Shown here: positions 1 to 48,804 of the stretch, piece after piece | Layout of the letters: the number at the start of each line of letters is the position of its first letter | Numbering within the stretch: position 1 is the first letter of the stretch | Assembly (NCBI GenBank): GCA_007694885.1 | Contig: REEW01000067.1 | Span: 1 to 48,804 of the forward strand | DNA: 48,804 bases | Direction: 5' to 3' | Source of the DNA: Wenzhouxiangella sp. | GTDB lineage: Bacteria; Pseudomonadota; Gammaproteobacteria; Xanthomonadales; Wenzhouxiangellaceae | Program-made: the position numbers and the translations under genes | The notes under the pieces: model-generated | The model's input: the letters and a program-made list of their open reading frames with translations, nothing else | What the model was told of the DNA's origin: nothing | Database searches by the model: none

Positions 1-1422
1 AACCCCGAACCCTCGTCCCCCGACTTCGACCTCGTCGTCCTGGGCTCCGGACCCGGCGGGTACACGGCCGCGTTTCGGGCCGCCGACCTGGGGTTGAGCG
101 TGGCCCTGATCGAGCGCTACCCGACCCTGGGCGGGGTCTGCCTGAACGTTGGTTGCATTCCGTCCAAGGCGCTGCTGCACGTCGGCCAGGTCATCGATGC
201 GGCCGCGCAGCTGGGCGATCACGGCGTGTCCTTCGGCGAGCCGCAGATCGATCTCGACAAGCTGCGATCGTTCAAGGACGAGGTGGTCGGCAAGCTCACC
301 GGCGGGCTGGCCGGCATGGCGAAAAAGCGCAAGGTCGAAGTCATCCGCGGAACCGGGCGATTCAGCGACTCACACACACTGAACGTGCAGCACGAGGCCG
401 AGGAACGGACGATCAGCTTCCGCCAGTGCATCATTGCCGCCGGCTCCCGCGTGATCGAAATCCCCGGGATTCCGTGGGACGACGAACGGGTCATGGACTC
501 CACCGGCGCCCTGAAGCTGGCCGAGGTACCCGACCGCCTGCTGGTCATCGGCGGCGGCATCATCGGCCTGGAAATGGCTTGTGTCTACCGCGCGCTGGGT
601 GCGGACGTGACCGTGGTCGAGATGATGAACCAGCTCATGGCCGGCGCCGACCCCGACCTGGTCAAGCCGCTGCAGCAACACCTCAAGAACCAGGGCGTGA
701 GATTCCAGCTCAACACCAGGATCAAGAAGGTCGAGCCCGGCGAGAGCGGGTTGACCGCGTACTTTGACGGCGACAAGGCGCCCGACCCGGACCGCTTCGA
801 CCGCGTGCTGGTGTGCGTCGGGCGCCGTCCCAACGGCGACCGACTCAACGCCGAGGCGGCCGGGGTCGAGGTCGACGACCGCGGTTTCATCCCGGTCGAT
901 GGCCAGATGCGCACCAACGTCGCCCACATCCTGGCCATCGGCGATATCGTCGGTCAGCCCATGCTCGCGCACAAGGGCTCTTACGAGGGCAAGGTAGCCG
1001 CCGAGGTGGCCGCCGGCGAAAAGCGTGCCGCCGATGCGCGCGTGATCCCTTCGGTGGCCTACACCGATCCGGAAGTGGCCTGGGTCGGCCTGACCGAGGC
1101 GCAGGCGAAAGATCAGGGCATTGATTACGGCGTTGGCAAGTTCCCCTGGGCGGCCTCCGGGCGGGCCCTGGGCATGGACCGGACCGAGGGTTTCACCAAG
1201 CTGATCTTCGACCGGCAGACCGATCGCCTGATCGGCGCCGGCGTGGTCGGCCTGCATGCCGGCGACCTCATCGCCGAGCTTTGCCTGGCCCTGGAGATGG
1301 GTTGTGACGCCGCCGACATCAGCCTGACCATGCATCCGCACCCGACCGTGTCGGAGTCGGTCATGATGGCTGCCGAAGTCTATGAGGGTACAATCACCGA
1401 CCTTTACCTTCCGAAAAAATAG
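1..1422 (+). CDS. lpdA: Dihydrolipoyl dehydrogenase (E3), 5' end missing
   Basis: The frame is open from the first base, so the true start lies outside the window. It encodes a FAD-dependent disulfide reductase that reoxidises the lipoyl groups of the pyruvate or 2-oxoglutarate dehydrogenase complex with NAD+. Visible features are the FAD-binding GSGPGG near the start, the redox-active CLNVGC pair, a second dinucleotide site (GGGIIGLE), the FAD motif ending in AIGDIVG, and the C-terminal HPHPT that supplies the catalytic histidine. It aligns closely with E. coli Lpd as I remember it. The first visible residues (NPEPSSP) are proline-rich and could be a linker from an N-terminal lipoyl domain, as in some Xanthomonas-type E3 proteins. 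That is a guess, because the upstream part is absent. DUF885 starts 12 bases downstream. Confidence 0.96.
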   Translation, partial: NPEPSSPDFDLVVLGSGPGGYTAAFRAADLGLSVALIERYPTLGGVCLNVGCIPSKALLHVGQVIDAAAQLGDHGVSFGEPQIDLDKLRSFKDEVVGKLTGGLAGMAKKRKVEVIRGTGRFSDSHTLNVQHEAEERTISFRQCIIAAGSRVIEIPGIPWDDERVMDSTGALKLAEVPDRLLVIGGGIIGLEMACVYRALGADVTVVEMMNQLMAGADPDLVKPLQQHLKNQGVRFQLNTRIKKVEPGESGLTAYFDGDKAPDPDRFDRVLVCVGRRPNGDRLNAEAAGVEVDDRGFIPVDGQMRTNVAHILAIGDIVGQPMLAHKGSYEGKVAAEVAAGEKRAADARVIPSVAYTDPEVAWVGLTEAQAKDQGIDYGVGKFPWAASGRALGMDRTEGFTKLIFDRQTDRLIGAGVVGLHAGDLIAELCLALEMGCDAADISLTMHPHPTVSESVMMAAEVYEGTITDLYLPKK

Positions 1423-1433
1423 TCGCTCACCTC

Positions 1434-3272
1434 ATGCAAAAATCGTCGATTCCGAACCTGGTCGCGCTGCTGCCTGTCCTGTTTTTCATCATTGCCGCCC
1501 AAGCGGCATCCGGCGCCGAGGCGCAGCAGATGGCGCGCTCGGAGTCGCTCCATGAGTTCTTCGACCGGGTGACCCGGGAGCAGCGTTCCCTGAGCCCGCA
1601 GGCCATGTCGGCAGCCATGCTCGGCAGCGATCGGGAGGCGGAGTTTCTTGGCCGCCTCGATATCCCGTCGGTTGAGGGGGCTCGCACCGAGCTGGCCATG
1701 GCAAGGCGTCATCGCCAGGAACTGGCGCGCTTCGACCGGCAAGCGGTCTCGCCGCAGGATCAGCTGTCCTACGACATCCTCGCCTGGCAGCTGGATCAGA
1801 AAATCGTCGGCGAGGAGTTTCTCTGGCACGACTTTCCGGTCAACCAGCTGATGGCGATTCACAACCTGCTGCCCGGCTTCATGACCGCCCAGCATCCGCT
1901 GCGCGGTGACCCTGATGTCGATTTCTACCTGCAGCGCCTGGCCCAGTTTCCGGCAGCATTCGGCGGCACCATCGAGGTGGTCGCCCATCGCGCCGGGCTG
2001 GGTCTGCTGCCGCCGCGCTTTGCGATTGAAAAAACCATTCGCGACAGCCGGGCGTTCATTGACGGGCCGGCTGCGGCCAATCCGCTGGTGACCGAGATGC
2101 TGGCCCGTGCCGACCGCCTGAACGTGCTCAGCGAAGCCCGCCGGGATGGACTCGAAGCCGAATTGGTCGAGTCCGTTGAGCGCTATGTCGTGCCGGCCTA
2201 CCAGGCGCTGATCGACTACCTTGTCGAGCTGTTGCCGGAGGCTGAATCCAGCGACGGCGTCTGGCGCATGCCCCGGGGCGATGAATACTACCGCTGGATT
2301 CTTCGAGGCCACACCACCACCGACCTGCAGCCGGACGAAATCCATCGGCTGGGGCTTGAGGAAGTGGCGCGCATCGAGGCCGAGATGGACGAGATTCTGT
2401 GTGCGCAAGACTACTGCGACGGCAGCGTGGGTGAGCGCATGGCCGCGCTGAATGCCGAAGCGCGCTTTTTGTTTGAAGACAGCGACGCCGGGCGCGCCGC
2501 GATCCTCGACGCCTACCGCGACATCGTCGCCGAAATCGAGCAGGGCCTGGACGGCTGGTTCCATGAAGGGCCGGCCTACGATCTGGAGGTGCAGCGCGTG
2601 CCGGTCTATCGCGAGGCGACCTCGTTCGGCGCCTACTACATGCGTGGCCTGCCGGACGGTTCGCGTCCGGGCGTGTTTTTCGCCAACCTGCGCTCGGTCG
2701 AAGAGCATCCGCGCTTCGGCCTGCGAACGCTCGCCTACCACGAGGCCATCCCCGGTCACCATCTGCAGATCAGCCGCATGCAGGTCATGGACGACGTGCC
2801 GGATTTCCGTCGTTCCGTACGCCTGCACGCCCATGCCGAAGGCTGGGCCCTGTACGCCGAACGGCTGGCCTGGGAAATGGGTTTCCATGACGACCCCTTC
2901 GACAACCTGGGGCGTCTCCAGGCCGAGCTGTTCCGGGCGGTTCGCCTGGTGGTCGATACCGGCATGCATTACCATCGCTGGTCGCGCGAGAAGGGTATGG
3001 ACTACATGCGCGCGGTGACGGGCATGCCCTTGTCCGACGTCGAGGCCGAAATCGAGCGCTATCTTGTCATCCCCGGTCAGGCCTGTTCGTTCAAGGTCGG
3101 CATGATGCGCATGCAGGCCATGCGCGAGCGGGCCGAGCAGGCGCTGGGAGAACACTTTGACATTCGCGACTTCCACTCCCTGATCCTCGACAGCGGTGCG
3201 ATGCCGCTGGAACTGCTCGACCGGGTGGTGGACGACTGGATTGCCGGTTCTCTAGAAAATCCGCCAACCTAG
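1434..3272 (+). CDS. DUF885 family exported protein, putative metallopeptidase
   Basis: This 612-residue protein has an N-terminal hydrophobic segment ending near ASGAEA, consistent with a Sec signal peptide, so it is probably periplasmic or lipid-anchored. The rest matches the DUF885 family, which is largely helical and carries HEAIPGHH (here residues 436-443). This resembles the HExxH zinc site of gluzincin peptidases with a changed spacing. Family members are usually annotated as putative peptidases; the substrate is unknown. The start at 1434 lies 12 bases after lpdA, with no strong Shine-Dalgarno sequence. The last 21 bases overlap, tail to tail, the end of the oppositely oriented transporter gene. 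Length is normal for the family. Confidence 0.88.
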   Translation: MQKSSIPNLVALLPVLFFIIAAQAASGAEAQQMARSESLHEFFDRVTREQRSLSPQAMSAAMLGSDREAEFLGRLDIPSVEGARTELAMARRHRQELARFDRQAVSPQDQLSYDILAWQLDQKIVGEEFLWHDFPVNQLMAIHNLLPGFMTAQHPLRGDPDVDFYLQRLAQFPAAFGGTIEVVAHRAGLGLLPPRFAIEKTIRDSRAFIDGPAAANPLVTEMLARADRLNVLSEARRDGLEAELVESVERYVVPAYQALIDYLVELLPEAESSDGVWRMPRGDEYYRWILRGHTTTDLQPDEIHRLGLEEVARIEAEMDEILCAQDYCDGSVGERMAALNAEARFLFEDSDAGRAAILDAYRDIVAEIEQGLDGWFHEGPAYDLEVQRVPVYREATSFGAYYMRGLPDGSRPGVFFANLRSVEEHPRFGLRTLAYHEAIPGHHLQISRMQVMDDVPDFRRSVRLHAHAEGWALYAERLAWEMGFHDDPFDNLGRLQAELFRAVRLVVDTGMHYHRWSREKGMDYMRAVTGMPLSDVEAEIERYLVIPGQACSFKVGMMRMQAMRERAEQALGEHFDIRDFHSLILDSGAMPLELLDRVVDDWIAGSLENPPT

Positions 3273-4544
3273 CCAGATCAGGCAGAACACCACGAGGAAG
3301 CCGAAGCCGGCCCAGGCCAGGCGCATCAGGCCCGGACCCGGTCGGTGTTCCTCGGGCATGAACTCGGCCGTGATGACGCGAATGTTCAGCCAGGCCAGAA
3401 CCGGTGCGGCAAGAAAGGACACCGTGGTGGCAAAGTCGATCAGCAGGGTGAAGCGCTGGCCGAAGTAAAGAATGATGATCAGCGCACCGATCGTGACCAG
3501 CAGCAAAGCGGTAATGTAACGGCCACGATGCAGGTCAAGGCCGCGCTCGTCGTCGCTGGCCGCGCCGCTGACTTCGATGAGCGCGCGGATGACGCGCGGA
3601 TAGGCATCGGTGACGGCAAGCGTGGTCGAAAACATCGCGGTCAGCGCGGCCACCGCAATCAGCGGTCGCGCCCATTCGCCCAGGCTGGCGGCGTAGAGGT
3701 CGACCAGTCGCGCTGAAAAGGCGACAGCCTGGTCGGGCAGGTTTTCACCGCTGCCGTGGACGATCAGCGCCCCGAGCAGGATGAACAGCACGGCCATGAC
3801 GGTTGCCGCCAGGTAGCCCAGGCGACAGTCGATCAGGGCGTGACGCACACTGGGGTGCTGGCCGGTTTGCTGGGCTCGCTCCAGCGTCCACAGGGAGTGC
3901 CAGGCGGCTACGTCCAGCGGAATCGGCATCCACCCCAGCAAGGCAAGAACGAAGGCAATCCCGGCAGCCGTCCACAGGCGATCAAGTTCATGGGTCGGGC
4001 TGAGCGCCGACCAGTCCGGCCCGGCGCCGAACGCGAGCATCACCGCCGCCGCGGTCGAGATGGCCAGGGCGGTCATGATCAGTTTCATGGCCAGGTCCAG
4101 GGCGGCGAAGCGCCCCAGGGCAAGAACCGTGATGCAGGCGACCAGCACGCCGAACGAGAGCTGCGACGGGGTCGCGTCGATACCGAAGACAACCCCGGCC
4201 AGGCCGGCCGTGACCAGGGTCACGCTGGCCTGGATGATCAGCATGGTCGCCAGGGTAATCAGCGCAAACAGCCCCAGGGCCCAGTCTCCCAGGCGCCGGT
4301 AGCCCTGGATCAGCGATTCGCCGGTGGCGGCCGCGTAGCGCGGACCGAACTCGATGAACGGGAACTTCAGCACGCAGGCCAGCACGACCAGTGCAAGCAG
4401 GGTCAGGCCATAGTCGGCGCCGGCGCGGGTCGACTGGACCAGGTGTGAAACACCGATCGCCGCACCCGCCATGAGCAGTCCGGGGCCCAGCGCGGCCCTG
4501 AGCCTTGGCAATGATCGGGTCGGTATTCCGGACTGCTTGCTCAT
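3252..4544 (-). CDS. Nramp-family transporter with non-canonical metal site
   Basis: This is a polytopic membrane protein of 430 residues with about 11 hydrophobic segments. The opening GPGLLMAGAAIG and the following RAGADYG match helix 1 of Nramp/MntH transporters, which move Mn2+ or Fe2+ with protons. The helix-1 DPGN metal-binding motif is absent: the aligned residues read G-V-S-H. The helix-6 MPH reads MPI. Substrate is therefore uncertain; it belongs to a divergent Nramp subgroup and may not carry the usual metals. I chose the ATG at 4544 (MSKQSG), which has purine-rich sequence upstream, rather than a start 22 codons earlier that adds a non-hydrophobic tail. Its 3' end overlaps the convergent DUF885 gene. 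Confidence 0.85.
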   Translation of the reverse strand: MSKQSGIPTRSLPRLRAALGPGLLMAGAAIGVSHLVQSTRAGADYGLTLLALVVLACVLKFPFIEFGPRYAAATGESLIQGYRRLGDWALGLFALITLATMLIIQASVTLVTAGLAGVVFGIDATPSQLSFGVLVACITVLALGRFAALDLAMKLIMTALAISTAAAVMLAFGAGPDWSALSPTHELDRLWTAAGIAFVLALLGWMPIPLDVAAWHSLWTLERAQQTGQHPSVRHALIDCRLGYLAATVMAVLFILLGALIVHGSGENLPDQAVAFSARLVDLYAASLGEWARPLIAVAALTAMFSTTLAVTDAYPRVIRALIEVSGAASDDERGLDLHRGRYITALLLVTIGALIIILYFGQRFTLLIDFATTVSFLAAPVLAWLNIRVITAEFMPEEHRPGPGLMRLAWAGFGFLVVFCLIWLGWRIF

Positions 4545-4695
4545 CGCTTCTTTTTCCACCTCAAATGAGTCGGGCCAGGGTGCTGATCGAAACCACGCGG
4601 AGTAGTGCATCGCACAAGCGCAAGCTGGTTATCGATAAAGCGCCTCTCATTCCATACCGCCGGTCAGATGAGTCTGATAAACATTGCCTACTTGC

Positions 4696-4764
4696 TTGCA
4701 AATCTGAAGTTTTTGTTCATATCATATCGACCAAACAGGCAGACGCATCCTACAGCAGTCTGCC
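4696..4764 (+). promoter_or_regulatory. Candidate promoter and small inverted repeat ahead of the lipase operon
   Basis: TTGCAA (4696-4701) and TATCAT (4720-4725) form a sigma-70-like pair with an 18-base spacer, in an AT-rich island that stands out from the surrounding DNA. Just downstream lies an inverted repeat, GGCAGAC (4738-4744) and GTCTGCC (4758-4764), with a 13-base loop. It could be an operator or a 5'-UTR hairpin. The lipase ATG is at 4809 with GGGGAG at 4795-4800. The rest of the 264-base divergent gap (4545-4808) shows no gene. Confidence 0.45.
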
Positions 4765-4808
4765 ATGAGTTCTACAAACCTTGATCTTTGCTTCGGGGAG
4801 AAAATCTG

Positions 4809-6956
4809 ATGAAGTTACGCCTGTTCCCGGCTTTTGTGCTGGTGTTGTTCTGGCTGGCCGGATGCGGCGGCAGTTCGGACGTGGATCGTGCAACACCGGT
4901 CGATCCCGCCGAAAAGCCCGATGGTGATCCGGTCACCGCCACCTTTACCGCGCAGTTTGATCCGGGTGCGGGTGTATTGCCGTTCCCGAACAACCTGCTG
5001 CGTTCCGGGTCGACCGATCTGACCCTGAACATTCCGGTGCCGGATCCGGAGGACTTCGGTAATCCGCAGGTGGCCCTGAACGCACTCGACGGGTTCAGCA
5101 CGGTCGCGCCCTGGAGCTTTTCATTCGACCGGCCAATCGATCCGGACTCCGTGATCCCCGGCAGCAGCGTGCGCCTGTTCGAGGTCCAGTTCGTGTTTGG
5201 AACCATCGCCGTTGAGCAGGTCAACCGCGAGCTGACCCCGGGCGCGGAGTTCGTCGCCCAGGTCAACCCGGGTGATCCGAACGGCGTGGTGGTGCTGCCG
5301 CTGCAGCCGCTGGCCGAAAACACCGGCTACATGGCGGTCGTGACCAACGCCATCACCGACACCGACGGCAACCCGGCGACTCCGTCGCAGACCTACTTCC
5401 TGGCCAAGCGCACCGAGCCCCTGGTCACCTCGACCGGGATCAGCACCGAGCCGCTGCTGGACAACCAGAGCGCCCAGGCCCTGGAGCCGCTGCGCCAGCT
5501 GATCAGCGCCCAGGAAAGCGCGGCGACCGCGGTCGGTATCAACCGCGATGACATCGTGCTCTCGTTCACCGCCACCACCCAGGCGATCACCCCGGTGCTG
5601 GGAACGATTCGTTCCACCCTGCGTCCGACCTCGACCCAGGTCGGGCAGGCCTGTCCGGCTCCGGGCGTGTGCCTGACCACGGCCGACGTCTTGCCACCGG
5701 GGGCGTCCCCGGGCATCGCCGACATCTATCTGGGCGTGGTCGAGCTGCCGTACTTCCTGCCGGTGCCCAGCGCCGAGAACCCGACTGCGCCGCTGACCGG
5801 CTTCTGGCAGGCCGAGCCGGGCGCCTACGTGCCGCCGTTCGACGGCCTGGGCCTGGATCCGGCCTCGACCAACGTCACCGTGGCCAATCCGCTGCCGGTC
5901 GAGCGTGCCCGCCAGGTCGCGCCGATGCTGATCACCGTGCCCAACGCCAATTCCGGCCAGGTGCGCCCGGCCGCCGGTTGGCCCGTGGTCATCTTCCAGC
6001 ATGGCATTACCGGCAACCGGAGCCAGATGCTGGCCCTGGCCGACACCATGGCCTCGATCGGCTTTGCCGTGGTCGCCATCGACAAGCCGCTGCACGGCAT
6101 CACCGACGTGACCAACCCGCTCTATGTCGGTAACACACCGTTTGCGCCGATCGCGAGTGAACGCACGTTCGATCTGGACTTGCAGAACAACGAGACCGGT
6201 GCGCCGGGTCCGGACGGCACCATCGACGATTCCGGGGTCTGGTTCATCAACCTGGGCAGCCTGCTGACCTCGCGCGATAACCTGCGCCAGGCTCAGGTCG
6301 ACCTGTCATCGCTGGCGGTCAACATCCCGTCCATCGACCTCAACGGCGATGGGCTGGGCGATCTGGACGGCTCCAACATCAATCTGGTCGGCCTTTCGCT
6401 CGGCGCCATGGCCGGCACCGCCTTTCTGGCCGTGGAGCCGACCGTCAACAACGGCGTGCTGTCCGCACCGGGTGGCGGGATCGCCAACCTGCTGGCCGGT
6501 TCCGAAACCTTCGGTCCGGTGATTCGTTCCGGTCTGGCCGCGGCCGGAGTCGAGCCGGATTCCCCGGACTTCGCCCAGTTCCTGCTGGCCGCGCAAACCG
6601 TCGTTGATTCGGCCGATCCGATCAACTGGGGTGCGCTGACGGTAGAAACCAACAGCGTACTGCTGCAGCAGATCGCCGGAGATACCGTGGTTCCAAACGC
6701 GGTGCCCGGTTCTCCGCTGGCGGGTACCGAACCCCTGATCCGGGTGATGGGCCTGGCGCCGATTACCGGTACCACCCAGGATCCAATGGGCATTCGCGGT
6801 GCCGTTCGCCTTGTCGAGGGTGGACACGGTTCCTTGCTCGATCCTTCGGCCGGTCCGGCCGTGACGGCGGAAATGCAGGGCCAGGCGGCCAGCATGGTGT
6901 CGTCCGGCGGCGCCACCGTGATCATTGGCAACACCTCGCTCATCAAGACCGACTGA
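4809..6956 (+). CDS. VolA-like surface lipase lipoprotein
   Basis: This 715-residue lipoprotein has the signal MKLRLF...LFWLAGC, with lipobox LAGC and glycines after the cysteine, which favours outer-membrane sorting. The N-terminal third resembles the bacterial virulence-factor lipase N-terminal domain (Lipase_bact_N). The C-terminal half is an alpha/beta hydrolase with an oxyanion region QHGITG (His398), nucleophile motif GLSLG (Ser530) and a late GGHG (His673). The nearest characterised relative I know is VolA of Vibrio, a surface-exposed lysophospholipase encoded next to a FadL-type barrel. Here the neighbour is a DUF1302 barrel, so fatty-acid or ester release coupled to uptake or export is plausible but inferred. 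The start at 4809 is set by GGGGAG and by the signal peptide; a TTG 21 bases upstream is less likely. It heads a six-gene operon. Confidence 0.88.
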   Translation: MKLRLFPAFVLVLFWLAGCGGSSDVDRATPVDPAEKPDGDPVTATFTAQFDPGAGVLPFPNNLLRSGSTDLTLNIPVPDPEDFGNPQVALNALDGFSTVAPWSFSFDRPIDPDSVIPGSSVRLFEVQFVFGTIAVEQVNRELTPGAEFVAQVNPGDPNGVVVLPLQPLAENTGYMAVVTNAITDTDGNPATPSQTYFLAKRTEPLVTSTGISTEPLLDNQSAQALEPLRQLISAQESAATAVGINRDDIVLSFTATTQAITPVLGTIRSTLRPTSTQVGQACPAPGVCLTTADVLPPGASPGIADIYLGVVELPYFLPVPSAENPTAPLTGFWQAEPGAYVPPFDGLGLDPASTNVTVANPLPVERARQVAPMLITVPNANSGQVRPAAGWPVVIFQHGITGNRSQMLALADTMASIGFAVVAIDKPLHGITDVTNPLYVGNTPFAPIASERTFDLDLQNNETGAPGPDGTIDDSGVWFINLGSLLTSRDNLRQAQVDLSSLAVNIPSIDLNGDGLGDLDGSNINLVGLSLGAMAGTAFLAVEPTVNNGVLSAPGGGIANLLAGSETFGPVIRSGLAAAGVEPDSPDFAQFLLAAQTVVDSADPINWGALTVETNSVLLQQIAGDTVVPNAVPGSPLAGTEPLIRVMGLAPITGTTQDPMGIRGAVRLVEGGHGSLLDPSAGPAVTAEMQGQAASMVSSGGATVIIGNTSLIKTD

Positions 6957-6970
6957 CAGGGAGACGAAGC

Positions 6971-8863
6971 ATGAATCGCCATTTCAAGAACAACCGTCGG
7001 CAGAGCAAGGTTTTGCGTCCCTGCCTGCTGGCCAGTGCAGTAGCCCTGGCTCTTGCGGCCAATCCGGCCAGCGCCATTGACCTGAGCACCGGTGAAGTCA
7101 GCATCCAGCTCGATACCACCCTCAGCTACGGCATCGGCATGCGCGTGGCCAGCCGCGACGACGATCTCGTCGCCAAGGCCCATTTCAACCCGTTGATCTC
7201 GCAGGCGCCGCTCGAGCAGCAGATTGCCGCCCCCGGGCGTTTTTCGGCCAACTCCGACGACGGCAACCTGAACTTCGACCGCTGGGATCCGATTTTCAAC
7301 TCCGCCCGCGTGACCTCGGAGCTGTCGATCAACTACCGCAACTACGGCGCCTTCGTGCGCGGCAACTTTTTCCATGATTTCACCCTGAACGACAAGGACT
7401 TCCTGTCCGACGACGCCAAGGACCAGGTCGGCAACCGGGCGCGCCTGCTCGATGCCTTCGTCTACGGTGATTTCGACGCGCCCGGCGGGCGTTTGCTGTC
7501 GCTGCGTCTGGGCCGCCAGGTGGTCAGCTGGGGCGAAAGCACCTTCATTCCCGGCGGCATCAATACCATCAACCCGGTCGATATCACCGCGCTGCGCACG
7601 GCCGGCGCCGAACTGCGCGACGCCTTCCTGCCGCTGAACATGCTGTGGGCAAGCATTGATCTGACCCAGAACGTGTCGGCCGAGGCGGTCGCCATGTTCG
7701 AATGGGATGCGATCGAGGCCGAGCCGTCCGGTACCTTCTTCTCGACCAACGACTTCGGCACGGCCGGCGGTCAGTACGCCATGCTGAACTTCGGCCTGGT
7801 GCCGCAGCCGGTGCGCAACACTGACCTGTACGATCCGGTCTGCCGCCAGGGCCAGTTCGGCCTCAGCGATACCGGCCTGCCGCCCGAACTGGTGGCCGTG
7901 GGCTGCAGCGCCGCCTTCCCGCGCCGCGCCCAGGACAACAATGCCCGCGATGGCGGCCAGTACGGCCTGGCGCTGCGTTATTTTGCTCCGCAGCTCAATG
8001 ACACCGAGTTCGCCTTTTACTATCTGCGCTATCACAGCCGGTTGCCGGTGTTGTCCGGTCAGGCGGTCACCAGCCCGGACGTCACCACAGGCCAGGTCAT
8101 TGTCGAGTACCCGGAAGACATCAACCTGTTCGGCCTGAGCTTCAACACCAACGTGGCCGGCTGGTCGGTGGGTGGTGAGATCAGCTACCGCGACAATCTC
8201 CCGGTCCAGATCGACGACGTCGAGCTGCTGTTTGCCGGTCTGTCGCCACTCAACGCCGTGTTGCCGGCCGAACATGACCGTTTCCGCAGTCAGCTGGGCG
8301 AGTTCGGCCCCGGCGAGTTCATCCGCGGCTACGAGCGCCGGGAGGTATCGCAGGCACAGGTCACCTTGACCAAGCTGATCGGCCCGAACAACTGGGTCAA
8401 TGCCAACCAGGTCGCCGTGGTGGCCGAGGCCGGTGCGACCCACTTCTGGGATCTTCCGAGCCGCGACGTGATGCGGTTCGAGGGGCCGGGTACCGACACC
8501 GGCGGTGGTCCGTCGCGACTGACCGGCGGCAACAGCCGCAACCCGGTCACCCTGACCGACGGATTTGCGACTGCGTTCAGCTGGGGTTACCGCCTGTTGC
8601 TGGCACCAACCTACAACAACGTGTTCGGCACGCCCTGGAACATGACGCCGCGTTTTGCCTTCAACCACGACGTCCAGGGAGTCTCCCCGGGCCCGGGTGG
8701 CAACTTCGTTGCCGGTCGCAAGCAGGCCACGGTCGGCTTTCAGTTCGATTACCAGGCCCAGTGGCGTCTGGACTTTGCCTACACCAATTTCTTTGGTGCC
8801 GGCATCAACAATCTGCTCGGCGATCGGGATTTCGTCTCGGCGTCGGTCAGCTACTCGTTCTGA
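6971..8863 (+). CDS. DUF1302 outer-membrane beta-barrel protein
   Basis: This 630-residue protein has a clear Sec signal peptide (basic start, hydrophobic core, cleavage near ANPASA) and a C-terminus ending SVSYSF, the terminal phenylalanine typical of BAM-assembled barrels. Alternating polar and aromatic segments run throughout. It matches DUF1302, a family of predicted outer-membrane barrels that is repeatedly encoded beside DUF1329 proteins and MMPL pumps in Pseudomonas and relatives. No member's substrate is firmly known to me; lipids or other hydrophobic molecules are the usual suggestion. It lies 14 bases after the lipase gene and 19 bases before the first DUF1329 gene, so the genes are almost certainly cotranscribed. 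Confidence 0.9.
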
Positions 8864-8882
8864 CGTCAACAGGAGGCCGGAC

Positions 8883-10805
8883 ATGCCGGATACCGGGAAA
8901 CTCGTGCGCAGTCTGATTTTGGTGATTGGCTTGTTGATGGTCCTTGTCGGCTGCGCGGTCCCGCCGATCGCGGATGAGCCTGCAGATCCAACCGAGACCA
9001 CCGCCGAACGCGAACGCCAGGTTGACGAGCAGGCCGAAGCCGAACGGCTGGCTGCCGAACAAGCCGAACAGGCCGAGCGCGAAGCAGCTGAACGCGAACG
9101 TCTGGAGGCCGAACGCGCCGAGGCCGTCCGGCTGGCTGAAGAAGAGGCCGAGCGGGCAGCAGCCGAGGAGGCTGAGCGCCTGGCCGCCGAAGAAGCCGAA
9201 GCCGAGCGTCTGGCCGCCGAACAGGCCGAACGCGAAGCGGAGCTGGCCGAACAAGAGGCTGCCCAGTTGGCCGCCGAGCAGGCCGAGGCCGAGCGCCTGG
9301 AGGCCGAGCGCCTGGCAGAGGAGCAGGAGATTGCCGAACGCCTCGCGGCCGAACGCGCCGAGGCCGAGCGTCTGGCCGCCGAAGAAGCCGAAGCTGAGCG
9401 CCTGGCCGCCGAGCGCGCCCGCGAGGAACAGCTGGCTGCGGTCCAGGTTCAGGAAGCCGAACGGGCAGAAGCTGCCGCGGCGGTGGATCTGTCCGACATC
9501 ATCATTCCTCGCACACCGGAAAACATTGCTCGCCTCGGCAATGATCTGACCCCCATGGGGTCAATCCGTGCCGGCAGCGAAGATGGTCGAATTCCGGCCT
9601 GGGACGGTGGTCTGACCCAGGCGGACTGGCCGGCCGGATACGAGCCGGGTGATCGGCACGCCGATCCCTATGCCGATGACGAGCCGCTGTACGTGATCAC
9701 CGGCGAGAACTTCCGCGAGCATGCCGAGCGTCTGTCGCCGGGTCAGATCGCCACGTTCGAGCGCTACCCCGACACCTATCGGATGGCGATTTACCCGACC
9801 CGTCGCAGTGCTTCGTTCCCGCAGCGCATCTACGACATGACCATCGAGAATGCTTCGACCGGGCGACTGGTGGGCAATGGCGAGGGAGTTGCGGACGTGG
9901 CCGAAGGTTTCCCGTTTGCCCTGCCGCAGGATGCCTACGAAGTCATGTGGAACCACAAGCTCAAGTTCAAGGGCACGGGTGGTACACGCTTCAGCAACCA
10001 GGTCACGCCAACATCCAGAGGCTCTTTTCAACTGGTTCGTTTGCGCGAGGAGTTGCTGGGGCTGTATTACATCGAAGGCAACACGATCGAAGATACCAAC
10101 AATATCCTGCTCTATTTTTTCCAGGAAGTGGAGTCCCCGGCGCGTCTGGCCGGCAATATTCTGCTGGTCCACGAATCGCTGAACCAGATCGAGACGCCCC
10201 GCCAGGCGTGGATCTACAACCCCGGGCAGCGCCGCGTCCGGCGCGCGCCCAACGTCGCCTATGACAACCCGGGAACGGCGTCCGACGGTCTTCGCACCAA
10301 CGACATGACCGACATGTTCAACGGTGCCATGGACCGGTTTACCTGGGAAATTAGCGGCAAGAAGGAAATGTACATTCCGTACAATTCCTACAAGATCCAC
10401 AGCGGAGATCTCTCCCCCGACGATATCGTTCAGCCCGGTCATCTCAATCCAGACCTGACCCGCTACGAGCTGCATCGGGTGTGGATCGTTGATGCCCGGT
10501 TGCGGCCGGAGTTCCGCCACATCAATGCCCGCAGGACCTTTTATTTCGATGAAGACGCCTATCAGATCGTTTTGACCGACCATTACGATGGTCGCGGTGA
10601 GATCTGGCGCGCTTCCGAAGCTCACAATATCAACTACTACGACGTGCCCACGATCTGGGCTACCGTCGAGGTGCACATGGATTTGCAGTCTGGCCGTTAC
10701 ATCGCCAACGGCCTGGACAACCAGGATCCGGTCAATACCTTCAATGTGCCGTTGAGCCCGAGCAGCTACACGCCGCAGGCCTTGCGAACACGTGGCAGGC
10801 GCTAG
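8883..10805 (+). CDS. DUF1329 lipoprotein with a long charged helix
   Basis: This 640-residue lipoprotein (lipobox LVGC, Cys24, +2 residue Ala, so probably outer-membrane sorted) has three parts. Residues about 40-200 are an uninterrupted Ala/Glu/Arg/Leu-rich repeat of [10 protein letters not shown] type, predicted to be one long helix or coiled coil and similar in composition to TolA domain II. From residue 201 (VDLSDIIIP) to the end is a complete DUF1329 domain. DUF1329 is, as I recall, related in fold to the LolA/LolB lipid-binding cavity proteins, which fits lipid handling. A perfect AGGAGG lies 6 bases before the ATG at 8883. The next gene encodes the same domain without the helix. Other DUF1329 proteins known to me are about 450-480 residues long, so the helical insert is unusual. 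Confidence 0.87.
9001..9480 (+). repeat. Degenerate in-frame repeat coding for the Ala/Glu/Arg helix
   Basis: About 480 bases consist of variants of the codon pattern GCC-GAA/GAG-CGC-CTG-GCC-GCC-GAA, giving AERLAAE-type heptad-like units. The copies differ mostly by synonymous changes, so the tract is old rather than a recent expansion, but its length could differ between strains. It codes the helical spacer of the DUF1329 lipoprotein. Confidence 0.85.
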
Positions 10806-10869
10806 CACATCCATTTACCCCTGGGCCGGCGACGCGCCTGCCCCTGAAAGTCTGGAGTCGGAAAACACG

Positions 10870-12306
10870 ATGAAGCCAATCCAAAACACCAAGATCACTC
10901 GGTCGAACCTGCCCTCCCGCCTGGCCACCAGCCTGCTCGTCGGCCTTGGGCTGACGCTCGGCTCGCTTGCCCAGGCGATTGAGCCGCATGAGGCGGATTA
11001 CGTGATCCCCCGCACCGATGAAAACATCGCCCGGCTCGGCGACGATCTCACCCCCATGGGCTCGCTGCGTGCCGGCAACGAAGACGGCACGATCCCGGAG
11101 TGGACCGGCGGCCTGACCCGTGCGGACTGGCCGGAAGGCTACTCGCCGGGTGATCGCCACCTTGATCCGTATGCCGACGACGAACCCCTGTTCGTGATCA
11201 CGGCCGAGAACTACCAGGACTACAGCGATCAGCTCTCCGAAGGCCACAAGGCGGCCTTCGAGCGCTATCCGGAAACCTTCCGGATGAAGATCTATCCGAC
11301 CCGGCGCTCGGCTGCATTCCCTGAGCGGATCTACGAGATGACCAGGAACAATGCGTCGACCGGTCGGCTTGTTGCCGACGGCGAAGGCGTGGCCGATGTC
11401 GCCGAGGGCTTCCCCTTCGCGCTGCCCCAGAACGCCTACGAGCTGGTCTGGAACCACAAGATGAAATACAAGGGCACCGGTGGCCGGCGCTATTTCAACC
11501 AGGTCGTCCCGACCGCCGGCGGCAGCTTCCAGCTGATTCGCCTGCGCGAAGAATTCCTCGGCCTGTACTACATTGAAGGCAACACGATCGAGGACACCAA
11601 CAACATCCTGCTGTACTTCTTCCAGGAAGTGGAATCCCCGGCACGCCTGGCCGGCAACATCCTGCTGGTTCATGAGTCGCTCAACCAGATCGCCCAGCCG
11701 CGTCAGGCCTGGATCTACAATCCCGGCCAGCGCCGCGTCCGCCGGGCGCCGAACGTCGCCTACGACAACCCGGGTACGGCGTCCGACGGCCTGCGCACCA
11801 ACGACATGACCGACATGTTCAACGGCGCCATGGACCGGTTCAACTGGGAGATTGTCGACCAGCGCGAAATGTTCATTCCCTACAACTCCTACAAGGCCCA
11901 CAGCGGCGATCTCGACGCCGACGACCTCGTTCACGCCGGGCACCTGAACCCGGAACACATGCGCTACGAGCTGCACCGCGTCTGGGTGGTCGATGCGCAC
12001 TTGCGGGAGGGAACGCGACACATCAACGCGCGCCGGACCATGTACCTGGACGCCGACAGCTACCAGATCGCGATCATCGATCACTACGATCGGCGCGGCA
12101 ATCTGTGGCGCCTGTCGGAAGCGCACTCGATCAACTACTACGAAGTCCCGACCATCTGGTCGACGATCGAATCGAGCATGGATCTGCAGTCCGGCCGCTA
12201 CATCGCCAACGGTATTGACAATCAGGATCCAACGGTCACTTTTGACGAGACCCTGCGCGCCAGCGACTACACGCCGCAGGCTCTGCGGGTCCGTGGACGC
12301 CGTTGA
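10870..12306 (+). CDS. DUF1329 periplasmic protein, second copy
   Basis: This 478-residue protein has a cleavable Sec signal (core LLVGLGLTLG, cleavage near SLAQA) and then one DUF1329 domain. It is a tandem paralogue of the preceding lipoprotein. Over one 95-residue block (10056-10340 versus 11557-11841) the two proteins differ at only two residues, while their DNA differs mainly at synonymous positions. That points to an old duplication under strong constraint. Copy one is membrane-anchored on a long helix and copy two is free, suggesting a tethered and a soluble carrier of the same ligand (inference). The ATG at 10870 follows a 64-base gap and is fixed by the signal peptide; frames open upstream lack one. 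Confidence 0.9.
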   Translation: MKPIQNTKITRSNLPSRLATSLLVGLGLTLGSLAQAIEPHEADYVIPRTDENIARLGDDLTPMGSLRAGNEDGTIPEWTGGLTRADWPEGYSPGDRHLDPYADDEPLFVITAENYQDYSDQLSEGHKAAFERYPETFRMKIYPTRRSAAFPERIYEMTRNNASTGRLVADGEGVADVAEGFPFALPQNAYELVWNHKMKYKGTGGRRYFNQVVPTAGGSFQLIRLREEFLGLYYIEGNTIEDTNNILLYFFQEVESPARLAGNILLVHESLNQIAQPRQAWIYNPGQRRVRRAPNVAYDNPGTASDGLRTNDMTDMFNGAMDRFNWEIVDQREMFIPYNSYKAHSGDLDADDLVHAGHLNPEHMRYELHRVWVVDAHLREGTRHINARRTMYLDADSYQIAIIDHYDRRGNLWRLSEAHSINYYEVPTIWSTIESSMDLQSGRYIANGIDNQDPTVTFDETLRASDYTPQALRVRGRR

Positions 12307-12314
12307 GAACTTGA

Positions 12315-13532
12315 ATGACAACGTTCTTGCCGGATTGGTTGGCCCGCGCTGGTCAGCGGTCTGTTTCCGGGCGGCAAACTCGCGGGGGTAGACCTGGCGT
12401 GGTTCGCCTGATCGGATGCGTGATGGGGGCGGCACTTGCTGCCTCCAGCGCAAGCCTTGCTGACGAGCCCGCGCACGAATTGCCGCGTCCTGCGGACCCG
12501 GCAAGATTGGCCGACCAGTCGCTGATTCTTGGTCTGACCGCGACCCCGCGAAACCTGGTCGCGGTTGGGGAACGCGGTCACGTGCTGACGTCCACCGACG
12601 GGATCGAGTGGACCCAGGCCGACTTTGTCCCCGTGCAGGCCACCCTGACCCGGGTCACTTATTCCGACGGCCGCCTGTGGGCGGTTGGTCACGACAGCAC
12701 CATCATCCACAGCTACGACTACGGCGCGACCTGGGCCCTGCAGCACTTCGAACCGTCCTGGGAAAAACCCCTGCTCGACGTTCACTTTTTCGATCGACGC
12801 AATGGCATCGCAGTGGGCGCTTATGGCCTGTTGATGCGTACGGTGGACGGCGGCAGAAACTGGCAAGTGCTGGATATGGCCGATCTGGTGACCAGCGAGG
12901 CCATTGACTGGGAAGAAGCTGCCGAGGTCCTCATGGAGGACGAAGACGCCGAAGATGACCCGTTTCCGGGTGACGACGACTTGTACGGCGACGACGACTT
13001 CTACGATGACGATGAATTCTACGATGACGATGAATTCTACGATGCCGCCATGGATTTTGACCGCGGCTGCTACGAATTCATGGAATGCCATCTCAACGCA
13101 CTGCTTGATCTGGGCGACGATCGCCTGATGATCGCCGCCGAGCGCGGCTACGGGTTTCGCTCCACCGACGGCGGCGAGACCTGGGAGAGCTTCCGGTTTC
13201 CCTATTCCGGCTCGATGTTCGGGCTGCTGGCCCTCCCGGAAGATCAGATCATGGCGTTCGGTTTGCGCGGATACGTTCAGCTGAGTGCGGACTTCGGGGA
13301 TGAATGGGAAATCCTGGAAACCGGCTTGCAGTCTTCGCTCAAGGGCGGGACGCTGGATCCCCAGGGACGGCCGTTGATGGTCGGTTTGGGCGCTGCGCGG
13401 CTGCGCTACGAGCCCGATACGGGTCAGTTCCGCCTGAGCGAAGACCGCCTGGGCAGTGATTTCGTGACCGTGCTGACGGGTCCGGACGGTCGTGTAATCC
13501 TCGGAGGATCGGAAGGCCTCGAACATGAGTGA
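12315..13532 (+). CDS. YCF48/BNR-type beta-propeller protein with an acidic loop
   Basis: This exported protein has up to 405 residues. Asp-box motifs recur (STDGIEW, SYDYGATW, TVDGGRNW, STDGGETW, SADFGDEW), matching YCF48/Hcf136-like propellers often found with DUF1302, DUF1329 and MMPL genes. Between blades three and four is an acidic, tyrosine-rich insertion (about residues 215-243) of DDDEFY-type repeats. The start is uncertain. The ATG at 12315 gives a 28-residue extension before a good signal peptide, whereas a GTG at 12399, with a G-rich tract upstream, would start right at that signal (VVRLIGCVMGAALAASSASLA). The stop overlaps the next ATG by 8 bases, so translation is probably coupled to the pump gene. 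It is probably a periplasmic assembly or adaptor subunit (inference). Confidence 0.82.
   Translation: MTTFLPDWLARAGQRSVSGRQTRGGRPGVVRLIGCVMGAALAASSASLADEPAHELPRPADPARLADQSLILGLTATPRNLVAVGERGHVLTSTDGIEWTQADFVPVQATLTRVTYSDGRLWAVGHDSTIIHSYDYGATWALQHFEPSWEKPLLDVHFFDRRNGIAVGAYGLLMRTVDGGRNWQVLDMADLVTSEAIDWEEAAEVLMEDEDAEDDPFPGDDDLYGDDDFYDDDEFYDDDEFYDAAMDFDRGCYEFMECHLNALLDLGDDRLMIAAERGYGFRSTDGGETWESFRFPYSGSMFGLLALPEDQIMAFGLRGYVQLSADFGDEWEILETGLQSSLKGGTLDPQGRPLMVGLGAARLRYEPDTGQFRLSEDRLGSDFVTVLTGPDGRVILGGSEGLEHE
12999..13044 (+). repeat. 18-base tandem repeat coding FYDDDE
   Basis: The unit ttctacgatgacgatgaa occurs twice perfectly (12999-13016, 13017-13034), followed by ten bases of a third copy. Looser GACGAC-rich copies precede it. 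At 18 bases the unit is in frame, so slippage would add or remove six residues without a frameshift. Confidence 0.9.
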
Positions 13533-16008
13533 AAGCAATTCTCTGACCCGCCGGGTCGCCGATGCGGTATTCAGCATCCGGCCGCTGATCCTGACGATCT
13601 TCGCGATCGGTACCCTGGTCATGCTGTTTTTCATGGTCCAGCTGCGCGTCGACGCCGGATTTCTCAAGCAGCTTCCGCTCCAGCATGAATACATGCAGAC
13701 GTTCATGGAGTACGAGCGCGAGTTCGGCGGCGCCAACCGGGTCATGGTCGCCCTCATGGCCGAAGACGGTGACATGTTCACCGACGAGTTCTTCGAGCGT
13801 TTCGAGAGCATCACGAACCGGGTCTTTTTCATCCCCGGCGTGGATCGGGCCAGTGTGCGCTCGATTTTCACTCCCAACGTGCGCTTCGTTGAAATCGTCG
13901 AGGACGGCTTTGCCGGCGGCAACGTCATCCCGGCGGATTTTTCTCCGTCGCCGTCGGCGTTTGAACGCGTCCGCTCCAACATCGTGGCCTCGGGCGAAAT
14001 CGGACGACTGGTCGCCGAGGATTTCTCCGGTGCCCTGGTTCAGGCCAACTTGCTCGAGCGCGACCCGTCGACCGGACAGATGCTGGATTACCAGGACGTG
14101 GCCAGCCAGCTGGAGTCCATCCGCAGCGACTACGAGAGCGACGGCTATACCGTCCACATCATCGGTTTTGCCAAGATCACCGGCGATATCGCCGATGGCG
14201 CCCGCGGCGTGGTCGCCTACTTCGGTGTTGCCTTCCTGATTACCGCGTTTTTGCTGTTTTTGTACTCCCGCTCGATCTGGCTCACGGTCCTGCCCCTGGT
14301 CTGCTCGGTCATCGCGGTCATCTGGCAGCTGGGACTGCTCAGCATCCTGGGTTTCGGGATCGACCCGATGAACATTCTCACGCCGTTTCTGGTGTTTGCC
14401 ATCGGGGTGAGTCACGGCGTCCAGATGATTTCCGGGTGGAACGCCGAGAAACTGTTCGGGGGCAACTCGCCGGTCGGTCTGGCGCAGGACGGTCACCGAC
14501 TTGAAGACATTCCGGTGGTATCCAGTCTCGAGGCCTCCAAGCGAACCTTCTCGCGGCTGCTCGCGCCCGGTTCCATCGCCCTGCTCAGCGACACGATCGG
14601 TTTCCTGACCATCCTTCTGATCAACATCCGCATCATCCAGGAACTGGCCATCACCGCCAGCATCGGTGTGGCGGTGATCATTTTCACCAACCTGGTCCTG
14701 CTGCCCGTCCTGCTTTCCTACGTGCGCCTGCGCAATGCCGAACGCTTCCGCAAGCGCCAGTACGAGAACGGCCGCAAGACCGGCCTGATCTGGGTCGTGA
14801 TCGCCAGCTTTACCCGTCCTCGCGTTGCCACCATCGCCGTGCTTGCAGGGGCCGGCCTGTTCACGTTTGCCTTCATCAAGGCCCAGGACATGCAGATCGG
14901 CGACTCGCAGCCGGGCGTGCCCGAGCTTCGGCCGGACGCGCGCTACAACCAGGATGCGCGCCTGATCGCCGAGCGCTTTGCCCTGGGCACCGACCTGATT
15001 TCGATCATCGCCGAAACCCTGCCCGAGGCCTGCACCGAGTCCTACGCGGTCATGGAAGCGATCGATCGATTCTCCTGGCGCATGGCCAACGTCGAAGGGG
15101 TACAGCAGGTCGTCTCCCTGCCGATGATTGCCAAGGTCGTCAACGCCGGCTGGAACGAGGGCAACCTGCGCTGGAAGGTGCTGCCGCGCAATCCCTTCAT
15201 CATGCGCCAGAACCTGCAGGACATCGAGACCGCGACCGGTCTGCTCAACGAAGACTGCAGCGCCATGCCGATCATGTTGTTTACCGCCGACCACAAGGCC
15301 GAAACCATCATCCGTGTGGTCCGCGCGGTCCGCGAGTTGCGCAAGGAAATCTTTATTGATGATCTGGACTTCGCGCCGCCCGGAAGAGTCATGGAAGAAC
15401 TGATTGGCCAGGAAGGCGAGCCATGCGAAGAGTGCCTGCGGTTCCGCCTGGCGACCGGCAACGTCGGCGTGATGGCGGCCACCAACGAGGAAGTCGAGGC
15501 CGCCCAGACGCCGATGCTGCTGTACGTTTACTCGGCCATCGTCATCCTGTGCCTGATCACGTTCCGGACCGTACTCGGAACGGCTTGCATCGTCCTGCCG
15601 CTGGTGCTGGTCAGCTACATGGCCTACGCGTTGATGGCCTTTATGGGCATTGGTCTGAAGGTCAACACCCTGCCGGTTGTTGCCCTGGGGGTCGGTATCG
15701 GGGTCGACTACGGCATCTACATCTTCAGTCGCATGCGCAGCTTCATGCAGGAAGGTTACAACCTGGACGAGGCCTACCTGCGAACCCTTCGCCTGACCGG
15801 CAAGGCCGTGTTCTTTACCGCCATCACCCTGGCGGTGGGCGTGGGAACCTGGTTGTTTTCGGCGCTTCAGTTCCAGGCCGACATGGGCGTTTTGCTTGCC
15901 TTCATGTTCATCTTCAACATGGTCGGTGCCATGCTGCTCCTGCCGGCCCTGGCGCGAATGTTGCTGGCCTGGAAAGAACCCAACGGAAATGCGACCGAGA
16001 AGGTCTGA
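13525..16008 (+). CDS. MMPL/RND-superfamily inner-membrane exporter
   Basis: This 827-residue protein has the RND layout: one helix, a large periplasmic loop (about residues 50-230), a bundle of helices, a second helix-loop set and a final bundle. The second half carries GVGIGVDYGIYI, the conserved Gly/Asp-Tyr motif of helix 10 linked to proton coupling. The equivalent first-half motif reads AIGVSHGVQM and lacks the acidic residue. Proteins of this size with MMPL domains move lipids or other hydrophobic molecules. It is the last gene of the operon, overlapping the propeller gene by 8 bases, and meets the convergent acyltransferase gene after 14 bases. The substrate cannot be read from the sequence. 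Confidence 0.9.
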   Translation: MSESNSLTRRVADAVFSIRPLILTIFAIGTLVMLFFMVQLRVDAGFLKQLPLQHEYMQTFMEYEREFGGANRVMVALMAEDGDMFTDEFFERFESITNRVFFIPGVDRASVRSIFTPNVRFVEIVEDGFAGGNVIPADFSPSPSAFERVRSNIVASGEIGRLVAEDFSGALVQANLLERDPSTGQMLDYQDVASQLESIRSDYESDGYTVHIIGFAKITGDIADGARGVVAYFGVAFLITAFLLFLYSRSIWLTVLPLVCSVIAVIWQLGLLSILGFGIDPMNILTPFLVFAIGVSHGVQMISGWNAEKLFGGNSPVGLAQDGHRLEDIPVVSSLEASKRTFSRLLAPGSIALLSDTIGFLTILLINIRIIQELAITASIGVAVIIFTNLVLLPVLLSYVRLRNAERFRKRQYENGRKTGLIWVVIASFTRPRVATIAVLAGAGLFTFAFIKAQDMQIGDSQPGVPELRPDARYNQDARLIAERFALGTDLISIIAETLPEACTESYAVMEAIDRFSWRMANVEGVQQVVSLPMIAKVVNAGWNEGNLRWKVLPRNPFIMRQNLQDIETATGLLNEDCSAMPIMLFTADHKAETIIRVVRAVRELRKEIFIDDLDFAPPGRVMEELIGQEGEPCEECLRFRLATGNVGVMAATNEEVEAAQTPMLLYVYSAIVILCLITFRTVLGTACIVLPLVLVSYMAYALMAFMGIGLKVNTLPVVALGVGIGVDYGIYIFSRMRSFMQEGYNLDEAYLRTLRLTGKAVFFTAITLAVGVGTWLFSALQFQADMGVLLAFMFIFNMVGAMLLLPALARMLLAWKEPNGNATEKV

Positions 16009-16022
16009 TCCGTTCTGCCTGA

Positions 16023-16910
16023 TCAGCCTTTCGGGTAGAAGCGCGCCTGGCCTTCCGGGCGCCGGCTGAAGCGCTTGTAGATCCACAGGTACTGGGCCGG
16101 GGTTCGGCGAATCTCGTCGGCCAGCCAGCGGTTCATGTGGCTCATCGCCCTGGCCGGATCCGGGTCGGCCAGTTCCGCTCCGGCAGGCTGGAACTCCAGG
16201 TTCCAGCCGCGACCGCGGTCCAGTCGCTCCGAGCGGCAGAAGACCACGGCACAGCCGGTTTTTCGAACCAGTCGATTGACCAGGGTCATGGTCAGTGCTG
16301 GCGTGTCGAAAAAAGGCGCGAATACCCCTTCTCCCTGTTTCGGCTGGATGTCGGCGGCGATCGCGATCGCGCCGCCGTCGCGAAGCTGGCGCAGAAGCCG
16401 GCGCATCGCGGCGCTGCCGCTGGGGACCATGCGACCGCCGAAGCGGCTGCGCGCCCGGGTGATGAATCGATCGATGCCGGCCTGTTCGGGAGCCAGGTAG
16501 AGCGTAACCAGGGGGATCCGCCGGGACAGCTCGAGATTCAGGATTTCCCAGTTGCCGATGTGGCCCGATACCAGCAGCAAGCCGCGCCCGCCCGCAAGAG
16601 CCGACTCGACGTGGTGCCAGCCACTGATCGTGCCCAGGTGTCGATCCAGACGCCGTTCGGACCAGCAGGCCAGGGCACCCATCTCCGAGCCAAGCCGAAG
16701 CAGCTCGACCCGCTGGGCCCGCTCCAGCCGCCTGCGTTCGGTTCGATCCATGTCCGGAAAACAGGCGTTTAGATTGCGCCGAACCACGGCATGCTTTTTC
16801 CACGGCAACAGACCCAGTAGCCCCGCGGCCGGGACGGCCGCTGCGTGCAGTACCGGCAGAGGAAGCAGGGCCAGTATTCGGGCCAGGATGCGCAGTCCAG
16901 TCGCGCTCAT
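16023..16910 (-). CDS. LpxL/HtrB-type lipid A acyltransferase (copy 2)
   Basis: This 295-residue protein has an N-terminal hydrophobic segment and the HIGNWE form of the HX4(D/E) catalytic motif of the lysophospholipid/lipid A acyltransferase family. The family transfers a secondary acyl chain from acyl-ACP to lipid A precursors at the inner membrane. Other family landmarks are the RNLNACFPD region, QGEGVFAPFF and the C-terminal PAQYLWIYKRF. Its ATG overlaps the stop of the upstream paralogue as ATGA, so the two are translationally coupled. Which acyl position it serves cannot be told from the sequence. Confidence 0.88.
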   Translation of the reverse strand: MSATGLRILARILALLPLPVLHAAAVPAAGLLGLLPWKKHAVVRRNLNACFPDMDRTERRRLERAQRVELLRLGSEMGALACWSERRLDRHLGTISGWHHVESALAGGRGLLLVSGHIGNWEILNLELSRRIPLVTLYLAPEQAGIDRFITRARSRFGGRMVPSGSAAMRRLLRQLRDGGAIAIAADIQPKQGEGVFAPFFDTPALTMTLVNRLVRKTGCAVVFCRSERLDRGRGWNLEFQPAGAELADPDPARAMSHMNRWLADEIRRTPAQYLWIYKRFSRRPEGQARFYPKG

Positions 16911-17797
16911 GCGGCTTTTTTGTAGGGGTCGTCGTAGCCCTCGGGAGGCAGGGCGAAGCGCTTGTACAACCAAAGGTACTGGGCCGGAACCCTGCGAATG
17001 GCGGCTTCGAGCTGGGCGTTGATCGCGCCCGCCGCGGCCACGCTGTCTGCGCTGCCGACCGTGGCCGGTACCGGGGCGCATCGAAGCTGCCAGCCTCGAC
17101 CCATCGACAGTCGTTCAACGGTCACGAAAAACACCTGACATCCGGTCCGTCGAGCAAGCCGGTTGACCAGGGTCAGGGTCAGCGCCGGGCGCCCGAACAA
17201 GGGCGCGTACACGCCTTCGCCCTGGCGCGGCAGCTGGTCCATGAGCAGCCCGACGGTGCCCCCGGATTTCAGTTCGCGCAGCAGGCCGCGCATGGCCGGA
17301 CTGCCGGTCGCGATCAGGCGACCAGTGAAACGCTCCCGGGAGCGAGTCAGCGCCTCGTCCACGGCCGCATCCCGGGGTGGCTTGTACAGCCCGCAAAACG
17401 GGCCCTTCAGGCTGGTGACCAGGGACGACAGTTCCCAGTTGCCCAGATGGGCGCCGATCAGCAGCACGCCCCGTCCCTCGCGCCGGGCTTTCTCGACCTC
17501 ATCCCAGCCGATTGGCGATGCGAGATGGCGTTCGAGCCGCCTGGCCGACCAGTACCAGGCCGCGCCGCTTTCCAGGACCAGGCGCATCATCTCGACCAGG
17601 TTTTGTCGATGCAGGCGCCTGCGCTGGGCGGCGTTGAGCTCGGGAAAGGCGATGTCCAGGTTGGTCTCGATCACCCGGTGCTTGCGCCACGGCAGCAGAT
17701 AGGCCAGTCCGCCCGGGATCACCGCCAGCCCATAGACCAGCCGCAGTGGCAGCCAGCTGAGCAGGCGGATCAGGGCAAGGGCCAGGGCGATTTTCAT
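16907..17797 (-). CDS. LpxL/HtrB-type lipid A acyltransferase (copy 1)
   Basis: This is the paralogue of the following gene, about 296 residues from the ATG at 17797 (MKIALALALIRLL). It carries HLGNWE as the HX4E motif, NLDIAFPELN, QGEGVYAPLFG and PAQYLWLYKRF. ATGs at 17824 and 17863 would add a basic N-terminal tail; none has a convincing Shine-Dalgarno sequence, so the start is provisional. Tandem lpxL-type genes suggest two secondary acylations of lipid A or a related lipid. The pair runs toward the envelope operon and is transcribed divergently from dtd across a 135-base gap. Confidence 0.87.
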   Translation of the reverse strand: MKIALALALIRLLSWLPLRLVYGLAVIPGGLAYLLPWRKHRVIETNLDIAFPELNAAQRRRLHRQNLVEMMRLVLESGAAWYWSARRLERHLASPIGWDEVEKARREGRGVLLIGAHLGNWELSSLVTSLKGPFCGLYKPPRDAAVDEALTRSRERFTGRLIATGSPAMRGLLRELKSGGTVGLLMDQLPRQGEGVYAPLFGRPALTLTLVNRLARRTGCQVFFVTVERLSMGRGWQLRCAPVPATVGSADSVAAAGAINAQLEAAIRRVPAQYLWLYKRFALPPEGYDDPYKKAA

Positions 17798-17932
17798 GCG
17801 TGCAGCGGCGGACCGGACGGGCATTTCCAGGTACCGAGGATACCCGTAAACGGCTCCCTTCACCCGAACGGATCAGCGGGACCAAGCGCTGCTAAGATCA
17901 GCCATGGCGAGCTTTCAAACCGATGGAGATGC

Positions 17933-18373
17933 ATGATTGGACTTCTGCAGCGTGTAAGCCGGGCCCAGGTCGAGAGCGGAGGCGAGGTGATCGCGAAAAT
18001 CGACCGGGGATTGCTGGTGTTGACCGCGTTTTCCCGCGGCGACCGGGCTGAGCGCTTGCCGCGGTTCCTGGAACGCCTGCTCGGCTACCGGGTGTTCGCC
18101 GACGCCGACGGGCGGATGAACCGCAGTTTGCGCGACGTCGGTGGCGGTCTGCTGCTGGTCCCCCAGTTCACCCTTGCCGCCGATACCGACTCCGGTAACC
18201 GGCCGAGCTTCACGCCGGCGGCGCCAGCCGGGGAGGGTGCCGCCTTGTTCCGGCAATTGCTCGAGCAGGCACGCGCAACGTGGCCCAATACCGCAGCAGG
18301 ACGCTTTGGTGCTGATATGCAGGTGAGCCTGACCAATGACGGGCCGGTCACGTTCTGGCTGGAAGTCCATTGA
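17933..18373 (+). CDS. dtd: D-aminoacyl-tRNA deacylase
   Basis: This 146-residue protein matches DTD along its whole length. It opens MIGLLQRVSRAQV, has the pocket segment QFTLAAD, then RPSFTPAAP, and ends with NDGPVTFWLEV, containing the Gly-cisPro proofreading motif. The enzyme hydrolyses D-amino acids, and glycine from tRNA-Ala, off mischarged tRNAs. The residue before QFTL is proline, where E. coli has serine (SQFTL). GGAG lies a few bases before the ATG at 17933. The next gene, tsaC, starts 61 bases later, so the two probably form a tRNA-quality operon. Confidence 0.95.
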   Translation: MIGLLQRVSRAQVESGGEVIAKIDRGLLVLTAFSRGDRAERLPRFLERLLGYRVFADADGRMNRSLRDVGGGLLLVPQFTLAADTDSGNRPSFTPAAPAGEGAALFRQLLEQARATWPNTAAGRFGADMQVSLTNDGPVTFWLEVH

Positions 18374-18434
18374 ACACGAGCGTGCCTTCGTCTGGCGCAA
18401 CCCCGCGCTTGTGCCGGCCGGCGGGCCGGGGCCG

Positions 18435-19406
18435 ATGAGACCGGGCTTCACCGGCGCCGATGCGCTGCGCGATCTCAAGGCCGTGTTCGAGCAGGGTCGT
18501 GTGCTGGCCTTGCCCACCGAAACCGTCTACGGGCTGGCCGCGCCGATCGATCGCCCCGACCTGATCGAGCGCGTCTTTGAACTCAAGGGCCGGCCGCCGG
18601 ACAATCCCCTGATCGTTCACGTGGCCACGCAGGCTCAGGCACGGCAGTGCGTGAGCGACTGGCCCGAGCTTGCCGACCGGCTTGCCGGGCAATTCTGGCC
18701 TGGCCCCCTGACCCTGGTCCTGCCGCGTTCGAAGCGGATTTCCGACCGCATCACGGCCGGTCGCGACACCGTGGCCGTTCGCATGCCCGACCATCCGGTC
18801 GCCCTGGCCGTACTTCGGAGTGTTGGGGTGCCGCTGGTTGCGCCCAGCGCCAACCTGTTTACCCGGCTCTCGCCGACCACGGCCGAGGACGTGCGCGCGG
18901 TGTTCGGTCCGGAGGACGTCGAGGTGGTTGACGGCGGGCCGTGCCGGGTCGGTATCGAATCGACCATTCTCCAGATCGATTCCAGCGCCCGGACGGCGAC
19001 CTGGCTGCGCCCGGGCATGATCGATCGATCGCAGGTCGAAGCGCTGCTGCCGGCGGGCTGGCGAATCCGGACGGGCGACGAGAGCACTTCCAGCGGGCCC
19101 GGTCAATCGGCTCCCGGCCAGATGAAGGAGCACTATCGCCCCGCCAGGCCGCTCACCGTCTGCCTGTATGCCGATGAACGTGATCGCGCACAGCGTCTGG
19201 CCGGGCTGGGCCAGGACTGCGTGCCCGTCGAGTTGCCCGCAGATGCCGTCAGCGCCGCCCGGGTGCTCTACGGGAAGCTGCGCGCTGCCGAGACGGGCCG
19301 CGGCGAACGCATCGCGCTGCTGCTGCCGGCTACGGTGCTGGCGAGCAGCGAGTGGGAGGGGGTGCTGAACCGCTTGCGCAAGGCCGCGACCAGCTGGCAG
19401 GTTTAG
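18435..19406 (+). CDS. tsaC: L-threonylcarbamoyladenylate synthase, Sua5 type
   Basis: This 323-residue protein makes threonylcarbamoyl-AMP from threonine, bicarbonate and ATP, the first step of the t6A modification at position 37 of ANN-decoding tRNAs. It carries the YrdC-domain signatures LPTETVYGLA, KGRPPDNPL, VAVRMPDHP and APSANL. It also has the longer Sua5 architecture, with the linker QMKEHYRPARP and a C-terminal Rossmann-like domain, unlike the short E. coli TsaC. The start at 18435 (MRPGFTGADAL) sits just after a G-rich tract; open sequence upstream overlaps dtd and looks non-native. It ends 7 bases from the convergent ntrC gene. Confidence 0.93.
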   Translation: MRPGFTGADALRDLKAVFEQGRVLALPTETVYGLAAPIDRPDLIERVFELKGRPPDNPLIVHVATQAQARQCVSDWPELADRLAGQFWPGPLTLVLPRSKRISDRITAGRDTVAVRMPDHPVALAVLRSVGVPLVAPSANLFTRLSPTTAEDVRAVFGPEDVEVVDGGPCRVGIESTILQIDSSARTATWLRPGMIDRSQVEALLPAGWRIRTGDESTSSGPGQSAPGQMKEHYRPARPLTVCLYADERDRAQRLAGLGQDCVPVELPADAVSAARVLYGKLRAAETGRGERIALLLPATVLASSEWEGVLNRLRKAATSWQV

Positions 19407-19413
19407 AGGTTCC

Positions 19414-20787
19414 TCAGTTCTTGAGCATCCGGGCCAGGGTGTTGCGGCTGATCCCGAGCTTGCGGGCCGCCTCGGACTGGTTGCCGGCGCAGACGTCGAC
19501 CGTGGTCTGGGCGATGTGCTGCTCGAAGCGGGTTTTCAGCGGTTCGTAGACGGGTGCTTCGTTGCCATGCAGAGAACTGCGCAGTTCGGCGCTCATCTGA
19601 TCCAGCCAATCCGCGGGTGTTGCGCCGTCCTGGTGTGCGTGTCCGGGATGCAGTTCCGGCGGCAGGTCGTCGATGCCGATCACCGGTGCCGGCGCCAGGG
19701 CGGCCAGCGACTGGCACAGATGGCGCAGCTCGCGCACGTTGCCGGGCCAGCTCAGGGTCTGCAGGTAATCGAGCAGGCTCTGGTCGGCCAGCTTGGGCGG
19801 CAGGCGAAACTCCTGCCCGGCCTCGCGCAGAAAATGCCGGGTCAGGGCCGGGATGTCGCCCAGGCGCTCACGCAGGGGCGGAACCCGCAAGGTGATGACT
19901 TTCAGGCGGTGGTACAGGTCGGCCCGAAACTGTCCCTCGGCGACCAGCGCCGGCAGATCGCGGTGGGTCGCGGTGATGATGCGAACATCGGCCTCGACCA
20001 GGTCGTGCCCGCCCAGGCGATAGTACTCACCCTCGGCCAGCACCCGGAGCAGGCGCGACTGCAGCGACAGCGGCATGTCGCCGATTTCGTCGAGGAAAAG
20101 CGTGCCCCCGGAAGCCTGCTCGAAGCGTCCCAGGCGTTTGTCGGCGGCACCGGTGAAGGCCCCGCGCTCGTGCCCGAACAACTCCGATTCGAGCAGGTCT
20201 TCGGGAATGGCCGCTGTGTTGATGGCGACGAAGGGCCCGCGCGCGCGCGGACTGTGGCTGTGCAGGGCGCGCGCGACCAGTTCCTTGCCGGTTCCGGTCT
20301 CGCCGGTGATCAGCACCGGAATGTCGCTGCCGGACAAGCGTCCGATGACCCGGATCATGTCCTGGAAGGCGGGCGAGGACCCGACCATGCCGTCGGGGTG
20401 GCTTTCGCCCTCACCGGTTCCCGCCTGTTTCTTCAAGGCCTTGCGGATCAGCCGGCCGACCTCGTTGAGGTCGAATGGTTTGGAGATGAATTCGAACGCA
20501 CCGCCCTGAAAGGCCCGAACGGCGTAGTCAAGGTCGGAATAGGCGGTCATGATGATGACCGGCAAATCCGGCCGCTCCTTGCGTAGCTCCTGCATAAGCT
20601 CCAGGCCGTCTTTCCCTTCCAGGCGGATATCGGCCAGCACCAGATCCGGTTCGTGATGACGGAAGGCCTTGCCGAGTTCCTCGCCGGTGGCGAAGGCGCG
20701 TGGCTTGAGCCCTTCGCCGCGCAGGTACTCTTCGAGCACGTAGCGGATGCCCGGATCGTCATCGATCACCCAGACCCGCTCAGCCAT
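19414..20787 (-). CDS. ntrC: Nitrogen regulation response regulator NtrC
   Basis: This 457-residue sigma-54 activator has three parts. The receiver domain (about 1-120) carries the phosphorylated Asp53 in LADIRLEG and a late Lys in SKPFD. The AAA+ domain has Walker A GETGTGKE and the GAFTGA loop that contacts sigma-54. The C-terminal Fis-type helix-turn-helix reads QSEAARKLGISRNTLARML. The ATG at 20787 overlaps the ntrB stop by 8 bases, so the pair is coupled. The partner kinase lies directly upstream, and glnA, a classic target, is three genes upstream with a sigma-54 promoter. Confidence 0.96.
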   Translation of the reverse strand: MAERVWVIDDDPGIRYVLEEYLRGEGLKPRAFATGEELGKAFRHHEPDLVLADIRLEGKDGLELMQELRKERPDLPVIIMTAYSDLDYAVRAFQGGAFEFISKPFDLNEVGRLIRKALKKQAGTGEGESHPDGMVGSSPAFQDMIRVIGRLSGSDIPVLITGETGTGKELVARALHSHSPRARGPFVAINTAAIPEDLLESELFGHERGAFTGAADKRLGRFEQASGGTLFLDEIGDMPLSLQSRLLRVLAEGEYYRLGGHDLVEADVRIITATHRDLPALVAEGQFRADLYHRLKVITLRVPPLRERLGDIPALTRHFLREAGQEFRLPPKLADQSLLDYLQTLSWPGNVRELRHLCQSLAALAPAPVIGIDDLPPELHPGHAHQDGATPADWLDQMSAELRSSLHGNEAPVYEPLKTRFEQHIAQTTVDVCAGNQSEAARKLGISRNTLARMLKN

Positions 20788-21799
20788 GGTCGGCCCCGGC
20801 TGACGGAATCAGGGGCAGGCGAACAATGAAACTGCTGCCGTCCGGTCGCGGTTCGTAGTCGACCAGGCCGCCGTGCGCGCGGGCGATCTGCTGGACGATG
20901 GCAAGGCCGAACCCGGAACCCTGGTCGCGTCCGGACACCAGCGGCAGAAACAGGCGTTCGCGCAATGCTTCAGCGACGCCGCTGCCGTCGTCGATCACTT
21001 CGATGCGCACGGCATGCCGGGCCGGTCCGTCGATCAGCGCCGAGTCGTGTTCGATGCGAGTTTTGAGCCGAATCGTGCCGGCGCCGGCCTGGACGGCATT
21101 GCGCAACAGGTTGAGCATGAGCTGGTGCAGTTGTCCGCCGTCGGCGTGCAGAATCGGGATGCTGGGATCAAAGTCCCGAATCAGGGTCAGCCGGCCATGA
21201 CGTTCGGCGGCGACCAGTTCTCCGGATTCTTCCAGCACCTGGTGCAGATTGACCGGCTCGGGACGGCTGGTCTCGTCGCCGGCGAAATGCTCGATCAGGC
21301 GGGTGACCCGATCCACCTCGCGCTGGATCATCTCGGCGTGCCGTCGAATCGCGGACATGTCGTTCTGGCGGCTGATCAGCTGGGCCGCTCCGCGCACGCC
21401 GGACAAGGGGTTGCGCAGTTCATGGGCAAGACGGCGGGCGAGCAGGTGAATCGCCTGCTGCTGGTCGGCGCGCTCGGCGAGCTTGCGATGGCGGACGCGT
21501 GCAGCGACCGGATGGAGCTCGATCAGCGTCTCGCCTTCCAGGCGGGTGAAGATGGCATCGGCGATCTGGCCGCTGGCGCTCAGCGTTGCCTCCGGCGCCT
21601 GGAAACAGGCCAGGCCCTGCTCAAGACGCCGCGACCAGCGCGCCAGGTTCGGGTCGACCTCGCTCAAGGCCTGGCCGGTCAGGGCGGCCGGTGAGCGGGC
21701 CAGAAAGTCTGCGGTTGCCTGGTTCAGCCAGGCGACCCGTCCGTCTCGATCGATCAGGATCAGGCCGGTTTGCAGACTGTCGAGCGGAATCCGGCTCAC
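20780..21799 (-). CDS. ntrB: Nitrogen regulation sensor kinase NtrB
   Basis: This 339-residue soluble histidine kinase has an N-terminal PAS-like sensor (LQTGLILIDRDGRVAWLNQA), the H-box AHELRNPLSGVRGAAQL with the phosphorylated histidine near residue 130, and N, G1 and G2 ATP-site motifs (NLLRNAVQAG, DDGSGV, GSGFGLAI). No membrane segment is present, as expected for NtrB, which reads nitrogen status through PII protein. The start is a GTG whose bases overlap the stop of the DUF4124 gene as GTGA. Confidence 0.95.
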   Translation of the reverse strand: MSRIPLDSLQTGLILIDRDGRVAWLNQATADFLARSPAALTGQALSEVDPNLARWSRRLEQGLACFQAPEATLSASGQIADAIFTRLEGETLIELHPVAARVRHRKLAERADQQQAIHLLARRLAHELRNPLSGVRGAAQLISRQNDMSAIRRHAEMIQREVDRVTRLIEHFAGDETSRPEPVNLHQVLEESGELVAAERHGRLTLIRDFDPSIPILHADGGQLHQLMLNLLRNAVQAGAGTIRLKTRIEHDSALIDGPARHAVRIEVIDDGSGVAEALRERLFLPLVSGRDQGSGFGLAIVQQIARAHGGLVDYEPRPDGSSFIVRLPLIPSAGADHG

Positions 21800-22326
21800 T
21801 GATCCAGGTCGCTTGGCGGATCGCTTTGCAGCACGAATCGGATTTCTTCGGTGGTGGCCAGGCGACGGCCGCTGGGTGTTTGCAGTTCCGCGCGCAGCCG
21901 ATGGCTGCCTGGCTCCAGGCCAGCAAGGGTCATGCTGAGCTGGCGCACGGGCGCCTGTGGCTCGTCGTTGAGAATCATCACGATCTGGGCGGCCGCCGGG
22001 ATCTCGATGTTGCTGTCGATTTCGACGTCGACCTGGCCGGCAGGATGGCTCACTCGATCGCCCTCGGCCGGCCGCGAAATCACCAGCTCCAGCGCCGGCA
22101 CGGCCTCTTCTGCAGCCTGGCCGGCCAGCAGGTCGGCCAGTTCGGCATCCGAGTCGCCGACCGGATGCAGGTCCGGCAGATCGATGGGTTCGGCGTGCTC
22201 GGAAGGTTTCTGATCGGTGTAGGTGACGTTGCCGTGTTCGTCTTCGACCTTGTAAATCGGTTGCCCGGCCAGAACCGGACTGATCAGGAGCAGTGCCGCC
22301 AGAAGGGGCAGGGTGGGCGATGGCAT
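21796..22326 (-). CDS. DUF4124 domain exported protein
   Basis: This 176-residue protein starts at the ATG at 22326 (MPSPTLPLLAALLLISPVLA), a typical Sec signal peptide. Next comes the DUF4124 segment IYKVEDEHGNVTYTDQKP and a C-terminal beta-sandwich-like region. Function is unknown. The gene sits between glnA and ntrBC with GTGA overlap to ntrB, an arrangement I associate with Xanthomonas-like gammaproteobacteria. Coupling suggests coexpression with the nitrogen sensors, but no mechanistic link is known. A longer frame from 22383 adds 19 residues before the signal and is rejected. Confidence 0.85.
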   Translation of the reverse strand: MPSPTLPLLAALLLISPVLAGQPIYKVEDEHGNVTYTDQKPSEHAEPIDLPDLHPVGDSDAELADLLAGQAAEEAVPALELVISRPAEGDRVSHPAGQVDVEIDSNIEIPAAAQIVMILNDEPQAPVRQLSMTLAGLEPGSHRLRAELQTPSGRRLATTEEIRFVLQSDPPSDLDQ

Positions 22327-22419
22327 GTTGTGCGCTCCGGTTGATGAAAAGCGATGTCCTAGTGTACTTGGTCGCCTGTTCAACTTTTGAGCGATGAGCG
22401 CGATCGAGATCGGCGAGCA

Positions 22420-22445
22420 GGGTCGGCGTCCGCAGACGCCGACCC
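22420..22445 (-). terminator. Hairpin downstream of glnA
   Basis: A perfect 11-base-pair stem, GGGTCGGCGTC and GACGCCGACCC, closes the four-base loop CGCA. It lies 23 bases past the glnA stop. No U-run follows on the minus strand, so it may be a weak terminator or an mRNA-stabilising end that lets some transcription continue into DUF4124-ntrBC. Confidence 0.7.
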
Positions 22446-22467
22446 CTGGATGGAGCGTGAATCGTCT

Positions 22468-23877
22468 TCAGACCGAGTAGTACATGTCGAATTCGACCGG
22501 ATGGGTAGACATCCTGAAGCGGGTGACTTCCTGCATCTTGAGCTCGATGTAGCCGTCAATCAGGTCGTCGGAGAAGACGTCGCCGGCCTTGAGGAAGTCG
22601 CGATCGGCGTCCAGGGCCTCCAGCGCCTGGTCGAGTGCATGACATACGCGCGGGATGTCGCGTTCCTCTTCCGGCGGCAGGTCGTACAAGTCCTTGTCCA
22701 TGGGTGCGCCGGGGTTGATCTTGTTGACGATGCCGTCGAGGCCGGCCATCATCATTGCGGCGAAGGTCAGGTAGGGGTTGCCGGCCGGGTCGCCGAAGCG
22801 CACCTCGATCCTGCGTCCCTTGTCGTTGAACACCCACGGCACCCGGCAGGATGCGGAACGGTTGCGGGCCGAGTAGGCCAGCAGCACCGGCGCCTCGAAG
22901 CCCGGGACCAGGCGTTTGTAGCTGTTGGTCGTGGAATTGGCGAAGGCGTTGATGGCGCGCGCGTGCTTGAAGATCCCGCCGATGTAGTGCAGCGCCGTCT
23001 CGCTCAGGCCCCCGTAGCCGTCACCGGCGAACAGGTTGGTCCCGCCCTTGGACAGGGACTGATGGACGTGCATGCCCGAGCCGTTGTCGCCGACCAGCGG
23101 CTTGGGCATGAAGGTGGCCGTGCGGCCGTGCATGTGGGCCACGTTCGAAACCACGTACTTCAGCATCAGCAGTTCGTCGGCCTTGCGCGTGAGAGTGTTG
23201 AAGCGCGTGCCGATCTCGCACTGCCCTGCCGTGCCGACTTCGTGGTGGTGAACTTCGACCGGGATGCCGATCGCCTCGAGCGTTGCGCACATGACCGAGC
23301 GCAGATCGTTCAGGCCGTCGACCGGCGGTACCGGGAAGTAGCCGCCCTTGACCCGCGGGCGATGACCATGGTTGCCTTCCTCGTACTTCTTGGCCGTGTT
23401 CCAGGCCGCTTCCTCGGCGTCGATTTCGAAAAACGCGCCGGATATGTCGTTGCCGAAGCGGACCGAATCGAAAACGAAGAACTCCGGCTCGGGGCCGAAA
23501 AAGGCCGAATCGGCGACGCCGCTTGCCTTCAGGTAGGCTTCGGCGCGCTTGGCCAGGGACCGCGGGCAGCGGCTGTAGGGCTGCATGGTTGCCGGTTCCA
23601 GGATGTCGCAGTTGACGTTGAGCGTCTTGTGCTCGGCGAACGGGTCGAGGAAGGTCGCTTCGCAATCGGGCATCAGGACCATGTCGGAGTCGTTGATGCC
23701 TTTCCAGCCGAGGATCGAGGAGCCGTCGAACATCTTGCCGTCAGTGAGGATTTCCTCGTCGATGGCCGAAGCCGGAACGGTGACGTGTTGTTCCTTGCCG
23801 AGCGTATTGGCGAAGCGGAAGTCGACAAACTCGATGTCTTCGTCGCGAATGCGTTTGATGATTTCTTGGGGTGTCAT
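22468..23877 (-). CDS. glnA: Glutamine synthetase, type I
   Basis: This 469-residue dodecameric enzyme makes glutamine from glutamate, ammonia and ATP. Landmarks are [29 protein letters not shown] (metal and ATP site), the Asn-flap loop in [13 protein letters not shown] and [13 protein letters not shown]. The adenylylation-site tyrosine is present at residue 398 in LYDLPPEE, so control by adenylyltransferase is likely. The ATG at 23877 is the family-standard start; the frame stays open upstream by chance. Expression probably depends on sigma-54 and NtrC. Confidence 0.97.
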
Positions 23878-23928
23878 GGTCAGGCTGTTTCCTTGCGGTG
23901 GGTGTGCGTTTGGACAGGCCACGGTAGA

Positions 23929-23944
23929 TGCAAGAAGCATTCCA
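23929..23944 (-). promoter_or_regulatory. Sigma-54 promoter of glnA
   Basis: On the minus strand TGGAATGCTTCTTGCA matches the -24/-12 consensus TGGCACGNNNNTTGC, with the invariant GG and GC at the correct 10-base separation. It lies about 52 bases before the glnA ATG, giving a 5'-UTR of roughly 40 bases. The imperfect dyad ATGCGC..GGGCAT (23944-23958) abuts it; I could not identify convincing distal NtrC sites. Confidence 0.8.
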
Positions 23945-23987
23945 TGCGCTCGGGGCATGCGTTTCGAGCCGTTTTCGGCCGCATACG

Positions 23988-24022
23988 ACAGCGCCCCGCT
24001 CAAGTTCTGAGCGGGGCGCTGT
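23988..24022 (-). terminator. Hairpin terminator after the YbhB-like gene
   Basis: A perfect 13-base-pair stem, ACAGCGCCCCGCT and AGCGGGGCGCTGT, encloses a nine-base loop. It lies 43 bases beyond the stop at 24066. There is no U-tract on the minus strand, but the stem is strong and separates this gene from the glnA promoter. Confidence 0.7.
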
Positions 24023-24065
24023 CCGCGGTTGTCAGATTCTGAGCAGAACTTGCTGCAGCGAAGGG

Positions 24066-24701
24066 CTACTGGCCTTTGCTGATGTTCGGGTTCAGCGAAT
24101 AGGTGCCGGTCAGGCTGGCCTGGTCGAGGATGTGGCCCTGCATGGCCTTGAGCGCGTCTGCGCCGGTAAAGGCATCCGGCAGGTCGAGCTGATCCACATC
24201 CAGCGCGTAGACCGTGAACACGTAGCGATGCAGCAACTCGTCGTTCCAGGGCGGACACGGTCCGTCGTAGCCGAAGTACTGGCCGGCCATTTCGGCATCT
24301 CCGGCCATGAAGCTGGTGTAGTCGTTGATGCCCTGGCGAGCACCTTCAGGCCCGGGCGGGTTTTTCTTGCCGCCGGGCGTGATGCCTTCGCCGCAGCTGC
24401 CGGTCGCCAGTTCGGTGATGTCGGGCGAAACGTCGACCATGACCCAGTGGAAGAAATCGACCCGGGGCATGTCGGCTGGCAACACCTTGCCTTCCTGGTT
24501 GACGTCATCGGCCCGGGACGGCACGTCCGGGTCCACACACACGATGGCGAAGGACCGTGTCCCCGCCGGCGCATCACGCCAGGCAAGGTGGGGCGAAACG
24601 TTGTCTGAAAGCGCCATCGGCGCATCCTCGGCGAGCTTGCCGAAGGCAAAGCGCGGCGGAATCGGCTGCTGGTCGTTCAGGTCATGCGAGATCAGTTTCA
24701 T
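24066..24701 (-). CDS. YbhB/YbcL family (PEBP, Raf kinase inhibitor-like) protein
   Basis: This 211-residue cytoplasmic protein has the phosphatidylethanolamine-binding-protein fold signatures of the bacterial YbhB/YbcL group: [26 protein letters not shown] and [10 protein letters not shown]. The physiological ligand of these proteins is unknown. The start at 24701 (MKLISHD) has a good GGAGG; an upstream frame adds nine residues. It is divergent from the M14 peptidase gene across 54 bases. Confidence 0.92.
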
Positions 24702-24755
24702 GGAATCGCCTCCGGGCGTTGTCGTCACAACAGTTATCCTACCAAGCGGTTTTCA

Positions 24756-27338
24756 ATGGTGTCGCCCGCTGTGCTCAAAGCAATTCAATTTTCGCTGCTG
24801 CCCTTTGTTCTGCTGCTGGCTGCCTGGGCCAACAGCATCGCCGCGGCCCCGGGCCTGCCCGAATCGTTCGACCCGGATCCCGACATCCGCTCGCCGGAGG
24901 AGTTTTTCGGTTTCGCCCCGGGAGATCGCCATCCGCGCCATGATCAGATCGCGGCCTACATGGAGTACCTGGCCGAGGTCTCCGACCGGGTTTCGATCGA
25001 GCAGATCGGTCAGACCCATGAGTTGCGCCCGCTCCAGCTGCTTGCCTTCGCCAGTCCCGAGCGCCAGGCAGAGCTCGATGCCTTGCGCGCCGACCGTGTT
25101 CGGGCCAGCCGCGCGGGCGAAGGCCCGGCCGTGGTCTGGCTGGGATATGCCGTGCACGGTAATGAGGCCTCGGCGGCGACGGCCGCGGTGGTGACCGCCT
25201 GGTACCTGGCCGCAGCGCGGGGCGAAGAGGTTCAATCCTGGCTCGACGAGCTGGTGATCGTGATGGAGCCGGTCCTCAATCCCGACGGCCTGGACCGTTT
25301 TGCCCACTGGGTCAACATGCATCGCGGCCACCACCCCTCGGCCGACCCGGCCGACCGCGAGCACCACGAGGCATGGCCGCGCGGCCGGACCAACGCCTAC
25401 TGGTTCGATCTCAACCGCGACTGGTTGCCGCTGGTCCACCCCGAATCGCAAGCCCGTATCCGTCACTATCACCAGTGGCGGCCGCACGTGCTGACCGACC
25501 ACCACGAGATGGGCCCCAACAGCAGCTACTTCTTCCAGCCCGGCGTCCCGGAGCGCAACAACCCGCTGACGCCGGAGCGAAACTACGAGTTGACCGCCCG
25601 GATAGCCGAGTACCACGGTGCAATTCTGGATGCCGCGGATGAGCCTTTCTACACCCGCGAAACCTTCGACGACTATTACGTCGGCAAGGGTTCGACCTAT
25701 CCGGACCTGACCGGTGGCATCGGCATTCTGTTCGAGCAGGGTTCGGCGCGCGGGCACGTCCAGGACACCGATTACGGCCGGAGAACCTTCGCCGACGCGG
25801 TCGCCAACCAGGTTCGCACCAGTCTGTCCACCGTTCAGGGTGCGCATGCCCTGGCCGATGAACTGATTGCCTACCAGGCCGAATTTTTCGACCAGGCCCG
25901 GCGCGAAGGGGCTCGAACGCGCCAGTCGGGCTGGCTGGTCGGTGACGGCGGCGACCCGCTGCGGGCGCAGGCCTTGCTGAACCTGCTTTTCCAGCATGAC
26001 GTGACCCTGCTACCGGTCACCGAAGCGGTGACCATTGACGGACGCCGCCAGGATGCCGGCACAGCCTGGGCGATTCCGGCCGAGCAGGACCAGTACCGCT
26101 TCCTGCGCTCGGTGCTCGACCCGGTGCTGGACCTGCCGATGGAAACCTTTTACGACGTCTCGACCTGGCCTCTGAGCATGTCCTGGGGTCTTCCCGTCGA
26201 ACCGGTTCGACGTTTGCCCGCGGTCGGCGACGCCCTGCAGGCGCCGCCGGCGGTCGACGTCCCGGCCGTTGCCGACCAGGCGCTGGCCTGGCTGGTGCCC
26301 TGGAACCAGCGCGGAGCGGCCCCGCTGCTGGCCGCCCTGCTGGCCGAGGGCTACCGGGTCCAGACGCTGACCAAGCCCACCCGGGTCAGCGTCAGCGACG
26401 GCGACGAGCGGAACCTGGTGCGCGGCAGCCTGATCGTTCATCGCGGTCTCCAGGATGACCAGGCGGCCGGGCTGCAGCAGCGCCTGACCGAACTCAGCGA
26501 TCAGTTCAAGGCCGAAATCCTGGCCACCGAGCGCGGCCTGGTTGCCTCGGGTGCCGACCTGGGTTCACCCTCGGCGCCGGTCCTCGATCCGGTCAAGCCG
26601 GCCCTGCTGGTCGGCGAAGGCCTGCGTGCGACCCACGCCGGCTACATCTGGCACTGGTTTGATCGCTACCTGGAACAGCCCCTGACCCAGCTTGACTGGC
26701 AGCGTCTTCGGGCCGTCCAGCTGTCCGATTACAGCCATCTGATACTCCCTGACGGCAGTTACGGACGTCTTCCGGACTCGGCCGTCGAACAACTCCGGCA
26801 ATTCGTCCTCGACGGCGGTGTCCTGATTGCCGCTCGCCGGGCGGCGGCCTGGGTCGAAAACCTGGAGCTGGACTGGGACTTTGTCGAAGAGAACGGGTCC
26901 CCGGGCGACGAGCAGGAGTCCGGGCCGGAGCGGCGCGCCTATGCCGATTTCCGCCAGGATCGCGCCCGCCGGTTGATCGGCGGCAGTGCCCTGGCGGTGG
27001 ATCTGGACGTGACCCACCCGCTTGCTTTCGGCTATGAACGATCGGATCTGGTCGTGATGCGGCGCGGGCATCATCGTCTGCGCGCAGCGCAGAACCCGTA
27101 CAGTCACGTCGCCGTGTATAGCGACGAGGTGCTGGCGTCCGGCTTTCTTTCCGATGACAACCGCCAGCGACTGGCCGGTACGCCGGCGCTGAGCGGAACC
27201 CGCCACGGACGCGGTGCGGTCGTGCGCATGGCCGACGACTATCTGTTTCGGGGGTACTGGCTGGGCACGGAGCGGCTGTTTGCCAACGCGCTGTTTTTCA
27301 GTCGGCTGGTCGGGCCGACCCGGTTACCGGAAGACTGA
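24756..27338 (+). CDS. M14 family zinc carboxypeptidase, exported
   Basis: This 860-residue protein has a signal peptide (core FSLLPFVLLLAAWANSIAAAP) followed by an M14 catalytic domain. Zinc ligands are visible as HGNE (His134, Glu137) and a later His in the DHHEMG region, with NPDG and DLNRDW between them. The C-terminal half (about 430-860) is a long accessory region with a class I glutamine amidotransferase-like look, as in other large bacterial M14 proteins. It is expected to cleave peptides or modified peptide substrates in the periplasm. The start at 24756 is chosen for the signal peptide. The gene ends 18 bases from the convergent fnr gene. Confidence 0.9.
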   Translation: MVSPAVLKAIQFSLLPFVLLLAAWANSIAAAPGLPESFDPDPDIRSPEEFFGFAPGDRHPRHDQIAAYMEYLAEVSDRVSIEQIGQTHELRPLQLLAFASPERQAELDALRADRVRASRAGEGPAVVWLGYAVHGNEASAATAAVVTAWYLAAARGEEVQSWLDELVIVMEPVLNPDGLDRFAHWVNMHRGHHPSADPADREHHEAWPRGRTNAYWFDLNRDWLPLVHPESQARIRHYHQWRPHVLTDHHEMGPNSSYFFQPGVPERNNPLTPERNYELTARIAEYHGAILDAADEPFYTRETFDDYYVGKGSTYPDLTGGIGILFEQGSARGHVQDTDYGRRTFADAVANQVRTSLSTVQGAHALADELIAYQAEFFDQARREGARTRQSGWLVGDGGDPLRAQALLNLLFQHDVTLLPVTEAVTIDGRRQDAGTAWAIPAEQDQYRFLRSVLDPVLDLPMETFYDVSTWPLSMSWGLPVEPVRRLPAVGDALQAPPAVDVPAVADQALAWLVPWNQRGAAPLLAALLAEGYRVQTLTKPTRVSVSDGDERNLVRGSLIVHRGLQDDQAAGLQQRLTELSDQFKAEILATERGLVASGADLGSPSAPVLDPVKPALLVGEGLRATHAGYIWHWFDRYLEQPLTQLDWQRLRAVQLSDYSHLILPDGSYGRLPDSAVEQLRQFVLDGGVLIAARRAAAWVENLELDWDFVEENGSPGDEQESGPERRAYADFRQDRARRLIGGSALAVDLDVTHPLAFGYERSDLVVMRRGHHRLRAAQNPYSHVAVYSDEVLASGFLSDDNRQRLAGTPALSGTRHGRGAVVRMADDYLFRGYWLGTERLFANALFFSRLVGPTRLPED

Positions 27339-27356
27339 AAGAACCAGGATCAACGG

Positions 27357-28118
27357 TCAGCCGGCAGCCTGCCGGCGACCGGTCTCGTCGACGCGCATTG
27401 CCATCTGTTCCAGCGCGGTCCGATCCAGAACCCGGACCAGCTTGCCCCGAACCTCGATGACTTCCTCGCGCTGCAGCGTGCTGAGCGTGCGCGAAACCGT
27501 TTCGATGGTCAGACCGAGGTAGTTGGCGATGTCTCGCCGATCCATGGTCAGTCGGAACTGATCGGGATCCTGGTTGCGCCGGGCCAGCCGGCGCGACATG
27601 CTCATCAGAAACAGTGCGACACGAGTCCTGGCATCCAGCCGGCCGACCACCAGCAGCAGCTCCCGCGTCTCGGCCATTTCTTCCGACAGCAGGCGCAGCA
27701 TGACCTGGTTGAGCTTGGGGCTCTTTTTGAGCATGGTGACGAAATCCTTGAACGGGATTTCGCAGGTCTTGCTGTCTTCCAGCGCCACAGCGAAGCCGGG
27801 GTGCTTCTCGGAAGACAGCGCGTCCAGGCCCAGGATTTCGCCGGGCAGGTAGAAGCCGGAAACGATCTCGTCGCCGTCGTGCGAGAGCTGGTAGCCCTTG
27901 ACCGAGCCGGACCGCACCACCGATACCGTTTTCGCTGTTTGACCGCCGTGGAACAAATGGTCGCTGCGCTCCATGGGTTGCTGGCGCTTGAGGACGCTGT
28001 TGATTTCTTCGCGTTCCTCGGCGGACAGGTCATGGGCGAAACAGAGGTGGAGAAGCGAGCAGTCCTCGCAGGAGGTCTCTTTCTGGCCGATTTCGGAAAT
28101 TTTCGGCTTGTCGCTCAC
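27357..28118 (-). CDS. fnr: FNR oxygen-sensing transcription regulator
   Basis: This 253-residue CRP/FNR-family regulator has the [4Fe-4S] ligands C17-x2-C20-x5-C26 and C119 (TCEIPF), as in E. coli FNR. Its DNA-recognition helix reads ETVSR, which specifies TTGAT half-sites. The start is a GTG at 28118 preceded by GAGGAG at the right distance. A longer frame from a GTG at 28160 would translate through the -10 element and is rejected. It lies immediately downstream of hemN, itself preceded by a perfect FNR box, so FNR probably activates its neighbour under low oxygen. Confidence 0.95.
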   Translation of the reverse strand: MSDKPKISEIGQKETSCEDCSLLHLCFAHDLSAEEREEINSVLKRQQPMERSDHLFHGGQTAKTVSVVRSGSVKGYQLSHDGDEIVSGFYLPGEILGLDALSSEKHPGFAVALEDSKTCEIPFKDFVTMLKKSPKLNQVMLRLLSEEMAETRELLLVVGRLDARTRVALFLMSMSRRLARRNQDPDQFRLTMDRRDIANYLGLTIETVSRTLSTLQREEVIEVRGKLVRVLDRTALEQMAMRVDETGRRQAAG

Positions 28119-28146
28119 CCGAAGCTCCTCACTTCCATGGAGCAAC

Positions 28147-28177
28147 AGTATAACAGCCACCTGGCACTGCCAAGTGG
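28147..28177 (-). promoter_or_regulatory. fnr promoter overlapped by a 21-bp interrupted palindrome
   Basis: On the minus strand the -10 element TATACT (28147-28152) is preceded, after four bases, by a palindrome at 28157-28177. Its arms are CCACTTGGCA and TGCCAGGTGG around one central base, with nine of ten pairs matching. TTGGCA within it is the likely -35 element (15-16-base spacer). The dyad covers roughly -17 to -37, where a repressor would block polymerase. It lies 21 bases past the hemN stop but has no U-tract and almost no loop, so an operator is likelier than a terminator. Confidence 0.6.
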
Positions 28178-28198
28178 ACAGTTCCGGAAATCAGCCAA

Positions 28199-29593
28199 TC
28201 AAACGATGCGCGAGAATCTGCCTTGCTTTTGTCCCTGGGGTTCAAGATAGGCGTCGAACGCCTTGGCGATTGCGCGCAAAAACATCATTCCGGCCGGGGT
28301 GACCCGGAATCCTTCACTCGTCCACTCGATCAGGCCGTCCTCGGCCAGCGGTTCCAGGCGCTGGAGTTCCTCGGCGAAATAGCTGCGGAACTGGAGCTGG
28401 AAGAAGCGCTCCATGTCGCGGTAGACCAGTTGCCCGGTGCACATGATGCGTTCGATCACGTCGGCCCGCAGTCGATCATCGGTGGTCCGGGTCAAGCCCC
28501 GAGCCGTGGCCGCCTTGCCTTCTTCGATGTCGGCAGTCCAGTCGTCGAGCTTGCGCTGGTTCTGGGCAAAGCTGTCGCCGATCTGGCTGATGGCGCTGGG
28601 GCCGAAGCTGACCAGGTCGAGACCGCCATGGGTGGAATAGCCCTGGAAATTCCGAACCAGGCTGCCGTCGGTCCGGGCCTTGACCATGGAATCCCCGGGC
28701 AGCGCGAAGTGATCCATGCCGATGAATTCATAGCCGGAGTCGAGAAGACGGTTCAGGGCGTTGCGGAAGATCGCCAGCTTGGTCGCCGGCGTCGGCAATT
28801 GCTCGGTCTTGATCCGCTGCTGGCCCTTGAACAGGTGCGGCAGATGGGCGTAGTTGAACAGCGATATTCGATCGGGCTGGAGCTGGACCATGGTCTCTAT
28901 CGTGCTGGCGAAACCAGCCGTGGTCTGCAGCGGCAGGCCATAGATCAGGTCGACGCTGATCGAGTCGAAGCCGACCGCGCGGGCCGCGCCGATGGTCGCA
29001 CCCACGGTGGCCGTATCGTGAATCCGGTTGACGGCTTTCTGGACTTCCGGGTCCAGGTCCTGCACGCCGATCGAAATTCGGTTGAAACCGATCTCATGAA
29101 GGCATTTTATGTCGGTCGGCGCCACTGTTCGTGGATCCACCTCCAGCCCGATTTCGGCATCTTCGGCGAAAACGAAGTGAGCCTTGAGCAAGCCCATCAG
29201 GCGTTCGATTTGATCGACCGTCAGAAACGTCGGGGTGCCGCCGCCCAGGTGAAGCTGACGTACCAGTCGATCCGAATCGAAGCGCGGACCGAGCAGGTCG
29301 ATTTCTTTTTTCAGGGTTGTCAGAAAGTCGTCCCCGGCGGTGCTGGAGCGCGTGATCACCCGGTTGCAGCCGCAGTAGAAGCAGGGGCTGGAGCAGAACG
29401 GCACATGGACATAGAGCGACAGGTCGGCCGGAATCGGCAGACGGTTGCTTTCGGCGATCGCCGAGTACAGATCGCCGGCGCGGAAGCGTTCGTTGAACTG
29501 CAGGGCAGTCGGGTAGGAGGTGTAGCGGGGGCCTTCGCCTCCGTAGCGTTCAATCAGCTCGACATCGAAGCTTGGCCGCATCAACTTGGACAT
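28199..29593 (-). CDS. hemN: Oxygen-independent coproporphyrinogen III dehydrogenase
   Basis: This 464-residue radical-SAM enzyme converts coproporphyrinogen III to protoporphyrinogen IX in anaerobic haem synthesis. It carries the cluster motif C67-x3-C71-x2-C74 plus the extra Cys76 (FCSSPCFYCGC) that distinguishes true HemN from HemW-like proteins. It also has the HLGGGTPTF SAM loop and the HemN C-terminal domain. Length is close to E. coli HemN. A perfect FNR box with class II spacing precedes it, indicating anaerobic induction. Confidence 0.96.
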   Translation of the reverse strand: MSKLMRPSFDVELIERYGGEGPRYTSYPTALQFNERFRAGDLYSAIAESNRLPIPADLSLYVHVPFCSSPCFYCGCNRVITRSSTAGDDFLTTLKKEIDLLGPRFDSDRLVRQLHLGGGTPTFLTVDQIERLMGLLKAHFVFAEDAEIGLEVDPRTVAPTDIKCLHEIGFNRISIGVQDLDPEVQKAVNRIHDTATVGATIGAARAVGFDSISVDLIYGLPLQTTAGFASTIETMVQLQPDRISLFNYAHLPHLFKGQQRIKTEQLPTPATKLAIFRNALNRLLDSGYEFIGMDHFALPGDSMVKARTDGSLVRNFQGYSTHGGLDLVSFGPSAISQIGDSFAQNQRKLDDWTADIEEGKAATARGLTRTTDDRLRADVIERIMCTGQLVYRDMERFFQLQFRSYFAEELQRLEPLAEDGLIEWTSEGFRVTPAGMMFLRAIAKAFDAYLEPQGQKQGRFSRIV

Positions 29594-29634
29594 ATTGAGG
29601 CATCCCGGGCGTTAAGCCTTTTTCACAGATGAAA

Positions 29635-29676
29635 AGCTTACGCCTGCAGCCGCTGCAGTGAATTGATGCGTATCAA
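29635..29676 (-). promoter_or_regulatory. FNR-dependent class II promoter of hemN
   Basis: TTGATGCGTATCAA (29663-29676) matches the FNR consensus TTGATNNNNATCAA at every defined base. On the minus strand TAAGCT (29635-29640) is a weak -10 element placed so that the box centre falls at -41.5, the standard class II activator position. Two CTGCAG hexamers separated by CCG (29644-29658) lie between them and may be a second operator. The start codon of hemN is about 35 bases past the inferred transcription start. The box also lies upstream of the divergent S9 peptidase. Confidence 0.88.
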
Positions 29677-29765
29677 ACGGGCTGAAAAACTCACCCGTCG
29701 TGCCGTCAGTCGCTGCCGATCTGCTACATTTCCCTCACTTTGAATCGACTGCATCGGGGTTCCCA

Positions 29766-32267
29766 GTGCGACAAATCGTGATTTTTACCGCCTTGTGCTG
29801 GCTTCTGGCCGGTTCGGCGATGGCTGAAGATGCTGCTCCGGCGGTGTTTGACATCGACCAGGTGCTTGTCCTCGGACCCTTGCCGGTCTCCGGGGATCAC
29901 CTGGCCGACAGCGCCAAGGCCGATGAGGTCCGGCGCGCCCTGATCATGCAGGTCGGCCGGCAAAACCTGCCCGGCGCCGGCCAGGAGCAGTCCGTGTTCG
30001 GTCAGACCCTGCAGTGGCGGGCTGTGGCCACGGCCGAAGCGGCCGACCTCGGGGGTCTGACCCTGTGGGTGGTTCACCTGGAAAGCGCTCGTTTCGTGGA
30101 CGGCTCGTTGAAGGTCGCCGGCCTGAAAAATCCCCGGGTCTGGAGCGGCGGCGAACGCCTGGAGATGGAGCAGGATGAAATCCGCCTGGCGCTGCCAGCC
30201 GGCAGCCGGACCGTCTGGCTGTTGCATGAGGGGGCCGACGAGCAAGACGAGCCGAGCCTGCAGTGGCGCGGGCGCAGCGAGCACGACACCGTAACGGCCC
30301 ATGTCCGGCCAGAACGGCGCGTTTCGGCCCGGCTTTTGACCAATGCCGAGACCGTGACCGGGCTGGGGCTGTCTCCCGACGGCCGTCACCTGGCCCTTTC
30401 GTTCAGCGCCCGCAACGACGAGGCCGATCTGGACCTGGAGCGAATGGAGATCCGGGATCTGGAGACCGACCGCATCGTGCGCCAGTGGACCGGCAGCCCG
30501 CCGCGGGCGCTGGCCTGGAGCCCGGATTCGCGCCTGCTCGCGGTCCAGGAGGGAGATCATCTGTGGTTGCATGAAGTCGATACGGGGCGGGCGCGCCTGC
30601 TGCTGGCCAACCATGAACGGGTCGGCTCGTGGCGCTGGCATCCGGGTGGCGGGTCGATCGTGTTCGCCTGGACCGAGCCGTACCAGCCCGACAACGAAAA
30701 ACGCCGGCGGATCCGATCGCTGGAGGATCGCTGGGCCACGTTTCGTGACAACAGCCAACTGTTCGAGGTCGACGTGGACAGCGGTCTGATCCGGCCGCTG
30801 ACGGCCAGGAGCGATTCGGTCAGCCTCCAGGATATCCACCCCGACGGCGACCGCCTGCTGGCCTCGGAGCGGCTGATTGACTACACCGACCCGCCGCACA
30901 GCCTGTTCAGGCTGTTCGAGCTTGAGCTGGATTCGCTCAAAGAGCGCGAAATCGGTCGCTACCGCCTGTTCAACGGTGCGCTGTTTCGCGATGACGGCTA
31001 CTGGCTGCTGGCCGGTCCGGGCCTGGCCCAGGGCGACGGGGATACCACGGGTGATGACCTGACCGCCAATGAGTACGACACCCAACTCTATGCCTTGAGC
31101 GCCGATGGCGAGGCCGCGCGCAGCGTCAGCCGCGATTTCGATCCGGCCTTCGGCGCCATGCATCGCCTGCCTGGCGGAGACCTGCTGTTATCGGCCACCC
31201 GCGGCGAGCAGACGATCCTGGTCCGATTCGACAACAGTCGCATGCGCTTTGCCGAGCTCGAGACGGGGCTGGAGGTCGTGGAGCAGTTCGTCGCCAGCGA
31301 AGCTCGGCGCCCGGTCGTCGTGGTCCGCGGCACCGATGCCGACTCCCCGCAGCGCGTGCATCGGGTCGATCCCGCCCGCGGCCGGCCCGAGGTGCTGATC
31401 GACACCCGCCGCAGCGAGTACGCCGATGTGGTGTTCGGGGAGGTTCGGCCGTGGACGTTCAGCAATGCCGACGGCGATGAGATCGAGGGTCGTTACTATC
31501 TCCCGCCCGACTTTGATGCCGACCAGCGCTATCCGCTGATCGTCTACTACTACGGCGGCACCACGCCGGTCAATCGCCAGTTCACCGGACGCTATCCGTT
31601 CCACCTCTGGGCGGCCAAGGGTTACGTGGTCTACGTCCTCCAGCCGCGCGGCACGATCGGCTACGGCCAGGAGTTTTCCGCCCTGCACGTCAATGCCTGG
31701 GGCAAGTACACCGCCGACGACATCATCGAGGGCAGCGAGCAGTTCATCGAGGCCCACCCGTTCATCGACGGTGAGCGAGTGGGCAACATCGGGGCCAGCT
31801 ACGGCGGCTTCATGACCATGCACCTGGCCACCCTGACCGACCTGTACGCGGCCTCCATCTCGCATGCCGGCATCAGCGCGCTGACTTCGTACTGGGGCCA
31901 GGGCTGGTGGGGCTATGGCTACAGCGGCATTGCCAGCCGCGGCTCGTTCCCCTGGAACAACCAGGATCTGTACGTTGGCCAAAGCCCGGTCTACGCCGCC
32001 GACCGGATCACCACGCCCCTGCTGCTGGTCACGGGCGATTCCGACACCAACGTTCCGCCCGGCGAGAGCCACAACATGTTCACCGCGCTCAAGTTGCTCG
32101 GCCGCGAGGTCGAGCTGGTCGAGTTCCCCGGCCAGGACCACTGGATTATCGACCGCGAACAGCGCTACGTCTGGTGGGACACGATGCTGGCCTGGTTCGA
32201 CAAGTGGCTCAAGGACGAGCCGGAGTGGTGGTACCACCTGTATCCGGAAACGGCGCCGGCGCAATGA
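29766..32267 (+). CDS. S9 family (prolyl oligopeptidase/DPP-IV-like) serine peptidase
   Basis: This 833-residue exported peptidase begins at a GTG at 29766, which gives a clean signal peptide (RQIVIFTALCWLLAGSAMA) and has GGGG upstream. A GTG at 29700 would add 22 non-signal residues. After an N-terminal segment of about 150 residues comes a WD40-like propeller, then the alpha/beta-hydrolase domain with GASYGG (Ser678), an Asp in GDSDTNVPP and a His in GQDHW. The N-terminal extension before the propeller is unusual and I do not recognise it. It probably cleaves proline-containing peptides in the periplasm. Confidence 0.9.
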   Translation: MRQIVIFTALCWLLAGSAMAEDAAPAVFDIDQVLVLGPLPVSGDHLADSAKADEVRRALIMQVGRQNLPGAGQEQSVFGQTLQWRAVATAEAADLGGLTLWVVHLESARFVDGSLKVAGLKNPRVWSGGERLEMEQDEIRLALPAGSRTVWLLHEGADEQDEPSLQWRGRSEHDTVTAHVRPERRVSARLLTNAETVTGLGLSPDGRHLALSFSARNDEADLDLERMEIRDLETDRIVRQWTGSPPRALAWSPDSRLLAVQEGDHLWLHEVDTGRARLLLANHERVGSWRWHPGGGSIVFAWTEPYQPDNEKRRRIRSLEDRWATFRDNSQLFEVDVDSGLIRPLTARSDSVSLQDIHPDGDRLLASERLIDYTDPPHSLFRLFELELDSLKEREIGRYRLFNGALFRDDGYWLLAGPGLAQGDGDTTGDDLTANEYDTQLYALSADGEAARSVSRDFDPAFGAMHRLPGGDLLLSATRGEQTILVRFDNSRMRFAELETGLEVVEQFVASEARRPVVVVRGTDADSPQRVHRVDPARGRPEVLIDTRRSEYADVVFGEVRPWTFSNADGDEIEGRYYLPPDFDADQRYPLIVYYYGGTTPVNRQFTGRYPFHLWAAKGYVVYVLQPRGTIGYGQEFSALHVNAWGKYTADDIIEGSEQFIEAHPFIDGERVGNIGASYGGFMTMHLATLTDLYAASISHAGISALTSYWGQGWWGYGYSGIASRGSFPWNNQDLYVGQSPVYAADRITTPLLLVTGDSDTNVPPGESHNMFTALKLLGREVELVEFPGQDHWIIDREQRYVWWDTMLAWFDKWLKDEPEWWYHLYPETAPAQ

Positions 32268-32355
32268 GCGCCGAGTGCTTGCAGACCACAGGAGTCGCGG
32301 TGGTGAACTGCCGGCGCGGCGGGCCGCGGTCGCGCCCCCGGGCGGGAGAGCGGCC

Positions 32356-32910
32356 ATGAAGCTCAGCATCGGCGCCGGTGAGCGCAGACTTCCCGGCTGG
32401 GTCCACCTGGACATCGATCCTGCGACTCGCCCCGACATCCTCGCCGACATCAGCCAGCCGCTGCCGTTTCCGGACCGCAGCATCGAGTGCGTTCTGTGCG
32501 AGGAAGTCATCACGCAGATTCCGCTGGATGCCGGGCAGCGATTCCTCGCCGAGTGCCGGCGCATCCTGCAGCCTGACGGGGTGATCCGGATTTCCACGCC
32601 GGATCTGGCCCGACTGGCGCAGGCTTACCTGCAGCGCCCGGACTGGTTGCTGGAGATCTGGGAAGAGCAGGTCGGTCTGCCGCTGCAGACCGGTACTGCT
32701 GCCGAGGTTCTGAACACGGGCCTGAGGGCCGTGGGCCCGTTCGTCTACGACGAGCCTACCCTGAGGATCGTTGCCGAGCGAGCCGGTTTCCGGATGCAGC
32801 GACGTGAAGTCAACGAGTCCTGTCATCCGCATTTGCGCGACATTGACCTGCGCAGTCCGGAAAGAACCGTGTCCATGTACCTGGAGCTGACCCTGCCTGC
32901 ATCGGGCTGA
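32356..32910 (+). CDS. Predicted SAM-dependent methyltransferase, small
   Basis: This 184-residue protein has a class I methyltransferase opening (LSIGAGERRLPGWVHLDID, motif I with the acidic end of strand 2). A later segment, LAECRRILQPDGVIRISTPDL, is typical of Methyltransf_11-like enzymes acting near sugars or lipids. Substrate is unknown. GGAGAG lies at a suitable distance before the ATG at 32356. It follows the S9 peptidase by 88 bases and precedes the PHA locus with a promoter between. Confidence 0.78.
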   Translation: MKLSIGAGERRLPGWVHLDIDPATRPDILADISQPLPFPDRSIECVLCEEVITQIPLDAGQRFLAECRRILQPDGVIRISTPDLARLAQAYLQRPDWLLEIWEEQVGLPLQTGTAAEVLNTGLRAVGPFVYDEPTLRIVAERAGFRMQRREVNESCHPHLRDIDLRSPERTVSMYLELTLPASG

Positions 32911-32935
32911 TGCGCGCCGGTCGGGGGAACGGATG

Positions 32936-32980
32936 TTGCGCTGCACAAAAAGAATATGCTACTATTTGTGCAACGCACAA
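32936..32980 (+). promoter_or_regulatory. Phasin promoter with paired GCACAA operators
   Basis: TTGCGC (32936-32941) and TACTAT (32960-32965) form a promoter with an 18-base spacer. A perfect dyad TTGTGCAACGCACAA (32966-32980) sits just after the -10. A related dyad, TTGCGCTGCACAA (32936-32948), covers the -35. The GCACAA half-sites are 32 bases apart, about three helical turns, so both face the same side of the DNA. With phaR two genes away, PhaR is the natural candidate; its known sites elsewhere are TGC/GCA-type dyads. Confidence 0.68.
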
Positions 32981-33037
32981 TTTGCCGGTGCGTGACGTTT
33001 CAACAGTTGAATACACCACATCAAGCGAGGCACCACC

Positions 33038-33406
33038 ATGAACAGCCAGAACCCGTTTGCCGAAATGAAAAAAGCCCAAGACATCCTGATGGAAGCGATC
33101 GACAAGTCGGCGCGCACCAACCTGGAGTCGGTTGAAAAACTGCTCGAACTCAACAAGGAGCGCATGACCGGCTTGTCCGATGTCTCCAACCCCAGCGACC
33201 TGATTGCCCGCCAGTCGGCCGTGTTCAAGGAGTATGCCGAGCACCTGACCGCCCATATGGAAGCACTGGCAGCCATCGGCACCGAATCGCGCGAGCAGTT
33301 CCAGGAACTGGGCCAGGAGTTTGCCAAGGGCATGGATTTCTCCAACCTGTTCGGCATGGCCGAAGCACCGTCCAAGCCCAAGGCCAAGACCGGCGCCAAG
33401 AGCTGA
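33038..33406 (+). CDS. phaP: Phasin family protein
   Basis: This 122-residue helical, charge-rich protein has heptad-like spacing and no signal peptide, matching the phasin family (opening NPFAEMKKAQ, with FAKGMDF late). Phasins coat polyhydroxyalkanoate granules and control their number and size. An Ala/Lys/Pro tail (SKPKAKTGAKS) ends the protein, as in many PhaP/PhaF-like proteins. It is followed by a strong terminator, so it can be expressed alone from its own promoter. Confidence 0.9.
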   Translation: MNSQNPFAEMKKAQDILMEAIDKSARTNLESVEKLLELNKERMTGLSDVSNPSDLIARQSAVFKEYAEHLTAHMEALAAIGTESREQFQELGQEFAKGMDFSNLFGMAEAPSKPKAKTGAKS

Positions 33407-33429
33407 GCTCGGCGTCTATCGAGACAGGC

Positions 33430-33464
33430 AAAAAGCGCCGGCGGGCTTGCCCCCGGCGCTTTTT
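33430..33464 (+). terminator. Intrinsic terminator after the phasin gene
   Basis: The 12-base-pair stem AAAAAGCGCCGG and CCGGCGCTTTTT encloses an 11-base loop and ends in a T-run. The A-rich left arm makes it partly bidirectional. It begins 23 bases after the phaP stop. Confidence 0.93.
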
Positions 33465-33482
33465 GTGCAGCTGCTAACGAGT

Positions 33483-33488
33483 TACACT
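33483..33488 (+). promoter_or_regulatory. -10 element of phaR, possibly giving a leaderless mRNA
   Basis: TACACT ends seven bases before the phaR ATG at 33496. Normal spacing places the transcription start at or one base before that ATG, and no Shine-Dalgarno sequence is present. TTGTGCAGCTGC (33463-33474), resembling the phasin operator half-sites, lies just upstream and could mediate autoregulation. Confidence 0.5.
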
Positions 33489-33495
33489 AGCACCC

Positions 33496-34005
33496 ATGAA
33501 CGGAATGAACCGCGAACCCCGCATCATCAAGAAGTACGCCAACCGGCGTCTGTATGACACCGGCTCCAGCCAGAGCATTACCCTGCAGGACGTGCGCGAT
33601 CTCATCGGCGCCGGTTATCCGATCCAGGTGGTCGAAGCCAAGACCGGCAAGGACGTGACCCGGCCGGTCCTGCTGCAGATCGTTGCCGACCAGGAGCTGC
33701 TGGGACGACCGGTCCTGAGCAACGATTTCCTGGAGTCCATGATCCGGGTCAACTCCAACCCCATGCGCGATCTTACCCGCGGCTACCTGGAAAAGGTCAT
33801 GACGCACCTGGAGTCCCAGCAGGACTCGGTGGAAAGCGCCTGGGCTTCGACGCTAAAGTCGTCGGGCCTGGAGGATCTCGGTTCCATCTCCCCCCTGGCC
33901 CCCTTCAGACAGTTCCAGAAACGAATGTTTGAAGTCTGGACGGCTGCTCTTACGCCCGCCTTGCGCGACGAACCAGCAGTCGATGAAGACGACGAGCAGC
34001 GCTAG
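33496..34005 (+). CDS. phaR: Polyhydroxyalkanoate synthesis repressor PhaR
   Basis: This 169-residue protein has the signature IKKYANRRLYDT near its start, the DNA-binding PHB/PHA accumulation regulator domain. PhaR represses phasin genes and is titrated off DNA by binding nascent PHA granules. The acidic C-terminus is variable in the family. A second ATG at 33505 is an alternative start. Dyads resembling PhaR sites are visible upstream of phaP and phaR. Confidence 0.95.
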   Translation: MNGMNREPRIIKKYANRRLYDTGSSQSITLQDVRDLIGAGYPIQVVEAKTGKDVTRPVLLQIVADQELLGRPVLSNDFLESMIRVNSNPMRDLTRGYLEKVMTHLESQQDSVESAWASTLKSSGLEDLGSISPLAPFRQFQKRMFEVWTAALTPALRDEPAVDEDDEQR

Positions 34006-34109
34006 TCTTCAGACCGCCTAGGACCCATCCGTTCGACGCCCTCGCAGGCGTTTGCCCTTCGTTCCGGGGGCGAACCCGAACAAACAAGACAACAGAAAAA
34101 GGACCAGGC

Positions 34110-34865
34110 ATGAAGCTTGACGAAAGCACCATCGTGATTACCGGCGCCGCACGCGGCCTTGGCGCAGCCATGGCCCGGCAGCTGGCCGAAGCCGGCGCCC
34201 GCATCGCCCTGATCGATCTCCAGTCCGACCTCCTGTTCGAGACCCGTGACAGCCTGCCTGGTGAAGGCCACCACGCGGTGGTGGCCAGCGTGTCCGACGA
34301 ACAACAGGTCGAGGCCGCCTTTGAAGAAATCACCCGGCAACTCGGCGGCATCGACGGACTGATCAACAACGCCGGCATCACCCGCGACAGCCTGCTGGTC
34401 AAGGTCAAGGACGGCGAAATCGTCGACCGCATGTCGCTAGCGCAGTGGCAGCAGGTCATCGACGTCAATCTGACCGGCGTTTTTCTGTGTGGCAGAGCGG
34501 CGGCCGAACGCATGATCCTTGGCGGCCGCAAGGGCGCGATCATCAACATCGCCAGTATTTCCAAGGGCGGCAACTTCGGCCAGACCAACTACACCGCGGC
34601 CAAGGCCGGTACCGCCGCCATGACCGTGACCTGGGCCAAGGAACTGGCCCGTCACGGGATCCGGGTCGCCTCCGTCTCGCCCGGCTTCACTGCCACGGAA
34701 CTGGTGGCGGCGATGCCGGACAAGGCCATCGACAAGATCACCAGTTCGATCCCGGCTGCCCGCCTGGCTGAGCCGGACGAGATCGCCGCTACCATTCGCT
34801 TTATCCTTGAAAACGACTACGTCAACGGTCGCGATTTCGCGGTCGACGGCGGCTTGCGGCTGTAG
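34110..34865 (+). CDS. SDR-family oxidoreductase, probably in PHA or fatty-acid metabolism
   Basis: This 251-residue classical short-chain dehydrogenase has the cofactor motif TGAARGLG, NNAGIT, the catalytic serine in NIASISKGG and YTAAKAG (Tyr-x3-Lys). The sequence is FabG-like. Its position between phaR and phaC suggests an acetoacetyl-CoA reductase (PhaB role) supplying (R)-3-hydroxyacyl-CoA, but this cannot be separated from a 3-oxoacyl-ACP reductase by eye. AAGGA precedes the ATG at 34110. The 104-base gap upstream contains a weak GACGCC/GGCGTT hairpin. Confidence 0.87.
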   Translation: MKLDESTIVITGAARGLGAAMARQLAEAGARIALIDLQSDLLFETRDSLPGEGHHAVVASVSDEQQVEAAFEEITRQLGGIDGLINNAGITRDSLLVKVKDGEIVDRMSLAQWQQVIDVNLTGVFLCGRAAAERMILGGRKGAIINIASISKGGNFGQTNYTAAKAGTAAMTVTWAKELARHGIRVASVSPGFTATELVAAMPDKAIDKITSSIPAARLAEPDEIAATIRFILENDYVNGRDFAVDGGLRL

Positions 34866-34942
34866 CGGCAGCCGCAGGAAACCGCGCCCGGGCTGATCCG
34901 GGCCTGTAGTATCGGAAACAGCTAGCAAGGGAGTCAGGACAA

Positions 34943-36712
34943 ATGGCAAAAGAGCACAGAATCACCCAGGCCGAAGTGGCCGAACTGGCCACCGAAATCA
35001 CCCGCATCTCGCGCCTGTCGGGTGAACTCATGATCCGGCTTTCACGGCGCTGGGAATTGCCGACCATCGACCCGCTCAACCTGCGTCGGCCCGCGTTGCA
35101 GGCCACCTGGAGCACTGTCCGCCATCCCACCCGCATTCTCGGGGCGCAATGGGCGCTGACGCGCCGCTACCTCTCGCTGCTGAAATACCTGGGATTCCGC
35201 GCCGTCGGCCGCCAGACCGAGCCGGCTGCAGAGCCCCCCCGGGGCGACCGCCGTTTCCGGTCGGAGAAATGGGACGAAAAGCTGATCTTCGATCTGCTCA
35301 AGCAGGCCTACCTGCTGACCGCCGACTGGATGCTCGACAACGCGGCCAAGGTACAGGGCGTGAGCGCCGACGACCGTCAGCGCATCCATTTCTACACCCG
35401 CCAGTTTGCCGAAGCCCTGTCGCCGAGCAACTTCGTTCTGACCAACCCGGAGGTGCTCGAGACCACGCGCAAGGAAAAGGGCCTGAACCTGCTCCGAGGG
35501 TTCCGCCGACTGCTTGAAGACATGCAGCGCGGCGACGGCCAGCTGCTGATCTCCATGACCGACTACGACGCGTTCGAAGTTGGCAAGAACATCGCCACCA
35601 CGCCCGGCTCGGTGGTTTACCAGAATGAGATGATGCAGCTGATTCAGTATGCGCCGACCACCAAGACGGCCTACACCAAACCGCTGCTGATCATCCCGCC
35701 CTGGATCAACAAGTTCTACATCCTCGACCTGCAGCCCAAGAACTCGTTCATCAAGTACGCGGTCGACCGGGGCTACACCGTTTTCGTCATCTCCTGGGTC
35801 AACCCGGACGAAAAACTGCGCTACAAGCGCTTCGAGGACTACGCCCACGACGGCATTTTCGAAGCCCTCGATGCCATCGAAAAGGCAACCGGTCAGCGCG
35901 AGGTCAACACCATCGGCTACTGCATCGGCGGCACCCTGCTGGCGGCTACGCTTGCGCTGATGAAAGCGCGCGGCGACGACCGCATCCAATCGGCTACCTT
36001 CTTTACTACCCAGACCGATTTTTCCGAGGCCGGCGAACTCAAGGTCTTCATCGACGACAAGCAGCTCAAGTTCCTGGAAAAGAAAATCAAGGCCAAGGGC
36101 TACCTGGACGGCGAGAGCATGGCCATGACGTTCAACATGCTGCGCGCCAGCGATCTGATCTGGACCTTCGTGGTCAACAATTACCTGCTGGGCAAGAAAC
36201 CGGCCAGCTTCGATTTACTGTACTGGAACTCCGACTACACCCGCCTGCCGGAGACCATGCACCTGTATTACCTGCGCAAGATGTACCTGGAAAACCGCCT
36301 GGTCGAGCGCGGCGGGATCACCATGGACGGTGTCCCGATCGACCTGCGCACCATTGATCTGCCGGTTTACATCCAGTCCAGCCGCGAAGACCACATCGCG
36401 CCGTATCCGTCTGTTTACAAGACCACCCAGCTGGTCAGCGGAGATACCACCTTCATGCTCGCCGGCTCCGGCCACATCGCCGGCGTGATCAACCCGCCGG
36501 CGGCCAACAAGTACGGCTACTGGACCAACGACGCGCTGCCGCCCGATCCGGAAGACTGGATCGCGGGTGCCGAGCAGCACCAGGGCTCGTGGTGGCCACA
36601 CTGGGACAACTGGCTGAAGGCCAGGTCCGGCAAGCGGATCCCGGCCCGCCAGCCTGGCGACGGCGACCTGCCGGTGATCGAGGCAGCGCCCGGCAGCTAC
36701 GTCAAGGCCTGA
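34943..36712 (+). CDS. phaC: Class I poly(3-hydroxyalkanoate) synthase
   Basis: This 589-residue enzyme polymerises (R)-3-hydroxyacyl-CoA into storage polyester. The lipase-like box GYCIGG holds the catalytic Cys327; Asp483 (SREDHIAPY) and His511 (GSGHIAGV) complete the triad. Length and single-subunit form fit class I, which prefers short-chain monomers. An AGGACA Shine-Dalgarno sequence precedes the ATG. The gap from the SDR gene holds a small GCCCGG/CCGGGC hairpin. No phaA is present in the window. Confidence 0.96.
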   Translation: MAKEHRITQAEVAELATEITRISRLSGELMIRLSRRWELPTIDPLNLRRPALQATWSTVRHPTRILGAQWALTRRYLSLLKYLGFRAVGRQTEPAAEPPRGDRRFRSEKWDEKLIFDLLKQAYLLTADWMLDNAAKVQGVSADDRQRIHFYTRQFAEALSPSNFVLTNPEVLETTRKEKGLNLLRGFRRLLEDMQRGDGQLLISMTDYDAFEVGKNIATTPGSVVYQNEMMQLIQYAPTTKTAYTKPLLIIPPWINKFYILDLQPKNSFIKYAVDRGYTVFVISWVNPDEKLRYKRFEDYAHDGIFEALDAIEKATGQREVNTIGYCIGGTLLAATLALMKARGDDRIQSATFFTTQTDFSEAGELKVFIDDKQLKFLEKKIKAKGYLDGESMAMTFNMLRASDLIWTFVVNNYLLGKKPASFDLLYWNSDYTRLPETMHLYYLRKMYLENRLVERGGITMDGVPIDLRTIDLPVYIQSSREDHIAPYPSVYKTTQLVSGDTTFMLAGSGHIAGVINPPAANKYGYWTNDALPPDPEDWIAGAEQHQGSWWPHWDNWLKARSGKRIPARQPGDGDLPVIEAAPGSYVKA

Positions 36713-37014
36713 TCGGACCCAGCAGCATCAGTCGTTACGCCAGGTGCTGCTGAAACGCGTCGAGCTCGCCGGCGCGAGCTCGTCCCAGGCCCATTTCGAC
36801 CTCGAGCCGGCTTCCCGGCCCATCTTCATCCCCTTCGCTCCCGGCTGCTGCTGGATTTCGGCGGTCAGGGCGCTTATACTTTTGGAGATGACAACGCTGT
36901 CTATCACTCTGGCAGGCGAGTTGTCGACCGGAACACGATCAGCATAAAGCGCCCACTCTTTGGAACAATCGGGCCAAATAATGTATAGAAAATTGACGGG
37001 GAAATAGTCTGGTG
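36713..37014. other. Intergenic region after phaC, with a promoter for the next gene
   Basis: No convincing gene lies here. Two CGAGCTCG octamers (36761-36768 and 36775-36782), each palindromic and six bases apart, can form a hairpin that may end the phaC transcript. TATACT (36875-36880) has no good -35. TTGGAA (36960-36965) and TATAGA (36984-36989), with an 18-base spacer, form a plausible promoter for the large gene at 37015, in a locally AT-rich patch. Confidence 0.5.
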
Positions 37015-40000
37015 ATGAAAAAGGAACGCGCCACGCGGGACAGCGATTCGGTGGCCGGGGAGTTTGTCACGCTGTTCGGAGAAGCCTTCTACGTGATCCG
37101 GGAATACGATCGGTTGCCGCCGTTCCTGATGTCGGTGGTGAGCGGATCCGATCACTGGATGTTTCTTTCCACAACCGGAGGAGTCACCGCCGGTAGAAAG
37201 AACGCGGATAGCGCGCTGTTTCCTTACTTCACCGAGGACAAGGTCGCGGACAACGCCGAAAATACCGGCGCAAAGACGATTCTGCGGGGAGCGAGCCAGG
37301 GCAAGCCCTGGTCGTGGGAGCCGTTTTCCATTCGCGACGATGGCCGCTATGCGGTGACGCGAAATTTGTACAAGAACGTGGCCGGTACCCGGGTTTACTT
37401 CGAAGAGATCAACCATGATCTGATGCTTTCTTTTCGTTACGGCTGGATGAGCGGTGACGCATTCGGGATCGTCAAGCACTCTCAGGTCATCAACCTTCAA
37501 GGCGGTGAGCGGGATCTGACCATCCTCGATGGCATTCAGAACATTTTGCCTTATGGTGTGGCCAGCGATACGCAGAACGCCGTCAGTTGTCTTGTGGATG
37601 GCTACAAGAAAAACGAACGCGAGCCCGATTCCCCGCTGGCGATTTACCGCCTCAGTTCCCTGGTCAGCGACAGTGCCAAACCGAGTGAGGCGCTTCGCTG
37701 CACCACCGTGTGGACCACGCAGCGCGACTACGCGGAGATCCTTCTCTGCTCGGAGCAGCTCAACGCCTTTCGGCGCGGCGACGAGATAGCAAGCGAGACC
37801 GATGTTCGGGCAAAACGTGGCGCATATTTCCTGCGAACCGATAAACGCGTAAGCGACTCGGCCGACTGGTACATTGTCGCGGAACTGAACCAGGACCACG
37901 AGGCAGTGTTCACCCTGCACGACGAGATCGGGAATTCAGCGGGTCTGGAAACGGCCATTCGAGACGATATTGAACGGGGTACGCGAAATCTCGAGCGTAT
38001 CGTGGGGGCTGCGGATGGTCGGCAGTGTACGCGGTCGGCGATGGTGTCGGCGCATCACTTTGCCAATGTGTTGTTCAACGTCATGCGCGGCGGGACCTAC
38101 GCGAACGGCACGCAGCTTCAGGCGGCTGACTTTCATGCATTTTGCAGCGAGCGCAATAGGCCTGTCGCCGAACGCCACGCGTCTGCCTTGTCCGGCCTTC
38201 CCGAAACCATGTCGTATCCGGAGCTCAAGGCGTGGGTGCTTGAACACGATGACCGTGATCTCACGCGCCTGTTCTACGAGTATTTGCCGCTGTTTTTCAG
38301 CCGCAGGCATGGCGATCCGAGTCGACCATGGAATCGCTTCTCCATCGATGTCTACGACGAACACGGTCGTGGCAAGCTCAACTACGAGGGAAACTGGCGC
38401 GATATTTTTCAGAACTGGGAGGCACTGTCGCTGTCCTATCCCGCCTACCTGCCCAACATCGTTGTGAAGTTTCTCAACGCAACGACTGCCGACGGTTACA
38501 ACCCCTACCGGATCACGCGGGCGGGTATCGACTGGGAGGTGCCCGAACTGGACAACCCCTGGTCAAACATCGGTTATTGGAGCGATCATCAGATTGTTTA
38601 CCTGCTTCGTCTTCTCGAGTGGCTGAAGCGCTTTGACCCGAAAGAGCTTGCCGGGTTGATGGACGGGGCGTTCTTTACCCATGCAGATGTTCCATATCGG
38701 ATCAAGCCGTACCGTCAGATTCTCGTCGATAGCCGTGACACCATCGATTTTGATCTGGAACGGCATACCCGAGCCGAGGAGCGGCTGAGCAGGACGGGAG
38801 CCGATGGACGCCTTGTGGCTGACCGGTCGGGCGAACTGGTCTATGTTTCCATGGCCGAGAAGCTGCTCGTTCTGCTCTCGGCAAAGCTCGTGAATTTTGT
38901 GCCCGAAGGCGGCATCTGGATGAATACCCAGCGCCCCGAGTGGAACGACGCGAACAATGCGCTGGCCGGGCCCGGGCTCTCGATCGTCACCCTTGGGCAT
39001 CTGAGGCGCTACATCCGATTCCTGCAGATATTGCTGGCCGAAAAAGCGTGCGCTTCATATTCAGTGTCCAGTGAACTTGCCGCGCTCGTATTGGACCTTT
39101 CCAGGACGCTGGCCGAATACGATCCCGCTTCCGGTTTCGATCCGCATCGGCGCCGGGCAATGATGGACGAGCTGGGTGTGGCCGGTGAAGCGTACCGCGA
39201 ATCCGTCTACGCAGGCTTGAGCGGGGGTGCGACAGAGTTGAGCGCAGATGCCATACAGACGTTTCTCGGGAACGCCCTTGTCCAGGTTGATGCAACGCTG
39301 GCAGCAAGCAAACGCGCCGATGGTCTGTACCACTCGTATAACTTGCTGGTGCAGCAACGCGATGGGGGGATCGGTGTTCGCCACCTGTATGAAATGCTCG
39401 AAGGCCAGGTGTCAATCATTTCCTCCGGGGTGTTGGGGGCGCAGGAGGTGAACGAACTGCTTGAGAGCCTCTATGCAAGTGCCATGTACCGGCCGGACCA
39501 GGATTCTTTCATGCTTTATCCCGACAGGCGTCTGGAACGCTTTGTCGAAAAGAACACTTTCAGGCCAGACGATGTTGCCGATTCAGGACTGGTCACTGAA
39601 ATGCTTCGCAACAAAGACACGCGCGTGGTTTACCCGGATCGTCGCGGTGGATTGCATTTCAACGGCAGCCTGGTGAACGCTGAAGCACTTGCAGGCCGGC
39701 TTGATGAAGTCGAGCAAGACCCCAGGTACGGTGATCTGGTGAGGATTGATCGCGACCGACTGCTTGAACTCTACGAAAAGGTTTTCGATCATACGGCGTT
39801 TACCGGGAGATCCGGAACGTTTTTTGCCTACGAGGGGCTCGGAAGTATTTACTGGCATCAGGTCGCGAAGTTGCTTCTGGCGGTACAGGATCATTACTTC
39901 GAAACCATCGAGAGCGAACACGATGCCGACGTGCGCGAGTCGCTGCGCGCAATCTACTACCGCATTCGTCACGGCCTCGGCGGCTCCTGCAAGAGCCCTG

Positions 40001-40464
40001 GGCGATACGGTGCATTCCCGATGGATCCCTATTCACATACGCCGAAAGGCAAAGGTGCGCAGCAGCCGGGCATGACCGGGCAGGTCAAGGAAGAAGTGAT
40101 CACTCGTTTCGGCGAATTCGGCATCACCATCGTCGATGGGGAGATCGTGATCTCTCCGTCTTTGCTGAAGCGCGACGAGTTCCTTGATCGGGAAGACAGC
40201 TTTGCGCCCCTGGATGAATGCGGTAAAGCGCGTCCGCTTGCCCTGGGCGCGGGAATGCTGGCCTTCACGTATTGCGGCGTTCCGTTTGTGTTTTCGCTCG
40301 CAGAAGAACCGAACATCGTGGTTCACTTTGCCGACGATGCCCGCGAAGAACTCCCATCCAACCGGATTCCCGCCTGGATCAGCCGCCATCTGTTTGCCAG
40401 GGACGGATGCGTCTCGCTGGTCAAGGTATCTGTCGATCCCGGGGAGCTGTACAACGAGTCGTGA
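37015..40464 (+). CDS. Large uncharacterised glycoside hydrolase/phosphorylase-like protein
   Basis: This 1149-residue cytoplasmic protein has no signal or membrane segment. I read its N-terminal part (SDHWMFLSTTGG, then TAGRKNADSALFPYF) as a beta-sandwich resembling the start of GH94-type phosphorylases. The middle (NPYRITRAGIDWEVPELDNP, then GYWSDHQIVYLLRLLEWL) looks like an (alpha/alpha)6-barrel. A late conserved-looking stretch reads GKGAQQPGMTGQVKEEV. I recall similar unnamed proteins in Bacteroidetes and other phyla; no substrate is known and no catalytic residue can be assigned securely. GTG-ATG at 37012/37015 gives two adjacent starts. By eye its codon use is more A/T-rich than its neighbours. 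It has no sugar-metabolism neighbours and stands alone beside a MazEF pair, which suggests acquisition by transfer. Confidence 0.72.
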   Translation: MKKERATRDSDSVAGEFVTLFGEAFYVIREYDRLPPFLMSVVSGSDHWMFLSTTGGVTAGRKNADSALFPYFTEDKVADNAENTGAKTILRGASQGKPWSWEPFSIRDDGRYAVTRNLYKNVAGTRVYFEEINHDLMLSFRYGWMSGDAFGIVKHSQVINLQGGERDLTILDGIQNILPYGVASDTQNAVSCLVDGYKKNEREPDSPLAIYRLSSLVSDSAKPSEALRCTTVWTTQRDYAEILLCSEQLNAFRRGDEIASETDVRAKRGAYFLRTDKRVSDSADWYIVAELNQDHEAVFTLHDEIGNSAGLETAIRDDIERGTRNLERIVGAADGRQCTRSAMVSAHHFANVLFNVMRGGTYANGTQLQAADFHAFCSERNRPVAERHASALSGLPETMSYPELKAWVLEHDDRDLTRLFYEYLPLFFSRRHGDPSRPWNRFSIDVYDEHGRGKLNYEGNWRDIFQNWEALSLSYPAYLPNIVVKFLNATTADGYNPYRITRAGIDWEVPELDNPWSNIGYWSDHQIVYLLRLLEWLKRFDPKELAGLMDGAFFTHADVPYRIKPYRQILVDSRDTIDFDLERHTRAEERLSRTGADGRLVADRSGELVYVSMAEKLLVLLSAKLVNFVPEGGIWMNTQRPEWNDANNALAGPGLSIVTLGHLRRYIRFLQILLAEKACASYSVSSELAALVLDLSRTLAEYDPASGFDPHRRRAMMDELGVAGEAYRESVYAGLSGGATELSADAIQTFLGNALVQVDATLAASKRADGLYHSYNLLVQQRDGGIGVRHLYEMLEGQVSIISSGVLGAQEVNELLESLYASAMYRPDQDSFMLYPDRRLERFVEKNTFRPDDVADSGLVTEMLRNKDTRVVYPDRRGGLHFNGSLVNAEALAGRLDEVEQDPRYGDLVRIDRDRLLELYEKVFDHTAFTGRSGTFFAYEGLGSIYWHQVAKLLLAVQDHYFETIESEHDADVRESLRAIYYRIRHGLGGSCKSPGRYGAFPMDPYSHTPKGKGAQQPGMTGQVKEEVITRFGEFGITIVDGEIVISPSLLKRDEFLDREDSFAPLDECGKARPLALGAGMLAFTYCGVPFVFSLAEEPNIVVHFADDAREELPSNRIPAWISRHLFARDGCVSLVKVSVDPGELYNES

Positions 40465-40531
40465 GCGCGTCGGTCAGAGGGCGCATGATGGGCTGAAAAC
40501 CAGGTATTGGCATCGGCCTTCTCGCAAAACC

Positions 40532-40861
40532 CTACTCGGCAAACATCTCTTGCAGCGTTCCAAGCGTTGATGACAGGGTAGTGGGAGAAATTCGACCCAG
40601 CCGCTGGAGCAATCGACCGGCGTCGACTGCGCGGATTTGGTCCAGAACGATATGGCCCTGTCGTTTCTGAAAGCGGCATGGAATCCGGAAGGGATAGCGG
40701 TGCCCGCCCCTCGTGAGTGGGGCGATCAGCAGTGTCGTCAGATGTTGATTGAGTTCGTCTGGCGAGACGACGACGCAGGGTCTGGTTTTGCGGATCTCTT
40801 GACCGCGGGTCGGGTTGAGTTCCACCAGGTAGACGTCTCCACGTCTTGGCCCCTGGGTCAC
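40532..40861 (-). CDS. mazF: MazF/PemK-family endoribonuclease toxin
   Basis: This protein of about 109 residues carries RRGDVYLVELNPTRGQEI and KTRPCVVVSPDE, the MazF/PemK core, then TLLIAPLTR and DQIRAVD. MazF toxins cut mRNA at short sequences. I favour the GTG at 40861, which overlaps the antitoxin stop as GTGA; a GTG at 40870 would add three residues. The antitoxin gene is immediately upstream, and the toxin gene ends 67 bases from the convergent glycosidase-like gene. Confidence 0.92.
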   Translation of the reverse strand: MTQGPRRGDVYLVELNPTRGQEIRKTRPCVVVSPDELNQHLTTLLIAPLTRGGHRYPFRIPCRFQKRQGHIVLDQIRAVDAGRLLQRLGRISPTTLSSTLGTLQEMFAE

Positions 40862-41109
40862 CAGTCCCACTCGCTTTCATCGAAAAGCGTCGGCGGGGTC
40901 TCATCCAGCGATGGGCCCTCTTCGCGCTGCCTGAGTTCTCGGGCAGCTTCGGCCCAGCCAGCCCGAGGCTTGCGGTGATTCTCGATGATCACTTGTCCAT
41001 CTTCGACCCGAAGTTCAACTTGATCGCCGAGGCCCGCCTGCTCAATCAGGGGTTTGGGGATTCGGATGCCGCGGGAGTTTCCAATCTGTACCAGTTGGGT
41101 TTTCATCAT
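40858..41109 (-). CDS. mazE: MazE-like AbrB-fold antitoxin
   Basis: This 83-residue protein has an N-terminal AbrB/MazE swapped-hairpin DNA-binding domain (KTQLVQIGNSRGIRIPKPLIEQAG) and an acidic, tryptophan-ended C-terminus (DESEWDW) of the kind that blocks the MazF active site. It begins ATG-ATG (41109 and 41106). A well-formed promoter lies just upstream, which the antitoxin probably represses with its partner. Confidence 0.92.
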   Translation of the reverse strand: MMKTQLVQIGNSRGIRIPKPLIEQAGLGDQVELRVEDGQVIIENHRKPRAGWAEAARELRQREEGPSLDETPPTLFDESEWDW

Positions 41110-41134
41110 TGGGTTCCAGGCTCAAGGTAATTAC

Positions 41135-41163
41135 ATTGTAGATCCCGAAGCTGAAACATGCAA
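41135..41163 (-). promoter_or_regulatory. Promoter of the mazEF pair
   Basis: On the minus strand TTGCAT (41158-41163) and TACAAT (41135-41140) are separated by exactly 17 bases, close to the sigma-70 consensus, and lie 26 bases before the mazE ATG. The rest of the 386-base gap to 41495 holds only the tiny frame at 41361. Confidence 0.75.
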
Positions 41164-41360
41164 TATGCTGCAATTCTTTGAATGAGCTGAAACCATCAGA
41201 CTTCCGCTGGATATCGGCGGCATCAGCGCGGCCCGCTGAAAGGTGATGGATGTGAAGTCAATCTGAGGTCCGATGGGTCCGCTCGGCTGCCGGGATGCGG
41301 CGCTTGCCTTCGATGCGCGTTAAGCTCCCCTGAGCGACAAGGAAATATTCTGGAGACGAA

Positions 41361-41429
41361 ATGAAGCCTGAGAGGCCGAATCTGATCCTCACAGCATTGG
41401 TTTTCCTGCTGCTGGCCGAATGTGAATAA
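41361..41429 (+). pseudogene. 22-codon lipoprotein-signal-like fragment
   Basis: An ATG with GGAG six bases upstream opens a 22-codon frame ending FLLLAEC-E-stop. It looks like the signal peptide of a small lipoprotein cut off at the lipobox cysteine. The glutamate before the cysteine is not allowed in normal lipoboxes. It may be a decayed gene remnant or a chance frame in an otherwise empty gap. Confidence 0.25.
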
Positions 41430-41495
41430 GGACCTGGCGGCGCCAGACCGGTGCCTTGATGTCCGGACATCGAATACTCGGGCCGGGCTGCCCGT

Positions 41496-42548
41496 TCAGC
41501 CTTCGAGCGGGCGCCAGCGCACCTTGCCCCCGGCCCGCAGGGGCACGCCCGGCTCCCCGCCGAAGTCCACCTGATCCGGCACCGCTTCTTCCTCGCGCAC
41601 CAGCGTGATCCGATCCGGGTTCCTCGGCAGTCCGTAAAAGTCCGGCCCGTGGTGGCTGGCGAAGCCCTCGAGTTTGTCCAGCGCGACGGCGTCTTCGAAC
41701 ACTTCCGTATAAAAGGCCATGGCGTTGCGCGCGCTATAAATGCCGGCGCAGCCGCAGTCGGATTCCTTCGCGCCTCTGGGATGCGGAGCCGAGTCGGTGC
41801 CGAGGAAGAATTTCGGGTTGCCGCTGGTGGCGACCTGGACCAGGGCCTGGCGATGCTGCTCGCGCTTGATCAGCGGCAGGCAGTAGTGGTGCGGGCGCAA
41901 GCCCCCCTCGAACATCGCGTTGCGGTTGAGCAGCAGGTGATGGGCGGTGACGGTGGCGGCCAGATTGGCCGGGCCCTCGCGCACGAAATCGGCCGAGTCT
42001 TTCGTGGTGATGTGTTCGAGCACCATGGGCAGTTCGGGGAAGGCGTCGACCAGGCGGCTCAGGTGACGCTCGATGAACACCGCCTCGCGGTCGAAGACGT
42101 CGATGTCGGAGTCGGTGACCTCGCCGTGCATCAACAGGGGCAGACGCACGTCCTGCATGGCCTCCAGCACCGGCCACACGCGGTCGAGCTCGCGCACGCC
42201 GCTGGCGGCGTTGGTGGTCGCGCCGGCGGGGTAGTACTTGACCGCATGGACATGCGGGCAGTCGGCCGCGCGGTGGATGTCGTCCGGCGTGGTCTGCTCG
42301 GTCAGGTACAGGGTCATCAGCGGCTGGAAGTTCATGCCCTCGGGCACCGCGGCCAGAATGCGCTTGCGGTAGGCCAGGGCCAGATCCACGGTGGCGACCG
42401 GGGGCTTGAGGTTGGGCATGATGATGGCGCGGGCGAACTGGCGCGCGGTGTCCGGCACCACGCTGGCCAGCATGGCGCCGTCGCGCACGTGCAGATGCCA
42501 GTCGTCCGGGCGGGTGAGGGTGAGAGTCTGCAAGAGCTGCTGCTCCAA
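41496..42548 (-). CDS. pyrC: Dihydroorotase, class II
   Basis: This 350-residue zinc enzyme cyclises carbamoyl aspartate to dihydroorotate in pyrimidine synthesis. It aligns end to end with E. coli PyrC. Landmarks are the metal-binding DDWHLHVRDG, the carboxylated lysine in HAVKYYPAGATTN, HGEVTD, EHITTKDSADFV and the catalytic Asp in LGTDSAPH, followed by KESDCGCAG. The frame begins at a TTG (42548) with no nearby ATG consistent with the family, so low initiation efficiency is possible. No other pyr genes are nearby. Confidence 0.95.
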   Translation of the reverse strand: MEQQLLQTLTLTRPDDWHLHVRDGAMLASVVPDTARQFARAIIMPNLKPPVATVDLALAYRKRILAAVPEGMNFQPLMTLYLTEQTTPDDIHRAADCPHVHAVKYYPAGATTNAASGVRELDRVWPVLEAMQDVRLPLLMHGEVTDSDIDVFDREAVFIERHLSRLVDAFPELPMVLEHITTKDSADFVREGPANLAATVTAHHLLLNRNAMFEGGLRPHHYCLPLIKREQHRQALVQVATSGNPKFFLGTDSAPHPRGAKESDCGCAGIYSARNAMAFYTEVFEDAVALDKLEGFASHHGPDFYGLPRNPDRITLVREEEAVPDQVDFGGEPGVPLRAGGKVRWRPLEG

Positions 42549-42633
42549 GTTTTCCGATCTGATCAGTCTAGCAGGACGGGCCCGGTGCCCCGGGTCTTGC
42601 CGAAGGAGCTCGAGCCTCTGAATTCGCCCCGTT

Positions 42634-43050
42634 TTACGAGCGAACTACCGCTGGTCTCCTGAAGTAGGACAAGATCCTGTAGACACCGTAGCCGAGGGGG
42701 CAGATCACAAAGTAAGCCGTCTTGAGCAAGGTCTCCGGATCGGCGAGATTCCAATCCCAGCCCGGCAGGAGATATCCCGATGCCACCAGCAGTGACAACA
42801 CGCCGCAGGCCAGAAAACTGGTGAGGAGGGGAGTGAGTGCTTTTTCGGTCCAGCAGACAATGGTCAAGCCGATGAAGCCGACAATGCCGCCAAGCCCCAA
42901 GGCGATAAACATCAGTCCACCGAGTGGCTCGCCGGAAATCAGGCCGCCGATTCCGAAGACTACGCCCGTGGCGGCAAATACCAGCCAAAACAGCGCGGGC
43001 AGCCAGGCCAGCAGGATCGACAGCGCCATCTTCAGGTATCTGCTCTCCAT
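42634..43050 (-). CDS. Small membrane protein of unknown function
   Basis: This 138-residue protein has about four hydrophobic segments and no motif I recognise. The ATG at 43050 follows a GGAG at good distance; a GTG three bases earlier is also possible. It ends 85 bases from the pyrC start and runs in the same direction. The 205-base gap on its other side (43051-43255) contains no clear promoter or gene. Confidence 0.65.
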   Translation of the reverse strand: MESRYLKMALSILLAWLPALFWLVFAATGVVFGIGGLISGEPLGGLMFIALGLGGIVGFIGLTIVCWTEKALTPLLTSFLACGVLSLLVASGYLLPGWDWNLADPETLLKTAYFVICPLGYGVYRILSYFRRPAVVRS

Positions 43051-43255
43051 CACCGACTCCGCATGCGCATGTTGGATGTTTCCCGAGAGAATACCTATTT
43101 TGGGGGATCAGCGCAGCGAGCGATCTTGCCAGCTGAGGCATCGAAGTGATCAATCCCTGATCGGATGGACCAAGCGATCCAAGAGGCCAACAATCCCTTG
43201 GACAATCTGGAGCGGTTAAGCTTGTGAATCTCTGCAATTCCAAGGACTGAAGTTC

Positions 43256-44494
43256 ATGAGCGAAAAGCCGCAATTCGACCTGGTGCTGCTGGGCGCGACC
43301 GGGTTCACCGGCCGCCTGGTGGCCGAATACCTGCTCGAGCGCCACGGTGCCAACGGGGAGTTCAAATGGGCGCTGGCCGGGCGCAGCAAGGACAAGCTTC
43401 AGAGCGTGCGCGGCGAGCTGGGTGAATCCGCCGCCGACCTGCCGCTGCTGATCGCCGATTCCCACGACCGCTCCTCGCTCGACGAACTGGTCGAGCGGAC
43501 CCGCGCCGTGTGCAGTACGGTCGGGCCGTATGCGCTGCACGGATCCGACCTGGTCGCGGCCTGCGCGGCCAGCGGCACCGACTACTGCGACCTGACCGGC
43601 GAGGTGCCGTGGATGCGCCAGATGCTGGACGCGCACGAGGATGCGGCGATCCAGTCCGGTGCCCGGCTGGTGCACTGCTGCGGTTTTGACTCCATCCCCT
43701 CCGATCTGGGCGTGTGGTTCCTGCAGCACCAGGCCCAGCGCCTGTTCGGCAAGCCGATGTCGCGCGTGCGCCTGGGTGTGCAGTCCTTGAAAGGCAAGAT
43801 GAGCGGTGGCACGGCAGCCAGCATGCTCAACATCATCGAGACCAGCCGCAGTGATCCCGAAGTGGCGCGGATCGCGAAGAATCCTTTTGCGCTGTGCCCG
43901 GAAGAATTCCGCAAGGGTCCGCGCCAGCCCTACGTCAAGGGCCCGACCTTTGACGACGACCTGGATGCCTGGCTGGCGCCGTTCGTGATGGCGGCGATCA
44001 ATACCCGCATCGTCCACCGCTCGCACGCCCTCCAGGGCCGACCCTGGGGCGAGGATTTCACTTATGAGGAAGCCATGATGACCGGTCGCGGTTTCAAGGG
44101 TCGGCGGCGGGCGATCACCTGGTCGCTGGCGCTCGGCGGTTTCGCCTTGGGCGCCAGCATCGGCCCCACCCGCAAGCTGATGCAGAAGCGCGTGCTGCCC
44201 AAGCCGGGCGAAGGGCCGAGCCAGGATGAGCGCGAGCGCGGCCTGTTCAAGCTGCTGCTGGTCGGCCGCGATGACGACGGCCACGAAGTCCGCGTCCGCG
44301 TCACCGGCGATCGCGACCCGGGTTATGGTTCAACATCGAAAATGCTCGGCGAGGCCGCTTACACCCTGGCCACCGATGTCGCTGAAGGTTCGCCGCCGGG
44401 CGGCTTCTGGACGCCCTCGACGGCCATGGCCGAGAAGCTGATTCCGCGCCTGGTCGAGCATGCCGGGCTGAGCTTCGAGGTGCTGGAGCAGTAG
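43256..44494 (+). CDS. Saccharopine dehydrogenase-like / trans-acting enoyl reductase family protein
   Basis: This 412-residue protein has an N-terminal NAD(P)-binding Rossmann fold (VLLGATGFTGRLVAEYLLERH, then ALAGRSKDKL). Next come STVGPYALHGSDLVAACAASG and HCCGFDSIPSDLG, the hallmarks of the family that includes mycobacterial trans-acting enoyl reductases. In those bacteria it reduces polyketide or lipid intermediates; elsewhere the substrate is unknown. AAGGA lies upstream of the ATG. No polyketide genes are nearby. Confidence 0.88.
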   Translation: MSEKPQFDLVLLGATGFTGRLVAEYLLERHGANGEFKWALAGRSKDKLQSVRGELGESAADLPLLIADSHDRSSLDELVERTRAVCSTVGPYALHGSDLVAACAASGTDYCDLTGEVPWMRQMLDAHEDAAIQSGARLVHCCGFDSIPSDLGVWFLQHQAQRLFGKPMSRVRLGVQSLKGKMSGGTAASMLNIIETSRSDPEVARIAKNPFALCPEEFRKGPRQPYVKGPTFDDDLDAWLAPFVMAAINTRIVHRSHALQGRPWGEDFTYEEAMMTGRGFKGRRRAITWSLALGGFALGASIGPTRKLMQKRVLPKPGEGPSQDERERGLFKLLLVGRDDDGHEVRVRVTGDRDPGYGSTSKMLGEAAYTLATDVAEGSPPGGFWTPSTAMAEKLIPRLVEHAGLSFEVLEQ

Positions 44495-44529
44495 GGTGCC
44501 CGTGCGGAGTGATGCGCCAGCTTGCTGGG

Positions 44530-44970
44530 TCATCCCCGATCCTGGATAAGTCCGCGCCCGGAAAACGGATTGCTGATCACGACCTGGCCATAGCGTTGAC
44601 CATCGTTCAAGTCTTCGCTGTAGACGATGCCGGCACCGGCCAGCTCCGCGGCAGCGATCACGGCACCGTCCCAGTAGCTGATGCGGTATCGCTCGCTGAG
44701 CTCTGCGGCGACCTTGACCAGAGCGGCATCGATGCCAACGCACGGAAAGGCTTCCCACTGCTCGATCCATTCCATGGCCTGCAGGCTTGACAGCGGTTTT
44801 TCGAGTTTGCGCGTGACCGTGACGTAGAACTCCTGAAGTATCTGAGCGGAGAGCGCGAACTCCTCGCGTTCGATCAATGTCAGTGCGGCTTCACGCTTGT
44901 GGGCCTCGTCCGGGTCGGCGGTGACGGCGTAAACCAGTACGTTCGTGTCGAGAAAGCTGTCAACGATCAT
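44530..44970 (-). CDS. PIN-domain ribonuclease toxin (VapC-like)
   Basis: This 146-residue protein begins MIVDSFLDTNVLVYAV, placing the first PIN aspartate near the N-terminus. The acidic residues in LQEFYVTV, in SYWDGAVIAAAELAG and in YSEDLNDGQ complete a four-acid metal site. PIN toxins cut RNA. The start at 44970 overlaps the antitoxin gene by 11 bases; the longer frame reads back into it. No other toxin in the window shares this fold. Confidence 0.9.
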   Translation of the reverse strand: MIVDSFLDTNVLVYAVTADPDEAHKREAALTLIEREEFALSAQILQEFYVTVTRKLEKPLSSLQAMEWIEQWEAFPCVGIDAALVKVAAELSERYRISYWDGAVIAAAELAGAGIVYSEDLNDGQRYGQVVISNPFSGRGLIQDRG

Positions 44971-45190
44971 GCAGCTCGTCTCGGCGCCACTTTGCTGAAC
45001 CGATAAGAGCCTCTGAGGCCTCACTCAATTCGCGGATTCGACGGCGCGCGAGCGCAGCCCGATCCTGATGTTCAGCCAGCCGAGTCAGGTGTTCGCGCAC
45101 CATCGCATTGACTGTCGTGCCCTGATCGGCCGCCACTCGGCGCACCGCCGCCAGCACCTTCTCTTCGATACTCAAGGTGATGTTTTTCAT
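44960..45190 (-). CDS. Ribbon-helix-helix antitoxin of the PIN toxin
   Basis: This 76-residue protein has an Arc/MetJ-type N-terminus (MKNITLSIEEKVLAAVRRVAADQG, then TTVNAMVREHLTRL) with the beta strand ITLSI that would read DNA, and a charged C-terminal tail that would bind the toxin. ATG at 45190; a GTG at 45196 is possible. No Shine-Dalgarno sequence is visible. TAGACT lies six bases upstream of the ATG on the minus strand, so transcription may start at or near the ATG. Confidence 0.85.
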   Translation of the reverse strand: MKNITLSIEEKVLAAVRRVAADQGTTVNAMVREHLTRLAEHQDRAALARRRIRELSEASEALIGSAKWRRDELHDR

Positions 45191-45192
45191 AA

Positions 45193-45207
45193 ACACAGTC
45201 TATGTGT
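45193..45207. promoter_or_regulatory. Dyad at the RHH-PIN promoter
   Basis: ACACA and TGTGT flank GTCTA, giving a perfect dyad directly ahead of the antitoxin ATG. More TGTGTG copies continue to about 45217. RHH antitoxins usually bind such arrays to autoregulate, so this is a likely operator. The remaining gap to 45386 shows no gene. Confidence 0.55.
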
Positions 45208-45386
45208 GAATGTGTGTTCATGCAACCCACGTCAGGCCTGCGTGTACGTCCTGGTCTCCAATCGTGACAGGGCCTGGACGGTCTACCTCGGCACGTACCT
45301 AGCCGATACGGCAACCTGCTCCAGGCCGCTAAAAGCCTATTTGCGGCCATGTGTTGTCTACGCCTATCCAAGAGTAATACATTTGT

Positions 45387-45412
45387 TATACTTATCGCAA
45401 TGGTTCAAGGAG
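45387..45412 (+). promoter_or_regulatory. -10 element and ribosome site of the abrB-doc pair
   Basis: TATACT (45387-45392) is a good -10 in an AT-rich patch; the -35 is unclear (an alternative pair is TTGTCT with TACATT, 18 bases apart). AAGGAG (45407-45412) sits seven bases before the ATG at 45420, which decides that start over two GTG codons just upstream. Confidence 0.6.
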
Positions 45413-45419
45413 CGTGGTG

Positions 45420-45647
45420 ATGAGCAAAAAATTGAAGGTGACCGCGATCGGCAATTCGACCGGCGTGATTCTGCCCAGGGAGTTGCTGGAAAAGCTCCGG
45501 GTCAGCCGGGGTGATGAGTTGATGGTCCACGAGACACCGGACGGCATCCTGCTCAGCCCGTTCGACGCCGAGTTTGCCCGGCAGATGGATGTGGCCGAAA
45601 AGATCATGCGCGAGGATCGTGATCTGCTGAGGAAACTCGCGCAATGA
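45420..45647 (+). CDS. AbrB/MazE-fold antitoxin of the Doc toxin
   Basis: This 75-residue protein has an AbrB swapped-hairpin DNA-binding domain (KKLKVTAIGNSTGVILPREL) and a helical, acidic C-terminus. Doc toxins of phage P1 type are paired with Phd, a different fold, so this is an AbrB-Doc pairing. Its stop overlaps the toxin ATG as ATGA. Confidence 0.9.
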   Translation: MSKKLKVTAIGNSTGVILPRELLEKLRVSRGDELMVHETPDGILLSPFDAEFARQMDVAEKIMREDRDLLRKLAQ

Positions 45648-46068
45648 TCACTACAGAACCGATCTGGATTAGTGTGAATCTGGCGGAAGCCATTCATCGG
45701 CGCCAGCTGGCCGAGCATGGTGGGCCGGGAAGTGTGCGTGATCAGCCTGCGCTGGAATCTGCGCTCGCCCGACCGCGTCAGCGGTTCGCCTATGGAGATG
45801 AATCACTGCAATTGCCTGATCTGGCAGCCGCGTATGCGTATGGCCTGGCTCGCAATCACCCATTTGCCGACGGCAACAAGCGTACGGCCTACGTATTGTG
45901 TCGAACCTTTCTGAAACTCAATGGCTGGGATCTGGTGGGGAATCTGTCGGATCGCTATCCCGTTTTCCTTGCCCTGGCCGCCGGCGAACTGACCGAGCAG
46001 GCCCTGGCCGCCTGGCTGCGCGATCATGCCCGACCCGAACTGCTCAGCGAAGAATTGGCCGGCTACGG

Positions 46069-46072
<4 letters not shown>
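45644..46072 (+). CDS. doc: Doc (death-on-curing) Fic-fold toxin
   Basis: This 142-residue protein has the Doc form of the Fic motif, HPFADGNKRTA, in the HxFx(D/N)(A/G)NKR pattern of kinases that phosphorylate elongation factor Tu and stop translation. The opening half (LAEAIHRRQLAEHGG, then RDQPALESALARP) is also typical of Doc. The stop codon overlaps the metX stop codon on the other strand: the four bases TTAA at 46069-46072 serve both. Confidence 0.93.
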
Positions 46073-48473
<2,401 letters not shown>

Positions 48474-48475
48474 TC

Positions 48476-48510
48476 AAAAAACCCCGCATCGGTCAGGCCG
48501 CTGCGGGGTT
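48476..48510 (-). terminator. Intrinsic terminator in the metYX leader (attenuator)
   Basis: On the minus strand AACCCCGCA (48502-48510) pairs with TGCGGGGTT (48480-48488), followed by a run of six T. It lies after the leader frame and about 80 bases before metY, so it would stop transcripts that began at the leader promoter. The plus strand has no T-run, so it does not serve a plus-strand gene. Confidence 0.88.
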
Positions 48511-48544
48511 CGTCGGGTTCGGTATGGAGTTTCGGTTCAGTTCA

Positions 48545-48634
48545 TCAACGGAAACACGCACCAACTGGACGCCGCAGCTGAAGGCTCGGCATACACATGG
48601 TGCACATGCAGTTGTGGAGGAATACGAAACTCAT
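48545..48634 (-). CDS. Cys/Met-rich leader peptide of metYX (29 codons)
   Basis: An ATG at 48634 opens a 29-codon frame ending in TGA at 48545. Residues 9-15 read C-M-C-T-M-C-M (48590-48610), so six of seven codons call for cysteine or methionine; the whole peptide has four of each. A terminator follows 35 bases later and metY after that. GCTGCGG in the frame (48572-48578) is exactly complementary to CCGCAGC in the terminator's first arm (48500-48506), offering an antiterminator. No Shine-Dalgarno sequence is visible; the inferred transcription start lies only a few bases before the ATG. Ribosome stalling when charged tRNA-Cys or tRNA-Met is scarce would fit attenuation. The product has no expected function of its own. 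Confidence 0.72.
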   Translation of the reverse strand: MSFVFLHNCMCTMCMPSLQLRRPVGACFR

Positions 48635-48643
48635 GGGGGCGAA

Positions 48644-48674
48644 GTTTCACGGCACTTGACTGGATTTGTCAAGT
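48644..48674 (-). promoter_or_regulatory. Leader promoter and inverted repeat of metYX
   Basis: On the minus strand TTGACA (48667-48672) is a perfect -35; 17 bases on, TGAAAC (48644-48649) is a weak -10. An inverted repeat, ACTTGAC (48654-48660) and GTCAAGT (48668-48674), spans the -35 and spacer and is a likely operator. A divergent gene starts at 48733, so the site may serve both directions. Confidence 0.6.
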
Positions 48675-48732
48675 ACATTTTTCGCCCATCAGGGTTTGCT
48701 ACCATGCTGAAGAGCACTGCTTCCGCTGAATC

Positions 48733-48804
48733 ATGACCATGAATCGACATCTTCTGTCCCTGTTTGCCCTGCTTTGGCTGCTGCCTGCAAGCGCGCAGTT
48801 CGGT
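48733..48804 (+). CDS. Exported protein, N-terminal fragment
   Basis: The window ends 24 codons into this frame. The visible part is a Sec signal peptide (LLSLFALLWLLPASAQFG), with ATGs at 48733 and 48739 as alternative starts. The product cannot be identified from this alone. It is divergent from metY across 334 bases that contain the leader. Confidence 0.6.
   Translation, partial: MTMNRHLLSLFALLWLLPASAQFG

Follow-up and report, generated by a model that had tools for sequence, protein, structure and literature searches.

A probable cysteine/methionine leader-peptide attenuator ahead of metY-metX in Wenzhouxiangella

Leader-peptide attenuation is textbook regulation, and in the trp, his, leu, thr, ilv, and phe attenuators of proteobacteria it is ribosome-mediated, with codons for the end product in the leader peptide. 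Polycysteine leaderless short ORFs of mycobacteria were reportedly described by Canestrari in 2020. Within the accessible text, the closest known counterparts of the element described here are leaders with Cys codons, which occur ahead of cysS in Rhodobacterales and ahead of operons in mycobacteria. The uORFC-8-2 motif of cysS in Rhodobacterales, which are alphaproteobacteria, has a leader ORF with Cys codons followed by an intrinsic terminator, as ours does, but, in the accessible text, it carries two tandem Cys codons and no Met signal, and its target is cysteinyl-tRNA synthetase (PMC8632094). The mycobacterial polycysteine leaderless short ORFs lie ahead of sulfur genes and mediate Cys-responsive attenuation, and thus share with our locus a leaderless short ORF, Cys codons, and sulfur genes, as far as the accessible text goes (PMC9031893). 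They differ in being actinobacterial and Cys only, and a paper with candidate mycobacterial peptides reports no conserved terminator hairpins for them (PMC1262725).

Control of methionine genes has been described for the metXZ RNA element of betaproteobacteria and for SamR of Xanthomonadales, and the former resembles our element in its proposed terminator/antiterminator on metX or metZ (PMC4239095, accessible part). The term "leader peptide" is missing from the main text of that paper, the comparison with the metXZ element being by description and not by sequence, while SamR differs in being a DNA-binding protein (PMC4239095). Methionine, whose codon doubles as the start codon of proteins, did not appear as an attenuation signal in a full-text literature search, which returned no Met-codon or Cys/Met leader-peptide attenuator, in line with the statement in the first-pass annotation that no Cys/Met leader peptide is known for metYX; subscription papers lie mostly outside such a search, and an earlier description is possible.

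The window analyzed here is the whole 48,804-nucleotide stretch of contig REEW01000067.1 from Wenzhouxiangella sp., whose genus is assigned to Wenzhouxiangellaceae, Chromatiales, in the NCBI taxonomy. The element lies on its minus strand. A -35 box (TTGACA, 48667–48672), which is TTGACA in 14 of 17 aligned leaders and TTGACC or TTGACT in the remaining three, is followed by a weak predicted -10 box (TGAAAC, 48644–48649) located 9 nt 5' of the ATG of the leader peptide ORF (48545–48634, ATG at 48634). This probably leaderless ORF encodes the 29-residue peptide MSFVFLHNCMCTMCMPSLQLRRPVGACFR, whose regulatory codons 9–15 (48590–48610) read Cys-Met-Cys-Thr-Met-Cys-Met. The end of the Cys/Met codons forms region 1 (48584–48592), which is the partner of 48569–48578 in a predicted 1:2 hairpin. 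Region 2 (GCTGCGG, 48572–48578), inside the leader frame, has two alternative pairing partners, region 1 and region 3 (CCGCAGC, 48500–48506), the latter in the first arm of an intrinsic terminator (48476–48510), a bulged GC-rich stem-loop with a run of six T at 48481–48476. The terminator is followed by metY (47070–48398), encoding O-acetylhomoserine/O-acetylserine sulfhydrylase (TIGR01326, 684.8 bits), with AAGGAG 5' of its ATG at 48398, and by metX (46069–47073), encoding homoserine O-acetyltransferase and overlapping the metY end; the match of the latter to TIGR01392 is 300 bits, under the model cut-off of 500. The first-pass annotation had proposed this arrangement: the TTGACA box, the 29-codon frame, and its C-M-C-T-M-C-M cluster at residues 9–15 were found where it had put them, the seven-base complementarity that it had noticed (48578–48572 versus 48506–48500) is exact, and the sequence together with the two TIGR matches agrees with its six-T terminator followed by metY-metX.

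A segment of seven residues with six Cys/Met occurs once among the 85,440 such segments of the six-frame translation of the window, namely in the leader frame, and the sole two segments with five overlap the same cluster. The predicted fold of the window leader RNA (-62.1 kcal/mol) is far more stable than those of shuffled sequences (mean -43.6, z -4.85, 0 of 200 shuffles as low). Neither the promoter nor the terminator of the window leader was detected by a simple consensus scan. An inverted repeat, ACTTGAC-N7-GTCAAGT, spans the -35 box at 48654–48674 and is also present, by eye, in L003 while absent from L004. Two toxin-antitoxin-like pairs are also found, at 45414–46072 on the plus strand and at 44530–45196 on the minus strand; from their motifs, we take one to be an AbrB-like protein with a Fic/Doc-like partner (HPFADGNKRT), and the other to combine a PIN-domain-like protein with a small partner encoded upstream of it.

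Like the trp, his, leu, thr, ilv, and phe attenuators, the metYX leader combines a leader peptide carrying codons for the end product, 1:2, 2:3, and 3:4 pairings, an intrinsic terminator, and a biosynthetic operon. Unlike them, it has Cys plus Met codons, seems leaderless, and precedes metYX, and its region 2 lies inside the frame, before the stop codon. What is new relative to the known attenuators is the Cys plus Met signal, the target, and probably the leaderless leader.

We scanned 50 upstream regions of metY-like genes found by protein searches in 50 genomes, which we assigned to numbered families (f1, that of the window, f4, f9, f11, and so on), L002 being the window itself. In 31 of them, belonging to eight families, we found a short frame that carries a Cys/Met cluster: all 16 regions of f1, all three of f4, all five of f9, all three of f51, and a single instance each in f186, f129, f159, and f166. 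The frame thus lies ahead of metY in every orthologue that we found in the window's family and in 15 more genes from seven other families, which is the comparison that the first-pass annotation had put forward. Outside the order of the window, the frame was found in four of 10 non-self matches, in four families, among 369 genomes of the class, and in the order of one outside family (19 genomes) in all four matches, one of them already counted. The best eight-residue segment contains at least two Cys and at least two Met in all 31 leaders (on average 3.3 Cys and 2.8 Met in the first 24), and the order and spacing of these residues vary (NCMCTMCM, VMCMCMPG, MCCCMCMC, SMCCCMCM, and CMCMCMFM). Downstream of metY, a MetX-type motif was seen in 13 of 14 f1 loci (L003–L016, with none found in L014), in all three f4, all five f9, and three of seven f11 loci, and in L182–L184 but not L185.

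The Cys/Met frame was absent from the other 19 of the 50 upstream regions. These include all seven of f11, six in which metY, by reading, mostly comes directly after another coding frame (L186–L191), and six belonging to metY-like genes of only 52–56% identity. In f11 (L018, L019, and L168–L172), palindromes such as TAGACGTCTA lie at the metY promoter, in the place that the leader has elsewhere (six loci by script, the variant in L171 by eye); this palindrome may be where a SamR/SahR-like repressor has its operator. Our phylogenetic tree of 32 MetY rows, from which L023, L021, L022, and L025 were left out and which carries a long-branch warning, showed f1, f4, f9, and f11 each as one group, with no resolved branching order among them. 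L181 (metY N-terminus missing) and L147 (a second cysB piece) were excluded from reading, a sixth f9 metY gene without a start was left out of the f9 count, and the start of the match was substituted for the metY start in L184, L185, L187, and L190, where the script did not detect one.

The best predicted -10 box ends 6–11 nt before the leader ATG in all 17 aligned leaders, a count made without a chance control. The distance is 7–9 nt in L166, L167, L183, and L184 and 6–8 nt in L182 (first ATG) and L192–L194, and no promoter at such spacing was predicted in L185, so that 25 of the 26 leaders outside f9 have a -10 box within 6–11 bases of the ATG. Matches to the Shine-Dalgarno sequence before this ATG amount to at most two of six in the window and to one to four in the others. 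Because of the position of the predicted -10 box, the leader is probably leaderless, and the promoter predictions lead us to expect a transcription start at or a few nucleotides from the leader ATG.

As for the coding signal, the pN/pS ratio of frame 0 was 0.45, 0.72, and 0.45 in three groups versus 0.87–1.24 in the other frames, but over codons 1–20 of group B frame 0 was no better than frame 2 (0.92 versus 0.72). The frame-specific constraint, for which the first-pass annotation had suggested looking, is thus modest. The f9 leaders provide the stronger argument for coding, since they have the same Cys/Met density with another base composition (GC 36–41% versus 64% in the window) and another downstream structure. 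The last Cys codon of the cluster is TGT in all 17 leaders of f1 plus L017, with TGC predominating among the Cys codons before it.

Single-sequence folds predict a 1:2 hairpin over the regulatory codons that competes with the antiterminator. The antiterminator, which would exclude the terminator, has its exact seven-base complement in the window and double changes in relatives, and the intrinsic terminator lies between the leader ORF and metY in the window and in f1; the T-run after the stem is missing in two f4 leaders, and the GC-rich terminator hairpin is missing in f9. We examined covariation in 22 leaders from f1, f4, f51, f129, and f159 (alignment A4, without L185, which has no GCGG core, and without L192–L194, found later). 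The six-pair core of the 2:3 helix was 90.2% paired and the terminator stem 95.5%, each with seven cells changed on both sides, a number reached in none of 500 shuffles that ignore relatedness. The number of 2:3 pairs with a double change, which was two, was not above the shuffles (251 of 500 reach it), and the outermost 2:3 pair was unpaired in 13 of the 22 leaders. In a sliding control, which keeps relatedness, 24–69% were paired, with at most one doubly changed cell for 2:3.

An ungapped script reading of the helix showed G-C/C-G, C-G/G-C, U-A/C-G, and G-C/A-U exchanges at pairs 1, 2, 3, and 8, with pair 1 unpaired in five rows and pair 2 in four. At column 92, an A-to-G change in the terminator arm is matched by a U-to-C change in the leader in L007, L008, L017, L166, and L167; in L007, L017, and L167, the other terminator arm has changed from U to C as well. 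At column 87, a C-to-U change is accompanied by G to A in both partners in two f4 rows (L166 and L167). The leader segment and both terminator arms thus covary in some families, as would be expected for two mutually exclusive hairpins, through few independent events. Against shuffled leaders, the 2:3 complementarity had a mean z of -2.4 over 17 leaders, the match in L017 being no better than its own shuffles (z -0.1).

The placement of a ribosome was modeled crudely, without kinetics, as a cover of 28 nt with the second terminator arm not yet made. In 16 of 17 leaders, the terminator arm was more sequestered with the ribosome at the Cys/Met codons than at other codons, L017 being the one that scored lower. 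This contrast is mainly with the codons after the cluster, since those before it score high too. In the window, the sequestered fraction was 0.87 with the ribosome at the Cys/Met codons and 0.08 both with it at the last four codons and without any ribosome. The last-four-codon value indicated a clear off state in the window, L004, L006, and L023 (0.03–0.22), while it was 0.44–0.94 in the 13 other leaders; without a ribosome, seven of 17 leaders (including L004) were at 0.65 or above, that is, antiterminated. In the folding comparison suggested in the first-pass annotation, the on state is thus predicted at the Cys/Met codons in 16 of 17 leaders, and the off state is clear over the final codons in four of 17.

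In the mechanism that we envisage, the metYX transcript would begin at the leader AUG or very close to it, and a ribosome would load without a Shine-Dalgarno sequence. With ample Cys-tRNA and Met-tRNA, it would pass the Cys/Met codons, 1:2 would pair behind it, 3:4 would pair, and RNA polymerase would stop at the U-run. Under a shortage of either charged tRNA-Cys or charged tRNA-Met, the ribosome would stall on the cluster and cover region 1, so that 2:3 would pair, no terminator would form, and metYX would be made.

No Rfam match, whether to a SAM/SAH riboswitch, a T-box, or another family, was found at the window leader up to an E-value of 5, and 18 related f1 and f4 loci gave no riboswitch at the Rfam gathering threshold, but just one tRNA, so that a known riboswitch, which was to speak against attenuation, was found in none of them. 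The SAM-I riboswitch (RF00162), absent from the window leader, adjoins the Cys/Met leader in f9. It scored above threshold in four of five f9 loci (56–67 bits), the fifth being interrupted by an N run, and lies on the 5' side of the leader ORF in L175, L178, L179, L180, and L174, roughly 200–530 nt upstream of metY. In four of these loci, the aptamer ends 7–9 nt before the leader ATG, and its closing helix therefore abuts or overlaps AAAGAGAG, a Shine-Dalgarno-like sequence and likely the ribosome-binding site of the leader. SAM may thereby decide whether the leader is read, perhaps by blocking its translation. Downstream of the leader stop in L174, L175, L178, and L179 lies a conserved segment, GATTTTCAGGC-ATTGCTGA, capable of forming hairpins, while L180 differs.

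Short Cys-rich frames (e.g., MFKQNAMVCICMCLPPPRRVVC and MNHYTNMCKCCNCPQTRRRVV) were also observed upstream of cysB in f8, in 10 of 14 loci read (L133–L139, L141, L142, and L144). Behind every one of them come a GC-rich hairpin and a T-run, detected by script in seven and by eye in L133, L135, and L136. From their sequences, these frames are likely a cysteine attenuator of cysB. At least two Cys are present in all 10 of them and at least two Met in two, so that Cys is kept and Met rarely, indicating that Met tracks the methionine operon. In the family of the window, no Cys leader with a terminator was found ahead of cysB in the 14 of 16 loci with a start; at the cysB loci L155 and L156, small Cys frames are present but no terminator accompanies them. 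Other short frames with a terminator were seen as well: Asn-rich frames (e.g., MSIRLATAVNNNRNNLRANNRARPMRDCALGR) in L071, L072, and L074 (f2), ahead of what we guess to be asparagine synthase; a Cys-rich frame, MKLFMPRVIRSAGNCCCPCACVRGEHVEAMAG, in L070 (f12), ahead of a gene that we take to be TonB-receptor-like; and MNLFGSRSLTTSSMPITMCMRTRVDRGLA in L063/L132 (f4), a possible Thr/Ile/Met leader, ahead of a presumably homoserine-dehydrogenase-like gene.

A collection-wide search with an exact pattern, which is too strict for the families found later, gave 39 stretches, of which 13 are metY-type leaders, with records named as Wenzhouxiangella (nine) or gammaproteobacterial MAGs (four), and 26 were judged to be chance, among them L106, a short frame with M-C-M plus T4. 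A looser pattern gave 19 matches in 18 of 398 genomes of the order versus two for the reversed control; beyond known leaders it found L063/L132 and the f8 cysB leader, and L114, L116, L117, L119, L124, L130, and L131 were taken as chance matches. The model R1 at E ≤ 0.1 with strict filters found in the genome of the window just the metY leader and a reverse-strand match over its terminator. At E ≤ 0.1, it had a match in 210 of the 398 genomes of the order, and many of the 17 R1 loci inspected were terminators, tRNA, or gene ends. Four leader peptides searched matched no Pfam or NCBIfam family.

We estimate at about 0.75 the probability that the element is a ribosome-mediated transcription attenuator of metY-metX reading charged tRNA-Cys and tRNA-Met, and we are very confident that it works as a leader-peptide attenuator, whichever amino acids it reads. 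Sequence and comparison show that the leader frame is conserved and carries a Cys/Met cluster, and they also show the terminator, the alternative RNA pairings, and the operon; what we infer is leaderless initiation, stalling, and dependence on both amino acids. Frame conservation, covariation, and folding with a placed ribosome strongly support the Cys/Met reading of the first-pass annotation, to which the probable leaderless start, the spread of the design beyond the order, and its position behind a SAM-I riboswitch in f9 are additions. It counts against this reading that severe methionine starvation would hinder initiation as well. The attenuator may instead read a single amino acid, the other residue being a mere passenger of the ATGTGC hexamer repeats or of the 1:2 RNA pairing, which we consider unlikely but deserving of real weight, since most known attenuators read one amino acid or one group, and since the ATGTGC repeats are nearly invariant in f1 and part of the 1:2 hairpin. 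Such hitchhiking does not sit well with the presence of both residues, at least twice each, in 31 of 31 leaders of varied order and spacing, with their retention in f9 leaders that lack the f1 RNA structure, or with the cysB leaders, which lose Met and retain Cys.

Peptides in which Cys and Met alternate can coordinate soft metals, and a nascent chain with so dense a cluster might sense a metal, the redox state, or a small molecule and arrest the ribosome; we regard this as improbable, given that spacing and order vary between families in a manner that fits the counting of codons and not a binding site, and that the operon controlled is one of sulfur amino-acid synthesis. An RNA element, whether a riboswitch or a protein-bound switch, with an incidental reading frame would account for the strong, alternative, and covarying RNA structures and has a parallel in the SAM-I aptamers upstream of the f9 leaders, but the want of Rfam matches in the window leader and the 18 f1 and f4 loci, together with the persistence of Cys/Met coding where the RNA structure does not persist, makes it very improbable. 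We give hardly any credence to a chance short frame in the region of a terminator that merely ends an upstream transcript: short frames are common, and the consensus scan found neither promoter nor terminator, but recurrence in eight families and covariation speak against chance.

Because this tiny Cys/Met gene recurs in several families, its translation very probably reports a shortage of sulfur amino acids. A wider view, which we hold tentatively and at a little under even odds, is that a leaderless Cys/Met peptide serves as a sulfur sensor throughout the gammaproteobacterial class with interchangeable hardware, either a U-run terminator downstream or an element upstream of the leader, and that SAM gating in f9 turns it into a switch with three inputs, namely Cys, Met, and SAM. 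The f9 arrangement is a direct test case for a riboswitch gating a leader peptide, and the recurrence of the leader in eight families, with a palindrome as its substitute in f11, is a natural experiment on swapping the regulation of one operon. A leader that reads Cys on the substrate side and Met as the product would act as a small logic gate in the allocation of sulfur.
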